Notes under the pieces: model-generated | The model's database searches: none | Told to the model about the DNA's origin: nothing | The model's input: only the letters and a program-made list of their open reading frames with translations | Position numbers and translations under genes: made by a program | Shown here: positions 1-64,000 of the stretch, piece by piece | Layout of the letters: every line of letters begins with the position of its first letter | Position numbering within the stretch: position 1 is the stretch's first letter | Source of the DNA: Pseudomonadales bacterium | Lineage (GTDB): Bacteria; Pseudomonadota; Gammaproteobacteria; Pseudomonadales; Azotimanducaceae | Direction of reading: 5' to 3' | Length of the DNA stretch: 64,000 nucleotides | Assembly (NCBI GenBank): GCA_023300545.1 | Contig: JALZVT010000002.1 | Coordinates: forward strand, 62,001 to 126,000

Positions 1-29
1 ACGAAGACCCAGACAACCCTCCGGAAGAT

Positions 30-173
30 TCAGAGCATCAGGCTGAACACAGCCATTAGCACCGCCATGACCAACCAGAACAGGTAACGACTGAGGTAGG
101 CGAGGGTTTCATCGCGGGTTGCTGATGAATTGGCAAACGGCTCTTTGGTGTCTGAAATCGGAGCGTTGGACAT
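30..173 (-). CDS. Small single-span membrane protein, 47 aa, unknown function
   Basis: Reading the minus strand from the ATG at 171-173 gives a 47-residue protein with a polar first half (starting MSNAPISDTKEPF) and a hydrophobic C-terminal segment (about residues 30-47, including YLFWLVMAVLMAVFSLML) that should span the inner membrane once. A good ribosome binding site (AGGAAAGG) lies about six bases before the ATG. The TGA stop is at 30-32. I do not recognise the family and no function is claimed. The tail-anchored layout would fit a small membrane subunit or regulator. The next gene on this side lies outside the window. Confidence 0.55.
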   Translation of the reverse strand: MSNAPISDTKEPFANSSATRDETLAYLSRYLFWLVMAVLMAVFSLML

Positions 174-541
174 GAGAAGCCTTTCCTGATGAAGGGCAAC
201 AGTCTTGCTCGTAAAGTTATTTGCTTCAATCCGATCTGGTGGGGATCTTGTCTGGTCAATGTAACTGACAAGCCCGTGAGCCCGTCTGAGTTACTGCATA
301 CATCACCTGGCAAACAGCCCAAATTCCCTCGCGCACCCCTCTGAAATAGACCAGATAGGCCCTCAATAAGGCGCCTTAAATGCGCAAAACAAGCGACCTA
401 ACAGCCGCTAAAAGTGAAAGAACTATGGAACCTTGAACCAAGAGCGTTGCTAACGCATTGAAGTGGCAGAGGATTTCAAATGCTGGGAGTTAGCTAACAT
501 AAAACGGCTTTTTTTCGCCGAACAGAGGCGCTATATTGAAC

Positions 542-628
542 GCCTCACTAGCCGGGACTGTATGAATATACAGTGTAATTCTCCTCGGCAGGGTAATGAC
601 ACCACCGTACAGCCCGGCTAGTTGAGGC
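542..628. repeat. 87-bp long inverted repeat (about 20-bp stem)
   Basis: Bases 542-562 and 608-628 are complementary over about 20 pairs with two single-base bulges (A557 and T622). The stem runs GCCTCA, CTAGCCGGG, CTGTA on the left arm and its complement on the right. The 45-base loop holds the second half of a LexA-type palindrome. No protein gene crosses it. It could be a structured RNA, a miniature mobile element with terminal inverted repeats, or a terminator-like structure; the sequence does not decide. Confidence 0.6.
558..573. promoter_or_regulatory. LexA (SOS) box-like palindrome
   Basis: CTGTATGAATATACAG matches the gammaproteobacterial LexA consensus CTGT-N8-ACAG exactly, with an AT-rich centre. 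Its left half is also part of the arm of the 542-628 inverted repeat. No recognisable gene starts close by on either strand: the nearest minus-strand start is at 173, about 385 bp away. If the site is real, its target may be an unannotated short transcript. Confidence 0.45.
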
Positions 629-633
629 CACTC

Positions 634-721
634 TTTATCATAAGCCGCCGCAGGCGCTCTATCTTAAGCCGCCGCTTTCTATCATAAGCCGCCGCAGGCG
701 CTTTCCTTATACAAGCCGCCG
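634..721. repeat. Four short GC-rich repeats (AAGCCGCCG)
   Basis: AAGCCGCCG occurs at 642-650, 666-674, 686-694 and 713-721. Copies 1 and 3 sit in a longer shared block, ATCATAAGCCGCCGCAGGCG, which is itself partly palindromic. The array ends four bases before the cysQ stop codon, so it lies in the 3' untranslated region of cysQ. It resembles the REP/BIME-type repeats seen between gammaproteobacterial genes. A role in mRNA 3'-end protection or termination is inference. Confidence 0.5.
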
Positions 722-724
722 TCG

Positions 725-1573
725 CTAGTCGGGCGGCGTTAGGGTCGGTAGCCGGCTCATCCAATCGTAGCTTGCATCACCTAAGGCGAGAAACTCTGGG
801 TTTAGCAGAGAATCTTTGGTGTTGTAGCGCATCGGCTTGCCATCAAACGTCACCACGCAACCACCCGCAGCAACCAGCACGGCATCCGCTGCAGCAATGT
901 CCCACTCAGAGGTTGGTCCAAGACGCGGGTAGATGTCCGCCTCGCCTTCCGCCAGCGTGCACAACTTCAGCGAGCTGCCCATCGGCTTGCGATCGACACC
1001 ACCAAACTCGGTACTCACTGCGTCCAGATAGGCCTCCAGTCGCTCACCGCCATGACTACGGCTCGCAACTGCTGTGACACTTGAATGCTGCGCAATCTGG
1101 GTCTCTGCCTTACGGCCGGCCAACGGAGTTTGCTTGCCATTCTGGAACAACAACGCCTGACCCGAGTTGACGTCGCCAAAAAAGACGCGATCCTGCACAG
1201 GTACGCCCACCACGCCGAGAACACTCTGGTGGCCATCGATTAGGGCAACGTTAACGGTGAATTCGCCATTGCGGTTCACAAACTCCTTGGTGCCATCTAA
1301 CGGATCAATAATCCAGTAACGCGACCAACTCTGTCGTACCGCAAACTCCGGCGCCTTCTCCTCCTCTGACAGCACAGGGATATCCGGGGTGAGCTCTGCA
1401 AGACCGGCGACAAGCACGTTATGCGCTGCGAGATCAGCCTGGGTGAGCGGTGAATCGTCCGCTTTGTCCATCACCTCAAAGTCAGTCTCATATATTGCAA
1501 GAATGGCGCGACCCGCCTTCTCAGCCAGATCTACCAGCTGTTGCGGGGTTGGTAAGTCAGTATGTGTTGTCAT
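725..1573 (-). CDS. cysQ: 3'(2'),5'-bisphosphate nucleotidase CysQ
   Basis: This 282-residue protein belongs to the lithium-sensitive inositol monophosphatase-like superfamily. CysQ removes the 3' phosphate of PAP or PAPS, which recycles the by-product of sulfate assimilation. The metal-binding motifs are present: SEEE at residues 69-72, DPLDGT at 90-95 and a late TSEWDIAAADAVL. The frame is open far upstream, but the ATG at 1571-1573 is chosen because it has a ribosome binding site (AGGA) and gives the usual family length. It lies 16 bp after nudE on the same strand and is probably co-transcribed with it. Confidence 0.9.
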   Translation of the reverse strand: MTTHTDLPTPQQLVDLAEKAGRAILAIYETDFEVMDKADDSPLTQADLAAHNVLVAGLAELTPDIPVLSEEEKAPEFAVRQSWSRYWIIDPLDGTKEFVNRNGEFTVNVALIDGHQSVLGVVGVPVQDRVFFGDVNSGQALLFQNGKQTPLAGRKAETQIAQHSSVTAVASRSHGGERLEAYLDAVSTEFGGVDRKPMGSSLKLCTLAEGEADIYPRLGPTSEWDIAAADAVLVAAGGCVVTFDGKPMRYNTKDSLLNPEFLALGDASYDWMSRLPTLTPPD

Positions 1574-1589
1574 GTGAAATCCTTTTTTC

Positions 1590-2312
1590 TTATGTTGATT
1601 GATCGGCTTGGGCAGAGAGCGCTTCGGGGTAAGTGGCTGTATTTGCAAATGGCGCCCCCTGAACAAGGCGGCGTTGGGCGAGATGCACAGCGGCGAGCGC
1701 CCGCGCCTCGTCAAACTCTTCACAGTCGTAAAGCTGCTCAATGGCCGCCAGTGGCCAGGGCACCAGCTGTAACTCTTCAGGCTCATCACCCACCAGAGGT
1801 GCGGCGTACAAGCCCTGGGCAAGAATGACGTGAATGGTAAAGCCCATATGACTAGGGGCGATGTTCAAGTGGCGTAAATAGGTGAGTTGCTTCGCGCCAA
1901 AGCCTATCTCTTCGCGCAACTCGCGCTGCGCGGCCTGCTCTAGCGTTTCGCCTTGTTCACTGGTCCCTTTAGGCAATGTCAGCTGATAACGATGCACGCC
2001 CGCTGCATATTCTTTAATCAGCTGTAGATTGTTGTTGGCGTCGATCGCCACCACAATGACGGCCTGACGACCGCCTGCTGGCAGGCGCTCGTAGGTGCGC
2101 TTAACACCGTTAGAAAATTCCATGGCCAGCTCTTCCACGCGAAACAGGTGCGTGCGTGCACACTCCACCGAACTGACCACGCGGGGCAATTCATGCCTAT
2201 CGGGCGGGACCGTTATTTGTGCCCGACCTAAAGGAGCAGAGGCAGGCGCAGGCACGCTTCCCTCTAGCTGAGACTTGGCTGTGGTTAGATTGTCAGATTG
2301 ATCGCTCGGCAC
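1590..2312 (-). CDS. nudE: Nudix hydrolase NudE (ADP compounds hydrolase)
   Basis: A 240-residue Nudix protein. The Nudix box is complete: G116-x5-E122-x7-R130-E131-x2-E134-E135-x-G137, in a context (YQLTLPKGTSEQGETLEQAA) typical of NudE, which hydrolyses ADP-ribose, Ap3A and NADH to clear nucleotide by-products. The usual family length is about 185 residues, and the first 50 or so residues here are low-complexity and poorly conserved, so the true start may be further inside the frame. It is divergent from yrfG (31 bp between start codons) and runs into cysQ. Confidence 0.85.
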   Translation of the reverse strand: MPSDQSDNLTTAKSQLEGSVPAPASAPLGRAQITVPPDRHELPRVVSSVECARTHLFRVEELAMEFSNGVKRTYERLPAGGRQAVIVVAIDANNNLQLIKEYAAGVHRYQLTLPKGTSEQGETLEQAAQRELREEIGFGAKQLTYLRHLNIAPSHMGFTIHVILAQGLYAAPLVGDEPEELQLVPWPLAAIEQLYDCEEFDEARALAAVHLAQRRLVQGAPFANTATYPEALSAQADQST

Positions 2313-2343
2313 AGTCTTTCAGGTCTTCTGTATCATAGGCTGC

Positions 2344-3087
2344 ATGGGCTACACGGGCTGCTACTGCCCAACTGAATCACCCGACTTCTCCAAAGTACAT
2401 CGAAGCGAGAGACATCCATTGACAGGACAACTGATAGATTGGTCACAGATCGACACGGTGCTGCTAGACATGGACGGCACACTCATCGATCTCCACTTCG
2501 ATAACACGCTATGGAACTCTCACCTACCTGAGGTGTACGCGCAAGCCAACAAAATGTCGACAGATCAGGCCCGCGAACTGCTGTTCGATCACATGCGTGA
2601 AAACCTCCGTACGATAAAGTTTTACTGCCTGGATTACTGGGCGGAGTTCACCGATCTGGATATTTTGCAGCTGCACAGAGATATGTCGCCCTTACTACGT
2701 TACCGAGAGGGAACTGAAGACTTTCTGCGTTGGTTACAAACCCATTCCAGCCGCACGATGCTCGCCACCAACGCCCATCGCGACAGCGTCATGATTAAAG
2801 ATACACATTTGAACTTGCTGGGTTATTTTGACGAAGTCATCTCGAGCCACGATTACCAGCAAGTGAAAGAATCCCAGGACTTCTGGCACACGCTAACCAA
2901 AGCGCACAACATCGACCCAGACCGCGCCCTGTTTATCGATGACAACGAAGCCGTACTCGACTCTGCGGCACGCTTTGGCATTGCCAAAGTGCTCTGTGTC
3001 GCCTCACCAGATTCGCAGCGCCCGGCACGTGCAGAGTCTGCTCACCCCATCATTCATAACCTGCATGATCTGGTGCCGAGCGCCTGA
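2344..3087 (+). CDS. yrfG: HAD-family GMP/IMP nucleotidase (YrfG)
   Basis: HAD phosphatase with motif I at D42-M-D44-G-T, followed by LHFDNTLWNSHLPEVYA, a YrfG-specific context, and late motif IV FIDDNEAVL. E. coli YrfG dephosphorylates GMP and IMP. The annotated ATG gives 247 residues, but a TTG at 2419 would start the protein at LTGQLIDWSQIDTVLLDMDG, close to where E. coli YrfG begins, so the first 25 residues may not be translated. The stop codon overlaps the hslR start (TGATG), so yrfG-hslR-hslO is a translationally coupled operon. Confidence 0.87.
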   Translation: MGYTGCYCPTESPDFSKVHRSERHPLTGQLIDWSQIDTVLLDMDGTLIDLHFDNTLWNSHLPEVYAQANKMSTDQARELLFDHMRENLRTIKFYCLDYWAEFTDLDILQLHRDMSPLLRYREGTEDFLRWLQTHSSRTMLATNAHRDSVMIKDTHLNLLGYFDEVISSHDYQQVKESQDFWHTLTKAHNIDPDRALFIDDNEAVLDSAARFGIAKVLCVASPDSQRPARAESAHPIIHNLHDLVPSA

Positions 3088-3485
3088 TGAAACAACCTCT
3101 CAAACGGGTTCGCCTCGATCGCTGGCTGTGGGCAGCACGGTTCTTCAAGTCCCGTGCTATGGCCAAGAGCGCCGTTGAAGGCGGCAAGGTAGAGCTGGAT
3201 GGACAGCGCGGCAAACCCGCAAAAGAAATCATGGTCGGGCAGCAGATAACGGTACGGCGGGGTGAAGAGCTGTTTGATATCGAAGTGATCGCCTTAGCAG
3301 ACAAGCGCGGCAATGCGACCATAGCCGCAACCTTGTTTAGCGAGAGCGAAGACAGCATTAATCGCCGGGCGGCAGAAGTTGCACGCCGCAAGATGGAACG
3401 CGCCGGCTTGCGCGTTCCGGAGAAACGTCCGGAGAAACGCGACCGCCGGGCATTGGCAAAAATGAAACAGGCAAACGAAACGTGA
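3087..3485 (+). CDS. hslR: Ribosome-associated heat shock protein Hsp15
   Basis: A 132-residue protein with an N-terminal S4 RNA-binding domain (VRLDRWLWAARFFKSRAMAK onward) and a lysine/arginine-rich C-terminal tail. Hsp15 binds free 50S subunits carrying a nascent chain after premature translation stop and helps recycle them. Its start overlaps the yrfG stop by one base and its stop overlaps the hslO start by four. Sitting next to hslO, as in E. coli, supports the call. Confidence 0.92.
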   Translation: MKQPLKRVRLDRWLWAARFFKSRAMAKSAVEGGKVELDGQRGKPAKEIMVGQQITVRRGEELFDIEVIALADKRGNATIAATLFSESEDSINRRAAEVARRKMERAGLRVPEKRPEKRDRRALAKMKQANET

Positions 3486-4372
3486 ACGACAGTATTTCCC
3501 GATTTACCTTTCAGCAGTTACCCGTTAGGGGCCAGTTTGTACGCCTGACCAACAGCTGGTTACAGGCAACCGAGCAGCAAAGCTACCCAATGCCCGTGCG
3601 CCAAAGCGTAGGCGAGGCGATGGCCGTTGCCGCTTTGCTGGCTGATGGCATCAAATTCGAAGGCCGAGTTGCCCTGCAAGCCAAGAGTGATGGGGTGATC
3701 AATACACTGCTGGGTGAGTGCTCAGAGCAACACCTGATCCGCGGCATCGCCCGGTTTACCGAGGCTGCCTTTGATGACACGACCACAGACTCGCAACCGC
3801 GACTAGGGGTTGGCCGCTTAGCGATTTCCTTGATTCCAGATCAAGGCGAAATGCACCAAGGTATTGTCGAGCTGATGGGCGATTCGGTCGCCCCCGCTGT
3901 CGAGCACTACTTTGAGCACTCCGAACAACTGCCTACTCGAATTCAAATTGCGAGTGATGAAAACGGTATTACTGCGATGCTCTTACAGCGGCTACCAAAA
4001 ACGTCGCCTCTGCCGGACGGCCGGGTAGTGGAAGGCCAAACCGTGGATCTCGAATGGGAACGGCTTGAAACTCTGTTTGGCACGGCCAAGCCCAGTGAGT
4101 TGTTGAACTTACAAGTAGAAGAGTTATTACACCGCTTCTTTAATGAAGACGACATTACTCTGCTGCCCAACCGGCCAATCGCATTTGGCTGCGGCTGCTC
4201 AAAGGAACGTAGCGAACAAGCCCTCAAGCTTCTTGGCAAAGAGGACCTTACCGCGCTTAGCAACGAAACTGACGAAATCGAGATCAGTTGCGAAATGTGC
4301 GGCGCAACCTATCGCTGGGACAGCGTAGAGGCCCACGTGTTGTTCGAAACAGATGAACCAAAGTTGCATTGA
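3482..4372 (+). CDS. hslO: Redox-regulated chaperone Hsp33
   Basis: Hsp33 is a cytoplasmic holdase activated by oxidation of its zinc-binding cysteines. The C-terminal redox switch is intact: C237-x-C239, a 30-residue spacer, then C270-x2-C273 (FGCGC and SCEMCGATY). The length of 296 residues is normal. It begins with GTG at 3482 inside the hslR stop (GTGA overlap), so translation is probably coupled. No oxidative-stress operator is evident. Confidence 0.95.
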   Translation: MNDSISRFTFQQLPVRGQFVRLTNSWLQATEQQSYPMPVRQSVGEAMAVAALLADGIKFEGRVALQAKSDGVINTLLGECSEQHLIRGIARFTEAAFDDTTTDSQPRLGVGRLAISLIPDQGEMHQGIVELMGDSVAPAVEHYFEHSEQLPTRIQIASDENGITAMLLQRLPKTSPLPDGRVVEGQTVDLEWERLETLFGTAKPSELLNLQVEELLHRFFNEDDITLLPNRPIAFGCGCSKERSEQALKLLGKEDLTALSNETDEIEISCEMCGATYRWDSVEAHVLFETDEPKLH

Positions 4373-4641
4373 AGCCACTTTAAAAATAAACGTTGTGTTT
4401 GCACCTGCCGGCAGAACGTCGTCAGCAAGCGGAATCGATTCAATAAACTGACATCTACTCAGATAAATACTGCATAAATCGGCCGATTTCCTTACATCTT
4501 GCTCATGCGGGTGTTTACCCCCTCTGGCATAATTCGCAGTCACTTGAGGGGCCGAGAGCTACAAACTCGTAACCCTGCGAAGCTCCAGACGCCGGTGTTC
4601 ACAAAACCTCCGGTCTACAGAAATACAGGAAGCCCATCATC

Positions 4642-6207
4642 ATGGCACTCGATATTGATAACACGTCAAAGCACCAACGGTACGTCGACGTAAGCTCAGC
4701 AGAGCTCGCAGAACTTGCAGTGGTACGTGGCGAAGGTCGTTTTGCCAGCACGGGCGCCATCGTTGTTGAAACGGGTAAACGCACCGGACGCTCACCCAAC
4801 GATCGTTTTATTGTTGATGAGCCGAGCACTTCTGGCGAGATCCACTGGGGTCCTATTAACAAGCCCGTTGCCGTCGACGTGTTCGATGCGCTGTGGGAGC
4901 GCGTACAGGTGCACATGACCGAGCGCGATAGCTTTTTGTCGCACCTGCACGTTGGCGCGGATACGGGCCACTACCTTCCCGTTGAAGTGAATACCGAGTA
5001 TGCCTGGCACGCCCTGTTCGGACGTTCGATGTTCATCCAACCCGAACACTACAACCCACACAACAAAGAAGCATGGCAGGTTGTTAACGCACCGCTATTC
5101 GACTGTGTCCCCGAGCGCGATGGCACCAATTCTGAAGCAACGGTCATGATTAACTTTGCCCAACGTAAAGTACTGATTGCGGGCATGCGTTACGCCGGCG
5201 AAATGAAAAAGGCCATGTTCTCTGTACAGAACTTCCTGCTGCCAGAAAAAGACGTACTGCCAATGCACTGCTCGGCCAACGTTGACGCCTCCGGAGACAC
5301 CACCTTGTTCTTCGGCCTGTCCGGCACCGGCAAGACAACCCTCTCAGCAGACCCTGATTGCTCATTGATTGGCGACGACGAGCACGGCTGGGGCAAAGGC
5401 ACCGTTTTCAATCTGGAAGGCGGTTGTTACGCAAAATGCATCGATCTTAGCCAGAAAAATGAACCCGTCATCTGGGATGCGATTTCATTCGGCGCCATCA
5501 TCGAGAACGTTGTTATCGATGAAGACAAGCGCTTGGCGGACTACACCAACTCGACGCTTACTGAAAACTCACGCGCCTGTTACCCGCGTGACAACATCGA
5601 ACTAAAGGTTCCCGATAATCGCGCAGGCGAGCCAAAGGCCGTTATTTTCCTTACCTGTGACGTTAGTGGCGTGTTGCCACCCGTTGCGCTGCTGTCAAAG
5701 CAAGCGGCGGCGTACCACTTCCTGTCGGGTTATACCGCAGCAGTAGGCTCAACCGAAGTGGGTTCAACAGAAGCCTACAAGGCCACCTTTTCTACCTGTT
5801 TTGGCGCGCCCTTCTTCCCGCGACCTGCAGGCGTCTATGCCGACCTGCTGATCAAGCGTATCGAAGAGTTTGGCTCTAACGTTTATCTGGTGAACACCGG
5901 CTGGACCGGCGGCGGCTATGGCACGGGGTCACGCTTTGACATCCCCACAACCCGCAGCATCATTACAGCCATTCAAGCTGGCAAGCTCAAAGACGTCGAA
6001 ACCCACTCACTGCCCGGCTTCAATCTTGAAGTGCCGATATCAGTCGATGGCGTTGAAGACGGCCTGCTGAACCCACGCGACACCTGGTCAGACAAAGCTG
6101 CCTACGATGCTGCCGCCAGAAGCCTCATTGGCAAGTTTGTCGAAAACTTCGAAAAGTTTGAAGTAGATGACGGAATCGTAGCGGCAGGTCCTGACGGCAC
6201 CTATTAG
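4642..6207 (+). CDS. pckA: Phosphoenolpyruvate carboxykinase (ATP)
   Basis: This 521-residue enzyme converts oxaloacetate and ATP to phosphoenolpyruvate, the entry step to gluconeogenesis. The P-loop GLSGTGKTT is at residues 225-233, preceded by HCSANV and followed by the second metal/nucleotide motif [10 protein letters not shown] good ribosome binding site (AGGAAG) precedes the ATG. The 269-bp gap before it should hold its promoter; CATAAT at 4528-4533 is the best -10 candidate but has no well-spaced -35. A palindromic dispersed repeat follows the stop codon. Confidence 0.97.
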
Positions 6208-6232
6208 GGCCTGTTTGCGAGGTTACAGATGC

Positions 6233-6257
6233 GGGGTCAGGTTTTCTAACCTGCCCC
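6233..6257. repeat. Dispersed palindromic repeat, variant copy
   Basis: GGGG-T-CAGGTT, a four-base loop (TTCT), then AACCTG-CCCC. The arms pair over ten bases with one bulge. It is a divergent member of the GGGGTCAG palindrome family found at 52420, 59955 and 62052. It lies 26 bp after pckA and could act as its transcription terminator or mRNA 3' stabiliser. Confidence 0.55.
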
Positions 6258-6392
6258 CTGCCCCCTGCCTCTGACACCACAGCTACCTCACTCTCATAAA
6301 TCGCCCATACCTACCGGGTTCAAAAGCCGCTACGCTTAAGAGCTAACCGCGGTCTGTGCGCGGGCATCGACGGGACATGAAGAGGTATCACC

Positions 6393-7961
6393 GTGCAAGC
6401 TCTCCTTAAAGCACTATCACCCAACGCTCACCTGCTCACTCAACTTGGTCACGGCATCGAGAAAGAAAGCCTGCGCGTCCAGCGCGACGGTCAGTTGGCC
6501 GCAACGCCACATCCTGCGGCCCTGGGCTCGGCTCTGCGTCATCCGCACATCACCACCGACTTTTGTGAAGCTCAGCCCGAATTGATTACGGGCGTACATC
6601 CCTCCGCTGACGCCTGCATCGAAGAACTCGACGATATACATCGCTATTTGCACGCCAACATAGATGACGAGTTGCTGTGGGCCTCGAGCATGCCTTGCAT
6701 GCTGGGAGACGACAAAGACATTCCCGTCGGGCGTTACGGCACCAGCAACATCGCTCGCGCCAAAACAGTCTATCGACTCGGGCTTGGCAACCGCTACGGC
6801 CGACTGATGCAGACCATCTCTGGCATTCACTACAACTTTTCACTACCCGATGACTTTTGGCCAGCACTTGCCAAAGCCCGCAACGAACCCTTCACCGACG
6901 ACTACGCCACCCTGTGCTACCTCGATCTGATTCGAAACTTTCGCCGTGACTCCTGGCTGTTGATCTACCTGTTTGGTGCCTCTCCAGCCCTGTGCAAATC
7001 GTTCGTAAAAAGCAAAGACCATGAGCTTGAAGATTTTGGCGAGGGCACACTGTACCGACCTTTTGGCACTTCACTGCGCATGGGCCGACTGGGCTATACC
7101 AGCGACGCACAAACCCAGTTGCACGTGTCATACAACACGCTTAGCGACTACGCGAAAACCATTCGCGAAGGACTCAGCACCAGCTACCCCGACTACGAGC
7201 AGTACACCGGGCAGGTCGATGGTGAGTACCAACAGCTAAACCCTGCGCTGCTACAAATCGAAAATGAGTTCTACGGCACGATTCGACCCAAGCGCACCAT
7301 CCATAAAGGCGAGCGCCCGTTAACGGCACTACTCGACCGCGGCGTTGAATACGTTGAAGTACGCTGCCTCGACGTAAACCCCTTTCTTCCGGCTGGCATC
7401 GACGCCATGCAAGCGCAGTTTCTTGATTTGTTCCTGCTGAATTGTTTGCTCAAACCAAGTGCGCCTGATTCACTGACAGAATCGGAAGCGCTAACCAGCA
7501 ACCAGCTCGCCGTTGTTGAACGGGGCCGCGAACCTGATCTAACTCTGAACCGCGATGGCCGCACGGTAAAAATGCAAGATTGGGCAAACGAATTACTGGA
7601 CGGCTGCGCAGAGATTGCCCAATTTATTGATACTGAAGCCGGGCGCTCAGATAACAGCGCAGGCCACGACGAGCACGCCTTTGCTCTCGCTTGTCAGCGC
7701 AAAAAAGTCGCAGACTCCGAGTGCACTCCCTCGGCGCGAATTTTGGCGCAAATGCGCGACCAGCAGATTCCATTCTATCGATTCGCTATGAATGCTTCGC
7801 TTGCTCACAACGGCTACTACGCTGATCACCCTTTGCGCGATGCGCGGCTAGAGGAGTTCCGTCACTTTGCGCGCAACTCCATCGCTGAACAGTCCGCCAT
7901 GGAAGACAGCGAAACGGAGAGCTTCGAAGAGTTTCTGGAGCATTATCTGGCGTTGCCGTGA
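6393..7961 (+). CDS. gshA: Glutamate-cysteine ligase
   Basis: GshA catalyses the ATP-dependent joining of glutamate and cysteine, the first and rate-limiting step of glutathione synthesis. The 522-residue length and the motifs GIEKESLRVQRDG near the N-terminus, TTDFCEAQPELITG, and GIHYNFSLPDDFW place it in the E. coli-type (class I) family. It begins with GTG at 6393, with AGAGG about nine bases upstream. Its stop overlaps the acpH start by four bases, so the two are probably translated together. Confidence 0.95.
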   Translation: MQALLKALSPNAHLLTQLGHGIEKESLRVQRDGQLAATPHPAALGSALRHPHITTDFCEAQPELITGVHPSADACIEELDDIHRYLHANIDDELLWASSMPCMLGDDKDIPVGRYGTSNIARAKTVYRLGLGNRYGRLMQTISGIHYNFSLPDDFWPALAKARNEPFTDDYATLCYLDLIRNFRRDSWLLIYLFGASPALCKSFVKSKDHELEDFGEGTLYRPFGTSLRMGRLGYTSDAQTQLHVSYNTLSDYAKTIREGLSTSYPDYEQYTGQVDGEYQQLNPALLQIENEFYGTIRPKRTIHKGERPLTALLDRGVEYVEVRCLDVNPFLPAGIDAMQAQFLDLFLLNCLLKPSAPDSLTESEALTSNQLAVVERGREPDLTLNRDGRTVKMQDWANELLDGCAEIAQFIDTEAGRSDNSAGHDEHAFALACQRKKVADSECTPSARILAQMRDQQIPFYRFAMNASLAHNGYYADHPLRDARLEEFRHFARNSIAEQSAMEDSETESFEEFLEHYLALP

Positions 7962-8608
7962 ATTTCTTAGCGCACGCCGTTCTCGCAGGTAGCCAGGCTG
8001 ACATCGTAGCGGGCAGCGCTGCCGGTGACTTTATCAAGGGTGTGCTCTACGACGACCATTATCCCAAACGGTTTCTGTTTGGTGTTCGCCTGCATCGCCG
8101 AATAGACGCGTTCAGTAATCAAGAGCCGTGCCTGCGAGCCAGCGCCAACCGGTTGCCTAGCCATCTGCGGCGAATCGGGCCACCTTGCATCGACATGATT
8201 GCTGATCACTTTCTGGCTCGGGCGACAGAGCGGGAACCACTGACCTATCTACCAACCCTCCCAAGTGCCACGCCTGTCACCAACTTGGAAGAATACGAAG
8301 ACGGGCTACACCGTCTGCTCGCTGATCACTGGCAACAACTACCCCCTGGGGCCCAGCGGTTCTTTACCCATGCCAAAACTACTCGACTGTTTAGCAACTA
8401 CGCAGACTTCGACCGAGTAAGCCGCGGTATCCGTTATGTTTGTGAGCGGTTAGGCCGCGCCGAGGACGGACCCGCCATGGTCGCGGCCATGGCCACACAG
8501 ATAGACGCGCTGGAGAGCGACTTTACGACCTATTGGCCGGCGCTACTGGGAGAGGCAGAGCGGTTTTTTCGGGTCAATGGTAGCGAGGTTCGCGAAGGCG
8601 GGGGGTAA
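7958..8608 (+). CDS. acpH: Acyl carrier protein phosphodiesterase AcpH-like
   Basis: This 216-residue protein starts MNFLAHAVLAGSQADIVAGS and carries GDFIKG and LHRRIDAFSN, hallmarks of the AcpH family, which removes the 4'-phosphopantetheine arm from holo-ACP. The conserved DMIADHFLAR matches the E. coli DVMWDHFLSR region. It starts with GTG inside the gshA stop (GTGA overlap). Pairing with gshA is unusual for the pathway but is clear from the overlap. Some family members are annotated only as DUF479, so the exact activity is inferred. Confidence 0.85.
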   Translation: MNFLAHAVLAGSQADIVAGSAAGDFIKGVLYDDHYPKRFLFGVRLHRRIDAFSNQEPCLRASANRLPSHLRRIGPPCIDMIADHFLARATEREPLTYLPTLPSATPVTNLEEYEDGLHRLLADHWQQLPPGAQRFFTHAKTTRLFSNYADFDRVSRGIRYVCERLGRAEDGPAMVAAMATQIDALESDFTTYWPALLGEAERFFRVNGSEVREGGG

Positions 8609-8704
8609 GCTGCAACCTGATCCCACCGGTTGCAACTCTCCCACTCCCACTCCACGGCTAGCTGCTTTATCCTTCTATCCACCAGTACTCTTTGGAACTC
8701 GTCA

Positions 8705-9679
8705 ATGAAAGCCGTTCTCTGTCACGAATTTGGTCCACCTGAATCCCTACAGCTCGAAACTATCGAGGCGCCGACTCCAGCCGACAAAGAAGCATTGATC
8801 GATGTCGCTGCGACCGCGCTCAACTTTCCCGACGTGCTGATGATCGCCGGCAAGTACCAGTCACGCCCTCCGTTTCCCTTTTCGCCAGGCGGCGAGATCT
8901 CCGGAGTCGTCAGCGCGATCGGTTCTGCGGTAACCAATGTGGCCGTTGGTGACCGCGTATTTGCAGGCTGTGGGCATGGCGGTATGCGCGAGCAGCTTTG
9001 CGTGCAGGCAAAGTTGTTACGGTCTATTCCCGAAGGTATGTCATTCATCCAGGCTTCTGGAATAAGCACCACATATGGAACCTCTTATTACGCACTGAAG
9101 CAGCGAGCCAACTTGCAGCCCGGGGAAAACCTGCTGGTACTGGGTGCCGGCGGCGGCGTAGGTATTGCAGCCGTCGAACTCGGCCGAGCCATGGGCGCAC
9201 GCGTAATCGCCGCAGCCAGCACCGAAGAAAAACGTGCCGCAGCACTCAAAGCCGGCGCGCATGACGTTATCGATTACAGTGACGGCGACCTGAAAGACAA
9301 AGTGAAAGCACTCACCGACGGCAACGGTGCTGATGTCATTTATGATCCGGTTGGCGGCGAGTTGTTCGACCAGGTAATGCGCTGCGTAAACTGGAACGGC
9401 AGAGTGCTGGTTGTTGGGTTTGCTGCTGGTGACATTCCCAAATTGCCTATCAACCTGGTACTGCTAAAAAGCTGTCAGGTTGTTGGGGTGTTCTACGGCG
9501 CATTTACCACGCGCGACCCCGAGGCCACCGCTCAGAACTTTCGCGAAATACTCGACTACTACACCGCCGGAAAAATCGATCCTCTCATTGGTCAAACCTT
9601 TCCTCTCACCGACTACGCGGATGCCCTGCGCTGTCTGAGCGAACGCCGAGCCATTGGCAAAGTCGTAATCGAACTATGA
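8705..9679 (+). CDS. NADPH:quinone oxidoreductase family, zinc-independent MDR
   Basis: A 324-residue medium-chain dehydrogenase/reductase that starts MKAVLCHEFGPPESL and has the nucleotide-binding glycine motif LVLGAGGGVGIAAVELG. It lacks the structural-zinc cysteine cluster, so it belongs to the quinone oxidoreductase (Qor-like) branch, which reduces quinones or enones with NADPH. The ATG at 8705 is preferred over the upstream one at 8630 because it gives the standard N-terminus. The stop overlaps the dsbB start (ATGA). Confidence 0.87.
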   Translation: MKAVLCHEFGPPESLQLETIEAPTPADKEALIDVAATALNFPDVLMIAGKYQSRPPFPFSPGGEISGVVSAIGSAVTNVAVGDRVFAGCGHGGMREQLCVQAKLLRSIPEGMSFIQASGISTTYGTSYYALKQRANLQPGENLLVLGAGGGVGIAAVELGRAMGARVIAAASTEEKRAAALKAGAHDVIDYSDGDLKDKVKALTDGNGADVIYDPVGGELFDQVMRCVNWNGRVLVVGFAAGDIPKLPINLVLLKSCQVVGVFYGAFTTRDPEATAQNFREILDYYTAGKIDPLIGQTFPLTDYADALRCLSERRAIGKVVIEL

Positions 9680-10188
9680 ACGCCATCGCTCGAGCGCACG
9701 AGAACAGTTACCGCGATGGAGGGTTGGCCATTGTCAGCCTGATCGGCGTGTTTCTCACAACCGCCCTGATCCTCGAGTTTGTCTTCGACATGGAGCCCTG
9801 TGCCCTGTGCCTGACCCAACGCCTGTTCTTCATGCTGGCTGGTCTGATTGCACTGGTGGGCATGGGTGCACGCCAACCCAACCGGGCCTGGCCCATCGCA
9901 ACCGCGCTCGCCGCGCTCATCGGCATGGGCTTTGCGCTGCGGCAACTGTACCTATATGTGCTGCCGCCCGAACTGGTGCCATCCTGCGGCGCACCGATCA
10001 GCCGGCTGATTGAATACGCCCCCTTTATGGAGGTGTTCAACGCAATGACCCAGGGTACAGGCAACTGTGCACAAGGCTCTTTTCCTATCTTTGGCATGGA
10101 CATGCCGGGCTATTTCATACCGCTTGCTGCACTGGCAGGCTTTTTGCTCGTTCTGGCGCTAGTAGGGCGCCAACTCAAGCGCGTTTAG
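9676..10188 (+). CDS. dsbB: Disulfide bond formation protein DsbB
   Basis: A 170-residue inner-membrane protein with four predicted membrane spans. The redox cysteines sit where E. coli DsbB has them: C42-A-L-C45 in the first periplasmic loop and C104 and C131 in the second. DsbB re-oxidises DsbA and passes the electrons to quinone. It overlaps the preceding quinone oxidoreductase-like gene by four bases. Its partner dsbA lies far away at 61101 in this window. Confidence 0.93.
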   Translation: MNAIARAHENSYRDGGLAIVSLIGVFLTTALILEFVFDMEPCALCLTQRLFFMLAGLIALVGMGARQPNRAWPIATALAALIGMGFALRQLYLYVLPPELVPSCGAPISRLIEYAPFMEVFNAMTQGTGNCAQGSFPIFGMDMPGYFIPLAALAGFLLVLALVGRQLKRV

Positions 10189-10518
10189 GTCCATTGGATA
10201 CCCTGAACTGAATAAAGTGAAGACAAACTGGAACTTCATGAGGTTTCGCCTGTAAGTACCCGGGACGCTTTATAATGCAGACACGAGCCGCACAATTTGC
10301 TGACAGCATTCAAGCTCTGCGTTTGACAGACTGAGTGCCCAGTACAGGTTAGGTGTCAGTTTAAGTTACTACCGAGACGTGGCGTTAGATCACGCTCGGG
10401 GACACCGCCAAACAGGTACCGGCTAGAAAATGAAAGGGACAACCGCAATCGAGCGTATCAAGGATTGATCATCGCGCGTTTGTGAGCGAATAGAAGCTTA
10501 GTCGTAGCGCCGCGAGTT
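10189..10518. other. Intergenic region between dsbB and parA, no gene
   Basis: This 330-bp stretch has no credible open frame on either strand. A perfect -10 hexamer TATAAT is at 10271-10276 and a perfect -35 hexamer TTGACA at 10323-10328, but neither has a well-placed partner. Both face the ParA-like gene, which would leave a long leader. No tRNA-like fold or terminator with a T-tract is seen. Confidence 0.4.
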
Positions 10519-11352
10519 ATGGATGTTAACGCGGACGTATACGACCTATCAGCGACTGCAAATCATGAAGACACTGCTGTGAACGACGTACGCCGGGTAC
10601 TCATCATCAACGGTAAAGGCGGGTGTGGAAAAAGCACCATTGCGACCAATCTTGCCGTCAGTTATAGCCAGCGCGGACACCGCACCGCACTAATGGACTA
10701 CGACTCTCAAGCCTCAAGCACAGACTGGGCCGCACTAAGAGCAAGCAGCCCCGATCCCAAAACACCGCTTCACGTTGTACCTATGCACAGCAAAGTCGGC
10801 ATGTATCAAACCAAGGCGTTCCAGCAGCAACTGCCGCCTGATATCACGCGCATTGTAATCGACACGCCCTCAGGCGCTCGCGAACGCGACATCGACACAC
10901 TGATCAAACAGTGCGATGTCATTCTCATACCGATGCTGCCGTCGCCGCTCGATATTCGTTCCGGCTCACGCTTTATTGCAGAGCTTCTGACCCATCGAGG
11001 CTACCGAGCCAACCCGCGAGCCATTGGGGTTATCGCCAACCGCCTGCAAAACAATCCAGCCAGCCAACAGAAGCTGATGCATGCGCTTGAATGCCTCAAC
11101 GTGCCTTGCGTTGCGAACTTCGCTGACTCAACCCTGTACGGTCGCGCGGCCGAAGACGGCGCGGGCATCACCGAACTTAAATTGAACGACGCGGCGTCCC
11201 AAGCGGAAGCCAGTAAATGGTTCGACCTGATTGACTGGGTAGAACAACAACCTCGTCGCGCTGCGCGAATCGCCGCACCTCCCAAAGCAGGCACTTCGTC
11301 TGTAACATCAGTAGCCTCAGCCAAAACCAAAGCAACCAGCGACCACGTTTAA
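10519..11352 (+). CDS. Orphan ParA/MinD-family ATPase
   Basis: A 277-residue deviant Walker ATPase. The Walker A motif is KGGCGKST (residues 33-40) with the signature first lysine of ParA, Soj and MinD proteins. Walker A' is D60-Y-D62-S-Q-A-S-S and Walker B is VIDTPSG around D115. Such proteins dimerise on ATP, bind DNA or membrane and position cargo. No ParB, MinE, chemotaxis or carboxysome gene is adjacent, so the cargo is unknown. The C-terminal 35 residues are basic and low-complexity. The ATG at 10519 is used; a GTG at 10579 would also keep the whole fold. Confidence 0.8.
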   Translation: MDVNADVYDLSATANHEDTAVNDVRRVLIINGKGGCGKSTIATNLAVSYSQRGHRTALMDYDSQASSTDWAALRASSPDPKTPLHVVPMHSKVGMYQTKAFQQQLPPDITRIVIDTPSGARERDIDTLIKQCDVILIPMLPSPLDIRSGSRFIAELLTHRGYRANPRAIGVIANRLQNNPASQQKLMHALECLNVPCVANFADSTLYGRAAEDGAGITELKLNDAASQAEASKWFDLIDWVEQQPRRAARIAAPPKAGTSSVTSVASAKTKATSDHV

Positions 11353-11439
11353 ACAAAAACCGACGAGAACCTCCGCTTTGGTCTCGGCATCACGCGCAAG
11401 CCTACTCGCGCTGACCACTGCTAAATAGGCCAACCATCG

Positions 11440-13419
11440 GTGTTGCAACTCCAAGATATTACGCTGCATCGCGGCGATCGACTGTTATTCGATCGCCTGA
11501 ACCTTGTTGTGCACGCTGGCCAAAACGTATCTCTGGTCGGCAACAATGGCGCTGGCAAATCCACACTGTTCGAAATGATCCGCCAACGGCTACTACCCGA
11601 GGAGGGCGACGTGAAGTTGCCACGCACTTGGCGCGTCGTACATCTTGATCAGGAAGCACCTGCCACCGATCGACCCGCACTCGCCTTTGTCCTCGATGGC
11701 CACGCAGAGCTTCGCAATGTGGAAGCTGAAATCGAGCAGGCGGCTGACGACGGCAACGACTTACGCCTAGCGCAGTTGCTGCAACGCTACGAAGATCTTG
11801 ACGGTTATCGTGCGGAAGCCAATGCTGCAAAAATTTTGCACGGACTGGGTTTTGCAACAGAAGAACACCAACAGCCGGTACAAGATTTTTCTGGCGGTTG
11901 GCGTGTCCGCTTGGCACTCGCCCAGGCGTTAATGACCCCAGCCGATCTACTGCTGCTCGATGAGCCCACCAACCACCTCGACATGGAAGCAACGCTTTGG
12001 CTCGAACGCTGGCTCGCAAACTTTCCGGGCACAATGGTCACTATTGCGCACGACCGTGATTTTCTCGACCGCGCTACCCAGTACACGGCGCACCTTGAAA
12101 ACGGCCGCCTGCAATCCTACACCGGCAACTATTCCTCGTTCGAAACCCAGCTGGCCGAACGCGCCAATCTCGCCGCCGCCCAAGCCAAAAAGGCGGATCT
12201 AAAACGCGCTCAGATCCAGGTATTTGTCGACCGATTTCGCGCCCAGGCCACCAAAGCCAAACAGGTGCAGAGTCGGCTGAAAGCGCTCGAGCGATTGGGC
12301 GCAAGCGCCGTGATGCAATCCCAAAGCGCTTTTGAATTTGGCTTTACGAACGCGGCAAAGGTGTCAAAGCCGTTGGTCAAAATCGAAGAAGCAAGCCTCG
12401 GCTACCCCGACGCGACCATTCTGCAGAACGTATCGGTGCAACTACAGCCTGGCGCCCGAATCGGTGTGCTCGGGAAAAACGGCGCGGGCAAGTCGACGCT
12501 GCTAAAAACGTTAGCCGGCGAACTACAACTGAAATCTGGCGAGTTGCACCGGGGTAAACATTCTCTGGTGGGCTATTTTGCCCAGCACCAGATGGAGTTA
12601 CTCGACGACAAAACAAGCGCCATGAAAGCGCTACTGAAAGAGCATGGCGATCGATTCGCCAACGAGACCGCAGCGCGCAGCTATCTGGGCGGCTGGGGTT
12701 TTCGCGGCGACGATGTTTACCGCTCTGTACAAACCTTTTCTGGTGGCGAGCGCGCCCGACTGGTGCTGTCGCTGATCGCCGCCGCCCAACCTGCCCTGCT
12801 GATTCTCGACGAGCCCACCAACCACCTCGATCTGAACATGCGCCAAGCTCTGGCATTCGCGCTGCAGGAGTTCAACGGGGCGATGCTGCTGGTTTCCCAC
12901 GATCGACACTTATTGCGCCAGTGTGTCGATGAACTGTGGTTAGTCGCCGATGGCAAAATCCGCGAATTTCCCCAGGACCTTGGCGCCTATGAACGCGGCG
13001 ACTATGGCGAGGCAACGCCCCAAGCGACCCCCGAGCAATCAAAACAACAACCGAACGATCGTTCAGCCAACCTGAAGGGCGAAACAACCACATCAAGCGA
13101 CCCTAAAGCACCACCAGGCAGCGCCGCCGAACGCCGCCAAAATCGCGCCCAAGCCCGAGCCGCAACGCGACCATTGCGACGAGAAATCGATCGTTTAGAG
13201 GTTGAAATGGACGCTTTGAACGAAGAAATAGCGACTTTGGATGAAAAACTATCCGACAGTGCCACCTACCAGGAAGACAGCACGACGCTAAATACTCTGC
13301 TCACTGAGCAGGGTCAGGCTCGAACTCGACTGGCCGACGTCGAGCAATCCTGGCTGTCTCGCCAGGAGGCACTAGAAGCAGCCCTCGCCCAAGCAGAAGC
13401 AGACGCGTCTGACACCTAG
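11440..13419 (+). CDS. yheS: ABC-F family ATPase YheS
   Basis: A 659-residue soluble protein with two ABC domains and no membrane segment. Walker A motifs are GNNGAGKST and GKNGAGKST; signatures are FSGGWRVRLALAQAL and FSGGERARLVLSLI; both Walker B regions read LLDEPTNHLD or ILDEPTNHLD. The linker holds YTGNYSSFE and IQVFVDRFRAQATKAKQVQS, close to E. coli YheS, and the C-terminus is a predicted coiled coil. ABC-F proteins act on the ribosomal E site during stalled or difficult translation. The start is GTG at 11440. The tetR gene follows after 102 bp. Confidence 0.9.
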   Translation: MLQLQDITLHRGDRLLFDRLNLVVHAGQNVSLVGNNGAGKSTLFEMIRQRLLPEEGDVKLPRTWRVVHLDQEAPATDRPALAFVLDGHAELRNVEAEIEQAADDGNDLRLAQLLQRYEDLDGYRAEANAAKILHGLGFATEEHQQPVQDFSGGWRVRLALAQALMTPADLLLLDEPTNHLDMEATLWLERWLANFPGTMVTIAHDRDFLDRATQYTAHLENGRLQSYTGNYSSFETQLAERANLAAAQAKKADLKRAQIQVFVDRFRAQATKAKQVQSRLKALERLGASAVMQSQSAFEFGFTNAAKVSKPLVKIEEASLGYPDATILQNVSVQLQPGARIGVLGKNGAGKSTLLKTLAGELQLKSGELHRGKHSLVGYFAQHQMELLDDKTSAMKALLKEHGDRFANETAARSYLGGWGFRGDDVYRSVQTFSGGERARLVLSLIAAAQPALLILDEPTNHLDLNMRQALAFALQEFNGAMLLVSHDRHLLRQCVDELWLVADGKIREFPQDLGAYERGDYGEATPQATPEQSKQQPNDRSANLKGETTTSSDPKAPPGSAAERRQNRAQARAATRPLRREIDRLEVEMDALNEEIATLDEKLSDSATYQEDSTTLNTLLTEQGQARTRLADVEQSWLSRQEALEAALAQAEADASDT

Positions 13420-13448
13420 GCGACATTCGCCCAACACCTCGTTAAACT

Positions 13449-13463
13449 AACGAACGTTCGGTT
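13449..13463. promoter_or_regulatory. Likely TetR operator palindrome
   Basis: AACGAACGTTCGGTT is palindromic apart from one mismatched base pair, and its core CGAACGTTCG is a perfect ten-base palindrome. It lies about 60 bp before the GTG of the tetR-family gene and 29 bp after yheS. This is the position and form expected for an autoregulatory TetR operator. A similar perfect palindrome (ACCGAACGTTCGGT) occurs inside hemC at 23238-23251. Confidence 0.5.
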
Positions 13464-13521
13464 TTTAGCTTTTCTAAGCGTAAAGCCCAACCCAGCGCAT
13501 AACGAGATAGATCAGGCACCC

Positions 13522-14145
13522 GTGACCGCAGCTCCCAGCCCAACCCATATCGCCAAGTCTGCCATGCCCGCCGAAATGCTGGATGCCCTGCTAGCCGTGT
13601 TTAGCGCCAAGGGCTTTGATGGCGCCTCGCTCGCCCAGCTGTCCCAGGCCTGTGGCCGCAGCAAGGCAAGCCTGTATCACCACTTTCCGGGCGGCAAAGG
13701 CCAAATGATTGATGTTCTGGTCACTCGCTGCGCTGACGACCTTGACCAACGCGCGTTTCAACGATTGGCCCAGATGCTCAACAAAAGTACCAGCGGCAAA
13801 CCCAAAGCCCAACGCGCCAAGGCAACCCAAGCGCTCGAAGTGTTCCTCGATGGTTTTGCAGATTACCTCCACAGCCATCAAGGTAACTGCCTGCTAGCGA
13901 CACTGGCGCTCACCCAACCCAAATTGCTGGGGCCCCGGCAAAGCGATCGGGTTAACACCTGGCTGAGCCAACTCGCCAGTGCGTTCGAGCTAACCGGCTG
14001 CAAACCCAAGGCCGCACGCCGCCAAGCACAGGCCCTACTGGCGCGTTTGTACGGCAGCCTGACAATTACAGCGATGGGTGCAGACCTGTCCTTACAACAG
14101 ACGTTCAAACGACTGAAAAAAGACCTGCAGTCAGAGATGAGTTAG
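13522..14145 (+). CDS. TetR/AcrR family transcriptional regulator
   Basis: A 207-residue regulator. The N-terminal helix-turn-helix is typical (LSQACGRSKASLYHHFPGGK); the H-F-P-G-G-K run recalls the LmrA/YxaF branch. The C-terminal domain should bind a small ligand that is unknown. Translation begins with GTG at 13522. The palindrome at 13449-13463 suggests autoregulation. It sits between yheS and hemB with no obvious dedicated target, so targets elsewhere or yheS itself are possible. Confidence 0.88.
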   Translation: MTAAPSPTHIAKSAMPAEMLDALLAVFSAKGFDGASLAQLSQACGRSKASLYHHFPGGKGQMIDVLVTRCADDLDQRAFQRLAQMLNKSTSGKPKAQRAKATQALEVFLDGFADYLHSHQGNCLLATLALTQPKLLGPRQSDRVNTWLSQLASAFELTGCKPKAARRQAQALLARLYGSLTITAMGADLSLQQTFKRLKKDLQSEMS

Positions 14146-14196
14146 ACCGGCACTAACCGGGTAGACTTGGCAGCGCTCGCTTTCTGGAACCCGTAA

Positions 14197-15183
<987 letters not shown>

Positions 15184-15198
15184 GCAGTAAACCATCGG

Positions 15199-16704
15199 CT
15201 AAAGAAGCAGATCGTCGAGCTGCAGATCAACATGCGCCGACTTGAGCTGCTGGAACTCTTCCGCCAGCTCCTGTTGGGACAGGGCGTGCTGATCCAGCCA
15301 GCCTTGGGGCAGTTCAAGCACAAGCGAGTGCTCATTGACTCGCGCACTCAGCGGACTCGGACTTTCCGCATCACTGCGCGAGCGCTCCAGAATAACGGCC
15401 AACCGTAACAGCGCAGATAGACGCATCAAACGCAAACCGTGTACCGCCTCAAACTGCCCGAACGCGAGCCCAGGAAAACTGCGCCGGTGACTGCGCACTA
15501 ACAACGCAAGCTGCGCTTGCTGCTGTCGGGCAAACCCGCGCAACGCCCCGTTAGCGATAATGTAACTGCCGTGCCGGTGGTAATGCGTAGCCGAAACTTG
15601 CGCACCGATCTCGTGCAACTCACAGGCCCATCCAAGCAGTCGCCGGTATTCTTCAGCGTTACCAAACCAGGGCACACGACACGACTGCCACAACCGATCA
15701 GCCGTGTTGCGCACGCGCGCCACCTGCTTTTGATCAACGTGAAAACGCCGGCTGAGGTCACGCACTGTGCGCCACTGCACATCTTCGACTCGTCGCCGCG
15801 ACTGCTCATAGAGCATGCCTTCTTGCATCGACGCATTGGCGTAACGAATCGCTGGCAACTTGAGCACATCAAAAATCGCACTGACCAGCGCCACGCCAGC
15901 CGGAAAAATATCAACGCGGTTAGGCGTCAGGCCCGGCAGGCCAATGCCAGGTATCCAGCGTTGATCGCAGATGGCCGCACGGATATCCGCAAGACTCTCT
16001 GGAGTAATCTCATTGGAGCTCCAGCCGTTGGCGTCAGCCACCTGGACAATCGATTCAATCGTGCCTGAGGTACCTAGCACCTGCTCTGCCTGTTGCAGAT
16101 CGACCATAGAGACCGAGCGCTCAGCCAACACCGATTGCAATGATCGCACCGCCGTCGCGCGCGCGCGCTCAAGGGATTGCTCTGTCACCATCTGGTCAGG
16201 GAAAAACTCGTCGGTATAAGACACACAGCCCATATCTACAGACACAGTGACCGAGGGTGCAAAGCCAGTACCGTAGGCAAACTCACTGCTGCCACCCCCA
16301 ATATCAATCACCAAACGGGTGTCGTTGTTAGTTGGCAAGTGATGCAATACGCCGCAATAAATGAGCCGCGCTTCCTCTTCCCCGCTAATAATTTGCAACG
16401 GCACGCCCAGCAGCTCCTCCGCGGCAATCACAAACTCAGCCGCGTTATCGCTCTGCCGCAGAGCATGGGTACCGCACACCTGAATATTTGCGCGATCGAG
16501 GCTACTCAAGCGCTGACGAAACCGCTTGATGCTCTCGATGCCCCGCTCAATAGCGGCCGGGTCAAGGCGGCCGTTGTCGCTACTACGCAGCAGCTGAACC
16601 TTTTCCTTGAGCTTCTCGCGGACAATCAGTTCGCCATTCTCTTCGTCCGCCAGCAGTACCCGAAAGCTGTTGGAACCGAGATCAAGTACCGCTCGAGCTA
16701 CCAA
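15199..16704 (-). CDS. ppx: Exopolyphosphatase Ppx/GppA family
   Basis: A 501-residue member of the ASKHA phosphotransferase fold. The N-terminal phosphate motif is [12 protein letters not shown] and the second is [12 protein letters not shown]. The C-terminal HD-like helical extension gives the length of Ppx or GppA. The product releases phosphate from polyphosphate or from pppGpp. The hemB-ppx-trxA-rho order is the same as in Pseudomonas, favouring Ppx. It is divergent from trxA, with 158 bp between the starts. Confidence 0.9.
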
Positions 16705-16862
16705 CGGACAAGCACTTTTTCGGGGTCAGTTGCACACCCCGGAACGCAACCAGAAAACAGGCAGAACGCCTTGCGAATATCCATATTTCTCAATCTCACT
16801 TGAAACCGCGTGGTCTCGACCCCACTATTGTATCCGGATTCAACGAAACTACAGGCCCAGCC

Positions 16863-17189
16863 ATGAGCGACAACATTACCCACACCACCGATGACGCCTT
16901 CGAAGCAGACGTTTTAAAGGCCGATCTTCCCGTTCTCGTGGACTACTGGGCTGAGTGGTGTGGCCCCTGCAAGATGATCGCACCTATCCTTGACGAGATT
17001 TCCGGAGAGTACGCGGACAAGCTGAAGATCTGCAAAATGGACATCGACGCCAACCAGCAGACGCCGCCAAAGTACGGTATTCGGGGCATTCCGACGCTCA
17101 TGTTATTCAAAAACGGCGAGTTGCACGCGACCAAGGTCGGCGCGTTGTCCAAATCCCAACTCGCGGAATTCCTCGACGACAATATCTAG
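16863..17189 (+). CDS. trxA: Thioredoxin 1
   Basis: A 108-residue cytoplasmic thioredoxin with the active site W-C33-G-P-C36-K and the cis-proline loop GIPTLMLF. It reduces protein disulfides using electrons from thioredoxin reductase. The frame is open upstream to 16800, but the ATG at 16863 gives the standard N-terminus ([13 protein letters not shown]). It is followed by a hairpin and then the long rho leader. Confidence 0.96.
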
Positions 17190-17209
17190 CGCGCTAGGTG
17201 GCTCCTTAT

Positions 17210-17230
17210 GAGGCTCCCTGGCTGAGCCTC
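17210..17230 (+). terminator. Hairpin after trxA, no T-tract
   Basis: GAGGCTC at 17210-17216 and GAGCCTC at 17224-17230 form a perfect seven-pair stem with a seven-base loop, 20 bp after the trxA stop. No run of T follows, so it is not a classical intrinsic terminator. It may stabilise the mRNA end or pause polymerase. Confidence 0.35.
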
Positions 17231-17311
17231 TGTGAGGGCCGGTCTAGGCAGCAATCCAGAGCGACACACAATTGGAGAGAGCACCCCTCCATCATCTCTA
17301 GCGCCTGCCAC

Positions 17312-17339
17312 TTGACCCTGAGCCGCTTTCCCTTACACT
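17312..17339 (+). promoter_or_regulatory. Candidate sigma-70 promoter for rho
   Basis: TTGACC at 17312-17317 and TACACT at 17334-17339 are separated by 16 bp, a fair match to a vegetative promoter facing rho. If used, transcription would start near 17346, giving a leader of about 320 bases. Rho genes are known to have long leaders through which Rho attenuates its own transcription. A 68-codon open frame inside the leader (17436-17642) has no convincing support as a gene. Confidence 0.4.
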
Positions 17340-17668
17340 CTAACTAGTCGTGCACTTCGCGCGCTTTCTGCTGATCTCTGTCTGACCATCTATCCGTTTC
17401 GATCTGAGTCCTGCTCATACCAACCTTTTTAGAGTTTGTTATCAGCCGGCACAACCTCAGACCCAGACGTTGAAGCTTCGACAGCGACAGCAATAAACCT
17501 GTTCCAGACCTCTAGATCCCTGATCTACCAACCCTGTAAGCAGCTATATACGCGGAAGAACCCCATTAAAAAGAAGTTCAAAGCGCCTCACCTCGCACTG
17601 GCTCACGCACAGACGGACCCTCTCCCTCTTTGCAACCTGTAGCACTGGCCTGACACAAGAGATTACTC

Positions 17669-18931
17669 ATGAATTTAACCGACCTGAAACGCAAACCGAT
17701 TGGCGAACTGATCGACATGGCCCGAGAAATGGGCCTCGACAACCTGGCGCGAACGCGCAAACAGGAAGTGATTGCCGCCATTCTGCGCAAACAGGCAAAA
17801 AACGGCGAAGACATTTACGGCGACGGCACTCTGGAAATTCTCCAGGACGGCTTTGGCTTTCTTCGCTCAGCCGACAGCTCTTACCTTGCGGGCCCCGACG
17901 ATATCTACGTATCACCCAGCCAGATTCGCCGCTTTAATCTGCGCAAAGGCGACAGCATTGCCGGCAAGATTCGCCCCCCCAAAGACGGCGAGCGCTATTT
18001 TGCCCTGCTGAAAGTTGACGACATCAACCTAAGCGAACCGAACGCCAAGAAACACAAAATTCTGTTCGAAAATCTGACGCCGCTGTTCCCTGACGAACGC
18101 ATGGTGCTCGAGCGCGGTAACGGCAGCACCGAAGATCTGTCTTCACGCATCATCGACCTCGTCGCCCCTATTGGCAAAGGTCAACGCGCCCTGGTGGTCT
18201 CACCACCCAAAGCCGGTAAAACCCTGATTCTGCAGAACATCGCCCAGTCGATTGTTGCCAACAACCCCGACGTCACCTTGATCGTGTTGTTGATCGACGA
18301 ACGTCCGGAAGAAGTAACCGAAATGCAGCGCTCTGTGCGCGGTGAAGTGGTTGCCAGTACCTTCGATGAGCCACCGTCACGGCACGTTCAAGTGGCCGAG
18401 ATGGTTCTCGAAAAAGCAAAGCGTTTGGTCGAACATCAGAAAGACGTGGTTATTCTGCTCGACTCAATCACTCGCCTGGCACGGGCCTACAACACAATCG
18501 TGCCATCATCTGGCAAGGTACTCACCGGTGGTGTTGATGCCCACGCACTCGAACGCCCGAAGCGTTTCTTTGGTGCCGCCCGAAACATCGAAGAAGGCGG
18601 CAGCTTGACTATCGTTGCCACCGCGCTGGTAGATACTGGCTCGAAGATGGACGAAGTGATCTACGAAGAATTCAAAGGTACAGGTAACCAAGAACTGCAC
18701 CTGGAACGTAAGATTGCAGAAAAGCGCGTCTATCCGGCGATCAACATTCGTCGCTCGGCTACTCGCCGCGAAGAATTGTTGATGGGTGAAGAAGAACTTC
18801 AACGGGTATGGATTCTGCGCAAACTGTTACATGACATGGACGATCTGTCAGCCATCGAATTCATGATCGACAAGCTGAAAGAAACCAAAACCAACGAAGA
18901 GTTCTTTAACTCGATGCGTGGCGCGCGCTAA
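17669..18931 (+). CDS. rho: Transcription termination factor Rho
   Basis: A 420-residue hexameric RNA-dependent ATPase. The N-terminal domain has the cold-shock RNA-binding fold ([13 protein letters not shown]). The P-loop is [11 protein letters not shown] near residue 177 and the Walker B region [16 protein letters not shown]. The C-terminal secondary RNA-binding elements ([20 protein letters not shown]) are intact. The length equals that of E. coli Rho (419). The stop codon sits in the loop of a small perfect hairpin (GCGCGC-TAAA-GCGCGC, 18923-18938). Confidence 0.98.
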
Positions 18932-18945
18932 AGCGCGCAGGGGTT

Positions 18946-18975
18946 AATTTAAGAGCGCCCCAGGCGCTCTAAATT
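18946..18975. terminator. Bidirectional terminator between rho and the TRIC-like gene
   Basis: AATTTAAGAGCGCC, loop CCA, then GGCGCTCTAAATT: the arms pair almost end to end with one bulge. It fills most of the 45-bp gap between two converging genes. A/T tracts flank the GC-rich stem on both sides, so it can work in both directions. Confidence 0.6.
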
Positions 18976-18976
18976 C

Positions 18977-19579
18977 CTAGCTTCCGGAACTACGCGGCAA
19001 CGACCAGCCCAACAAAATCCCCGAGCCTCGCGCAGCGAGCGCTGCCAGCACACCAGCCCATTCTGCAAGCGGCCACCCCAAACTCACAAATCCTCCGTAC
19101 ACCAGAGCGCCCAAGAAGGCGGCGGTTGCGTATATTTCTGAGCGCAAAACCATGGGCGGGTCGTTGGCAATCACATCGCGAATAATGCCGCCCGCAACCG
19201 CACTCACTACCCCCATCACCACAGCAACCACGGCATCACCTGTAATATGCAGTGTTTTAGCCGCACCCAGCACACAGAACACCGACAGCCCTACCGCGTC
19301 GAGCCAGACCAACGGCCGCGTCGCACGCTCGATCTGCCGGCAGCCAAAAAAAGTCAGCACGGCGGCCATAAGGGTCAGCAAGAGATAGTTTTTATCTTCA
19401 ATCCAGAACACCGGTACATCGAGCACAATGTCGCGAATTGTACCGCCGCCAATGGCAGGCATTAGCGCGAGAACAATAAACCCAAACAGGTCCATGTCTT
19501 TACGACTGGCAAGCAATGCCCCAGACAGGGCAAACACAAAGACGCCCAGATAATCCAGGGCATCGAGCACTTCAATCAA
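18977..19579 (-). CDS. TRIC-like cation channel family protein (UPF0126, YicG/YadS)
   Basis: A 200-residue protein with about seven membrane spans in two homologous halves. Each half carries the family glycine motif (AIGGGTIRDIVLD and AVAGGIIRDVIAN). Prokaryotic members form trimeric cation-permeable channels; the physiological role is unclear. It appears to start with TTG at 19577-19579, overlapping the hemY stop by four bases; a GTG at 19568-19570 is the alternative. This places it at the end of the haem gene run, though a functional link to haem is not implied. Confidence 0.82.
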   Translation of the reverse strand: MIEVLDALDYLGVFVFALSGALLASRKDMDLFGFIVLALMPAIGGGTIRDIVLDVPVFWIEDKNYLLLTLMAAVLTFFGCRQIERATRPLVWLDAVGLSVFCVLGAAKTLHITGDAVVAVVMGVVSAVAGGIIRDVIANDPPMVLRSEIYATAAFLGALVYGGFVSLGWPLAEWAGVLAALAARGSGILLGWSLPRSSGS

Positions 19580-20778
19580 GCGGCTTCGTCGGTTGTGCCT
19601 TCTTTAGACTCGGCAGCAGCGGTGTCGTCGGGTGTAGCGCCTGCCAGCTCACAACGGGCGATCTCTGATCGCGCAGCTGCAGAGGGCGATGCGGCTTCAC
19701 TTGCCTGTGCGTGCTCCAATGCTTTTGACCAATTGCCATCGCGAGCAGCCGCGCGACACGCGAGCAGTTGCACGCCAGCGTCTTTGGCGTGAGCTTTCAG
19801 CCAGCTTTTGGCTTGGGAAGCCTGATGACTTTCGATCTCAGGCAAATCGATATAACGAGCCAGCAACGTTTGATTCCAATCGTCACCTAAGGCATCAACC
19901 AGCATCTCTCCGGCTTCAGTGAAGGCACCTGCCGCTGCGAGGGTACCGGCAAAGTCTCCAACAAACGCCACATTGTTACGCACGCCCTTATCGAGTCGCT
20001 TCCAAACCGCAACCGCGCCCTTCGCGTCAGAATCTTTGGCAAATGCATCAAGCACTTTATGGCGGCCAATGGCTGTTTCCATGCGGGCAACATCGTTCGG
20101 GTGCTCTTTGCGCATGCGCTTGAGTTTTCCGAGCTGAGACTCCAGCGCAGAGAAGTCGCCTTTTTTCTCGTAACCGCGCGCCAGAAACTCACCAACAATC
20201 TGATGCCGGGGCGCCTGATCGCGCAAACTAACCAGCTTCTCAATGGCTATATCTATTTCATTGCCGTCAGAATTCGTAAGCTGCATCCGCGCCGCCGCAA
20301 GATCAACAGCAAACTGCGCACCTGGCGTAGAGTCAGATGCTTTCTTCAACAATTCATCGCGCCGTTTAATTTGACCCAGCTCATTGCTGGCCAATGCAGC
20401 CTGCAAGAAATTCAGCATCGGTGCGCTCGCGCCGGCTGCCCCGCTCAACAAAGACCGACGGGCATCAGACCATTCTTCTTCGGCCATCAACAACAAACCC
20501 ATTTCAGTTTGCCGCTTCGAACCCGAGCGTTTGCGACGCGCATTCCAACGACCAACCAATTGGCCGCTAGAGAACAACGACGCGATCAAGCTAAAAATAA
20601 GCCGTACCAGCAACCAAACGGCAATCACACCAAAGAGCGCAAACCACAGGCTAGTAACAATTTCGTGACCGCCATAGGACAGCAGCACGTAACCTGAATC
20701 GCGGCCGGCGAGCGTGCCTAACAGCCCGGCTATCACGAGCAGGCCAACCAATAAGATGATGCCAACCAGAACCTTCAT
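19576..20778 (-). CDS. hemY: HemY protein, TPR membrane protein of the hem operon
   Basis: A 400-residue inner-membrane protein with two N-terminal membrane segments (about residues 3-23 and 43-70) followed by a cytoplasmic helical domain with TPR-like repeats. In gammaproteobacteria HemY follows HemX in the hemCDXY operon; its exact role in late haem synthesis is not settled. It is unrelated to Bacillus HemY, the protoporphyrinogen oxidase. It starts two bases after the hemX stop. The C-terminal 20 residues are acidic and low-complexity. Confidence 0.87.
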   Translation of the reverse strand: MKVLVGIILLVGLLVIAGLLGTLAGRDSGYVLLSYGGHEIVTSLWFALFGVIAVWLLVRLIFSLIASLFSSGQLVGRWNARRKRSGSKRQTEMGLLLMAEEEWSDARRSLLSGAAGASAPMLNFLQAALASNELGQIKRRDELLKKASDSTPGAQFAVDLAAARMQLTNSDGNEIDIAIEKLVSLRDQAPRHQIVGEFLARGYEKKGDFSALESQLGKLKRMRKEHPNDVARMETAIGRHKVLDAFAKDSDAKGAVAVWKRLDKGVRNNVAFVGDFAGTLAAAGAFTEAGEMLVDALGDDWNQTLLARYIDLPEIESHQASQAKSWLKAHAKDAGVQLLACRAAARDGNWSKALEHAQASEAASPSAAARSEIARCELAGATPDDTAAAESKEGTTDEAA

Positions 20779-20780
20779 GC

Positions 20781-22103
20781 TTACTCCTCACCGCTATCGT
20801 TGTCGCGGCCACGGCTCACCGCTTCCAGTGCTTTCAGAGACCCGGAAATATCTGGAATGGGCAATTCCAGCTGCACGTCGAGTAACTCGACGATCTGACC
20901 CAGCGTTTGCGCAACGGCGGCGTCTTCACCGTCGAGATATTCACCGATCCATTCTTCAGCAGTTGTCAGGCTCTGCTCATACACCAGCTGGTTACGACGC
21001 ATCAGTGCAAGCTGACTGCGTTCAAGCATCAGTCGTAAATTCATCTCTAGATAAATAGATTCGTCTGGGCTGAGTAGCGGTCGGCGGGTTTCGTTGCCAT
21101 CAATCTTTCGGTACTGGAAAAACGCGGATAAGCGCCCCCCAAGTTCTTGCCAAACGCTCTGTTCAGCCGTCGGCGCGTCAGCCGCGGTTAGATCATCCTG
21201 CATCGCCACTTGCAGCGCGTCACCCGGGGCAACCTTTGCTTCGGTGTATTCGGGTGGACGCAGCGGCAGCGCCTTCACACTTTTCTTGAGCGCCTCTATT
21301 TGCAAATACAAACCCTGCAAATCAGTGCCTGTCATCGATTTAACACTAAGAATTTCATCAGCCAATCGGGCGCGGACATCAAACAACGAGAAGTCGCCAA
21401 TCCCAGCTAGCACCCCATCTGCGGTTGCAAGCAATTGCCCTGCAGTCAGCGGATCGCGCTCCATCAATAAACGATGGTTCGCAATGCGCAACAGATATTC
21501 CACTTCAGCCAATTTCCAGTCACGGCTGGTTGGCGGCTGGGCAGTAATAGATTCACCAAGTGATTCAGCAAGCGCCGCTGTTGCGGCTTCCATGTCTTCT
21601 TGCTGAGCAGCAAGTTCTGCGCGCAGGGTGTCTGACTGCTCGCTTTGCGTGGCGCTTTGGGTCGCCATAACCGACTGCATTTCTTGTCGCAGCGCATCGG
21701 TCTGACTAGAGACCTTGCCGCTGTTGGCTTCAGTCTGCACAGCTAGCTCATCAATGCGCTTTTCGAACGGCGCGAGCGGATCCTGCAACTGGGTTAGGAA
21801 ATACAGATAGCCTGCGAGACCCAACCCACACAGCCCCAGCAACAACCCCAAATAACCAGGTACGCGTGACGGCATTTTCTGCACTGGCGCTGGGTCTGCG
21901 CTAGCGTCATTAGCTTCTACCACCTCAGGCTCCTGCATCTCTTCTTCATGCATTTCTTTTTGCCCTTCTGGGGAAAGCTCTTCAGCCTGAGCATCGGCCT
22001 CAACATCTGCCGAATTGAAAGCATCTTCAACTGCGTCTGCGCCATCTTCTGGCCGTTGATACTTGTCGCTGTCCGTTCCGGACTTATCGTCATGATCACT
22101 CAT
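20781..22103 (-). CDS. hemX: HemX, putative uroporphyrinogen-III C-methyltransferase-like protein
   Basis: A 440-residue protein with a very acidic first 75 residues, one membrane span (about residues 80-105, GYLGLLLGLCGLGLAGYLYF), a coiled-coil stretch and a conserved periplasmic domain (WKLAEVEYLLRIANHRLLME). Despite its database name, HemX has no SAM-binding methyltransferase domain; its role in the hem operon is unclear. It lies between hemD and hemY, as in E. coli and Pseudomonas. Confidence 0.88.
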   Translation of the reverse strand: MSDHDDKSGTDSDKYQRPEDGADAVEDAFNSADVEADAQAEELSPEGQKEMHEEEMQEPEVVEANDASADPAPVQKMPSRVPGYLGLLLGLCGLGLAGYLYFLTQLQDPLAPFEKRIDELAVQTEANSGKVSSQTDALRQEMQSVMATQSATQSEQSDTLRAELAAQQEDMEAATAALAESLGESITAQPPTSRDWKLAEVEYLLRIANHRLLMERDPLTAGQLLATADGVLAGIGDFSLFDVRARLADEILSVKSMTGTDLQGLYLQIEALKKSVKALPLRPPEYTEAKVAPGDALQVAMQDDLTAADAPTAEQSVWQELGGRLSAFFQYRKIDGNETRRPLLSPDESIYLEMNLRLMLERSQLALMRRNQLVYEQSLTTAEEWIGEYLDGEDAAVAQTLGQIVELLDVQLELPIPDISGSLKALEAVSRGRDNDSGEE

Positions 22104-22166
22104 CGCGCTTGTGTCTATTCCGTATGTTTAGTGCTGTTCTAAAAACCTGTTTGTCTCTTGCCTGCA

Positions 22167-22952
22167 TCAGAACCCTGAGTGCGGCGGCCAGAGCCCCTGT
22201 TGTGACAACCCGGCGATGGTTGCCTGAGCGCTCGCCCCTGGGCAGTTTACCGGTTTCAGCCAGCCCAGTTTTGTCGCCAGTTCAAAGACCCGCGGCGACG
22301 GTACACACACCGGCACCTCTAAGCCACCTGAGCGGCTCCGACTCGATGGAGCACCCGCACTCGCCAACCATTGGCGAGTCAATAATTCGAGCCCCTGACC
22401 AGAGGACGCAACCAACGCATCCACAGCGTCAGCATTCGGCCAGCTAGCTAAGGTTGGCAACTGCTCAACCCGTCGGTACACCAGCCAGGAGCGCACTGTT
22501 GCTCCCCGGGCTTGTAAGGTGTCCGCGAGTAACGACCGACCGGCCACTCCCGCAACAATCAATACCTCGTCGCCTGCAACATGCTGCAGGTACTTGCTGT
22601 CCAGCAGACCCTCACTACGGGCCGGCTCTGGCACAACGGTCTCCGGGGCCTGTGCTGTGGTCTGCGCAAACGCTGCAGCCAAAGCGGCATCAGTCGCCGG
22701 ACCGATAGCATACCACCGCGCCTCTGGCGCTATACCAACCAACCCTCCTTTCAGCGGCTCAAACACCGCATTTGCATGGATCACCGCGTGCTCAGAGACA
22801 AAAATTACATGGTCGTAACCTTTTGCCGGAAAGACGTCTTGGGTCGGCTGCGCCGTTAACAGGGGTGCAACTAGGGGCCGCATACCCACGGCCGCCAATT
22901 CGCCGGCCATACGGCTGGCTCCTGGTTCTGACCGGGTGATGAGAATGTTCAA
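22167..22952 (-). CDS. hemD: Uroporphyrinogen-III synthase
   Basis: A 261-residue protein that starts MNILITRSEPGASRMAGEL, the usual HemD beginning. HemD closes and inverts ring D of hydroxymethylbilane to give uroporphyrinogen III. The family is poorly conserved in sequence, but the position five bases after hemC and before hemX fixes the assignment. The middle segment VIFVSEHAVIHA matches the F-x-S-x-x-A/G-V motif. Confidence 0.9.
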   Translation of the reverse strand: MNILITRSEPGASRMAGELAAVGMRPLVAPLLTAQPTQDVFPAKGYDHVIFVSEHAVIHANAVFEPLKGGLVGIAPEARWYAIGPATDAALAAAFAQTTAQAPETVVPEPARSEGLLDSKYLQHVAGDEVLIVAGVAGRSLLADTLQARGATVRSWLVYRRVEQLPTLASWPNADAVDALVASSGQGLELLTRQWLASAGAPSSRSRSGGLEVPVCVPSPRVFELATKLGWLKPVNCPGASAQATIAGLSQQGLWPPHSGF

Positions 22953-22957
22953 TCGAA

Positions 22958-23935
22958 CTAGCCGGATTTGGTCGTTTTGGCCGCTGCTGAAGCCGCCTGC
23001 AGCCGTTCCGCTTCGAGTTTTGCGGCAGCTAGCAAGGGGCCGGCCCCAGCTGCCAGCAGAGCCTCTGCCGCCACTGCACCAATAGCCGCGGGATTAGTTG
23101 CCGCTCCAGAGCGCGCTACCTTGACCAGCTGGCTGCCGTCGAGAGCACCCACCAGTGCCTGCAGCTCAATGGTATCGCCATTTAAAACGGCATGAGCCGC
23201 CAGCGGCATGGAGCAATCGGCCCCTAACGCCGCACTAACCGAACGTTCGGTCAATACACACCGAGACACATCATCGTCGTTAAGGCCTGCAACAATGGCC
23301 CGCAATTCCGCCGGAATATTCACCGAGCACTCAACCGACAGCGCGCCCTGCCCCGCAGCGGGCAGACTGTCAGCAACCGAGAGATGTTCTGTAATACGAC
23401 CCGCCAAGCCCAATCGATCGAGACCCGCGGCCGCCAAGACTAAAGCGTCATAGTCACCAGCATCCAACTTGCCCAATCGGGTGCCCACATTGCCACGGAC
23501 GCTCGCCAACCGCAGATCTGGCCGCCTCGCCAACAATTGCGCGCCACGTCGCAAACTACTGGTCCCCACCCGCGCGCCCTGAGGCAGGCTGGCAAGGTCT
23601 GTGTATTTTGTACTGACCAGAGCGTCGCGGACATCTGCTCGATAACCCGTCGCCACCAATTCAAACCCCGGTGGCATTTCTGCTGGCAGGTCTTTGCAGG
23701 AGTGCACGGCAATATCAGCTCGGCCATCAAGAATCGCCTGCTCCAGCTCCTTAACAAACAAGCCTTTACCCCCAACCTCGCTCAGAGGTGAACTGAGCCA
23801 CTTGTCGCCCTTGGTGGTCATTCCCAAAAGCTCAACCTCGATTCCAGGTGCAAGCTCGCGGAGTCGGTCCGCCACAAATTCCGCCTGCCACAACGCAAGC
23901 GCGCTCTCTCGGGTAGCGATAGTTATCTTTTGCAT
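22958..23935 (-). CDS. hemC: Porphobilinogen deaminase (hydroxymethylbilane synthase)
   Basis: This 325-residue enzyme polymerises four porphobilinogens to hydroxymethylbilane on a covalent dipyrromethane cofactor. The cofactor-binding cysteine lies in LGADCSMPLAAH, and the N-terminal motif ATRESALALWQAEFV is standard. The ATG at 23935 is preferred to a TTG six bases upstream because the ribosome binding site (GAGAAG) is well spaced only for the ATG. The gene contains a perfect palindrome, ACCGAACGTTCGGT (23238-23251), over codons for T-E-R-S. It follows algR after 32 bp. Confidence 0.95.
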   Translation of the reverse strand: MQKITIATRESALALWQAEFVADRLRELAPGIEVELLGMTTKGDKWLSSPLSEVGGKGLFVKELEQAILDGRADIAVHSCKDLPAEMPPGFELVATGYRADVRDALVSTKYTDLASLPQGARVGTSSLRRGAQLLARRPDLRLASVRGNVGTRLGKLDAGDYDALVLAAAGLDRLGLAGRITEHLSVADSLPAAGQGALSVECSVNIPAELRAIVAGLNDDDVSRCVLTERSVSAALGADCSMPLAAHAVLNGDTIELQALVGALDGSQLVKVARSGAATNPAAIGAVAAEALLAAGAGPLLAAAKLEAERLQAASAAAKTTKSG

Positions 23936-23967
23936 GGCCAAAACTTCTCACAGATCTGGCGGGTACT

Positions 23968-24696
23968 CTACATGGAACGCACAAACTTGCGCACGCCAGA
24001 GACGTGACGACGAGAGATCTCAAGCAACTCCTCGATGCCTTTCAGACGCACACTGTGGTGACCATCTTCGCTGCGCTCTAGGCCTTCAATGGCCCGAGTT
24101 GCAACCAGTGCGTTGCGGTGGATGCGAATAAACGCCTCACCAAATTCCTGTTCAAGCTCACGCAAGGTTTCATCGATGATCAACTCGCCGCTGGCGTGAC
24201 GTACGGTGACGTACTTTTGATCCGCCTGGAAATAACAAATCTCATGCACGGGCACTAACTCAATACCCCGCCTGGTTCGCGCAGAAATATGCGTACGACG
24301 CTGAGCGCCGTCGTTGTCAAGGGCCGCCAGCTGAGCTTTATTCAGCCGATGAGCTGCAGCCAACACGCGAGCCAAATCATCCTTGCGGACCGGCTTCAAC
24401 AGATAGCCAACGGCCTGCACATCAAAGGCCTCTATCGCGTGTTCTTCATACGCCGTACAAAACACAACAGCCGGCGGTTCTTCGAGTTCCATCAGGTGTC
24501 GCGCCGCCTCAAGACCATCCATACCAGGCATGCGTATATCCAACAACACCAGGTCAGGGCGATCGCGCCCAGCAATCTCGACAGCCTGAATACCATTAGC
24601 GGCCTCGCCAACCACACTGTGATCGTCAAAGTCATTGACCATGCGCACCAGCCGATCACGCGCCAGCGCTTCGTCATCTACAATCAGTACTTGCAT
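23968..24696 (-). CDS. algR: LytTR response regulator, AlgR-like
   Basis: A 242-residue regulator with an N-terminal receiver domain (D7, D8, phosphoacceptor D53 in LLDIRMPG, K in YLLKPVRK) and a C-terminal LytTR DNA-binding domain (about residues 135-240, with IRIHRNALVA). In Pseudomonas AlgR, next to hemC, controls alginate and twitching motility; the targets here are unknown. It begins four bases after the upstream sensor kinase gene, so they form one operon that may extend into hemC. Confidence 0.88.
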   Translation of the reverse strand: MQVLIVDDEALARDRLVRMVNDFDDHSVVGEAANGIQAVEIAGRDRPDLVLLDIRMPGMDGLEAARHLMELEEPPAVVFCTAYEEHAIEAFDVQAVGYLLKPVRKDDLARVLAAAHRLNKAQLAALDNDGAQRRTHISARTRRGIELVPVHEICYFQADQKYVTVRHASGELIIDETLRELEQEFGEAFIRIHRNALVATRAIEGLERSEDGHHSVRLKGIEELLEISRRHVSGVRKFVRSM

Positions 24697-24699
24697 GGC

Positions 24700-25866
24700 T
24701 TAAACCTCCAGCGCGTAAGGATAACTTAGCGTCGTAACAAATCGATTGTCTTGCTCTTGGGTGTCGAGTCTAGCGGTCTTCCCATAAAGCACCTCAAGCC
24801 GAGACCGAATGTTATTCAACGCCATGCGGTTGCCTTCGGTTGCCGAACCGGTGCCATCACCGATAGTGGACTCGGGTATCGGATTAGTTATAGACACGTT
24901 GACCCGTGCATTGTCGTACCACAACCGCACTGTAATCTTGCCGCCGTCCGGTAGGGGCTGAATACCATGGTAGATCGAATTCTCAAGCAGCGGCTGCAGC
25001 GTCAGCAGCGGTATGCGTAAGGTGCTTGGCACATCCTCGATGCGCCAATCCATCTCAAGCCGCTCACCCAACCGCAGCCCTTCAATGCGCACGTAGCTCT
25101 CACACAGCGCCAGCTCTTCCGAGAGTTTCACCTGGTTCCCGACGTCGTTGAGGCTCGCCCTGAACAGAGCTGACAGATCTTCAACCACTGACTCCGCTGT
25201 ATCGGGGTCTACAGCAATCAAGCTCGCTATAATATTCATGCTATTAAAGAGAAAGTGCGGTCGAATACGCGACTGCAACGCCTGAATGCGCGCCTGCAAC
25301 TCTGATCGCTCTTGCTCGCGCAGCCGCTGCTGAACGTAAAAGTAGCGCAGCACCATGCCGGTAATAATGCCCGCAATGGCCTGCTGTCGAAACACGGCAC
25401 CCCAATCAATAGCGATCAACAAATCTCCACCGCTCAAGGCCCGATCACTCGCAATGCCCACAAGCAACGTCGAAATCATCACCAACAGAAAGCCAAGAGC
25501 CGCCCCCTGGAGCAACGTCAATCGCAAAAATACCGGTCGGGCAAAGCACAGTAACCCCGCGCTAGTCAGCGCGACCCACTGTACAAACAGTGACAGCAGC
25601 GCAAAGCGCCGCCAGGAGAGTTCCGAGCCTGACAGCAACAACACGAGCACCAGCAGTTGCGCCACCAGAATGACAACGGTGAGCGCCGCAACGTTGCACA
25701 GCTCGGGAATGCGAAAATGGGCTGCACGCCCACTGCCAACCCCGTCGCCGGGTCGGAGATTCGACGAATTAGCCGTTGCCGTAGATTTGCTCACTTTGCT
25801 GGACTCTGTAGGCCGTAAAGAAAGTGCGGCATTGTTATACTTTTGGCCCGCTAAAGGCAAAGGCAT
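24700..25866 (-). CDS. algZ: LytS/AlgZ-family sensor histidine kinase
   Basis: A 388-residue membrane kinase. After a polar N-terminus come about four membrane spans (residues 58-170), then the His-kinase motif [17 protein letters not shown] (phosphoacceptor His) and an ATPase domain with NSIYHG and a late N-N-I-R-S-R. It should phosphorylate the adjacent AlgR-like regulator. The ATG at 25866 leaves only 24 bp to the argH start; a GTG at 25794 would give 364 residues and room for promoters. Neither start has a strong ribosome binding site. Confidence 0.85.
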
Positions 25867-25890
25867 CTACCCAGTGAGTACCAGCGACAG

Positions 25891-27279
25891 ATGAGTAACG
25901 ACGACAAACTATGGGGCGGACGCTTCACCGCCCCCACCGACGCCTTCGTGGAAGAGTTCACCGCGTCTGTCAATTTCGACAAGCGCCTCTACCAACAGGA
26001 CATTCGCGGCTCCATCGCACACGCCAATATGCTGGTTGCAGCTGGGGTGCTCACGAACGACGAACGTGATCAAATTTGCACAGCGCTTGCGCAAATTGAG
26101 GGCGAAATAACTGCCGGCACCTTCGAGTGGTCGGTGGCGCTCGAAGACGTGCACATGAATATAGAGGCACGGCTGACCAAACTCATTGGCGAAACCGGCA
26201 AAAAGCTGCATACCGGGCGCTCCCGCAACGATCAGGTCGCGACCGACATTCGTCTTTACCTGCGCGACAGCATCGACGAGCTAACCCACGTTATGGATGC
26301 ACTGCTCGACACCCTGCTGAATCAGGCCGAGCGCTACAACGACACAGTGATGCCTGGTTTCACGCACCTGCAAACCGCCCAACCCATCACCTTCGGTCAT
26401 CATCTACTGGCGTGGTTTGAAATGCTGATGCGCGATCGCGAGCGCCTGCAGGACTGTCGCCGACGCACCAATCGCTCGCCCCTTGGCGCGGCCGCATTGG
26501 CGGGCACCACGTTCCCGATACTGCGCGACCAAACCGCCGCAGAGCTTGGCTTTGAGGCCGTTGCCGAAAATTCACTCGACGCTGTATCAGATCGCGACTT
26601 TGCGATCGAATTTTGCAGTACAGCAAGCCTTACCATGCTGCACATGTCGCGTTGGTGCGAAGAGCTGGTGCTGTGGTCGTGCCAGCAGTTCAACTTTATT
26701 GAGCTGTCAGACAGTTATTGCACCGGCTCCTCGATCATGCCGCAGAAGAAAAACCCCGATGTGCCTGAGCTAATTCGCGGCAAGTACGGCCGCGTGGTGG
26801 GTCACCTGGTTGGGCTGATGTCCCTCATGAAGGCGCAACCGCTGGCGTACAATAAGGACAATCAGGAAGACAAAGAGCCGCTGTTCGACTCCATTGATAC
26901 CCTGCGGGACTGTCTGCGCGCCATGGTTGGGCTGCTGGGTGAGATGACCGTTAAAGAGGCGCCGATGGCGGCCGCTGCCGAGGCTGGTTTTGCCACCGCC
27001 ACTGATCTTGCTGATTATCTGGTCCGCAAGGGCGTCGCTTTTCGTGATGCGCATGACTGCGTCGGCCAGGCCGTCGCGTACGCCATTGGCCACAACTGTT
27101 CGCTGTCAGAACTGTCGCTAACGCAGCTGCAAGAGTTTAATCAGACCATCAGTGACGATGTCTTTGACGTGCTCACGCTACAAGGCTCGGTGAACGCCCG
27201 AAATCACTTTGGCGGCACAGCGCCAGCACAGGTACGTTTGGCTGTCGGCCGGGGCCGGGATCGCCTGAAGGGGCTTTGA
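25891..27279 (+). CDS. argH: Argininosuccinate lyase
   Basis: This 462-residue enzyme splits argininosuccinate into arginine and fumarate, the last step of arginine synthesis. The fumarase/aspartase signature [12 protein letters not shown] begins near residue 280, and the N-terminal [20 protein letters not shown] is typical. It is divergent from the two-component genes. A TATACT -10-like hexamer is at 25836-25841 without a clear -35. Confidence 0.96.
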
Positions 27280-27376
27280 AGCCACAGCGGCTGAGCACCC
27301 TTTCCATGCAGATAGCACCTGAGCGCAAGGAGCGTATACTTCCCCGCTGATTTTGCGGCGTCTAGGAGGCGTTGTT

Positions 27377-27505
27377 GTGCGACTGACGCTGGTAGTTTTG
27401 CTAACCACCCTCGTGGCCTCCTGCGGCCAAAAGGGGCCACTCGAACTCCCTCAGGCCCTCGGCGCTGAATTTGAGCTCGAGGCGACTACCTATGTCGGTC
27501 CCTGA
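27377..27505 (+). CDS. lptM: Small lipoprotein LptM (YifL/LppL family)
   Basis: Reading from the GTG at 27377 gives a 42-residue protein with a short hydrophobic signal, lipobox V-A-S-C16 and directly after it GQKGPLELP. The C-G-x-K-G-P-L motif is the hallmark of LptM, which helps oxidise and assemble the LptD/LptE LPS translocon at the outer membrane. An AGGAGG-like site (TAGGAGGC, 27363-27370) lies about seven bases upstream. Its 3' end overlaps lysA by 14 bases in a different frame. The lptM-lysA-dapF order is conserved in gammaproteobacteria. Confidence 0.85.
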   Translation: MRLTLVVLLTTLVASCGQKGPLELPQALGAEFELEATTYVGP

Positions 27506-28826
27506 AGCGATCCGCGAATTTGATGGCGTTGACCTCGCAAGCCTCGCGGACGCCTATGGCACACCCTGCTACGTCTACTCTGCCAGCCATTGCCGCGCAC
27601 AGTACGAGGCGTTGTCGAGCGCACTGGCCAACACCAATCACACCATCTGTTTTGCCGTAAAGGCAAACTCAACATTGGGTGTGCTGCGCCTGTTTGCTGA
27701 ACTGGGTGCCGGCTTCGACATTGTCTCAGGTGGTGAACTGGCACGCGTTCTGGAAGCTGGCGGCACGGCCTCTAAGGTGCTGTTCTCTGGCGTTGGCAAG
27801 CGCACCGACGAAATCGATTTTGCGTTGAAAGCGGGCATTGGCTGCTTCAATGTCGAAAGCGTACCGGAGCTTATGCGCATAGAAGCCCGCGCACGCCTGC
27901 TGAATCGAACGGCACCAATCTCTGTTCGAGTTAACCCAGAGGTTGATGCCGAAACCCACCCCTATATTTCAACCGGCCTAAAAGAAAACAAGTTTGGCGT
28001 GCCCGCGGCCCAGGCCAAAGAAATGTACCTGCACGCGCGCGACAGCGACGTACTGAATGTAGTTGGCCTCGACTGCCACATCGGCTCACAAATCACCAAG
28101 CTTGCGCCCTTTCAGGAAGCGCTTGCCAAGATGGTGGAACTGATCGACGAGCTGCAGCATGCCGGCATCGAGATCAAGCATCTCGATTTAGGTGGTGGCC
28201 TGGGTGTCGACTACGACGGCACAGCCGGCATCAACGTTCAGGCGTACGGCAAAGCCATCGCTCAGGGCCTCGAGGGTCGCAAGCTGCACTTTATGCTCGA
28301 GCCTGGTCGGTTTCTGGTCGCCAATGCCGGACTGTTGTTAACACGAGTCGAATATTTAAAGCCAAGTCCGGCCGAAGGTTATAAGAATTTTGCGGTAGTA
28401 GACGCCGCTATGAACGACCTTATTCGGCCGGCGCTGTATGAGGCCTGGCACGAAGTTGTGCCCGTCGCCGATTCTATCGATCTTTCCGAAGCTCCAGAGG
28501 CTGCAAAACTCGCTAACTGGAACCTTGTAGGGCCAGTCTGCGAAAGCGGTGATTTTATTGGCCACGATCGCCAACTTGCGCTGCGTGAAGGAACTCTGCT
28601 CGCCGTCCGCTCTGCCGGTGCCTACGGCATGGTGCAGGCATCGAATTACAATAGCCGCACCCGAGCTGCAGAAATATTGGTGGACAACGGCTCGCACCAC
28701 AGTATCCGCGATCGCGAAACTCTCAACGATTTACTCGGCCCGGAACGCGCCGCGCTGGCTCGCAAAGACAAGGCCGACGCGCAGCAATCACCGACAGCAA
28801 CACCTATCAGCGGTAGTAGTAACTGA
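27492..28826 (+). CDS. lysA: Diaminopimelate decarboxylase
   Basis: A 444-residue PLP enzyme that decarboxylates meso-diaminopimelate to lysine. The Schiff-base lysine is K57 in CFAVKANS; the phosphate-binding LDLGGGLGVDY and the dimer-site motif PVCESGDFIG are present. The ATG at 27492 is chosen over a TTG at 27471 because it gives the family N-terminus. It overlaps lptM by 14 bases and dapF by one (TGATG), so the cluster is tightly coupled. Confidence 0.95.
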   Translation: MSVPEAIREFDGVDLASLADAYGTPCYVYSASHCRAQYEALSSALANTNHTICFAVKANSTLGVLRLFAELGAGFDIVSGGELARVLEAGGTASKVLFSGVGKRTDEIDFALKAGIGCFNVESVPELMRIEARARLLNRTAPISVRVNPEVDAETHPYISTGLKENKFGVPAAQAKEMYLHARDSDVLNVVGLDCHIGSQITKLAPFQEALAKMVELIDELQHAGIEIKHLDLGGGLGVDYDGTAGINVQAYGKAIAQGLEGRKLHFMLEPGRFLVANAGLLLTRVEYLKPSPAEGYKNFAVVDAAMNDLIRPALYEAWHEVVPVADSIDLSEAPEAAKLANWNLVGPVCESGDFIGHDRQLALREGTLLAVRSAGAYGMVQASNYNSRTRAAEILVDNGSHHSIRDRETLNDLLGPERAALARKDKADAQQSPTATPISGSSN

Positions 28827-29683
28827 TGCGGGTTCGCTTTAACAAAATGCACGGACTGGGCAATGACTTTGTGGTTCTCGACCGGGTAACCGCAGAGTTT
28901 GAACTCAAGCCTGAACGCATTGCGCAACTGGGCGATCGAAAAACGGGCATCGGCTTCGATCAGCTGCTTATTGTCGATCCACCTGATGAGCCCGACTACG
29001 ACTTTCGCTACACGATTTACAACTCCGATGGTTCGACGGCCGAGCAGTGCGGAAACGGCGCACGCTGTTTTGCCAGGTTTGTTCTCGACAACCAACTCAC
29101 AACAAAAAAACAACTGCGCCTGCAAACTAACACCGGCTCAATCACCACATTGGTGCTCGAAAATTCTCAGGTCGAAATAGACATGGGCGTGCCTAGCTAT
29201 TTTGGCGACGACCTGCCATTCCCTAGCGCAAACTCCGCTACGCCAGAACTGCAGACCATTACCCTGACTCCTGAGTCAGACGACGCACCAGCCCAGCACG
29301 TAGACTTTATGCCCGTGTCTATGGGTAACCCCCATGCCGTCATTGAAGTCAACGACGTTGCACAGGCCCCGGTCGATGAGATCGGGCCTGCACTGGGTGC
29401 CCACGATGCGTTTCCTGCCGGGGTTAATGTCGGCTTTTGCCATTACATTGACGAGAACTTTGCCCGACTACGAGTTTTCGAGCGCGGTGCCGGCGAAACT
29501 AGAGCGTGCGGCACGGGCGCCTGTGCCGCGGTTGTTGCGGGTATTCTGCGCGGCAAGCTGTCATCTAAAGTAAAAGTTTCACTTCCAGGCGGTAAACTGC
29601 GCATCCTATGGAATGGGCACGGCGAGACAGTTAAAATGATCGGCCCCACAGCGACGGTTTTTCGCGGCGAATTCAAGATCTAA
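28826..29683 (+). CDS. dapF: Diaminopimelate epimerase
   Basis: This 285-residue enzyme interconverts LL- and meso-diaminopimelate for lysine and peptidoglycan synthesis. The two catalytic cysteines are visible: C75 in AEQCGNGARC and C228 in ETRACGTGACA. The start KMHGLGNDFVVLD is canonical. It shares one base with the lysA stop. Confidence 0.96.
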   Translation: MRVRFNKMHGLGNDFVVLDRVTAEFELKPERIAQLGDRKTGIGFDQLLIVDPPDEPDYDFRYTIYNSDGSTAEQCGNGARCFARFVLDNQLTTKKQLRLQTNTGSITTLVLENSQVEIDMGVPSYFGDDLPFPSANSATPELQTITLTPESDDAPAQHVDFMPVSMGNPHAVIEVNDVAQAPVDEIGPALGAHDAFPAGVNVGFCHYIDENFARLRVFERGAGETRACGTGACAAVVAGILRGKLSSKVKVSLPGGKLRILWNGHGETVKMIGPTATVFRGEFKI

Positions 29684-29736
29684 CAGCCCACACGCCCTAC
29701 AAGCGTTCTCATTCACGGATTAACGAGAGAAACAGC

Positions 29737-30567
29737 GTGCCAAACACCAAATTATTTACAGATTCGTCTGACAGCTCTCGCGGCGATAAGCCGCGCGCGA
29801 TCACCGACACCACAGCACCACTCGAAGCTGCGGACGTTGTCGCATGGCTACGCACCCACACCGACTTCTTTCTGGAGTACCCAGATCTGCTTGCCGTTCT
29901 GGCGTTGCCCAGCGAAAGCGGCACCACCATCTCGTTCGCCCAACGGCAGGCCTCGCTGCTGCGCAAGCGCAACTCGGATCTCCGCGGTCGATTGCAGGCA
30001 CTGCTTGCCAACGCCCAAACCAATGACGCTCTGTTCGAAAAAACTCGAACGCTAAGCGTCATGCTGCAACGTGCCGAGTCCCAGGCGATGTTCAACGCAG
30101 CGCTTGGAGAAGATTTGGTAGAAGCCTTCGCCGCTGATCACCTGGCCTGCTATTTGCGCAGCGATATTGCCGGCCCTTCGAGCGAAAAGATGTCTGCCGC
30201 CGGTCACACACCAAAAAAGAACAACATGCTGCACTGGGTAGAAAATTACCCCCTGCAAGAACTGTTCGACCCGGATACGGCGCGCTGCGTAACCCTGCGA
30301 ACTCGCGAACTTGACCAGCTGTTCCCAGCCAGACAGTCTCGCGACGAAGGCTCAGCTGTGTTGATACCGCTACCAAACAGCAACGGTATGCTGGCGATTG
30401 GCAGCGACAATCGAGAGCGCTTCAACAACGACATGGGCATGCTGTTTGTAGATTTCATTGGCGAACTGGTAGATGTGACCGCTCAACGTTTATTGCGTAC
30501 CCCTGCACAGCCTATATTCGATAACGACGCTGACAGCCCGGCAACGCTCAGCACACTCGAAGGCTAA
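29737..30567 (+). CDS. DUF484 family protein (GAF-like)
   Basis: A 276-residue protein of the DUF484 family, found between dapF and xerC in many gammaproteobacteria. The conserved N-terminal part reads VVAWLRTHTDFFLEYPDLLA and is followed by a coiled coil (FAQRQASLLRKRNSDLRGRL) and a GAF-like C-terminal domain ending in the AIGSDNRERFNNDMG region. Its function is unknown. Translation starts with GTG at 29737 with GAGAGA upstream. The first 30 residues are variable. Confidence 0.85.
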   Translation: MPNTKLFTDSSDSSRGDKPRAITDTTAPLEAADVVAWLRTHTDFFLEYPDLLAVLALPSESGTTISFAQRQASLLRKRNSDLRGRLQALLANAQTNDALFEKTRTLSVMLQRAESQAMFNAALGEDLVEAFAADHLACYLRSDIAGPSSEKMSAAGHTPKKNNMLHWVENYPLQELFDPDTARCVTLRTRELDQLFPARQSRDEGSAVLIPLPNSNGMLAIGSDNRERFNNDMGMLFVDFIGELVDVTAQRLLRTPAQPIFDNDADSPATLSTLEG

Positions 30568-30592
30568 CTCCGAACGCTGGCGTTTATTTGCA

Positions 30593-31585
30593 ATGGCTGA
30601 ACTCCAACAGTTTTACGACTACCTGCAATTCGAGCGCCGCTACTCGGCCCATACTATCGCCGCGTATCGACGCGACCTGACCCAGTTTTGTGAGCTGAGC
30701 CAGCTTACAAAACCGATTGACGGTAGCGCCGCCGAAATGCAGTCGTTTGTAGCGCGACTGCACGCAAAAAGCCTCTCCGCGCGAACTATTGCACGCCATC
30801 TTTCCAGCCTGCGCGCCTACTTTCGATTTGCACAACGCGAAAACCCGCAACTGGCAGATCCAACGGTTGGCTTGAAGGCGCCAAAGCCAAAACGAAAACT
30901 GCCAAAAAATCTGGACGTAGATCGCGCAGGCCAGCTGTTCAGCAACACACAAAACACCAACGCCACACCGCCAACAACTGATTTTCCAACTAATCTTCCA
31001 AGTGTCGCCGAAACTAATCGCAGCAAGGCAGCGCTCAGAGATCGCGCCATCGTAGAGCTGCTATATGGCAGCGGACTTCGCTTGAGCGAACTGGTGGGCG
31101 CCAACATTGAAGACCTCGATATGAGCAACGGCTTTATTCGAGTAACCGGCAAAGGCAGCAAAGACCGGGTTGTTCCCATTGGTGAGGCGTGTATGAGCGC
31201 GCTGCAGAACTGGCTCGAGCACTCAACAGATGCAACCACAGGGTTGCCGCGAAACACAGGACCATTGTTCACAGCGCGCGGCACAAAACGAATTAGCCCG
31301 CGCACCGTTCAGACCCGACTCAAACAATGGGGACAGGCAAAACTGGGCAGCAACGATCTACATCCGCATATGTTGCGGCATAGTTTTGCCAGCCACCTGC
31401 TTGAGTCGAGTGGCGATCTGCGAGCCATTCAGGAACTGCTGGGACATTCGGACATTTCCACAACACAGATCTACACACATCTTGATTTTCAACATCTCGC
31501 CAAGGTGTACGACAACGCTCATCCACGGGCACATTCTCGTGCTGAGTCCGATGACACACCAGCAACAGACAAGGTGGACGGCTAA
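30593..31585 (+). CDS. xerC: Tyrosine recombinase XerC
   Basis: XerC, with XerD, resolves chromosome dimers at dif. The N-terminal SAM-like DNA-binding domain (LQFERRYSAHTIAAYRRDL) and the catalytic residues are present: Arg in GSGLRLSEL, Lys in TGKGSKDR, H-x-x-R in HMLRHSFASH, His in LLGHSD and the nucleophile Tyr in QIYTHLDF. At 330 residues it is about 30 longer than E. coli XerC. The extra length is mainly a Thr/Asn/Pro-rich insertion around residues 118-140, between the two domains. Confidence 0.95.
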   Translation: MAELQQFYDYLQFERRYSAHTIAAYRRDLTQFCELSQLTKPIDGSAAEMQSFVARLHAKSLSARTIARHLSSLRAYFRFAQRENPQLADPTVGLKAPKPKRKLPKNLDVDRAGQLFSNTQNTNATPPTTDFPTNLPSVAETNRSKAALRDRAIVELLYGSGLRLSELVGANIEDLDMSNGFIRVTGKGSKDRVVPIGEACMSALQNWLEHSTDATTGLPRNTGPLFTARGTKRISPRTVQTRLKQWGQAKLGSNDLHPHMLRHSFASHLLESSGDLRAIQELLGHSDISTTQIYTHLDFQHLAKVYDNAHPRAHSRAESDDTPATDKVDG

Positions 31586-31589
31586 CGTA

Positions 31590-32294
31590 GTGATAAAGCT
31601 AATTACCTTTGATCTCGACAACACGCTGTGGGAAGTCATGCCGGCAATTGTCGCGGCTGAAAAATCCATGCGTAGCTGGCTACAAGATCGTGTACCCAAC
31701 TACAAAGAACAGATCAGCGGCGAATTTATGGCCGCGCTGCGTGAGACAGCACTGCGGGATGACCCACAACTGCGCTACAACATCTCTGACATGCGCGTAC
31801 TGCTGCTAACGCAAGCACTGCGCCACTGCGGCCTGCCTGAATCTGAAGCACACACCAATGCCAAAGACGCATTTGCGGTTTTCATGCAAGGCCGCAACGC
31901 TGTGGAGTTTTACCCGGACGCACTAGAGGCTGTTACCGAACTGGCCAAAACCTATCGGCTGGCCGCGCTCACCAACGGCAATGCAGACATCAGCGTGATG
32001 CCGCTTGCCACTCATTTTGAGTTCAGCATGTCACCCGACGTTGTGCAGGCACGCAAACCCGAACCGAAGATCTTTGCCGAAACGCTAGCCAAGGCAGGCT
32101 GCAACGCGCATGAGGTTGTACACGTTGGCGACAATCTGCTCGAAGACATAGACGGTGCTAAAGAAGCTGGTTGGAACACCGTTTGGGTGAACATCGCTGG
32201 CGAAGATAGACCTGCAACGCCAAATTACACGGCAACTATCTCGCACCTGAGTGAACTAACTGGGGTCATTGCTCAGATCGACGACAGAACTTAG
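31590..32294 (+). CDS. HAD-family hydrolase (YigB-like)
   Basis: A 234-residue HAD-IA hydrolase with motif I FDLDNTLW at the very N-terminus, motif II ALTNGNAD and motif IV HVGDNLLEDIDGAKEAGW. E. coli YigB, also beside xerC, dephosphorylates FMN and other phosphates. The frame is open upstream through xerC, but GTG at 31590, four bases after the xerC stop, places motif I correctly. It ends the dapF-DUF484-xerC run. Confidence 0.88.
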   Translation: MIKLITFDLDNTLWEVMPAIVAAEKSMRSWLQDRVPNYKEQISGEFMAALRETALRDDPQLRYNISDMRVLLLTQALRHCGLPESEAHTNAKDAFAVFMQGRNAVEFYPDALEAVTELAKTYRLAALTNGNADISVMPLATHFEFSMSPDVVQARKPEPKIFAETLAKAGCNAHEVVHVGDNLLEDIDGAKEAGWNTVWVNIAGEDRPATPNYTATISHLSELTGVIAQIDDRT

Positions 32295-32369
32295 CCCTGC
32301 TGAGTAAAACTACTCGAACCAAGGGTGCATCAACGTCAATCGAGGCAGACACTGGCTCAACGCAAGTTC

Positions 32370-33749
32370 CTAGAACAAATGCGCTTCCATATAAGCGCGC
32401 ACGGCCGCATCGGTTGCTGGCAGTTCCACCAGTCGCTCCGGCATCGCCTTCAGGGCATCCAGCCGCGGGTGTCTAGCATCCACACCAGGCACAGCCTGGC
32501 GAATCGCATCTGGAAACTTCGCCGGATGCGCCGTTGCAATGCACACCATGGGGCGCTCGCGGGCAGTAGGTGGCGCCAGCAAATCTGCAGCAGCAACGCC
32601 AACCGCAGTATGTGGATCAAGTACGTAGCCATGCATTTGATGCACGCGCGCGATGGTTGCAAGCGTTTGCTCGGTGTTAATCGCGGTTGCGGTGATCGGC
32701 TCGTTTGCCAGAATTTCTATCGGCACGCTGGCAGTACCCGCTTGGGCAAACTGCTCCATGAAGTTGGCAACCTGGGGGCCATCTTCACCAAATCCAAAGT
32801 ACAGAAAGCGCTCAAAGTTACTGGCGACCTGAATGTCCATTGACGGGCTTATTGTGTGGTGGACCGCACCACGGGTGTAGTCTCCGGAATTAAAAAACTC
32901 AGAAAGAATGTTGTTTTCATTCGTGCCAAGCAACAAGCGCCCAAGTGGCACGCCCATTCGTCGTGCAACATAGGCCGCAAAGATATTGCCAAAGTTGCCC
33001 GTCGGCACACTAACGTCAACGCCATCGCCCTCGTCACATTTCAACGCAGCGTAGACGTAGTAAACGACCTGTGCCAGGACGCGCGCCCAGTTAACCGAAT
33101 TCACCGCACCCAGATTGTGTTGAGTTTTAAACGGCACATCAGCGAACGCGCGCTTCATGATCGACTGGCAATCATCAAAGCTGCCATCAATGCTCAAACA
33201 GTGGACATTGGCGTCAGCAATAGTTGTCATCTGCAACTGTTGCAATGGGCTAACGCGGCCGCGTGGAAACATCACCGCAATATTTACATTGCCTTTGCCC
33301 TGCACGCCTGCAATTGCCGCACTACCTGTATCGCCACTAGTGGCGCCAAGAATGTTCAGCCGACCAGAGCGTTGACCTAAGGTGTAATCAAACAGCTGTC
33401 CGAGAAATTGCAGCGCGATGTCTTTGAACGCAAGCGTAGGTCCGTGAAATAACTCAAGCACCTGGGTTTCACCCAGATCAATAAGTGGAGCGACGTCAGG
33501 ATGATCAAACGTGGCATAAGCTCGCTCAACGATGCCCCGCAAATCCTCAGGGGGGATGTCGTCGATAAAACACCCCATCACTTCGCTCGCAAGCTCGACA
33601 AAGGTCAGATCACGCCACTCGGGAAGTTTCGCGCTAACATCAGGAATACTGGCGGGCACCAGCAAACCACCATCGGGAGCGAGCCCCGTAATGATCGCGT
33701 CTTGAAACGCCATGGGCGGTGTTTGCCCGCGGGTGCTGACGTAGCGCAT
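32370..33749 (-). CDS. thrC: Threonine synthase
   Basis: A 459-residue PLP enzyme that converts O-phosphohomoserine to threonine. The start MRYVSTRGQ and the PLP-lysine motif FHGPTLAFKD (K109) are diagnostic, and the phosphate-binding loop SVPTGNFGNIFA is present. It belongs to the longer E. coli/yeast-like class. No hom or thrB gene is adjacent. Upstream lies the 27-bp triple repeat; downstream it converges on the HAD gene with a 75-bp gap. Confidence 0.95.
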   Translation of the reverse strand: MRYVSTRGQTPPMAFQDAIITGLAPDGGLLVPASIPDVSAKLPEWRDLTFVELASEVMGCFIDDIPPEDLRGIVERAYATFDHPDVAPLIDLGETQVLELFHGPTLAFKDIALQFLGQLFDYTLGQRSGRLNILGATSGDTGSAAIAGVQGKGNVNIAVMFPRGRVSPLQQLQMTTIADANVHCLSIDGSFDDCQSIMKRAFADVPFKTQHNLGAVNSVNWARVLAQVVYYVYAALKCDEGDGVDVSVPTGNFGNIFAAYVARRMGVPLGRLLLGTNENNILSEFFNSGDYTRGAVHHTISPSMDIQVASNFERFLYFGFGEDGPQVANFMEQFAQAGTASVPIEILANEPITATAINTEQTLATIARVHQMHGYVLDPHTAVGVAAADLLAPPTARERPMVCIATAHPAKFPDAIRQAVPGVDARHPRLDALKAMPERLVELPATDAAVRAYMEAHLF

Positions 33750-33832
33750 GTACCTAGTCCGTGTCTGAGCCTGATTTGAGAGGCCAGAGTTTAGACCGCT
33801 ATAGCAGCGCTGTCCCGAACCGCAGAAAGAAA

Positions 33833-33913
33833 CAGCCTTGAGCGGACTTTCTTAATAAACAGCCTTGAGCGGATTTTCTTAATAAAAAGCCTTGAGTGGA
33901 CTTTCTTAGCTAA
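33833..33913. repeat. Three tandem copies of a 27-bp unit
   Basis: The unit CAGCCTTGAGCGGACTTTCT plus TAATAAA repeats at 33833-33859, 33860-33886 and 33887-33913. Copy 2 differs from copy 1 by one base (GGATTTTC); copy 3 has several changes and runs into the stop codon of the SutA-like gene. It lies between that gene and thrC, about 84 bp before the thrC start. The unit is head to tail with no spacers, so it is not a CRISPR. Confidence 0.75.
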
Positions 33914-34176
33914 ATAGATCCTTTGCCGTAGTTGTTTTGCGGTGCCCGAGGCAGATCTGCACGGCAATTGGCCGCTAGGGTTTCCACCTTGCCGCCCTGG
34001 GCTAAAAACGCATCAATGTCAGCGCGCAACTGTGTCCGCTCTTCCTCACGGGCGCGAACGCTGTGCGCGTCCACCATGGAGTGCGGCTCGTTGCTCAGAG
34101 GGACGTAGTCGCCACCTTTGCTGTCCGCGTCGTCGGCAACATTACCTGCCTGAATCATTTTATTGTCGTAATTCAT
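33910..34176 (-). CDS. SutA-like RNA polymerase-associated small protein
   Basis: An 88-residue acidic protein. Its C-terminal half (RADIDAFLAQGGKVETLAAN, then ADLPRAPQNNYGKGSI) closely resembles what I recall of Pseudomonas SutA, which ends with an FLARGGKV-type helix, a P-rich stretch and YG near the terminus. SutA binds RNA polymerase and adjusts transcription during slow growth; its N-terminus is disordered, as here. The glnK-side location beside ubiK and comM also matches the Pseudomonas neighbourhood. The assignment rests on memory of motif and synteny. Confidence 0.6.
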   Translation of the reverse strand: MNYDNKMIQAGNVADDADSKGGDYVPLSNEPHSMVDAHSVRAREEERTQLRADIDAFLAQGGKVETLAANCRADLPRAPQNNYGKGSI

Positions 34177-34258
34177 AACTTACCCCGTCACATTAGTATC
34201 GCAGTAGTTATAGAACAGGATTCGCGTTGTGCAAGTTTCGGCGCGCTTAAGGCTCGCT

Positions 34259-34931
<673 letters not shown>

Positions 34932-35186
34932 ATGCCAACAAACAACAATCTGCTCGAAGATCTGGTCAGCCGGGTGCTCGATGTACTGGGACGGGTGCTG
35001 CCTGCCTCGACACTCGAAAAGCTGGGTGACCAGATACGCCCTGCCATCGACTCCGTGCTCGCGCCTTTTCAGGTGGTACGCCGGGAAGACTTCGAGGGCT
35101 ATCTCGCGCAACTGCAACGCCTACAAGACGAGGTCAGCGAACTGCGCGCTCAGCTGCAGAACCCAATACCGCCCGCCGAGCACTAG
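34932..35186 (+). CDS. ubiK: Ubiquinone biosynthesis accessory factor UbiK
   Basis: An 84-residue protein with the BMFP/UbiK (YqiC) pattern: an N-terminal amphipathic region (LEDLVSRVLDVLGRVLP) and a C-terminal coiled coil (REDFEGYLAQLQRLQDEVSE). UbiK trimers bind UbiJ and lipid and support aerobic ubiquinone synthesis. AGGAAAA lies before the ATG. Location before comM matches Pseudomonas. Confidence 0.88.
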   Translation: MPTNNNLLEDLVSRVLDVLGRVLPASTLEKLGDQIRPAIDSVLAPFQVVRREDFEGYLAQLQRLQDEVSELRAQLQNPIPPAEH

Positions 35187-35249
35187 GCGCACGCACCCAG
35201 GGGCAACCCGCGCACCCCGCGCAATAACCCTGCCGTGCATAGTGAGGGC

Positions 35250-36800
35250 ATGACCACCGCCCTTGTTCATTCCCGCGCGCAACTCGGCCTGTCGGCTCCA
35301 GCAGTCAATGTCGAGGTACACCTGCCCACGGGCCTGCCGGGCTTCACGACCACGGGCGTGAGCGGCATCGATCTCAGAGATCGGGTGAAGAGTGCAATCC
35401 TAAACAGCGCTTTTGAATTCCCCAAAGGTCGCATCGTGGTTAATCTGGGACCCGCCGACCTGCCGAAGTCGGGCGGCCGCTACGACCTGGCCATTGCTGT
35501 CGGAATTTTGATTGCTAGCGAGCAGCTGCCGACCAACGCATTTACCCAGTACGATCTGGTGGGCGAGCTATCCCTGTTTGGTGACGTTCGATCCATTCGC
35601 GGCGGCCTGACCTGTGCTCGCGAAACGACAAACGCAAATCGCTCGTTAATTTGTCCGGCCGCCAATGCGGACGAATTTACCGGCAGCACCGGCTTGCGCG
35701 TCAAACTCATTGCACACCTTGATGATCTAAAGAACGGTCTGCAATTGCCTGAGCCACAAACCCGCCGCGCCCCGCAAACTCAGCGCGAGCAAGACCCACT
35801 CCGCCAGGTGGTCGGCCAAGTACGAGCAAAGCGAGCGCTTACTATCGCTGCAGCTGGCGGTCATCATATGCTGATGACAGGACCACCGGGAGCCGGCAAA
35901 ACGATGCTGGCTGAACGCCTGCGCGGTCTACTGCCCACACTGGCGGCCACGGCTCTCGCCGAGGTGGCAGAGGTCTATTCGCTTAGCGGGTTACCCGCAC
36001 CCACGCACGGCAACCCACCGTTTCGGGCACCCCATCACAGCGCGAGCGCAGCAGCGATTACGGGTGGTGGCTCACCGCCCACGCCCGGTGAGATAACCCA
36101 CGCGCATAACGGCGTGCTGTTTCTGGATGAGATGCCGGAATTTCGTCGTGACGCTCTTGAGGCCCTGCGTGAACCCCTCGAAAGCGGCAGTATTCGCATC
36201 GCGCGCCGGGGGGTCGCCATTGAATACCCCGCCCGCTTTCAACTGGTAGCGGCCATGAACCCCTGCCCGGCGGGTTTGGTCTGCAAACCTAGCAACTGCC
36301 GCTGCGCGCCCGAACAGGCGGAACGCTATCGCAATCGAATATCGGCCCCCATTCTCGATCGCATCGACCTGCACATCGACGTTGAGGCCGTGCCAGTAAC
36401 CACCTTGTTGAAAAGCGAATCTGCAAATGGCCCTGATAGCTCAGAGCACAGTGGGCTAACGACAGCACCTACCGCACCTCCACTCCCAACCTATGTCGGC
36501 GTGATAGAACGGGTGCGGCAACTGCAGTTTGAGCGCACCGGGCACCTCAATGCCCATCTGACACAAAGCGAAACCGACGTTCTATGTCATTGCGATCCCG
36601 AGGTGCAAAAGCTGTTGGTGGCGGCCGCTGAACATCTGGAGTTAAGTGCTCGGGGCTTCTATCGTGCTTTGCGGGTGGCAAGAACGATCAGTGACATGGC
36701 GCAATTCGAAAGCACAGGCGGATCCGACTCGCCAAACGCTGCCATCACCAGCGCCGCCATTGCAGAGGCGCTCAGTTATCGGGCCCTGGCCCTGCGTTAA
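35250..36800 (+). CDS. comM: ComM, Mg-chelatase-like AAA+ helicase
   Basis: A 516-residue protein with an N-terminal Lon protease-like domain (VEVHLPTGLPGFTTTGVSG), an AAA+ core (Walker A MTGPPGAGKTMLAE, Walker B VLFLDEMPEF) and a C-terminal Mg-chelatase-type domain. ComM is a hexameric helicase that drives branch migration during natural transformation. The ATG at 35250 gives the usual start MTTALVHSRAQLGL; a GTG 15 bases upstream is the alternative. A zinc-like cysteine pattern (CPAGLVCKPSNCRC) follows the AAA+ core. Confidence 0.92.
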   Translation: MTTALVHSRAQLGLSAPAVNVEVHLPTGLPGFTTTGVSGIDLRDRVKSAILNSAFEFPKGRIVVNLGPADLPKSGGRYDLAIAVGILIASEQLPTNAFTQYDLVGELSLFGDVRSIRGGLTCARETTNANRSLICPAANADEFTGSTGLRVKLIAHLDDLKNGLQLPEPQTRRAPQTQREQDPLRQVVGQVRAKRALTIAAAGGHHMLMTGPPGAGKTMLAERLRGLLPTLAATALAEVAEVYSLSGLPAPTHGNPPFRAPHHSASAAAITGGGSPPTPGEITHAHNGVLFLDEMPEFRRDALEALREPLESGSIRIARRGVAIEYPARFQLVAAMNPCPAGLVCKPSNCRCAPEQAERYRNRISAPILDRIDLHIDVEAVPVTTLLKSESANGPDSSEHSGLTTAPTAPPLPTYVGVIERVRQLQFERTGHLNAHLTQSETDVLCHCDPEVQKLLVAAAEHLELSARGFYRALRVARTISDMAQFESTGGSDSPNAAITSAAIAEALSYRALALR

Positions 36801-36875
36801 TTTGCCTGTGCGTAGAAGACAGTGTCTAGAAGACAGTGTCTTGAATCGGCGCTGTCAGAGAGCCCCTGCTGGAGA

Positions 36876-37313
36876 CTACTTGGCGCTGTCGACCAAGAAA
36901 TTCATGCTCGCGCGCAGTTCGTCGTCGCTGCAATTCATACAGGTACCTTTTGCGGGCATCGCGCCCAGGCCGTTCTGCATCGTTCCCCAAAGGGAATCCA
37001 TACCTTTGGCAACTCGTGGCTCCCAGGCGGCAACATCACCAACAAGGGGTGCACCGCCAACGCCGGTCGCGTGGCATGCAAAACAAAACGAGTTATAAAC
37101 TTCTTCGCCTGAGCGGGGCTCGGTCGGCGCAGCAGCAACGACAACCCCGCAATCATCACCGGCACGGCAGAGCTGGGCGACGGGCTCGAGACGGGAACGA
37201 ATCTCATCTTCCGTACCCGGCGCAATGGCACTGGCAGTACCAACTGCGGCACAGACCAGCAACAGACCAAGGCCCAACCGCTTTAGGAGTGTTTTAGGAG
37301 TGGTAGCGGACAT
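36876..37313 (-). CDS. Cytochrome c5-type monohaem protein
   Basis: A 145-residue exported cytochrome. A signal peptide (residues 1-30, cleavage near ASA) precedes the haem motif C77-F-A-C80-H81; the likely axial Met is M119 in GAMPAKG. The pair C125-x2-C128 (TCMNCSDDEL) matches the c5 family. Two further cysteines (C49, C55) in the linker are unusual. It should carry electrons in the periplasm. It converges on comM and is divergent from the repeat protein. Confidence 0.87.
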   Translation of the reverse strand: MSATTPKTLLKRLGLGLLLVCAAVGTASAIAPGTEDEIRSRLEPVAQLCRAGDDCGVVVAAAPTEPRSGEEVYNSFCFACHATGVGGAPLVGDVAAWEPRVAKGMDSLWGTMQNGLGAMPAKGTCMNCSDDELRASMNFLVDSAK

Positions 37314-37628
37314 CGTTTAACACCTGTTTTGTTACAGCGCTTGACTAAGCTATGATGCGCTGGATGATTAACGACTTAGTATGCCAGCGAATGCTAGGAA
37401 GGTCGAGATTACGATCACGCTGATAGCCTCCTAACGCGTTGATTCTTCAACTGTTTTACCCCTGGCAAGCAAATGGCCTAACCGCCAAATCGATGGCCAG
37501 AGGCTGCATCGCGAGTAGTATAGAAAGACACCAGTGGCCGCAGGCCACCGCACACAGAACACTCTGGCTGCTTGCAGCCACCGTCTCAAACTCAGAGACA
37601 TACCGTCCGACCAGATACAGGAAAAACA
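37314..37628. other. Divergent intergenic region before the repeat protein
   Basis: This 315-bp stretch should hold promoters for the cytochrome (minus) and the repeat protein (plus). A near-consensus -35 (TTGACT, 37341-37346) faces the repeat protein, but the -10 at 17 bp spacing is weak. The open frame continuing upstream of 37629 lacks a ribosome binding site. No RNA gene is recognised. Confidence 0.35.
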
Positions 37629-39035
37629 ATGACTAACCAGCGATTGCTAAAGAATGCACTGCGCACCCTTGGAGTAGGCTTCGGAATAGGGCTGACCGCT
37701 CCGCTGCTTGCCCTTGAAGACAACACCAACACTCTGCCCAACGCAAAAGCGGGGGAGTGCTACGCCAAGGTAATGGTACCCGCCGAATATCGCGACGAAA
37801 CAACGACGGTTGTAGTTAAGGAAGCCACCCAGAAGGTGGAGATTATTCCAGCCAAGTACAACATCGTCGAAGAGCGTGTGCTGGTAGCCGAAGCCTCCAC
37901 CAAACTGGTGCCGGTTCCCGCCGTTTGGGGCACCGAAAAGCAGGTTCTGGAAATCAGCCCAGCTAGTACCTCCTGGGTAACCAGCACCCTAAACTCCAAG
38001 GTTGCGGTTAACCCCACTGTGTTGCGTGCCGCAGCCGACGGTGGTGTGAACCCGACAACCGCCAAATCTGGCGTGTGCTATCACGAGCACTATCAGGCTC
38101 CAAAATTTGAGAACAAAGCCGAGCGCGTTCTGACCGCACAGGCCTCCAACAAGCTGACCGTGGTTCCAGCCAAGTACAACATGGTGGAAGAACGCGTTCT
38201 GGTTAAGCCGGCCTCTAAAAAGCTGGTCGAAGTTCCCGCTGTGTACGAAACCGTTGAAGAGCGCGTTTTGATCGAACCGGCTAAAACCGAATGGAAGAAA
38301 GGTCGCGGTCTGGTTGAAAAGCTCGACGGCAGCACCGGTGAAATCATGTGCCTAGTTGAAGTACCAGCAAAGTACAAGGTTGTGAAGAAGAGCGTTGTGA
38401 AGAGCCCAGCGTCAACCAAAATTGTGGAAATTCCAGCTGAATATCAGACTGTAAAAGTTCGTAAGCTGGTAGCCGACTCAAAAGAAATTCGCACATCTGT
38501 CCCTGCGAAGTACGAAGAAGTAAACCGCAAAGTCAAAATTTCGGAGGCCAAATACGTTTGGCACCCCGTTCAGACCCCAGGCGAATTTGGCCCCAAAACA
38601 GGCAACGTCATCTGCAAGAAAGATATTCCGGCAAAGAGCAAAACCGTTGTTCGCAAGGTTGTGAAAACTCCTGCAACGTTCACCAAGGTTTCTCTCCCTG
38701 CAAAGTATCAGGTGAAGAAGGTTCGCAAGCTGGTCACCGACTCAAAAGAAGTGCGCACCAAAATTCCTGAAGAAACCAACCAGGTGACCAAACGGGTTCA
38801 GGTTGCAAACTCTCGTTTGGAATGGCGTTCAGTATTGTGCGAAACAAACATGTCTCGCGACGTAATCGCCCAGGTGCAGCAAGCACTGCAAAGCGCGGGC
38901 TTCGATGCCGGCACAGCTGACGGCGTAATCGGACGCCAGACATTGATCGCTGTTGATGCTTACCAACAGCGTAAGGGCCTACCCACTGGCGGCCTGACAA
39001 TGGACACCCTGAAGTCGCTGGGCATTCGCCTCTAA
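37629..39035 (+). CDS. Secreted VPAxY-repeat protein with peptidoglycan-binding domain
   Basis: A 468-residue protein with a signal peptide (about residues 1-29). Residues 44-404 form four super-repeats, each running from one Cys to one Trp: C44-W116, C150-W222, C241-W311 and C329-W399 (70-72 residues apart); a fifth Cys is at 404. Within each, P-A-x-Y motifs recur about every 23 residues (for example 51, 74, 97 and 246, 269, 292), separated by Val/Lys/Glu beta-strand-like stretches such as YNMVEERVLV. Residues 408-468 are a type 1 peptidoglycan-binding domain. It is probably periplasmic or outer-envelope and wall-anchored; function is unknown. The ATG at 37629 has AGGAAAA upstream; a strong terminator follows. 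Confidence 0.85.
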   Translation: MTNQRLLKNALRTLGVGFGIGLTAPLLALEDNTNTLPNAKAGECYAKVMVPAEYRDETTTVVVKEATQKVEIIPAKYNIVEERVLVAEASTKLVPVPAVWGTEKQVLEISPASTSWVTSTLNSKVAVNPTVLRAAADGGVNPTTAKSGVCYHEHYQAPKFENKAERVLTAQASNKLTVVPAKYNMVEERVLVKPASKKLVEVPAVYETVEERVLIEPAKTEWKKGRGLVEKLDGSTGEIMCLVEVPAKYKVVKKSVVKSPASTKIVEIPAEYQTVKVRKLVADSKEIRTSVPAKYEEVNRKVKISEAKYVWHPVQTPGEFGPKTGNVICKKDIPAKSKTVVRKVVKTPATFTKVSLPAKYQVKKVRKLVTDSKEVRTKIPEETNQVTKRVQVANSRLEWRSVLCETNMSRDVIAQVQQALQSAGFDAGTADGVIGRQTLIAVDAYQQRKGLPTGGLTMDTLKSLGIRL

Positions 39036-39068
39036 CAAAGCACTCCACAGGCCCTAACCGGCCTAGAT

Positions 39069-39099
39069 AAAAAAGCCCGCCTCGTGCGGGCTTTTTTTT
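39069..39099 (+). terminator. Strong intrinsic terminator
   Basis: AAAAAAGCCCGC, loop CTCGT, then GCGGGCTTTTTTTT. The GC stem of six pairs is flanked by A and T runs, so it can stop transcription in the plus direction and possibly the reverse. It ends the repeat-protein transcript 34 bp after the stop codon. Confidence 0.92.
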
Positions 39100-39115
39100 A
39101 CCAGGAGTAAGCAGT

Positions 39116-39604
39116 ATGACCCCCGCAGTTGTTGTCGCTACCAAAGCCGGGATAGATTTTCGACTTCACGAATATCAGGCGACGGGAGACGGTGTTGGTC
39201 GCCATTGGGGCCTTGAGGCAGCAGGCGTACTGGGTATCGACAGCAAGAGGGTGTTCAAAACGATTGTTGCACTGATCGACAACCAGTCACTCTGTGTTGC
39301 GCTCGTGCCCGTTGCCTGCGAAGTCAATCTAAAAGCACTGGCGAACGCCGCGGGTGGCAAGAAAGCCGCACTTGCTCCAACAGACCAAGCCCAGCGGAGC
39401 TCCGGCTACGTAACGGGCGGTATCAGCCCGCTGGGTCAACGCCAGCTGCTACCCACGTTCCTAGATATCAGCGCGCTGCAGTTTGAAACAATTTTTGTGA
39501 GCGGCGGAAGGCGGGGGTTGGAGATTGAGTTAAGTGCTGACGATTTATTGCACTTAACCAATGGGCAGGCTGTTGAGGTTAGACGGTCTTTACCAACTCA
39601 TTGA
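39116..39604 (+). CDS. ybaK: Cys-tRNA(Pro)/Cys-tRNA(Cys) deacylase, YbaK family
   Basis: A 162-residue YbaK/EbsC-type editing protein that hydrolyses mischarged aminoacyl-tRNAs, chiefly Cys-tRNA(Pro). The conserved lysine context KRVFKTIVAL and the GGKKAALAPTDQAQRSSGYVTGGISPLG stretch (given only in part by its ends GGKKAA and GGISPLG) are typical. AGGAG lies before the ATG. It follows the repeat protein but is separated from it by a terminator. A hairpin (CGCCAGA-TTT-TCTGGCG, 39614-39630) lies after the stop. Confidence 0.88.
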   Translation: MTPAVVVATKAGIDFRLHEYQATGDGVGRHWGLEAAGVLGIDSKRVFKTIVALIDNQSLCVALVPVACEVNLKALANAAGGKKAALAPTDQAQRSSGYVTGGISPLGQRQLLPTFLDISALQFETIFVSGGRRGLEIELSADDLLHLTNGQAVEVRRSLPTH

Positions 39605-39854
39605 TCGGGCAAGCGCCAGATTTTCTGGCGTTCCCGCATCCAGACTGCCAATTGCTGACACGGGTACCGCGCGCACTCTGAGGTCCGCGTGCTGAGCAAC
39701 TCATTCGGGACAGCATCACACTCGACAGCACCGCCCCGGAAGCACTCTCGAGCGGCACGATCTCTTTGCTAACAGCTCCCCCTAAGCGCGTACCACGACC
39801 TGCCATAGGCACCACGCCAACAACATCAGCCGGATCAATTCTGCGCCTAATCAC
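39605..39854 (-). pseudogene. Remnant of a sugar-nucleotide NTP transferase
   Basis: On the minus strand from the GTG at 39854 the frame reads DPADVVGVVPMAGRGTRLGG and then SKEIVPLE. This is the N-terminal pyrophosphorylase signature (G-x-G-T-R-x then S-K-E) of nucleotidyltransferases such as RmlA, GalU or GlmU. Similarity stops after about 35 residues; the rest of the frame is unrelated Ser/Arg/Cys-rich sequence that runs into the 3' end of ybaK. The gene is therefore truncated, and about 250 residues are missing. It lies 30 bp after the aldehyde dehydrogenase homologue. Confidence 0.5.
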
Positions 39855-39884
39855 AAACGACTGGCGAGCGTTGGTATCTGCTGA

Positions 39885-41345
39885 CTAACACACCAATGCC
39901 TTGCGCAACTGCATCGCCTCAATGCCAGCCAGTATTCCTGATGCACCCAGACCACTGCGACGCAACCCACTCAGGGAGAGGCGCACAGGCAAATGGGACG
40001 GATTCGAATTCGCCACCACCGCTGACGCGTCTAGCGCACCAAACAGCGTCTCTAAAGTCTGGTGTGACTGGGTGAATACGGCAGCCACTAACGCATAAGG
40101 AAGCGCGTTGGCGCGATCGCAAGCTTCGAGCAAATCGCCGCAGGCATACACGCACAAAACCGGTCCAAAACAGGGTTGCGTTGACACCAGCGAATCGATT
40201 GGCGGATTCAACAAAACGGTTGGCGCATAGCACCGCTCGCTCAGCGCTACTCCGCCACACAGCAGGTGCGCACCAGCCGCAACCGCCGCAGTTACCCAGC
40301 TGTGAATACGCTCCACTTCACTGGGTCGAATAAGCGGTCCAACCTTTGTCGACTCGAGCAGCGGATCACCCCAAGGTAAGGCTTGGGCCGCAACGGCAAG
40401 CTCTTGAGCAAACCCCTCTGCCTGTGCCGCGAGCAGGTAGACACGCTGAATCGACAGGCTGTCCTGGCCTGCGCAACAAAACGCCCCATCTAGCAAGGCA
40501 GCCTGAGTTAACGCAACGTCGGCGTCGCTCGATACTATGGCTGGGGTGACGCCACCATGGTCCAGCATGCAGCGAGTACCGGGAGGCAATTGGGAACGCA
40601 GCGACCATCCAAGCGACGCGGCACCAACAAAACACAGCAAAGCAACCCGAGGGTCGCCCATCAAACTCTGAGTCACCTCGTCACTTTGGGTGACGACGCA
40701 CTGACTCCAAACATAAGGCAGCCCTGCTTCATGCAACATGTGTACGAGCCGCAAACAGGACAGCGGCGCATCCGCTGAAGGCTTGATAATAATTGGACAG
40801 CCCGCAGCGACTGCCGCAAACAGGTAGCGCGCCGCGAGTTCAAGTCCGTGGTTTGCTGCCAACACCGCCACCACAACGCCGCCCGGTTCGGTGCGGCCAA
40901 ACACTGTTGGCTCAATAGGCTGCACTGGTGCTTTCAAGTCCGCAGGAAAAGATTTGTCCTGATCACTTTGCAGATGCGCAATAGCAACAGCGGCGCAATC
41001 GATCGATCGCTGTACTTCTCGACGAGCATCAACAATAGGTTTACCGCTTTCACGCGCGCTCTCTATGGCCAGCGTCTCGCGGTTGTCTTTGAGCAGGGTA
41101 GCAACGTTTTCCAAGAGCTCGATTCGTCGAGCAAGCGACAACCACCGATCTTTTTGGCGAAACATGGAGAAAGCCGCAAACAACGCATCCTGCACATGGC
41201 GTTCGCCAGCCACGTCAACCTGGGCAATCTGCGCGCCATCCCAGGCTGCTGTGACGTTTAATTTACTAATGACCTTTTCGTCGCTCGCAGCGAGTAACGG
41301 CCAGCTTGATCGAAGCAAGTCAAAGCTTGGGGCCACGCCCGTCAT
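39885..41345 (-). CDS. Aldehyde dehydrogenase-family protein lacking the catalytic Cys
   Basis: A 486-residue member of the NAD(P)-dependent ALDH superfamily: Rossmann-domain lysine K188 in IIIKPSAD and oxyanion asparagine N165 are kept. The catalytic loop that normally reads G-Q-x-C here reads C-A-G-Q-D-S296, so the nucleophile is Ser. The general-base Glu of L-E-L-G-G is D262 (LDHGG), and the cofactor-binding Glu of E-x-F-G-P is replaced (QPCFGP). Three active-site changes suggest a pseudoenzyme or an altered activity. The ATG at 41345 gives the usual length. The aminotransferase gene is 10 bp upstream and the pair is probably one transcript. Confidence 0.85.
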   Translation of the reverse strand: MTGVAPSFDLLRSSWPLLAASDEKVISKLNVTAAWDGAQIAQVDVAGERHVQDALFAAFSMFRQKDRWLSLARRIELLENVATLLKDNRETLAIESARESGKPIVDARREVQRSIDCAAVAIAHLQSDQDKSFPADLKAPVQPIEPTVFGRTEPGGVVVAVLAANHGLELAARYLFAAVAAGCPIIIKPSADAPLSCLRLVHMLHEAGLPYVWSQCVVTQSDEVTQSLMGDPRVALLCFVGAASLGWSLRSQLPPGTRCMLDHGGVTPAIVSSDADVALTQAALLDGAFCCAGQDSLSIQRVYLLAAQAEGFAQELAVAAQALPWGDPLLESTKVGPLIRPSEVERIHSWVTAAVAAGAHLLCGGVALSERCYAPTVLLNPPIDSLVSTQPCFGPVLCVYACGDLLEACDRANALPYALVAAVFTQSHQTLETLFGALDASAVVANSNPSHLPVRLSLSGLRRSGLGASGILAGIEAMQLRKALVC

Positions 41346-41355
41346 TCTACGTCCA

Positions 41356-42762
41356 CTAGCTGGTTTGCAGTTTTTGCTCGCGCGCCCACTGCGTCGTATC
41401 GTCCAGCGCGCCACGAAACTTGTCGAACATCTCATTAACGTGAGAGTCGTCGATAATAATCGGCGGGCAAAACGCCAAGGAATCACCAAGGTTTCGCACA
41501 ATCAAACCACGCCGCTGGGCCGCGGCGGCGCAATAAGCCCCAACACCCGCAGTCGGAGAAAAGGGCTCACCGGTCTCTTTGTTGGCAACAAGCTCGATAG
41601 CGCCAATCAAGCCTTTGCCCCGCGCTTCACCCACAAGGTCATCGCCGGCAAAACTCTGCAAGCCGGCTTGAAATGGCACAGAGATTTTTGCGGCGTGGGC
41701 ATACAGGTCGCGCTCTTCATAGATTTCGAGCGTGCGTAACGCAACGGCGGCGCAGACAGGGTGACCGCTATAAGTAAAACCATGGCCAAAGTTTCCAAGC
41801 TCACGACTTGCATCGACCAACGTTTCGAACAGAAACTCTGGAACCGTTACCGCTGACATCGGTAGGTAAGCCGAGGAGATGGCTTTGGCAAAACTCATCG
41901 TATCGGGTTTTATACCCATCGCTGTTGCGCCAAAAGGTTCGCCCAAGCGGCCAAAGCCATTAATAACTTCGTCATCGATAAATAGAATATCGTGAGCAGA
42001 TAACAAGCCCTGTACTTTTTCGTAGTAACCCTCTGGAGGCACAATGACACCACCTGCACCAGGCACTGGCTCTGCGATGAACGCAGCAATAGTGTCAGCG
42101 CCCTCCCGGTGAATCATTTTTTCAAGATTGCTGACGAGCCGATTTACAAACTGCGGCTCCGATTCACCGGGTCGGTGCCCACGATAGTAGTGCGGCGCAT
42201 CGGTATGCAAAATACCATCAATTGGTAAATCAAAATGTTTGTGGAACGCTGGCAGTCCGGTAAGGCTACCCGACGCCAGCGTCACCCCGTGATAGCCCCG
42301 GTTACGCGCAATAATTTTCTTCTTTTCTGGCTTGCCTCGCGCGTTGTTGTAATAGCGCATCAGCTTTACTTGTGTGTCGTTCGCGTCAGAACCTGAAAGC
42401 CCAAAAAACGCGCGCGCATTTTCCATCGGCACCATGTTGCAAAGCTTCTCAGCCAGCAACACGCTCGGCTCATTAGTTCTGCCTGCGAATAACTGAGAGT
42501 AGCTGAGCTTACGCATCTGCTCGGTCGCAACTCGAATAAGCTCTTCCTCACCATAGCCAAGAGCGGTGCACCACAACCCTGCCATGCCTTCCAAATACTG
42601 TTTGCCGTTGTCGTCGTAAATGTAGACACCCTCAGCACGGGCAGTAACCGTCGGGCCATTTTCAAGATGCGCCGCGAGATTGGTTGTCGGGTGAAGCACG
42701 TACTCAAGGTCTTTAGCGTGCAGAGAACCTGGTGGAAATTCGTTGTGCAGCAGCTTGGCCAT
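41356..42762 (-). CDS. Class III omega-aminotransferase
   Basis: A 468-residue PLP-dependent fold-type I enzyme. The motif FIDDEVINGFGRLG and the Schiff-base lysine in SFAKAISSAYLPMSAV identify the class III (omega-amino acid or diamine:pyruvate) group. The start, with LHPTTNLAAHLENGP, resembles putrescine/beta-alanine/taurine-pyruvate aminotransferases such as SpuC. These make an aldehyde that a neighbouring ALDH normally oxidises, but the adjacent ALDH homologue lacks its catalytic Cys. The exact substrate cannot be read from sequence. Confidence 0.88.
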   Translation of the reverse strand: MAKLLHNEFPPGSLHAKDLEYVLHPTTNLAAHLENGPTVTARAEGVYIYDDNGKQYLEGMAGLWCTALGYGEEELIRVATEQMRKLSYSQLFAGRTNEPSVLLAEKLCNMVPMENARAFFGLSGSDANDTQVKLMRYYNNARGKPEKKKIIARNRGYHGVTLASGSLTGLPAFHKHFDLPIDGILHTDAPHYYRGHRPGESEPQFVNRLVSNLEKMIHREGADTIAAFIAEPVPGAGGVIVPPEGYYEKVQGLLSAHDILFIDDEVINGFGRLGEPFGATAMGIKPDTMSFAKAISSAYLPMSAVTVPEFLFETLVDASRELGNFGHGFTYSGHPVCAAVALRTLEIYEERDLYAHAAKISVPFQAGLQSFAGDDLVGEARGKGLIGAIELVANKETGEPFSPTAGVGAYCAAAAQRRGLIVRNLGDSLAFCPPIIIDDSHVNEMFDKFRGALDDTTQWAREQKLQTS

Positions 42763-42767
42763 CTTGA

Positions 42768-43601
42768 TTACTCCGCGCTTAACGGCGGGAACAGATCATC
42801 GATGTTCTTCGCCTGCAGGTTAAATTCTTTCATCACTTCATCTGCGTAATCAATGCGGCCGGTTAACTCTTTCGAGTCCCCGTGAACCAATCTCAAACAC
42901 GCCTCAGCCATGTGCTCAACTGGTGTAGTGGCATCGCGATTGCTGTCGTTAATTAGTTTGTGATGCATCACCCCAGGCGTTGCAACCAGGCCCGGCGAAA
43001 TGACATTAACGCCAATGCCGTCACCATAGGTTTCCTGAGCAAGTCCTGTGGTAAAGCGTTCGAGTGCTGCCTTGCACATGCCGTACACCGTGCCGCCACG
43101 ACCAGCGACCGTTTTGTCAGGGTGAATAGCCGCGCCAGATGAGATGTTCAATATACGTCCGTGACTGCGTTCGCGCATACCGGGCAACACACGCTGCGCC
43201 ATATGAAACGGCGCCCATACCTGCACGGCCATCATCAGGTCGTAGTGCTTTTGCCGAAACTCGGCGACCGGCGTGAAGTAGGTAATGGCGGCATTGTTAA
43301 CCAGAATATCGACCGGGCCCAACTGCGCCTCGGCTTGCTCGATTAACGCCTCGGCATCAGCCTGCACCGCGAGATCTGATTTGATGGCAACCGCCTCGCC
43401 ACCAGCGTCAACAATGGCTCGCACGGTATCGTTGATACTGCCCGGCAGGTAATGCTCGCCAGACTCAACAGTGCGCGCAGACACCACCACTCGCGCGCCT
43501 TCCATAGCGTAGCGCTTGGCAATGTACTCACCAATGCCACGACTCGCGCCAGTCACTACAGCCACTTGCCCGGCCAACAGACCCTTATTGTTTATCTGCA
43601 T
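42768..43601 (-). CDS. Short-chain dehydrogenase/reductase
   Basis: A 277-residue classical SDR with the cofactor motif TGASRGIG, NNAAIT, the catalytic Ser in NISSGAAIH and Tyr/Lys in YGMCK. The 30-residue C-terminal tail is longer than usual. The ATG at 43601 is chosen for its ribosome binding site (AGGGG) and family N-terminus over a far upstream start. Five bases separate it from the aminotransferase, so they are co-transcribed. Substrate unknown. Confidence 0.88.
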   Translation of the reverse strand: MQINNKGLLAGQVAVVTGASRGIGEYIAKRYAMEGARVVVSARTVESGEHYLPGSINDTVRAIVDAGGEAVAIKSDLAVQADAEALIEQAEAQLGPVDILVNNAAITYFTPVAEFRQKHYDLMMAVQVWAPFHMAQRVLPGMRERSHGRILNISSGAAIHPDKTVAGRGGTVYGMCKAALERFTTGLAQETYGDGIGVNVISPGLVATPGVMHHKLINDSNRDATTPVEHMAEACLRLVHGDSKELTGRIDYADEVMKEFNLQAKNIDDLFPPLSAE

Positions 43602-43659
43602 CTTTTTCCCCTGCTTAGTGGGCCTTGGTGAGCTTGCTAATGCTGGCCCCGACTTGGGC

Positions 43660-44799
43660 TTAAGACGTGCTCTGATATTCCCAAGTCGGGCGTCTACCAA
43701 GACCACAAAGCACTTCCAAACCAATTGTGCCGGCCCATTGTGCCACTTCGTCCACACCGATATCGGCACCCAGAAACTCGACCCATTCGCCAACACCGGG
43801 TGGCTTCGGCACATCAGTGACATCCACATGCACTACATCCATCGACACCCGACCGATGATCGGTGCACGCGTACCCTGAATGCTGACCTGACCTGTATTC
43901 GACAGCATGCGAGGCAGCCCGTCAGCGTAGCCCAGCCCAACCACCGCGACCTCAGTTTGGCGCTGAGTTACAAAACTGGCGCCATAGCCGACGGCAGTAT
44001 TGGCCGGTATCTGCCGCCGCTGCACAACCTGACCGTGCAGGTGTACAACGGCCTGCATTGGATTACCCGGGATGCGGTTTTGTGGGTGGCCGCCATACAG
44101 CCCGATGCCGGGACGTGACAGATCGCCGTGCCAACGTTCTGGCAACAGGCACCCAGCGGAATTTGCGATTGACGTTGGCAACTGCCCAAGCGCACGCGGC
44201 AATAATTGCCGCGCGGCCGCGAAGCGTTGCAGTTGGATGGCGTTCATAGGGTGTTCGGGGTCATCTGCACAGGCCAGATGGGTCATGACCATGGCCAACT
44301 GATACCCCGACCAATCAACCGCGGCCAGGTCCTCAGGCAAAAACCCAAGACGCTCCATACCGGTATCGATTTGCAGCGTCGCGGGCTGCTCGCGAAAGGG
44401 ATACCACAGCGCTGTCTGCTCGAGATTGTTGAGCACCGGTTCGATGCTGGCCGCAGCCGCTGCAGCCGCTGCGTCAGCACTTGTCAGGCCGCCCAGCAAC
44501 AACACGCGAGGCTCAGCTAGATGACCCCCAAGTTCTGCAAGCAAGCCCTCTGCCCACAGCTGGCGCAACTCAAGCGCCTCGGACAGAGTAGCAACACAGA
44601 ACACGCGGCAGTCGACACCAGCAAGCGCTCTTACGACCGGCGCTATGCCCAAGCCGTAACCGTTGGCTTTCACAACACCCGCGCACTCACCTGCCGAGCG
44701 CTCACGCATCTGCACATAGTTGGCCGCAAGCGCCTGCAAGTTCACCTGAACTCGAGCCGTGTTGACGCCTGCGCCTAGCGACGACCCCTTAGCTGTCAA
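43660..44799 (-). CDS. alr: Alanine racemase
   Basis: A 379-residue PLP enzyme that interconverts L- and D-alanine for peptidoglycan. The PLP lysine is K44 in VVKANGYGLG and the second catalytic residue Tyr lies in VGYGASFV; the substrate motif IGRVSMD is present. A run of nine alanines occurs around residues 109-117. It lies 58 bp upstream of the SDR gene on the same strand. Confidence 0.94.
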   Translation of the reverse strand: MTAKGSSLGAGVNTARVQVNLQALAANYVQMRERSAGECAGVVKANGYGLGIAPVVRALAGVDCRVFCVATLSEALELRQLWAEGLLAELGGHLAEPRVLLLGGLTSADAAAAAAAASIEPVLNNLEQTALWYPFREQPATLQIDTGMERLGFLPEDLAAVDWSGYQLAMVMTHLACADDPEHPMNAIQLQRFAAARQLLPRALGQLPTSIANSAGCLLPERWHGDLSRPGIGLYGGHPQNRIPGNPMQAVVHLHGQVVQRRQIPANTAVGYGASFVTQRQTEVAVVGLGYADGLPRMLSNTGQVSIQGTRAPIIGRVSMDVVHVDVTDVPKPPGVGEWVEFLGADIGVDEVAQWAGTIGLEVLCGLGRRPTWEYQSTS

Positions 44800-44812
44800 A
44801 GGCGCTGCAGAG

Positions 44813-45247
44813 CTAAGTGCCGGCCCGAGTGGGCTGCGCAGCCATAGACGAGCTGATAGACGAGCTATGTGACGCCCCCTGGGGAGTCACTGTAGACGCC
44901 GAAGTGTCGCTAACCACGTCCAGTGTGTGCTCGCGGTCTGATGGAAGGCGGAACAATGCACGCAATACCATCTTCCCTCGGCCGCGCAATGCAGCGAGCC
45001 AACCCCGGTGCTGCCGACGATCGAGCGCCATACCGACTCGGCGGGCACGTGCTTCGAACACCGGATTACGCGTCCTTCGGCGCTCTGTTCGATTACGCCG
45101 GTCGTCCGGAAGGTTGACAGCTTCATTGACCACGATGCCATCGCCCGCATCGAGCGCCTTAAACTGGCCAGTAATTGACTGTTCGTCGATGTCGATTGTA
45201 CGACGTCGCGCAACCGCTTCTGATGATTTGAGTCCTTGCAAAAACAA
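44813..45247 (-). CDS. Hypothetical protein, 144 aa, weak support
   Basis: An open frame of 144 residues on the minus strand ends 13 bp before alr. It is rich in Arg, Asp and Ser (VARRRTIDIDEQSITGQFKA near the N-terminus and a Ser/Thr-rich tail). Codon use looks like that of the neighbours and the spacing suggests an operon with alr. Against it, the only long start is TTG at 45247 with a ribosome binding site too close, and I recognise no family. A plus-strand frame of 175 codons overlaps it and looks less protein-like. Confidence 0.35.
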   Translation of the reverse strand: MFLQGLKSSEAVARRRTIDIDEQSITGQFKALDAGDGIVVNEAVNLPDDRRNRTERRRTRNPVFEARARRVGMALDRRQHRGWLAALRGRGKMVLRALFRLPSDREHTLDVVSDTSASTVTPQGASHSSSISSSMAAQPTRAGT

Positions 45248-45519
45248 CCTCGCGTTCTTTCTTTGTGCTGTTATGTTTCGTCCTTTGATGACACTGCAGC
45301 AGGGGTTTAACGCCTCGTGCTGGCACTCCGACTCTTTTCCTTAAGAACCTATTTCAGCCGCAAACCCTGTTACTCAGAATCCCTTTGAGACCACTGTAAA
45401 CAGAATTTTACAGACTTGTGCAACGCCCACTGTCCTTGATTTTAAGCAGGATGACAAATGCGGTCGTGTCGGAGACCATGGGCGTTCCGTACTCTGCAGC
45501 AGCAACAAGGACTCCCATC
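45248..45519. other. Intergenic region before cysK
   Basis: About 270 bp without a gene. It should hold the cysK promoter. The frame upstream of the cysK ATG is open back to 45418 but lacks a ribosome binding site. No repeat or RNA motif stands out. Confidence 0.35.
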
Positions 45520-46473
45520 ATGCGCTACAACAACATTCTGGAAACAATTGGCAATACACCGATCGTTCGGTTGAACCAACTTGCACCCGAAGGCGTCGAC
45601 ATTCATGTGAAAGTTGAGTCCTTCAACCCCATGGCTTCGGTAAAGGATCGGCTGGCCTATGCCATCATTACCGACGCTCGAAACAGCGGCGCGCTAAAGC
45701 CCGGCCAAACCGTTATTGAAGCAACCTCCGGCAACACGGGTATTGCGTTGGCGATGGTCTGTGCCGCTCTCGGCCATCCCTTTGTCGCCACCATGGCCGA
45801 AACGTTCTCCGTAGAACGCCGCAAAGTCATGCGGGCAATGGGCGCCAAAGTCATTCTGACCCCCGCGGCGGAACGAGGCTCTGGCATGGTAAAACGCGCT
45901 GAAGCGCTCGCCAAAGAGCATGGCTGGTTTTTGAGTCGACAGTTTGAGAACCCAGCAAACCCGGCTTATCACCGCAACACCACCGCGCCGGAAATCTTGC
46001 GTGATTTCGCAGGCGAGCGACTGGACTACTTTGTAACGGGCTGGGGTACTGGCGGCACGTTGACTGGCACTGGCGAAGTTCTAAAAGCAGCACGCCCAGA
46101 TATTCAGATCGTGGCGGTCGAACCCGAAGAGGCCTCGCTGTTGTCGGGAGCCGAGTGGAGCCCCCATAAAATTCAAGGTTGGACACCAGACTTTATCCCA
46201 GGGGTACTCAACAAGGACATTGTCGATCAGCTGGTCACTGTTAGCGGCGATGAAAGCATTCACTGCGCACAGCAGCTCGCAGCGCAGGAGGGTATTTTTG
46301 CGGGTATCTCCGCTGGCGCCACCCTGGCAGCCGGTCTCAACCTCGCGCAGTCTGCTCCCAAAGGCAGCGTGCTGCTGGTAATGCTGCCGGATACTGGAGA
46401 ACGTTATCTATCTACACCACTGTGCGCAGATCTGGAAGAAGGCTCTGACGACGACTGGTTAGCGTCGTTATAA
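45520..46473 (+). CDS. cysK: Cysteine synthase A (O-acetylserine sulfhydrylase)
   Basis: A 317-residue PLP enzyme that makes cysteine from O-acetylserine and sulfide. The Schiff-base lysine is K42 in MASVKDR; the substrate loop TSGNTG and the phosphate loop GTGGTLTGTG are intact. The ATG at 45520 (AAGGA upstream) gives the conserved start MRYNNILETIGNTPIVRL. CysK and CysM are hard to separate on sequence alone; the loops favour CysK. Confidence 0.92.
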   Translation: MRYNNILETIGNTPIVRLNQLAPEGVDIHVKVESFNPMASVKDRLAYAIITDARNSGALKPGQTVIEATSGNTGIALAMVCAALGHPFVATMAETFSVERRKVMRAMGAKVILTPAAERGSGMVKRAEALAKEHGWFLSRQFENPANPAYHRNTTAPEILRDFAGERLDYFVTGWGTGGTLTGTGEVLKAARPDIQIVAVEPEEASLLSGAEWSPHKIQGWTPDFIPGVLNKDIVDQLVTVSGDESIHCAQQLAAQEGIFAGISAGATLAAGLNLAQSAPKGSVLLVMLPDTGERYLSTPLCADLEEGSDDDWLASL

Positions 46474-46586
46474 TCCGTCAGCAAGATAACCAGACATCAG
46501 TGGTTGTCTTATCAGACGCTGTCAGAGGTAAGATGCGTCTGCCAAAACTTCTGACTCACCTCTAGAAAGCGCCTTGCGAGAGCACC

Positions 46587-47396
46587 ATGGAATTATTCAG
46601 CGTCGACAATCTTATAACCCTGTTTATGTTGGTATTGCTTCAGGCAGTGCTCGGCTTCGACAACTTGCTCTACATATCACTGGAATCCAAGCGGGCACCT
46701 GAGGCGGATCAAGCGCGCGTGCGCAAGCTGGGCATTGGCATCGCCGTTGTCCTGCGAATCGTACTGCTGTTCCTGCTGACCAGCATGATCAGCTATTTCC
46801 AAGACCCCATCTTCTCGCTGCACATCGACGGCATCATCCATTGCACCTTTAACCTGCATGCCGTCATCGTGCTCTTGGGCGGCGTGTTCATCATCTACAC
46901 GGCGACCAAAGAAGTGCTGCACATGATGAGCCTGGACGATCTAGAACTGGAGAACCGCGAATCGAGAAGTGCGGCATCTGTGATTACCTGGATCGTGTTA
47001 ATGAACCTGGTGTTCTCGTTCGACTCGATTCTTTCGGCAATGGCCTTGACCGACGTGTTTGCCATCATGGCTGTGGCGATCATTATTGGCGGCCTCCTAA
47101 TGATATTCCTCGTCGATACCGTCTCCGACTTCCTGCACAAAAATCGCATGTATGAGGTGCTAGGCCTGTTTATTCTGTTTGTGGTGGGCATCATGCTGCT
47201 GACCGAAGGTGGCCATCTTGCCCACCTCACGTTGTTTGATGAAGCCGTCCAGCAGATGAGCAAAACAACCTTCTACTTTGTTATTGGCACACTGGTACTC
47301 ACAGATATCGTTCAAACTCGATACCAGAAACGACTGCACCGACTGCACGAGATAAGCTTGGCACAAAGCAAGAAGGTCAAAGAGACTCAGGCCTGA
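46587..47396 (+). CDS. TerC-family integral membrane protein
   Basis: A 269-residue protein with about seven membrane spans. The family acidic motif lies in the first span (LGFDNLLYISL) and again in the middle (NLVFSFDSILSAMA), both with Asp residues in membrane segments. TerC proteins are linked to tellurite resistance and to manganese or calcium export for metalation of secreted proteins. No other ter gene is nearby, so a housekeeping metal-export role is more likely than tellurite resistance. Confidence 0.9.
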   Translation: MELFSVDNLITLFMLVLLQAVLGFDNLLYISLESKRAPEADQARVRKLGIGIAVVLRIVLLFLLTSMISYFQDPIFSLHIDGIIHCTFNLHAVIVLLGGVFIIYTATKEVLHMMSLDDLELENRESRSAASVITWIVLMNLVFSFDSILSAMALTDVFAIMAVAIIIGGLLMIFLVDTVSDFLHKNRMYEVLGLFILFVVGIMLLTEGGHLAHLTLFDEAVQQMSKTTFYFVIGTLVLTDIVQTRYQKRLHRLHEISLAQSKKVKETQA

Positions 47397-47526
47397 GCCT
47401 AGGTCAGTCGTTTTATGCCGCTTGTAGGTAACTGTAAATTCTAGATATATTCGCGCAACAAGGGCTATAAGAATCCTCACTGCCGAAAAATTTAGTAGAT
47501 AATTTAGAAGATAATTAACGAACGGG

Positions 47527-47541
47527 CCCGGCAATGCCGGG
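47527..47541 (+). terminator. Possible terminator hairpin after terC
   Basis: CCCGGC-AAT-GCCGGG forms a perfect six-pair stem, followed by TCTTCT rather than a clean T run. It lies between terC and the SPOR-domain gene and may reduce read-through. Confidence 0.35.
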
Positions 47542-47591
47542 TCTTCTGCCGACAGACTTTTATCCACAGACTTTGCGGAGAACTGGCCCCA

Positions 47592-48329
47592 ATGGCTGCG
47601 CTGCTTAAAAATCGTTTCCCTATTCCTTCTTGGCCTAACCTGACTTTGTTTGGCGTGCTAAGCCTCACAAGCTTGACCGCGATTGGCGCTGAACTCACCG
47701 TTCAAATCGGTGCCTTTGGCGATCGACCCAATACCCGTTTTGCCGAAGAGGCCGCCGAATATGGCGAGCTGCTGGTGCTCCGCGGAGACGATGGCATCAC
47801 CCGCGTATCCATTGGTCGCTATGACACCAAGTCAGCCGCTCGCGAGGCACTGCAACGCTTGCAGATTGCAGGCTACACCGACGCCTATATCTCAAACGTG
47901 CGTGGCCGCGACTCCCAGATGTCCGCACCGGCGGCAGGCTTACCAGCAGCACCAACCGTTAATATTCCGCAGGCTGAGCCGAGCTCAATCAGCAGCCGGG
48001 AGGCGACCACAGATCGTCCCTTCCCGACAACACCTGAAGGCCGGCCGGTTGTCGCTCCCAAACAACCCACTGGCGCCACCGAAGCCAGCACCACCCAGGC
48101 GGGTCGTTTTCGCTTGCGCACTCACGATACCAAAAGCGGCCAGACCAGCGATGTTCGGTTAACCGATACCAATACAACCTCGGGCGGCATAGAGCCTGTT
48201 ATCACCGGGCTGGGCGCGAATGACGTTCCACAGCACCTGCGCGATAAGCTGGTTTATCTAGACGGAGTGCCGCACATCAAAGATGGCGAGCAGTTCGTTC
48301 CATTGAATGATGCCATCGACGGCAAGTAA
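47592..48329 (+). CDS. SPOR-domain-like exported protein
   Basis: A 245-residue protein with a signal peptide (about residues 1-33). Residues 34-90 resemble a SPOR domain (LTVQIGAFGDRPNTRFAEEA, later VSIGRYDTKSAAREALQRL), which binds denuded peptidoglycan at division sites. The C-terminal half is a Pro/Thr/Ser-rich linker and a short conserved end (YLDGVPHIKDGEQFVPL). Most SPOR proteins have the domain at the C-terminus, so the N-terminal position is less common. Its stop codon directly abuts the stop of the converging SDR gene. Confidence 0.75.
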   Translation: MAALLKNRFPIPSWPNLTLFGVLSLTSLTAIGAELTVQIGAFGDRPNTRFAEEAAEYGELLVLRGDDGITRVSIGRYDTKSAAREALQRLQIAGYTDAYISNVRGRDSQMSAPAAGLPAAPTVNIPQAEPSSISSREATTDRPFPTTPEGRPVVAPKQPTGATEASTTQAGRFRLRTHDTKSGQTSDVRLTDTNTTSGGIEPVITGLGANDVPQHLRDKLVYLDGVPHIKDGEQFVPLNDAIDGK

Positions 48330-49178
48330 CTAAAGCGGCAGGTTTTTGTCGTTACGACGATCACCGAGCCACTTCAATACCCGCGGATACTGCACCGGCA
48401 ACAGTCGGTGCAACAACGCTATAAACGCCGCATCCTTACCCACTAAAATTCTCGCCTTGTTGCGCAGCACTCCGCGCAAAATAATGTCAGCCGCTTGATC
48501 CGAGGTCAGTCCGGCGATTTCTTCAAACGACGCTGCCATGTTCTCTTTAGTCGGCGCTGCGTTATCTTGCGGCGTATAGCGTGAGCTATTAACAATATTC
48601 GTTTTGACCCCACCCGGGCAAACACAGCTCACACCAATAGACGTGTCCTGCAACTCCTGGCGCAATGCTTCGGTAAATCCGCGTACGGCAAATTTTGATG
48701 CGTTGTACGCTGACTGCGTGGGCACCGCGATAATCCCAAAAATGCTGGACGTATTAATAACGTGCCCATGAGTGGCTGTGTGCAAGTAGGGCAAGAATGC
48801 CTGGGTGCCATGCACCACACCCCAAAAGTTAATGCTCATCAACCACTCGAAGTCTCTGAAACTCAGCACATCAACATTGCCTGTGACCGAGACACCAGCG
48901 TTGTTGAAGATGTAATTCACCTTACCAAAGTGCTTCTCCGTCTCAGCCGCCCAACGTTCGACAGCCGCCCGGTCAGCAACGTCGACAACGCTTGCAACAC
49001 ACTCGCCCGGCAAACCGGCAAGCTCCGCCATAGTCGCCGCCAGTGCCTCTTCACCAACGTCACAAACCGCAACATGAGCACCCACTGAGGCCAAGCGCCG
49101 CGCTAGTGCGCGCCCCATACCAGAGCCGGCTCCCGTAATCGCTGCAACCTGCCCGGCAAACCGACTCATTGTCGCCAT
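48330..49178 (-). CDS. Short-chain dehydrogenase/reductase
   Basis: A 282-residue SDR with TGAGSGMG, NNAGVS, catalytic Ser in NTSSIFG and Y-N-A-S-K. The C-terminal part LLHRLLPVQYPRVLKWLG is hydrophobic/basic, as in SDRs acting on lipids at membranes. It shares one base with the upstream saccharopine-dehydrogenase-like gene (TGATG), so the two are translated as a pair; lipid or fatty-acyl substrates are a reasonable guess only. Confidence 0.87.
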   Translation of the reverse strand: MATMSRFAGQVAAITGAGSGMGRALARRLASVGAHVAVCDVGEEALAATMAELAGLPGECVASVVDVADRAAVERWAAETEKHFGKVNYIFNNAGVSVTGNVDVLSFRDFEWLMSINFWGVVHGTQAFLPYLHTATHGHVINTSSIFGIIAVPTQSAYNASKFAVRGFTEALRQELQDTSIGVSCVCPGGVKTNIVNSSRYTPQDNAAPTKENMAASFEEIAGLTSDQAADIILRGVLRNKARILVGKDAAFIALLHRLLPVQYPRVLKWLGDRRNDKNLPL

Positions 49179-50470
49179 CAGAGAGCGGCCCCAAAATCAG
49201 TAACAGAGTCATGCAAGGTAAAGGTAACACCGGCGCGTTCGTGTAGGCGCTCGATCAGCAATTCACCCATCGCACTGGCCGGGGTCCACACACCACCACC
49301 AACCTTAAGGTCATCAAAGGCTAGGCAGACCGCACTCTCGGCAATCATTTTTGAGGTGCTGCCGTACCCTGGATCTTTATCGCCGCGAACAACAGCACGA
49401 ACTTGAACGGCAGGATCCGCCGCACCACGCGCGCAAAGTTCTATTTCGAAAAAGCCATTCTCACGCAAATCCTCATCAGGCCCCTCACCAGGCTTGGGCA
49501 CAACGCGTTGCAGAAGTTCTCGAAGGGGTCGTATGGCAGTTGCACCTGTCAGCAGCGCCGTAGTGGCCGACATGGCAAGCGACTTCGCAAAGCCAATTGG
49601 CCCCTCTCCCGCGAGGGTAGCTTCGTCGTAACAAAACATATGGCCGTACCGATTATTCATCAGTGCATTACTGCGCCGAACCACCCGCGTGTTTATTGCC
49701 GCCATTACAAACGGAGCGACGTAGTTGTCAAAGTCTTTATCATATTCTGGTGTGACCTTGTCAGGGCCATCCAAACCACGAGCACCATCGGCTGGGTTCA
49801 GCGCGTATGGATCGGCCAGCAAATCAGTAAGGCCCGGGTCTTGCTCGGCCTCTTCCATCATGTTCATCATGCTGGCAATCGTGCCGCCGCTCATACCGCC
49901 TTTAAATTTTGAGGCGCGGTATTTCACAAAGCCGCAGTCGTCATTGGATTGCGCACGCATCGCGTTATGCACAAACAGCGTTCCAAGATCGGAGGGAATA
50001 CTGTCGAACCCACAGGTATGCACAATACGCGCACCACTGGCTTCAGCCGCCACCTGATGCTGATCGATCATCTTGCGCATCCACTGCACTTCGCCAGTGA
50101 GGTCACAGTAGTGGGTGCCGCTGGTCGCACAGGCTGCGACCAGCTTGGAACCGTATTGCGCGTAAGGACCAACCGTTGTTAGCACGACTGTAGTTTTGGA
50201 CACCAACTCTTCAAGGCTCTCGACATCATCGCTGTCAGCTACCAGAATTGGCACCGGAGCGCCCAAGCGCTCTTGCAGTGCAGCAAGCTTTGCCGGGTTA
50301 CGCCCAGCAATCGCCCAGCGCACGACCTCAGGGTATTTGCCTGCAATGGCCGGCGTGGCGTCTACGCCAGGCAACCCATAAGACTCCAGCAAATAGTCAG
50401 CAACTAACTCCCCGGTGAAACCGGTCGCACCCCACACAATGACGTCGAACTCGCTTTTGGCGTTTGGCAT
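49178..50470 (-). CDS. Saccharopine dehydrogenase-like / trans-acting enoyl reductase family protein
   Basis: A 430-residue NAD(P)-binding protein with the N-terminal motif VIVWGATGFTGELVADYLL and HYCDLTGE, features of the saccharopine dehydrogenase NADP-binding superfamily. The closest family by pattern is the mycobacterial trans-acting enoyl reductase type (Rv2953-like), which works on polyketide-derived lipids; no polyketide synthase is near. Lysine metabolism is unlikely because the usual partner genes are absent. It is coupled to the following SDR. Confidence 0.82.
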   Translation of the reverse strand: MPNAKSEFDVIVWGATGFTGELVADYLLESYGLPGVDATPAIAGKYPEVVRWAIAGRNPAKLAALQERLGAPVPILVADSDDVESLEELVSKTTVVLTTVGPYAQYGSKLVAACATSGTHYCDLTGEVQWMRKMIDQHQVAAEASGARIVHTCGFDSIPSDLGTLFVHNAMRAQSNDDCGFVKYRASKFKGGMSGGTIASMMNMMEEAEQDPGLTDLLADPYALNPADGARGLDGPDKVTPEYDKDFDNYVAPFVMAAINTRVVRRSNALMNNRYGHMFCYDEATLAGEGPIGFAKSLAMSATTALLTGATAIRPLRELLQRVVPKPGEGPDEDLRENGFFEIELCARGAADPAVQVRAVVRGDKDPGYGSTSKMIAESAVCLAFDDLKVGGGVWTPASAMGELLIERLHERAGVTFTLHDSVTDFGAAL

Positions 50471-50607
50471 TGGTGTCTTCCCCGCAAGGGTCGGCTATTA
50501 ATCCACCATTGTGGGCGTGCGCCTCCATAGCCGCAAGAACCTGAACAGGTTCGGCGGGTACTGGAGCGCCTGCTAAGATGGTGGAAATATACAGAGAGGC
50601 CAAGACC

Positions 50608-51711
50608 ATGTTCGATTTCGGTAAACTCCTGGGCTGGATCAAAGACGGTCTGTTCGAACCCGCAGCAATTTGGGATACGTACAAAGCCGAGGGGCATAGC
50701 TGGAAAACCACAGCGACCCAGTTTTCGCTGCCGCTAATTGTCGCCTGTGCTCTGCTAGCTCTCATTTTAGGCTGGCTGTTTGCTGACAGCTATCTGTTGG
50801 GTAGCGCAGGCGGTTTCAATGGGTTTATCGGCACCCTGATCATGAGTTTGCTGTGGTTTGGCATAGGCGGTTGGATCGCGAGTTTTCTCGCGGCGAAATT
50901 TGGGGGGGCAGGCAGCTTTGATCAAGCCTGGTCAGCGCTCACCTTTGCCAGCATTCCTGGTCTCATTGGCAACGTTTTTGGCACCCTGCCCTGGTTCGGC
51001 GGGCTACTCTCACTCGCCGGGGCTATCTGGTCGCTCGTGCTGTTATGGCAGGCGTTGCCCAAATTTCTCGACGTACCTGCAGAGCGGGCAGTAGGCCACT
51101 TCTTTGCAACGCTCGGATTGTCGTTGGTGGCCTTAATAGTTGTCGGCACCATTTTGGGCGCGCTGGGTCTCGGCATGGCAGGCAGCTCAAGTGATGATCG
51201 AATCGCCGACATTCGGCGCGACATCGAAGAGCGCTCTTCGAGTCGTTCAATAGACGCAAGCCAACCAAGCAGCAGCACAGGCCGAGCCAACGACAACGAC
51301 GGTTCAATGTTCGGCTTCGGGCGCGAACTCGATTACCTCGAAGCCGCAGAGAACGACCGCTATTCTCCTCCCGCTGACGGCAAGCTAACTGAAGATCAGA
51401 TCGAGAAGGCCGTGCATTACCTCGCTGTCGCCCAACGTCTTCGTGACGACTCTCAGTCTAATCTCGAAAAGTTGAGTGGCGATAACAACGAACCTTCGTT
51501 CGGTGACCTATTCAAAGGGGTCAAAGGCTTGGTAGGTGCAGGTACAGCGGAAATGCAGTCGGTGAAAAGTGCTGGCGGTAACTGGAAAGAGCACCAGTGG
51601 GTGAAAAAACAACTTTTTGAAGCCCGCCTGCACCAGGATTTGAACGCCACAACAACCCATAACTACGAACTCTATATGAACTACGAAACACAGTTAAAGG
51701 ACTGGCTGTAA
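50608..51711 (+). CDS. Yip1-domain membrane protein with C-terminal soluble extension
   Basis: A 367-residue protein. After a short polar start (MFDFGKLLGWIKDGLFEP) come about five membrane segments of the Yip1 type, with G/A-rich spans between residues 40 and 200. The C-terminal 160 residues are soluble and acidic, with a predicted helical segment LTEDQIEKAVHYLAVAQRLR. Bacterial Yip1 proteins are of unknown function. The ATG at 50608 has AGAGAGG upstream; an earlier ATG at 50578 is possible. Confidence 0.75.
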   Translation: MFDFGKLLGWIKDGLFEPAAIWDTYKAEGHSWKTTATQFSLPLIVACALLALILGWLFADSYLLGSAGGFNGFIGTLIMSLLWFGIGGWIASFLAAKFGGAGSFDQAWSALTFASIPGLIGNVFGTLPWFGGLLSLAGAIWSLVLLWQALPKFLDVPAERAVGHFFATLGLSLVALIVVGTILGALGLGMAGSSSDDRIADIRRDIEERSSSRSIDASQPSSSTGRANDNDGSMFGFGRELDYLEAAENDRYSPPADGKLTEDQIEKAVHYLAVAQRLRDDSQSNLEKLSGDNNEPSFGDLFKGVKGLVGAGTAEMQSVKSAGGNWKEHQWVKKQLFEARLHQDLNATTTHNYELYMNYETQLKDWL

Positions 51712-51816
51712 ACAACTAACCGCTCGATCAGGCGCAAATTGACGCCAGCTTGATCGAGCCGGATGCAACATTGTCGTTTAGAATAACATCCGCTTTCGCA
51801 AAGGAACTGACAACCT

Positions 51817-52401
51817 ATGGCTAACACTCCAGTTGACGGCGATGACCAATCTTGGGAAGAGATTGCCAAACACTATCGCGAAATTATCAGAGGGCTTGGC
51901 GAAAACCCAGACCGCGACGGTCTGCTCGACACGCCAAAGCGTGCGGCTAAAGCCATGCAGTTTTTGAATCGTGGGTATACACAAGACCTGGATACCGTGG
52001 TCAACAACGCGATGTTTGAATCTGACAACGAAGAGATCGTGTTGGTAAAAGACATTGAGCTGTATTCTTTATGCGAACACCACCTGCTGCCGTTTGTGGG
52101 CAAGTGTCACGTGGGTTATTTACCGAAGGGCCAAGTGATCGGACTGTCAAAGATCGCCCGCATCGTAGATATGTTTGCCCGTCGCCTGCAGATTCAGGAA
52201 AACATGTCTCGACAAATCGCTGAGGCGATTTCCACTTCGACGGGCGCTGCTGGTGTGGGTGTGATTATCGAAGCTCGACACCTGTGCATGTCAATGCGCG
52301 GTGTAGAAAAGCAAAACTCGATGATGAAGACATCGGTAATGCTTGGTGAGTTTCGAACGAATTCGGCAACGCGAATGGAGTTTTTGCAACTGGTTAGTTG
52401 A
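51817..52401 (+). CDS. folE: GTP cyclohydrolase I
   Basis: A 194-residue enzyme that converts GTP to dihydroneopterin triphosphate, the first step of folate synthesis. The zinc ligands C86 and H89 ([10 protein letters not shown]) and C157 ([11 protein letters not shown]) are in place. The length is that of the short FolE form. It is followed by a palindromic repeat that probably ends transcription from both sides. Confidence 0.96.
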
Positions 52402-52419
52402 GTCTGTGAAGTGACACTC

Positions 52420-52443
52420 GGGGTCAGAATTGATTCTGACCCC
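52420..52443. repeat. Dispersed palindromic repeat, copy 2
   Basis: GGGGTCAGAAT, TG, then ATTCTGACCCC. The two 11-base arms are perfect inverted complements. It lies between folE and the converging SIMPL gene and belongs to the same family as 6233, 59955 and 62052. Confidence 0.8.
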
Positions 52444-52470
52444 TGCCTAACAACCACCGCATCACCTCAA

Positions 52471-53217
52471 CTAATCCCGCAACTTCTCGATCTTAAAAAC
52501 CGCCTGCACGTCTCGACGAATATCGATCTCACCACCGCTGAAGTCTCCCCCCGACGAATCGGCCGACATTGACCTTGCCATCATGCGTGGCTCTACGTGA
52601 CCCGCCTGAACGTGTACCTCGCGCACTCTCCCGAGCTCTACATCAAACTGCTTCGCCACATGCGCTGCTCGCTTACGCGCATCAGCAATGGCAGCATCCA
52701 AGGCCTGATCTTCCAGGGCTTCACGTTTCGACGTATCAAGTTGCACGCCAGAGATTGAGTTAATTCCAAGTTCGAGGGCGGCATTCATAAAGTCGCCATA
52801 GTTATCGAGGGAGCGCAGAGTGACGCTAATTGTCCGCGACCCCTGCATACCATCAACCGTCCGACGCTTGTTTTCGTATTGATAGTTCGGGCTCAGGTTT
52901 ACAACCGCGGCGGTCACGTCGCGCCGGGCAATTTTATATTCGTCGGTGAGCTTTAACACCGAACGAGTGACGCCATCAATCTGCTTTTTAACCGTGATAG
53001 CGTCCTTCGCTTGGGCGCTGACTTGCAGAGTCATGCGTGCCATATCAGGCTCCACTGCAATCTCTGCACGGCCGGTGACATGAATGCCTCGACTAGATTC
53101 CGCCATCGCGCTCTCCGCAAAACCGACACTGGCTGAAAACGTCAGCAGCGTTGTAACCAGGCAACCCACAGCTCGGGCCGACGACGCCATCAACACTATC
53201 TTCAACAACTTCTGCAA
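52471..53217 (-). CDS. SIMPL-domain (DUF541) periplasmic protein
   Basis: A 248-residue exported protein: signal peptide to about residue 40, then the SIMPL/YggE fold (IHVTGRAEIAVEPDMARM, later ALDAAIADARKRAAHVAK). E. coli YggE is linked to oxidative-stress tolerance; channel-forming homologues also exist. The C-terminal SSGGDFSGGEIDIRRDVQAV matches the family end. The LysM gene upstream is 20 bp away, so they are probably co-transcribed. Confidence 0.87.
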   Translation of the reverse strand: MQKLLKIVLMASSARAVGCLVTTLLTFSASVGFAESAMAESSRGIHVTGRAEIAVEPDMARMTLQVSAQAKDAITVKKQIDGVTRSVLKLTDEYKIARRDVTAAVVNLSPNYQYENKRRTVDGMQGSRTISVTLRSLDNYGDFMNAALELGINSISGVQLDTSKREALEDQALDAAIADARKRAAHVAKQFDVELGRVREVHVQAGHVEPRMMARSMSADSSGGDFSGGEIDIRRDVQAVFKIEKLRD

Positions 53218-53237
53218 CGCCAGGCTTCCTTATGTTG

Positions 53238-53738
53238 CTAACTGAGTGGAATGCGGATCTTCTGACCAGGGAATATTTTATTCGGGTCTTGAATCACTTC
53301 GCGATTTGCTTCGAAAATTTCCGGGTAACGACTGGCACTACCTAGGAACTCCTTAGCAATACCACCCAAGGTGTCACCCGACTCGATCACGTAGTACTGT
53401 GCTTCTGGCGCAGGAATCTCGCTAGCAGGAACAACGTTGGTGAGCGGCTCGGAAGCTGGCGGCAGAGGTGCGGGCGCGGTGAGGCCGTCTGCGACAACCG
53501 AGGTGACGCCTTTTACATTACCCGCCAGCAGCACGGCTTTGTCTTTGGCCAGCGCTGAATCAGCCATACCGGTTAAGGTGACCACACCGTCGTCGAAGCT
53601 CGCATTTATTGGGTTTACACCCGGATTGTTAGCCTCGATGTGCTTAACAATATTCATGGCCGCTTCGACGTCTGAGGTGAATAAGTCTGTGCCCATATCT
53701 TTAGCGAAATCGAGCAGACCGGTGAGTTTTCCAAACAT
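53238..53738 (-). CDS. BON-LysM domain protein (YgaU/Kbp-like)
   Basis: A 166-residue protein without signal peptide. Residues 20-85 are a BON domain (NASFDDGVVTLTGMADSALA) and 115-165 a LysM domain (YYVIESGDTLGGIAKEFLG). This is the layout of E. coli Kbp (YgaU), a cytoplasmic potassium-binding protein. A Pro/Ala-rich linker joins the domains. The ATG at 53738 is well spaced from GGGA; the frame is open a little further upstream from a TTG. Confidence 0.88.
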   Translation of the reverse strand: MFGKLTGLLDFAKDMGTDLFTSDVEAAMNIVKHIEANNPGVNPINASFDDGVVTLTGMADSALAKDKAVLLAGNVKGVTSVVADGLTAPAPLPPASEPLTNVVPASEIPAPEAQYYVIESGDTLGGIAKEFLGSASRYPEIFEANREVIQDPNKIFPGQKIRIPLS

Positions 53739-53803
53739 AGCAATGTCCCTTTCCGAACAGTTGAGCAATTAGAGCTGTTGATAGTACACCGGATGGCGTT
53801 GGC

Positions 53804-56551
53804 TTAGAGCCTCAAGCCGGTTTTCTTGGCAAATTCCTTTGCTTCTTTAGGAGATATTTTGTTGCTCTGAGCGAGCAAGGCTAGAGCCGAAAAGGTAATC
53901 CAGTCGGCCGACACTTCAAAGTAATCGCGCAATTCTGGACGCGCTTCTGACAACCCATACCCATCGGTGCCCAGCACGCTGTAAGGCCCAGGTATCCAGC
54001 GCTCAATCGAGAGCGGCAGGGCCTTTTGATAATCGCTAGCCGCGACAAATACGCCACCAGCGTCGGCAAGCATGTTGGTAACGTAAGAAGCCTCAGACTC
54101 GCCACCCAGCGCGTGCAATTGTTCGCGCTCTGCCGCGATACCCTGCCGAGCTAACTCGTTATAACTGGTCACACTCCACACACTGACTGCCTGACCCAGC
54201 TCGCGCAATGTTTCCGCGGCAAGTAAAACCTCCTGCATGATTGCACCGCTGCCAAATAGATTAACGTCTGCAGAGGTCTCCGCCGAATTTTCTGGCCCGT
54301 CAAACAAATACATGCCGCTGCAGATCTGTGCTTCGAGTTCGGCCAGCGTTCGATCAGCACGCTCTGGCATGGCAGGCATCAGATGGTTCTGATTCGTCAG
54401 CGTGAGGTAATAAAATTCTTCGTGGTGTTCGTGGTACATGCGCTTAATACCGTCACGCACTATCACGCCAATTTCATAGGCAAACGACGGATCAAAGCTT
54501 TTCAGATTTGGCACCGTGCAGGCGATCAGGTGCGAGTGGCCATCCTGGTGCTGCACTCCTTCGCCGTTCAGCGTGGTTCTCCCCGAGGTTCCTCCCAACA
54601 GAAAGCCACGAGCAAGCATGTCACCGCACGCCCAAATCATGTCGCCCACGCGCTGAAAGCCAAACATGGAATAGAAAATATAGAACGGAATCATGGGCAG
54701 GCTGTAATTCGCATACGCGGTGCCGGCCGCTAGAAACGACGCCATAGCGCCAGTTTCGCAAATACCTTCCTGCAATATCTGACCGTCTGCCGCTTCTTTG
54801 TAAGGGGCGATCGAGCCGGCATCAACAGGACTGTAACGCTGGCCCGCCGGTGAATAGATGCCCGCCTGCGGAAATAGCCCATCCATGCCAAAGGTGCGAG
54901 CTTCATCCGGCACAATGGGCACAATATATTTACCAAAGGTTTTGTCGCGCAGAAGCTTTGACAGCAATCGCACCATCGCCATGGTGGTAGATACTTCGCG
55001 CTCCCCGTTGCCTTTAAGCATGTCAGCAAATAGAGCACGTGGTGGCGGCGGCAGCGCCTCGCACTTCACCAAACGCCTGGGCAACGACCCACCCAATCCT
55101 TCGCGACGGCTTTTCAAGTAGTGCATTTCCGGACTGTCTGCAGCCGGTTTATAAAAACTCGCGCGTTCAACATCTTCGGCAGACAGTGGAATAGAAAAAC
55201 GCCGCGCGAGCTCCCGGCGTTCGTCAGGCGACAATTGCTTTTTCTGATGCACGGTATTGCGCCCGGCCGAGCCTGGACCAAGGCCGTGCCCTTTCACTGT
55301 TTTAAATAGAATGACGCAGGGCTGATCTTTGGTTGCTGCGGCCTCGCGGAACGCCGCGAAAATTTTCTTGCGATCGTGGCCGCCGCGACGAATCGAGACG
55401 ATCTCTTCGTCGGTGAGCGATTCCATAAGTTTCTTTAACTCAGGCGTATCTTCGATCCAGTGTTCTCGCACAGCGTCACCAGACGACACCGTGTACATCT
55501 GATAGTCACCATCCACCGCCTCTTCCATGCGGCGTTGCAACGCCCCATTGTGATCTCGTGCAAGCAGGCCGTCCCAGCCGCCGCCCCAAATCACCTTAAT
55601 CACTCGCCAACCGGCACCACGAAACGCGCGTTCCAGTTCTTGAATAATCTTGCCGTTGCCGCGTACCGGGCCATCAAGGCGCTGCAGATTGCAGTTAATA
55701 GACAACACCAGATTGTCGAGCCCTTCGCGCGCGGCGATGTTAATCGTACCCAGCACTTCGGGTTCGTCTGACTCGCCGTCACCAATAAATGTCCATATTT
55801 TTCCGCCGTTTTTAGGCTTCAAGCCACGACTTTCTAAATACTTTGCAAACCGCGCCTGATAAATGGCACTGGGTGTCGACAGGCCCATGCTCGCCGTTGG
55901 CATCTGCCAAAAGTCGGGTAGCCGTCGCGGGTGCGGGTACGACGGCAAGCCGCCGCCTTCGCCCAACTCGCGGCGATAGTTACCAAGCTGCTGTTCAGTC
56001 AGCCGGCCTTCGAGAAAAGCGCGCGCATAAACACCGGGTGCCGTATGCGCTTGAAAGTGCACCTGATCACCGCCGTAGTCTTTTGTTGCCCCGCGAAAGA
56101 AATGGTTAAAGCCTACTTCCATCATGGTGGCAGCAGACAGATAGGTCGCAATGTGTCCACCAACGCCTGAGCCACTGTCGTAGGCTTGCAGCACCATGGC
56201 CACCGCATTCCAGCGAATCATATTCTCGATACGTGTCTCTAGCTCAACGTCACCGGGATATTCACCCTGATCGAGTACATCAATGGTATTTCGATACGGC
56301 GAATTGAGTGATCGTCGAGCGGGCACGCCAGAGGTATGCGCCAGACTTTCTTCGAGTTGCCCGAGTACGTCACGAGCACCCTCCGCACCGCGCTCACGCA
56401 AAAGCGCCTCGAATGCGTCTAGCCATTCTTGTTGCTCGGTTACCCAATCAGAGCTTTCTGTTTGATTGGATTCGTGAATCAATACATCGATAGGTTGACT
56501 ACACACGGTTAAGACTTTTCTGTTGTTGTTGAAGGCTGCAGAATACCTCAC
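53804..56551 (-). CDS. aceE: AceE-type 2-oxoacid dehydrogenase E1 (homodimeric)
   Basis: A 915-residue thiamine diphosphate enzyme of the homodimeric pyruvate dehydrogenase E1 family. The TPP motif runs from GDGESDEPE to NCNLQRLDGPV; the transketolase-like middle and C-terminal domains (TLNGEGVQHQDGHSH) are complete. It normally works with E2 (AceF) and E3 (Lpd), but neither gene is adjacent. It may be a paralogue such as MdeB, used for 2-oxobutyrate in methionine breakdown. The start is uncertain: GTG at 56551 is the longest; similarity to E. coli AceE begins about residue 37. Confidence 0.88.
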   Translation of the reverse strand: MRYSAAFNNNRKVLTVCSQPIDVLIHESNQTESSDWVTEQQEWLDAFEALLRERGAEGARDVLGQLEESLAHTSGVPARRSLNSPYRNTIDVLDQGEYPGDVELETRIENMIRWNAVAMVLQAYDSGSGVGGHIATYLSAATMMEVGFNHFFRGATKDYGGDQVHFQAHTAPGVYARAFLEGRLTEQQLGNYRRELGEGGGLPSYPHPRRLPDFWQMPTASMGLSTPSAIYQARFAKYLESRGLKPKNGGKIWTFIGDGESDEPEVLGTINIAAREGLDNLVLSINCNLQRLDGPVRGNGKIIQELERAFRGAGWRVIKVIWGGGWDGLLARDHNGALQRRMEEAVDGDYQMYTVSSGDAVREHWIEDTPELKKLMESLTDEEIVSIRRGGHDRKKIFAAFREAAATKDQPCVILFKTVKGHGLGPGSAGRNTVHQKKQLSPDERRELARRFSIPLSAEDVERASFYKPAADSPEMHYLKSRREGLGGSLPRRLVKCEALPPPPRALFADMLKGNGEREVSTTMAMVRLLSKLLRDKTFGKYIVPIVPDEARTFGMDGLFPQAGIYSPAGQRYSPVDAGSIAPYKEAADGQILQEGICETGAMASFLAAGTAYANYSLPMIPFYIFYSMFGFQRVGDMIWACGDMLARGFLLGGTSGRTTLNGEGVQHQDGHSHLIACTVPNLKSFDPSFAYEIGVIVRDGIKRMYHEHHEEFYYLTLTNQNHLMPAMPERADRTLAELEAQICSGMYLFDGPENSAETSADVNLFGSGAIMQEVLLAAETLRELGQAVSVWSVTSYNELARQGIAAEREQLHALGGESEASYVTNMLADAGGVFVAASDYQKALPLSIERWIPGPYSVLGTDGYGLSEARPELRDYFEVSADWITFSALALLAQSNKISPKEAKEFAKKTGLRL

Positions 56552-56583
56552 ACAACAGCAAGCAGACAGGCGCTAAAGCAGCT

Positions 56584-57471
56584 ATGACATACACAGAAAT
56601 TGAAGTGACCGCTGGTGATTATCGCTTTCACGCATTAACCGAAGGCGAAGGTCCGTTAGCGCTGTGCCTGCATGGGTTCCCCGATTATCCCGGCTCATTC
56701 AAAGGTTTGCTAGGTACGCTTGCTGGCGCCGGCTATCGCGCGGTTGCTCCCTACCAGCGCGGTTACCACCCCGACACGCTAAGCGCAGAGAACCGCTATC
56801 AGACCATCGAACTTGCCCAAGATGCGCTCAATCTAATCGATGCGTTGGGGTATGAAGAGGCGGTTGTAATCGGCCATGATTGGGGCTCTTCGATCGCCAG
56901 CGGAACCGCGGTTTTGGCGCCAGAAAAAGTACGCGCACTCGTCACACTGGCCGTGCCTTATGGGTCGAAACTCGGTGAAGCCTTTCTGACCGATCCCGAA
57001 CAACAACGCCGCAGCTGGTACATGTTTTTCTTTCAAACCGCACTCGCCGAGATGGCGGTCAGCTACGACAACATGGCGTTCATCCGGCGGTTGTGGCAGG
57101 ACTGGTCGCCCGGCTGGAATTTCTCTGAAGAGCAGCTTCAGGGAGTGCTCGATACGCTAGGGCAACCTGGTGTACTAGCGGCTGCGCTTAACTACTACCG
57201 CTGCACGCTCAACCCTGACTATCAACACGCTGACGTTGCCGCGCTGCAAAGCCGCATGGGCGAAATCATCAGCGTACCCAGCCTGTATCTGCACGGCGGT
57301 AAAGACGGGTGCATCGGCGCCTCAACCACCGAGGGCATGGCCAACAACTTTAGCGGACCCTTCGAGATGGAATTGCTGCCCCATGCGGGCCACTTTCTGC
57401 ATTTGGAAGACCCTGACTTTGTGCACACTCGCATTCTGGAATTCCTCAGCACGCACGCTAAAGCGAGTTAA
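56584..57471 (+). CDS. Alpha/beta hydrolase, epoxide hydrolase-like
   Basis: A 295-residue alpha/beta hydrolase. The oxyanion motif HGFPD (residues 30-34) and the nucleophile D99 in IGHDWGS are those of epoxide hydrolases and haloalkane dehalogenases; the catalytic His lies in LLPHAGHFLHLEDPD. The substrate is unknown. It is divergent from the E1 gene with 32 bp between starts and is followed by the PQQ dehydrogenase gene after about 110 bp. Confidence 0.87.
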   Translation: MTYTEIEVTAGDYRFHALTEGEGPLALCLHGFPDYPGSFKGLLGTLAGAGYRAVAPYQRGYHPDTLSAENRYQTIELAQDALNLIDALGYEEAVVIGHDWGSSIASGTAVLAPEKVRALVTLAVPYGSKLGEAFLTDPEQQRRSWYMFFFQTALAEMAVSYDNMAFIRRLWQDWSPGWNFSEEQLQGVLDTLGQPGVLAAALNYYRCTLNPDYQHADVAALQSRMGEIISVPSLYLHGGKDGCIGASTTEGMANNFSGPFEMELLPHAGHFLHLEDPDFVHTRILEFLSTHAKAS

Positions 57472-57579
57472 CAGGCGTTCGCCCGAGCACAGAAAGTCCT
57501 GCTGAGGATTCACCTGTGCCGCGGCACCTTTTTGGTACACTCAGGCGGTCTATTTCCGTGGTAGAGGGGACCTTCCATT

Positions 57580-59910
57580 ATGAACAGCATGCAAACGACT
57601 CTGGGTACAACCAGAGCCACGCCAACAAATCGACCCAGTCGATCATTTAAAGGCTTCGCCAGTCTTGCCGCAGGCCTACTGCTAATCAGCGCGTGCGGCC
57701 AAAGCAACGACGATGCAGCAGGCACGGCCACCACAGCTGATGCCACCGCGGTTGCACCCAGCGTTGCGGCAACAACCACCGTAGCGCTGGCCAACATAGA
57801 TGAAGCGCGCATCATCAATGCTGACGCCGAACCCGGCAACTGGATGGCTCACGGTCGCACCTATGACGAACAGCGCCACAGCCCCCTAACCCAGATCTCA
57901 GACAAGACCGTGAAAGATCTCGGCCTTGCCTGGTACTGGGACACTGAAACCACCCGCGGCCTTGAGGCGTCACCCATTGTGGTAGACGGCATCATGTACT
58001 CCACCGGGTCCTGGAGTGTGGTGTGGGCGCACAACGCAAAAACCGGCGAACTGCTGTGGAAGTTTGATCCTGAAGTTCCACGCTCTCATGGTGTTTATGC
58101 CTGTTGCGACGTCGTTAACCGTGGCGCCGCCGTATGGAAAGGCCGTGTCTATGTTGGCACCATCGACGGTCGACTGATTGCGTTAAACGCAGAAGATGGC
58201 ACTCAGGTTTGGAGCGAACAAACCACTGATCGCGATCGCGCCTACACCATTACCGGCGCCCCGCGCGTTATTAAAGGCAGTGTCATTATTGGCAACGGTG
58301 GTGCGGAATATGGCGTGCGCGGTTACATCACCGCCTATGACGCTAACACCGGCGAACAACAGTGGCGTTTCTACACGGTACCCGGTAATCCCGATGAGCC
58401 CTACGAAACCAAAGCGCTGGAAGAGGCTGCTAAAACTTGGCGTGGCGACGAATACTGGAAAGTTGGCGGTGGTGGCACCGTTTGGGATTCCATGGCCTAC
58501 GATCCTGAACTCAACACGCTGTACATCGGCGTTGGCAACGGCTCTCCCTGGAACCGCTATATCCGCAGCCCAGGCGGCGGCGATAACCTATACCTGTCGT
58601 CTATTGTTGCTCTCAACCCGGACACGGGTGAATACAAGTGGCACTACCAAACCACGCCCGGCGACAACTGGGATTACACCGCCACTCAACACATGATTCT
58701 GGCGGACATGGAGATCGGCGGGGTCGAGCGCAAGGTCATCATGCAGGCACCTAAAAATGGGTTCTTTTATGTCATCGATCGCGAGAACGGTCAGTTCATT
58801 TCGGCTGAAGCTTACGTGCCCGTGCAGTGGGCCACTCACATCGACCCAGAAACCGGTCGGCCCGTTGAAAGCCCCGACGCGCAATACGCCAACGATCTGA
58901 AAACGATTCAACCCGGGCCTCTGGGCGGCCATAACTGGCACCCCATGACCTACAGCCCAAAGACCAACCTTGTGTATATTCCGGCGCTTGGTCTTGAGTT
59001 CAAGTTCGCGCAAAACAACGCATTCAAATACGATCCTAAAACCTGGAACCTAGGTATCGACTTCAACCTGCCTGGCCCAGCTACGCCTGACGAGATTGTC
59101 GACACACTGCAAAAAGTGAAAGGCCACCTCGCCGCATGGGACCCAGTAAAGCAGGAAGAAGTATGGCGCGTGCAGCATGATGCATCGTGGAACGGCGGCC
59201 TGCTCAGCACCTCGGGAAACCTGCTATTCCAAGGCCTCGCTGACGGCACCTTTACCGCGTACACCGCTGACACTGGCGAGAAAGTTTGGAGTAGCCCGGT
59301 GCACATTGGCATCATCGCGCCGCCCATCTCCTACATGGTCGACGGCGAGCAATACATCGCCGTTGTCGCGGGCTGGGGTGGTGCGTTTGGTTTGACCGCA
59401 GGCGTACCCCGGCACAAGTCGAACACATTGAAAGAAGGTCGCATTCTCGCGTACAAGCTTGGCGGCAAAGAAGTATTGCCCGAGCCAAAGATCGCCTGGA
59501 TGGAACTGCCTGAACAGCCAAAGCTCGTAGCATCAGCTGACGAACTGGCAAACGGTCAGGCGTTGTTCAACAACAACTGTCAGGTCTGTCACGGCGCGGG
59601 CGTCATCAGTTCTACCGGCGGCGTTCCTGATCTGCGTTACATGAGTGATGCCACCCACGAGTCATGGGACGCGATCGTTCGCGGCGGCGCTTACACCGGC
59701 AAAGGTATGGTGAGCTTCGCCCATGTGGTTGACGAGCAGGGTTCAAAAGATCTGCACGCCTACGTTGTGTCAGTTGCCAATGCGAGCATCGGCCTGTGTG
59801 AAACCGAGTACCGGAAGAACTACCCGGAGCTGCTCGAGACGGCATGCGTGAAGGCGACGCCGGTAGCAGAAGTGTCACAGCAAGAGCCAAAAGCTGGCGC
59901 GTCGCGATAG
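57580..59910 (+). CDS. PQQ-dependent quinohaemoprotein alcohol dehydrogenase, predicted lipoprotein
   Basis: A 776-residue type II quinohaemoprotein: PQQ beta-propeller (about residues 75-630) and a C-terminal cytochrome c domain (C667-Q-V-C670-H). The vicinal disulfide C175-C176 (GVYACCDVV), likely metal ligands E243 and N320 and the catalytic D365 (GDNWDYTATQ) are present. The residue two after D365 is Thr, not the Asp of lanthanide enzymes, so calcium is expected. The signal ends in I-S-A-C39, a lipobox, so it should be lipid-anchored, whereas most relatives are soluble. No PQQ synthesis genes are in the window. Confidence 0.88.
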   Translation: MNSMQTTLGTTRATPTNRPSRSFKGFASLAAGLLLISACGQSNDDAAGTATTADATAVAPSVAATTTVALANIDEARIINADAEPGNWMAHGRTYDEQRHSPLTQISDKTVKDLGLAWYWDTETTRGLEASPIVVDGIMYSTGSWSVVWAHNAKTGELLWKFDPEVPRSHGVYACCDVVNRGAAVWKGRVYVGTIDGRLIALNAEDGTQVWSEQTTDRDRAYTITGAPRVIKGSVIIGNGGAEYGVRGYITAYDANTGEQQWRFYTVPGNPDEPYETKALEEAAKTWRGDEYWKVGGGGTVWDSMAYDPELNTLYIGVGNGSPWNRYIRSPGGGDNLYLSSIVALNPDTGEYKWHYQTTPGDNWDYTATQHMILADMEIGGVERKVIMQAPKNGFFYVIDRENGQFISAEAYVPVQWATHIDPETGRPVESPDAQYANDLKTIQPGPLGGHNWHPMTYSPKTNLVYIPALGLEFKFAQNNAFKYDPKTWNLGIDFNLPGPATPDEIVDTLQKVKGHLAAWDPVKQEEVWRVQHDASWNGGLLSTSGNLLFQGLADGTFTAYTADTGEKVWSSPVHIGIIAPPISYMVDGEQYIAVVAGWGGAFGLTAGVPRHKSNTLKEGRILAYKLGGKEVLPEPKIAWMELPEQPKLVASADELANGQALFNNNCQVCHGAGVISSTGGVPDLRYMSDATHESWDAIVRGGAYTGKGMVSFAHVVDEQGSKDLHAYVVSVANASIGLCETEYRKNYPELLETACVKATPVAEVSQQEPKAGASR

Positions 59911-59954
59911 CAAGAGTGTTCCGCTAAAGGTCACGGCGTTCGCCGCGACAGACA

Positions 59955-59978
59955 GGGGTCAGAATTAATTCTGACCCC
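59955..59978. repeat. Dispersed palindromic repeat, copy 3
   Basis: A perfect 24-base palindrome: GGGGTCAGAATT followed by its own inverted complement. It sits between the converging PQQ dehydrogenase and EEP genes and could act as a bidirectional terminator. Confidence 0.85.
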
Positions 59979-59998
59979 TGCTTTCAACTCTTAACGCA

Positions 59999-61063
59999 TT
60001 ACGACGACGTAGCCGACGCCACCAACTCCGCTCGCGGTGCATCCTGCAATGCATCAGCCACGATATCCTGTACCGCAACAGCCGGTTCGACATACTCAGG
60101 ACAGCGTGCCACGGTTACTGCCAACGGCCGGTGATCAGACAACCCACAATCAAGCACCTCATACTCTTCGAGCATCAAAGCCTTCGATACGAGCGCGTGA
60201 TCAATAATCTGTGAGGGTTTCCAACTCGGGTAGGTTGGGCAGGCACTAGGGCTCGTGCTCAAACCACAGCCTGCGAGCGGCGATGTGTTCAAAAGCGCTG
60301 ACAGCGGAGTGTTCAGGTCACCTAGCACCACAACGTTTTTCTCACCGTCGATCAATTCCCCAACATACTCAAGCTGCTGGGCTTGCGATCGTCCACCGAG
60401 GGAAAGGTGCAACACCACGACCAAGAGTTCTTCGTCAGGGCCCGCATCTGTGCCCGGAAAAGGAATGCGCATTACCAGCGCACCTCGACCAGGAATAGCA
60501 CCGGGTAACTTGTGGTCTTCCAAAGCTTTGGGCGCAATACGCGACAACACACCGTTGCCCATCTGAGCAAAGGGTCCGAGGTCACGATTGCACTGGGTAT
60601 ACCAATAGGGGAAAGCCGCGCGCTGGGCGAGGTACTCCACCTGATTGATAAAGCCGCTGCGCAGACTACCGCCGTCAATTTCCTGCAGTGCAACGACGTC
60701 GTAGTCATGCACCAGGTCGCCAATACGCTGAAGATTTTTCGCGCGGGCTTCGTGCGGCAGCACGTGCTTCCAATAACGGGTTACGTATTGGCTATACCGG
60801 GTAGTAGAAATACCCGACTGAATATTAAACGTCAAAAATCGCACAGAATTGGATCTTATCCCCCGCCGTTCATGCTCTCCAAGAACGGCCCTGTTTAACA
60901 CAGGCTGTGCCATCGACGATTGCCCGGTTCTAGCGAGCATCGAAAGTGGCGTACGCATGTCGGTCCCCGACAACAACTGCGCGCTAAGCGTAGTACTGCC
61001 ACCGATCAGGTTCTGTGCCCCGTCCGTCACTTTCTTCGTGTTGTCGTTTCTCTTTTGTTCCAC
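59999..61063 (-). CDS. Endonuclease/exonuclease/phosphatase (EEP) family protein
   Basis: A 354-residue protein with the EEP fold: LTFNIQSGI near residue 79, catalytic Glu in VVALQEIDGGS, the Asp/Asn pair in VVLGDLNTPL and the final S-D-H in GLSDHRPLAV. Such enzymes cleave phosphodiesters in nucleic acids, inositol phosphates or lipids. The first 75 residues are variable and lack a clear signal peptide, so the start may lie further in. Its place beside dsbA matches Pseudomonas. Confidence 0.85.
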   Translation of the reverse strand: MEQKRNDNTKKVTDGAQNLIGGSTTLSAQLLSGTDMRTPLSMLARTGQSSMAQPVLNRAVLGEHERRGIRSNSVRFLTFNIQSGISTTRYSQYVTRYWKHVLPHEARAKNLQRIGDLVHDYDVVALQEIDGGSLRSGFINQVEYLAQRAAFPYWYTQCNRDLGPFAQMGNGVLSRIAPKALEDHKLPGAIPGRGALVMRIPFPGTDAGPDEELLVVVLHLSLGGRSQAQQLEYVGELIDGEKNVVVLGDLNTPLSALLNTSPLAGCGLSTSPSACPTYPSWKPSQIIDHALVSKALMLEEYEVLDCGLSDHRPLAVTVARCPEYVEPAVAVQDIVADALQDAPRAELVASATSS

Positions 61064-61100
61064 ATCTAACTGCTGCGCGTAACGACTGTGCGAGTGCGCA

Positions 61101-61862
61101 CTATTCGGCTGCGGACTGAGCCGTATTTTTTGCGGCTGCTGCCGTCTTTGCTGCCTGTTCTTTCTTCACTAGAAAGTCGACAACCTGCAACATGCCAATG
61201 TTGGTGCCAGCCATTGTGCTGTTGGTTTTGTATTTACCGTTAACCACCATGGTGGGCACTGACTGCAAGCGGAACTGACGAGCGCGAGAATCTGCCTGCT
61301 GCAATTTGCTACGAACAGAAAACGAGTCAAAGGCTTTCTGGAACACGTCTGTCTCAACACCGGCAACTCGCTTGAATAACGCCGCAATTGTGGCGGGTGT
61401 GCGCAGGTCTTCCTTGCGGGTGTGAACGGCTTCGAATATCGCATCGTGAGTTTTGTCGCTCACGCCTAATGCTTCTGCGGTGTAGTACGCCTGGGCAAAC
61501 AGAGCCCAATCCTTATTGAAGATCGCCGGAATGCGAATAAAGCTCACGCTTTCGTCTTGGCGAAGCGACCACTCACTAACAGAGGCGTCAAAGTTGAAAC
61601 AGTGAATACACAGATAAGAGAACACTTCGGCAACCTCAACCGTGTTGCTGTCAGCCGGCGCTGCCGGTACGAGTAGCTCTTCGTAGTGCACGCCCGCCTC
61701 GTAAAGCACAACGGCTGTTTCCCCAGCAGCCGCAGGCGCTTCCCCAGCAGCCTCATTGTGACCGTGACCCGAGTGATTGTCAGCAAAGGAGGTCGTCGCA
61801 AAGGCGCAGAGGCCCAAGGCCAAGGTATGAGTTAACAGAGTTTTTGAAGAGAAAGGTGCCAT
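61101..61862 (-). CDS. dsbA: Thiol:disulfide interchange protein DsbA
   Basis: A 253-residue periplasmic oxidase. After the signal peptide (residues 1-27) comes an unusual His/Ala/Gly-rich linker of about 25 residues and then the thioredoxin fold with C85-I-H-C88 in place of the classical CPHC. The cis-proline loop reads SVPTMVVNG. It oxidises cysteines in exported proteins and is re-oxidised by DsbB (9676-10188). The C-terminal tail is Ala/Lys-rich. It lies downstream of the cytochrome c4 gene. Confidence 0.9.
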   Translation of the reverse strand: MAPFSSKTLLTHTLALGLCAFATTSFADNHSGHGHNEAAGEAPAAAGETAVVLYEAGVHYEELLVPAAPADSNTVEVAEVFSYLCIHCFNFDASVSEWSLRQDESVSFIRIPAIFNKDWALFAQAYYTAEALGVSDKTHDAIFEAVHTRKEDLRTPATIAALFKRVAGVETDVFQKAFDSFSVRSKLQQADSRARQFRLQSVPTMVVNGKYKTNSTMAGTNIGMLQVVDFLVKKEQAAKTAAAAKNTAQSAAE

Positions 61863-62018
61863 AAGGTTCTCGCAAGTCTATTCCGCTATGTTCCCAGAAA
61901 TCAGGACGCTACAGGAGAGTCATGACCCTAGTTTTACAGAATGATTCCAATTATAGATCACCGAAATTATCGCATGGCGAGAGTTAATGTGGGATGAACG
62001 GAGAGGAGAAGATTACTA

Positions 62019-62046
62019 GGGGGGGGAGAGGGAGAGGGGGGGGAGA
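62019..62046 (+). repeat. G-rich tract with G-quadruplex potential
   Basis: The plus strand holds eight G, AGA, three G, AGA, eight G, then AGAG, an almost pure purine tract. Four or more runs of three G with short spacers meet the standard quadruplex rule. It lies between the dsbA start and the cytochrome c4 stop, so the minus-strand transcript would be C-rich here. Sequencing errors are likely in such runs. Confidence 0.6.
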
Positions 62047-62051
62047 GTTGT

Positions 62052-62075
62052 GGGGTCAGAATTAATTCTGACCCC
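62052..62075. repeat. Dispersed palindromic repeat, copy 4
   Basis: Identical to the 59955 copy: GGGGTCAGAATT followed by its inverted complement. It lies ten bases after the 3' end of the cytochrome c4 gene, so it may terminate that transcript before dsbA. Confidence 0.85.
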
Positions 62076-62085
62076 CGCCTGTCTT

Positions 62086-62763
62086 TTAGTGCAAACCCTG
62101 CAAGTAATCCGCCAACGCCGCAATCTCAGTGTCGTTCAGATTAGCGGCAACCTGACGCATCATGGCGCCATAGGCTTCGTCAGTGGCCCGAACGCCTTCG
62201 CGGTAAGCGGTCAGCTGGGCAATGGTGTATTCGGGTGATTGGCCGGTTATACGCGGGAACCCGGCAGCCGCATTGCCACTGCCTAACGGTGAGTGACAAG
62301 CCGTGCAAGCCGCAACACCTTTTTCGATCGAACCGCCTTTGTACAGCTGCTTAGCCATCGCGATCTGCACATCATCGCCCTGAGCTTGGGCAAGCTTCGG
62401 CTCTTTGGCCGCATAAAACGCTGAGATATCACGCAGGTCTTGCTCGCTCATGCCGTTAAGCTGGCCAGCCATCAGAGGGGCGCTGCGCTCTTCAGACTGA
62501 ATCATCAACAGCTGCCTCAGCAAATAACGCTCATTTTGGCCTGCAATGTTTGGGTAATTTGGTGCAAGACCGTTACCGTCCGTGCCGTGGCACGCTTGGC
62601 AAGCGGTGGTTAGTTTGCTGCCGGCCGCCGCGTCACCCACGGGGCCGCTGTCAGCGAATACACCTTGAGAAACCGCCGCGCCAGTTAGCGCAACAAGCGC
62701 AATGGCGCCGGCTTTGCCGGCCGACTTCAGAAGAGGAGAAATGAGGGTGGTGCTCAAACGCAT
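62086..62763 (-). CDS. Dihaem cytochrome c4
   Basis: A 225-residue periplasmic cytochrome with two haem domains: C55-Q-A-C58-H59 and C153-T-A-C156-H157. The signal peptide covers about residues 1-37 (cleavage near FA-DSG). Cytochrome c4 passes electrons to terminal oxidases. The ATG at 62763 gives the usual start; the longer frame upstream is not supported. The c4-dsbA-EEP order, facing engB, is conserved in Pseudomonas. Confidence 0.92.
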   Translation of the reverse strand: MRLSTTLISPLLKSAGKAGAIALVALTGAAVSQGVFADSGPVGDAAAGSKLTTACQACHGTDGNGLAPNYPNIAGQNERYLLRQLLMIQSEERSAPLMAGQLNGMSEQDLRDISAFYAAKEPKLAQAQGDDVQIAMAKQLYKGGSIEKGVAACTACHSPLGSGNAAAGFPRITGQSPEYTIAQLTAYREGVRATDEAYGAMMRQVAANLNDTEIAALADYLQGLH

Positions 62764-62915
62764 CTGTGATTTCCTGCTGTATGTTCCTCGCAACGCCAGC
62801 CAAGGTAGACTGTCGCTGCAAAAACGAGCGCAAATTATAAACCATCGCGGCCAGAAAAGGGCGCCGGTCAGCGCACACAAACACCGCAGATAATTCAACT
62901 AAATCAACGAGATCG

Positions 62916-63605
62916 ATGACAAATTCCAGCAAACCATCAGGTGCCAACTCGGACAAGGGGTCTGCCATTAAATCTGTGAAGGAAGAGCGACTTGAGGTCA
63001 CCTTTCTGACGAGTGCGGCTGGCGATAACGATTTGCCGGCAGAAGAGGGCCCAGAGCTTGCCATCGCTGGGCGCTCCAACGCGGGTAAGTCGAGCTTTTT
63101 GAACCGGCTGGCAGGACACCGCCAGCTCGCACGGGTCAGTAAAACCCCGGGGCGCACCCAACTCCTCAACTTCTTTGAGGTGCGTGGTGGTGGCCGCCTG
63201 GTGGATCTGCCCGGTTACGGCTACGCCAAGGCCGGGCGCGCCGCCCAGGCAACGTGGCAAAAGAGAGTGAACACTTACTTATCCTACAGAGACTGCCTCG
63301 GTGGGGTGGTGCTGGTCATGGACATACGCCATCCGTTCCAGCCTTTTGATGAAGAGATGCTCAACTGGTCTTCCGCCTCTGAGCTACCGCTGCACATCCT
63401 GCTGAACAAGGCGGACAAACTGAAATCAGGTGCCCGCAGTCAGGCCCTGATGGCGGCAAAGAAGCGCATAGCTGATTTGCCCACGGTTTCGGTGCAGTGC
63501 TATTCAGCACTGAAAGGGCTGGGTCAACTGGAAGCCATCGCGAAGATTGAGGATATTCTCAGCAGCGCGAGCACCGAAGGCGGCGACGATCAGGAAGAAG
63601 CCTAG
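62916..63605 (+). CDS. engB: Ribosome biogenesis GTPase EngB (YihA/YsxC)
   Basis: A 229-residue essential GTPase for 50S subunit assembly. The motifs are G1 GRSNAGKSS, G2/G3 region TPGRTQLLNFFEV and VDLPGYGYAKA, G4 LLNKADKL and G5 CYSALKG. The first 25 residues are a Ser/Lys-rich extension. It is divergent from cytochrome c4. Confidence 0.94.
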   Translation: MTNSSKPSGANSDKGSAIKSVKEERLEVTFLTSAAGDNDLPAEEGPELAIAGRSNAGKSSFLNRLAGHRQLARVSKTPGRTQLLNFFEVRGGGRLVDLPGYGYAKAGRAAQATWQKRVNTYLSYRDCLGGVVLVMDIRHPFQPFDEEMLNWSSASELPLHILLNKADKLKSGARSQALMAAKKRIADLPTVSVQCYSALKGLGQLEAIAKIEDILSSASTEGGDDQEEA

Positions 63606-63647
63606 CTGGGATTGTTCAGTTGTGACCTAACGGTGAAGGACACAGAC

Positions 63648-64000
63648 CTATCCTCCAATAAATGACCGCAAAGCGGCTGTGTGCTTCTCCAATTCACGCA
63701 TCACTTCAAGCTCAGGGTTTGGAGAAAGTGTGACGATCACTCTATCTACACCAGCTTGTAGGTACTCTTCCACCAGCTTCGGGTCACCGCCAGAGGAGTA
63801 CACGCTTATCTTGACGTCTGAAATCGGACGACCCACCTCTTCGAAGGCTTGGTGCAACTTAGGGATCTGCGAGAGAATATTTCCATACCCTTCGATGGGG
63901 ATCCAACCATCAGCGTAAGCGGCAATATCGGCAAATACGGCTTTAGTAGCGCGCGCGCCGATGTGGATGGGCGGCCTAGGTTGCTGAACCGGTTTCGGCC
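63648..64000 (-). CDS. LLM-class (luciferase-like, F420 or flavin) oxidoreductase, 5' part outside window
   Basis: The last 117 or so codons of a minus-strand gene; its start lies beyond base 64000. The frame reads RPPIHIGARATKAVFADIAA, then a Y-A-D-G-W-I-P motif, VKISVYSSGGDPK and GVDRVIVTLSPNPELEVM. This is the C-terminal region of the luciferase-like monooxygenase superfamily, including F420-dependent enzymes. Cofactor and substrate cannot be told from this part. Confidence 0.78.
   Translation of the reverse strand, partial: PKPVQQPRPPIHIGARATKAVFADIAAYADGWIPIEGYGNILSQIPKLHQAFEEVGRPISDVKISVYSSGGDPKLVEEYLQAGVDRVIVTLSPNPELEVMRELEKHTAALRSFIGG

Follow-up and report, generated by a model that had tools for sequence, protein, structure and literature searches.

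PAxY-repeat proteins of Gammaproteobacteria: a probable long antiparallel beta-hairpin ribbon on a peptidoglycan-binding domain

Among described envelope proteins, Braun lipoprotein (Lpp) and Pal are outer-membrane-to-wall tethers that work in a way comparable to that proposed for the PAxY family, many members of which appear to join a lipid anchor to a rigid rod and a peptidoglycan-binding domain. Lpp is a helical trimer, whereas the PAxY family would form a beta-ribbon. Outer-membrane lipoprotein tethers carry a lipobox signal peptide, whereas no lipobox Cys is found in the signal peptide of the protein encoded in the window (the whole 64,000-nucleotide stretch analysed). The C-terminus of this protein, LGIRL, also lacks the Lys that Lpp links covalently to peptidoglycan, and Pfam gives no match up to E=1 to the OmpA family domain of Pal/OmpA-like binders. 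PG_binding_1 proteins, such as SltB3 and the N-terminal domain of SleB, resemble its C-terminal domain (residues 408-467) in sequence and fold; they carry enzymes or other domains, and none has this ribbon. The single-layer beta-sheet of OspA has a 23-residue period and charged, Val-rich strands, as in the PAxY ribbon, but OspA is built of local hairpins and the PAxY ribbon pairs distant super-repeats. The hairpin stems of pore-forming toxins (lysenin, aerolysin) show a weak Foldseek resemblance through their very long strands, which is not significant (E>0.005, rmsd 25-70 Å) and implies no functional relation. The tether role would be of a known kind. The ribbon architecture matched neither a curated family nor a solved structure, and literature searches by motif and by concept found no paper that describes it.

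The protein of 468 residues is encoded on the forward strand by an open reading frame at 37629-39035, with an ATG start preceded by AGGAAA; all features below lie on the same strand. A Rho-independent-type terminator hairpin followed by a T run (39069-39097) is absent from a simple consensus terminator scan but is supported by folding (-19.3 kcal/mol, z=-3.3), in agreement with the strong terminator that the first-pass annotation had assigned to the gene. Neighbouring genes are not conserved across orthologs, with only local AmpD-like, UvrD-like or other genes present, which together with the terminator supports the single-gene unit also suggested there. At the N-terminus, the sequence and its comparison with orthologs indicate a signal peptide of the non-lipoprotein type (residues 1-28, MTNQRLLKNALRTLGVGFGIGLTAPLLA followed by LEDN; 37629-37712). 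At the C-terminus, Pfam places PG_binding_1 (PF01471) at residues 411-464 (38859-39020; E=3e-10, 40.5 bits against a cut-off of 23), and VIA-align matches region 408-467 to the PG-binding domain of SltB3 with Z 9.9. No catalytic domain is found in the ribbon protein.

Between these ends lie four super-repeats with Cys-to-Trp spacings of 72, 72, 70 and 70 residues. The core holds eight PAxY motifs, whereas none of 10,000 shuffles has more than two, and the self-similarity of the protein peaks at lag 23 and at lag 88, the latter corresponding to the super-repeat. The earlier description of four repeats of 70-72 residues with 23-residue sub-repeats is therefore accurate. Its inventory of residues is correct for the eight positions it named and incomplete for Cys404 and W100, the full set being Cys 44, 150, 241, 329 and 404 and Trp 100, 116, 222, 311 and 399. 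W100 is unconserved, nearly every ortholog having Tyr or Phe at this position. Super-repeat lengths are kept among orthologs without indels. Within a super-repeat, the PA/EA kinks are spaced 14-9-14-9-14; this order is palindromic, so that antiparallel super-repeats can set kink opposite kink.

AlphaFold2 (AF2), run on the full protein with an alignment of 59 orthologs, yields 28 strands passing through all four super-repeats, followed by a helical PG-binding domain. Mean pLDDT is 72, core pLDDT is about 80 and pTM is only 0.36. The strands are 7 and 12 residues long, separated by two-residue PA/EA kinks, and their boundaries mirror each other about i+j 446 and 464. This prediction, with PG_binding_1, upholds the proposal made from the sequence, a beta-structured rod carried by a wall-binding domain at the C-terminus; the super-repeat as a self-contained beta unit is contradicted by AF2 and by coevolution. 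A lone super-repeat (145 aligned copies) is modelled as an extended chain, with pLDDT 78, pTM 0.17 and zero DSSP strands, and the strand partners must therefore be located in other super-repeats. Foldseek (PDB, viral models) and VIA-align return clear matches for the PG-binding domain only, the ribbon giving nothing beyond long-strand matches with TM-scores of about 0.1.

Strand pairing is revealed by coevolution, using APC-corrected mutual information summed per diagonal for every super-repeat pair in 82 and then 99 four-repeat orthologs. In the full set of 99, super-repeats 2 and 3 show an antiparallel peak at i+j=464 (z 7.3, p=0.001, column permutation) and super-repeats 1 and 4 at i+j=446/445 (z 5.6, p=0.001), with no significant antiparallel peak for any other pair. 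Lipoprotein and non-lipoprotein subsets give identical top registers, the 1-4 pairing reaching only p=0.055 in non-lipoproteins. The predicted bands have pooled z of 12.5 and 10.6 with signal in every 13-residue block, that is, in all six blocks of each ladder, and no coevolution appears for short local hairpins about the kinks (z 0.7). Charge complementarity is best at 465 for super-repeats 2-3, also peaks at the right register for two-repeat forms, and is second best for 1-4. Each super-repeat would be half an arm of a very long hairpin, paired with another super-repeat. Super-repeats 1-2 (offset 106) and 3-4 (offset 88) also couple in parallel and in register. This signal was rejected as a contact, because a linker of 17-33 residues bars the arms from pairing in parallel, and was taken to reflect duplication inside each arm. 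Direct coupling analysis of stacked single super-repeats gave noise, because unit classes were mixed.

Two full-length antiparallel ladders with no local-hairpin signal point to one very long beta-hairpin, and the four super-repeats probably form one continuous, two-stranded antiparallel ribbon on a secreted, wall-bound envelope protein (probability roughly 0.6). The difference between the two registers (~464 and ~445) is roughly the length difference of the two joint linkers, matching the expectation for one continuous hairpin. In this arrangement, the up-going arm A would consist of super-repeat 1 (C44-W116; 37758-37976) as its proximal half and super-repeat 2 (C150-W222; 38076-38294) as its distal half, both delimited by repeat anatomy, AF2 and coevolution. 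They are separated by joint linker A (residues 117-149; 37977-38075), which carries a short conserved helix at 129-137 in the predicted secondary structure and is also conserved in A2. A tip loop (residues 223-240, KKGRGLVEKLDGSTGEIM; 38295-38348), placed by low pLDDT at 226-239 and by the coevolution on either side, would lead into the down-going arm B. This arm would comprise super-repeat 3 (C241-W311; 38349-38561), whose Cys241 lies opposite W222 as judged from coevolution and Cys comparison, joint linker B (residues 312-328; 38562-38612), identified from AF2 and from register against linker length, and super-repeat 4 (C329-W399; 38613-38825), assigned by coevolution. Arm A would pair residue by residue with arm B, super-repeat 1 with 4 and 2 with 3, as two ladders of ~72 residues with the joint between them and kinks facing each other. 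At 0.33 nm per residue, each ladder would measure ~24 nm, with the hairpin tip at Cys241 and the base at Cys44/Cys404, adjoining the wall-binding domain. A common envelope family thus appears to use ladders of ~72 residues, a length that greatly exceeds the beta-strands found in familiar proteins. As a separate observation, linker A (37977-38075), whose conserved short helix shows the pattern PAS-ELL-AA-GI-L among orthologs, may act as a hinge or as a site for docking.

Mutual information is blind to the difference between an extended and a joint-folded ribbon. The same pairing (1-4, 2-3) could exist in a ribbon folded over at the joint, giving a compact four-stranded antiparallel bundle of ~24 nm instead of ~50 nm, and this is a real possibility, held with limited confidence. 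With 33 and 17 residues, the joint linkers permit such a bend, ~24 nm is a better fit to the periplasm, and a few top-ranked couplings connect residues near the tip with residues near the base (49-219, 248-391, 219-391), hinting at fold-back. However, the bands expected from this folding fall short of significance when taken as a whole (z 0.9 for 1-2 at i+j 268, z 1.6 for 3-4 at i+j 640), and relatives with two repeats, lacking a joint, are unable to fold over.

The hairpin is also reflected in how the family varies in length. For the two arms of 43 two-super-repeat proteins, the antiparallel peak falls at offset -92 (z 7.3); this sets the Trp of the tip across from the tip Cys, the same register as W222 opposite C241. 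Arm lengths among relatives are 72/70, 95/93 (36 proteins) and 141/139, matched and changing in steps of 23. The genome that carries the window protein also encodes a two-repeat paralog (G000:C78:22768-23904; L002, L100), a 448-residue lipoprotein that has a lipobox, a half-length ribbon of two super-repeats and a coil-like linker. The alignment of the two proteins breaks into three pieces: one covers the beginning of super-repeat 1, one runs from super-repeat 2 into 3, and one extends from super-repeat 4 to the C-terminus. This is the remainder expected if the middle of both hairpin arms were removed. Arms that change length in step could serve as a length-defined spacer. A ~50 nm, disulfide-closed, wall-anchored ribbon with arms of ~175 residues, growing or shrinking by matched 23-residue units as a ruler or strut of the diderm envelope with no described counterpart, is put forward tentatively, at nearly even odds. 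Unmatched arms are seen in two proteins: L139 (alphaproteobacterial-type, 434-residue open reading frame), with strongly expanded, near-identical PAVYG repeats in arms of ~10 and 6 repeats as counted by eye, and L207, with arms of 95/139, in which identical repeats may have been collapsed during assembly. Its sister L206 has arms of 141/139 with exact 23-residue tandem repeats.

Every one of 100 full-length four-repeat orthologs retains all five Cys, including 22 orthologs that came from the profile and not from the motif, and the four named Trp are invariant or nearly so. The first and last Cys are kept in 58/58 two-super-repeat relatives scored, while the tip Cys is replaced by His or Arg in 17 of these 58. 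A base disulfide between Cys44 and Cys404 (38838-38840), proposed from this invariance and co-retention, would be the simplest reading, although the pair sits ~3 residues off the exact ladder register. It would close the base that bears the peptidoglycan-binding domain. A joint disulfide Cys150-Cys329 is possible, and the tip Cys241 would be free or intermolecular and may cross-link to another molecule. The first-pass annotation had proposed the single Cys of each repeat for disulfides or attachment; a free thiol per repeat does not fit the co-retained Cys44/Cys404 or the dispensable Cys241. The odd number of Cys, leaving one for a cross-link, would also suit antiparallel pairing of two molecules, with super-repeats 2/3 and 1/4 coming from different chains, and mutual information does not separate contacts within a chain from those between chains. 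This intermolecular pairing is nevertheless unlikely: the tip loop of ~18 residues makes a within-chain hairpin the simplest path, and the first and last Cys of a chain are always retained together.

Location and function of the within-chain ribbon are read from the signal peptide, the lipobox and PG_binding_1 only. Of the four-repeat proteins, 40 of 99 have a lipid anchor, as do at least 30 of the 43 with two repeats; the anchor precedes the base mostly by 57-102 residues, so that in many orthologs the base would also bear an N-terminal outer-membrane anchor. With lipoprotein orthologs and a lipoprotein paralog in the same genome, a periplasmic strut or an outer-membrane-to-wall tether would be the most likely role. 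The window protein is likely wall-bound, and the lipoprotein forms likely connect outer membrane to wall. The ribbon would project from the wall, setting the spacing of envelope layers or linking them mechanically. What sets the wall-to-membrane distance thereby becomes a testable question in bacteria for which Lpp-like tethers may not suffice. A surface-exposed fibre or adhesin in place of a periplasmic element is improbable. Adhesins commonly have long repeat rods, and alphaproteobacterial-type relatives have the ribbon without a wall-binding domain, but PG_binding_1 sits at the base, and neither a known outer-membrane export module nor a conserved secretion neighbour accompanies the protein.

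A disordered, extended Pro/Lys/Glu-rich stalk, comparable to the TonB spacer, followed by the wall-binding domain, would agree with repeats rich in Val-Pro-Ala-Lys-Glu and with the extended model of the lone repeat; it is very improbable against sharp antiparallel coevolution over the full length, five invariant Cys, four near-invariant Trp and repeat lengths free of indels. Least likely are stacked short beta-hairpins or an OspA-like single-layer sheet with one hairpin per 23-residue sub-repeat, suggested by the period, the Lys/Glu/Val-rich strands and the AF2 list of short strands with two-residue breaks, and disfavoured by the strandless lone super-repeat and the lack of kink coevolution; OspA is also absent from the matches listed by Foldseek, which by itself is no proof.

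Proteins likely to share the long paired ribbon form an unnamed family that is widespread in Gammaproteobacteria and has no entry in the curated libraries searched. The repeat region gives no meaningful match in Pfam, NCBIfam, PHROG or PDB sequences outside PG_binding_1, the repeat region of the distant forms tested has no Pfam match, and plasmid and phage collections contain no family match. The first-pass annotation had assigned the repeats to no known family, and these library searches agree. A scan of genome contigs finds at least 578 related loci. Eighty of these were kept and include full-length orthologs from Granulosicoccaceae, Porticoccaceae, Thiotrichales, Chromatiales, Shewanella and Amphritea, and further orthologs in metagenome-assembled genomes labelled Sulfurovum, Sulfurimonas, Desulfobulbaceae and others (labels as given). 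A match at E<=1e-30 occurs in 44 of 369 sampled genomes of the window's class. The window protein shows every feature by which the family is recognised: a Cys at the base, PAxY arms of matched length, a tip Trp/Cys and a base Trp-x4-Cys. Distant forms from the same phylum include a 180-residue lipoprotein (L149) with one short repeat pair and PG_binding_1, and ribbons of ~200 residues without a wall-binding domain (L144, L152, L154, L155). Several genomes carry one long version alongside one to three short ones. In L169 (G950:C256) and L187 (G971:C1), one in-frame TGA interrupts an otherwise open frame, indicating a pseudogene, recoding or an error. In the Thiotrichales-type orthologs L033, L039, L041, L047 and L049, an AmpD-like amidase gene is located just upstream.
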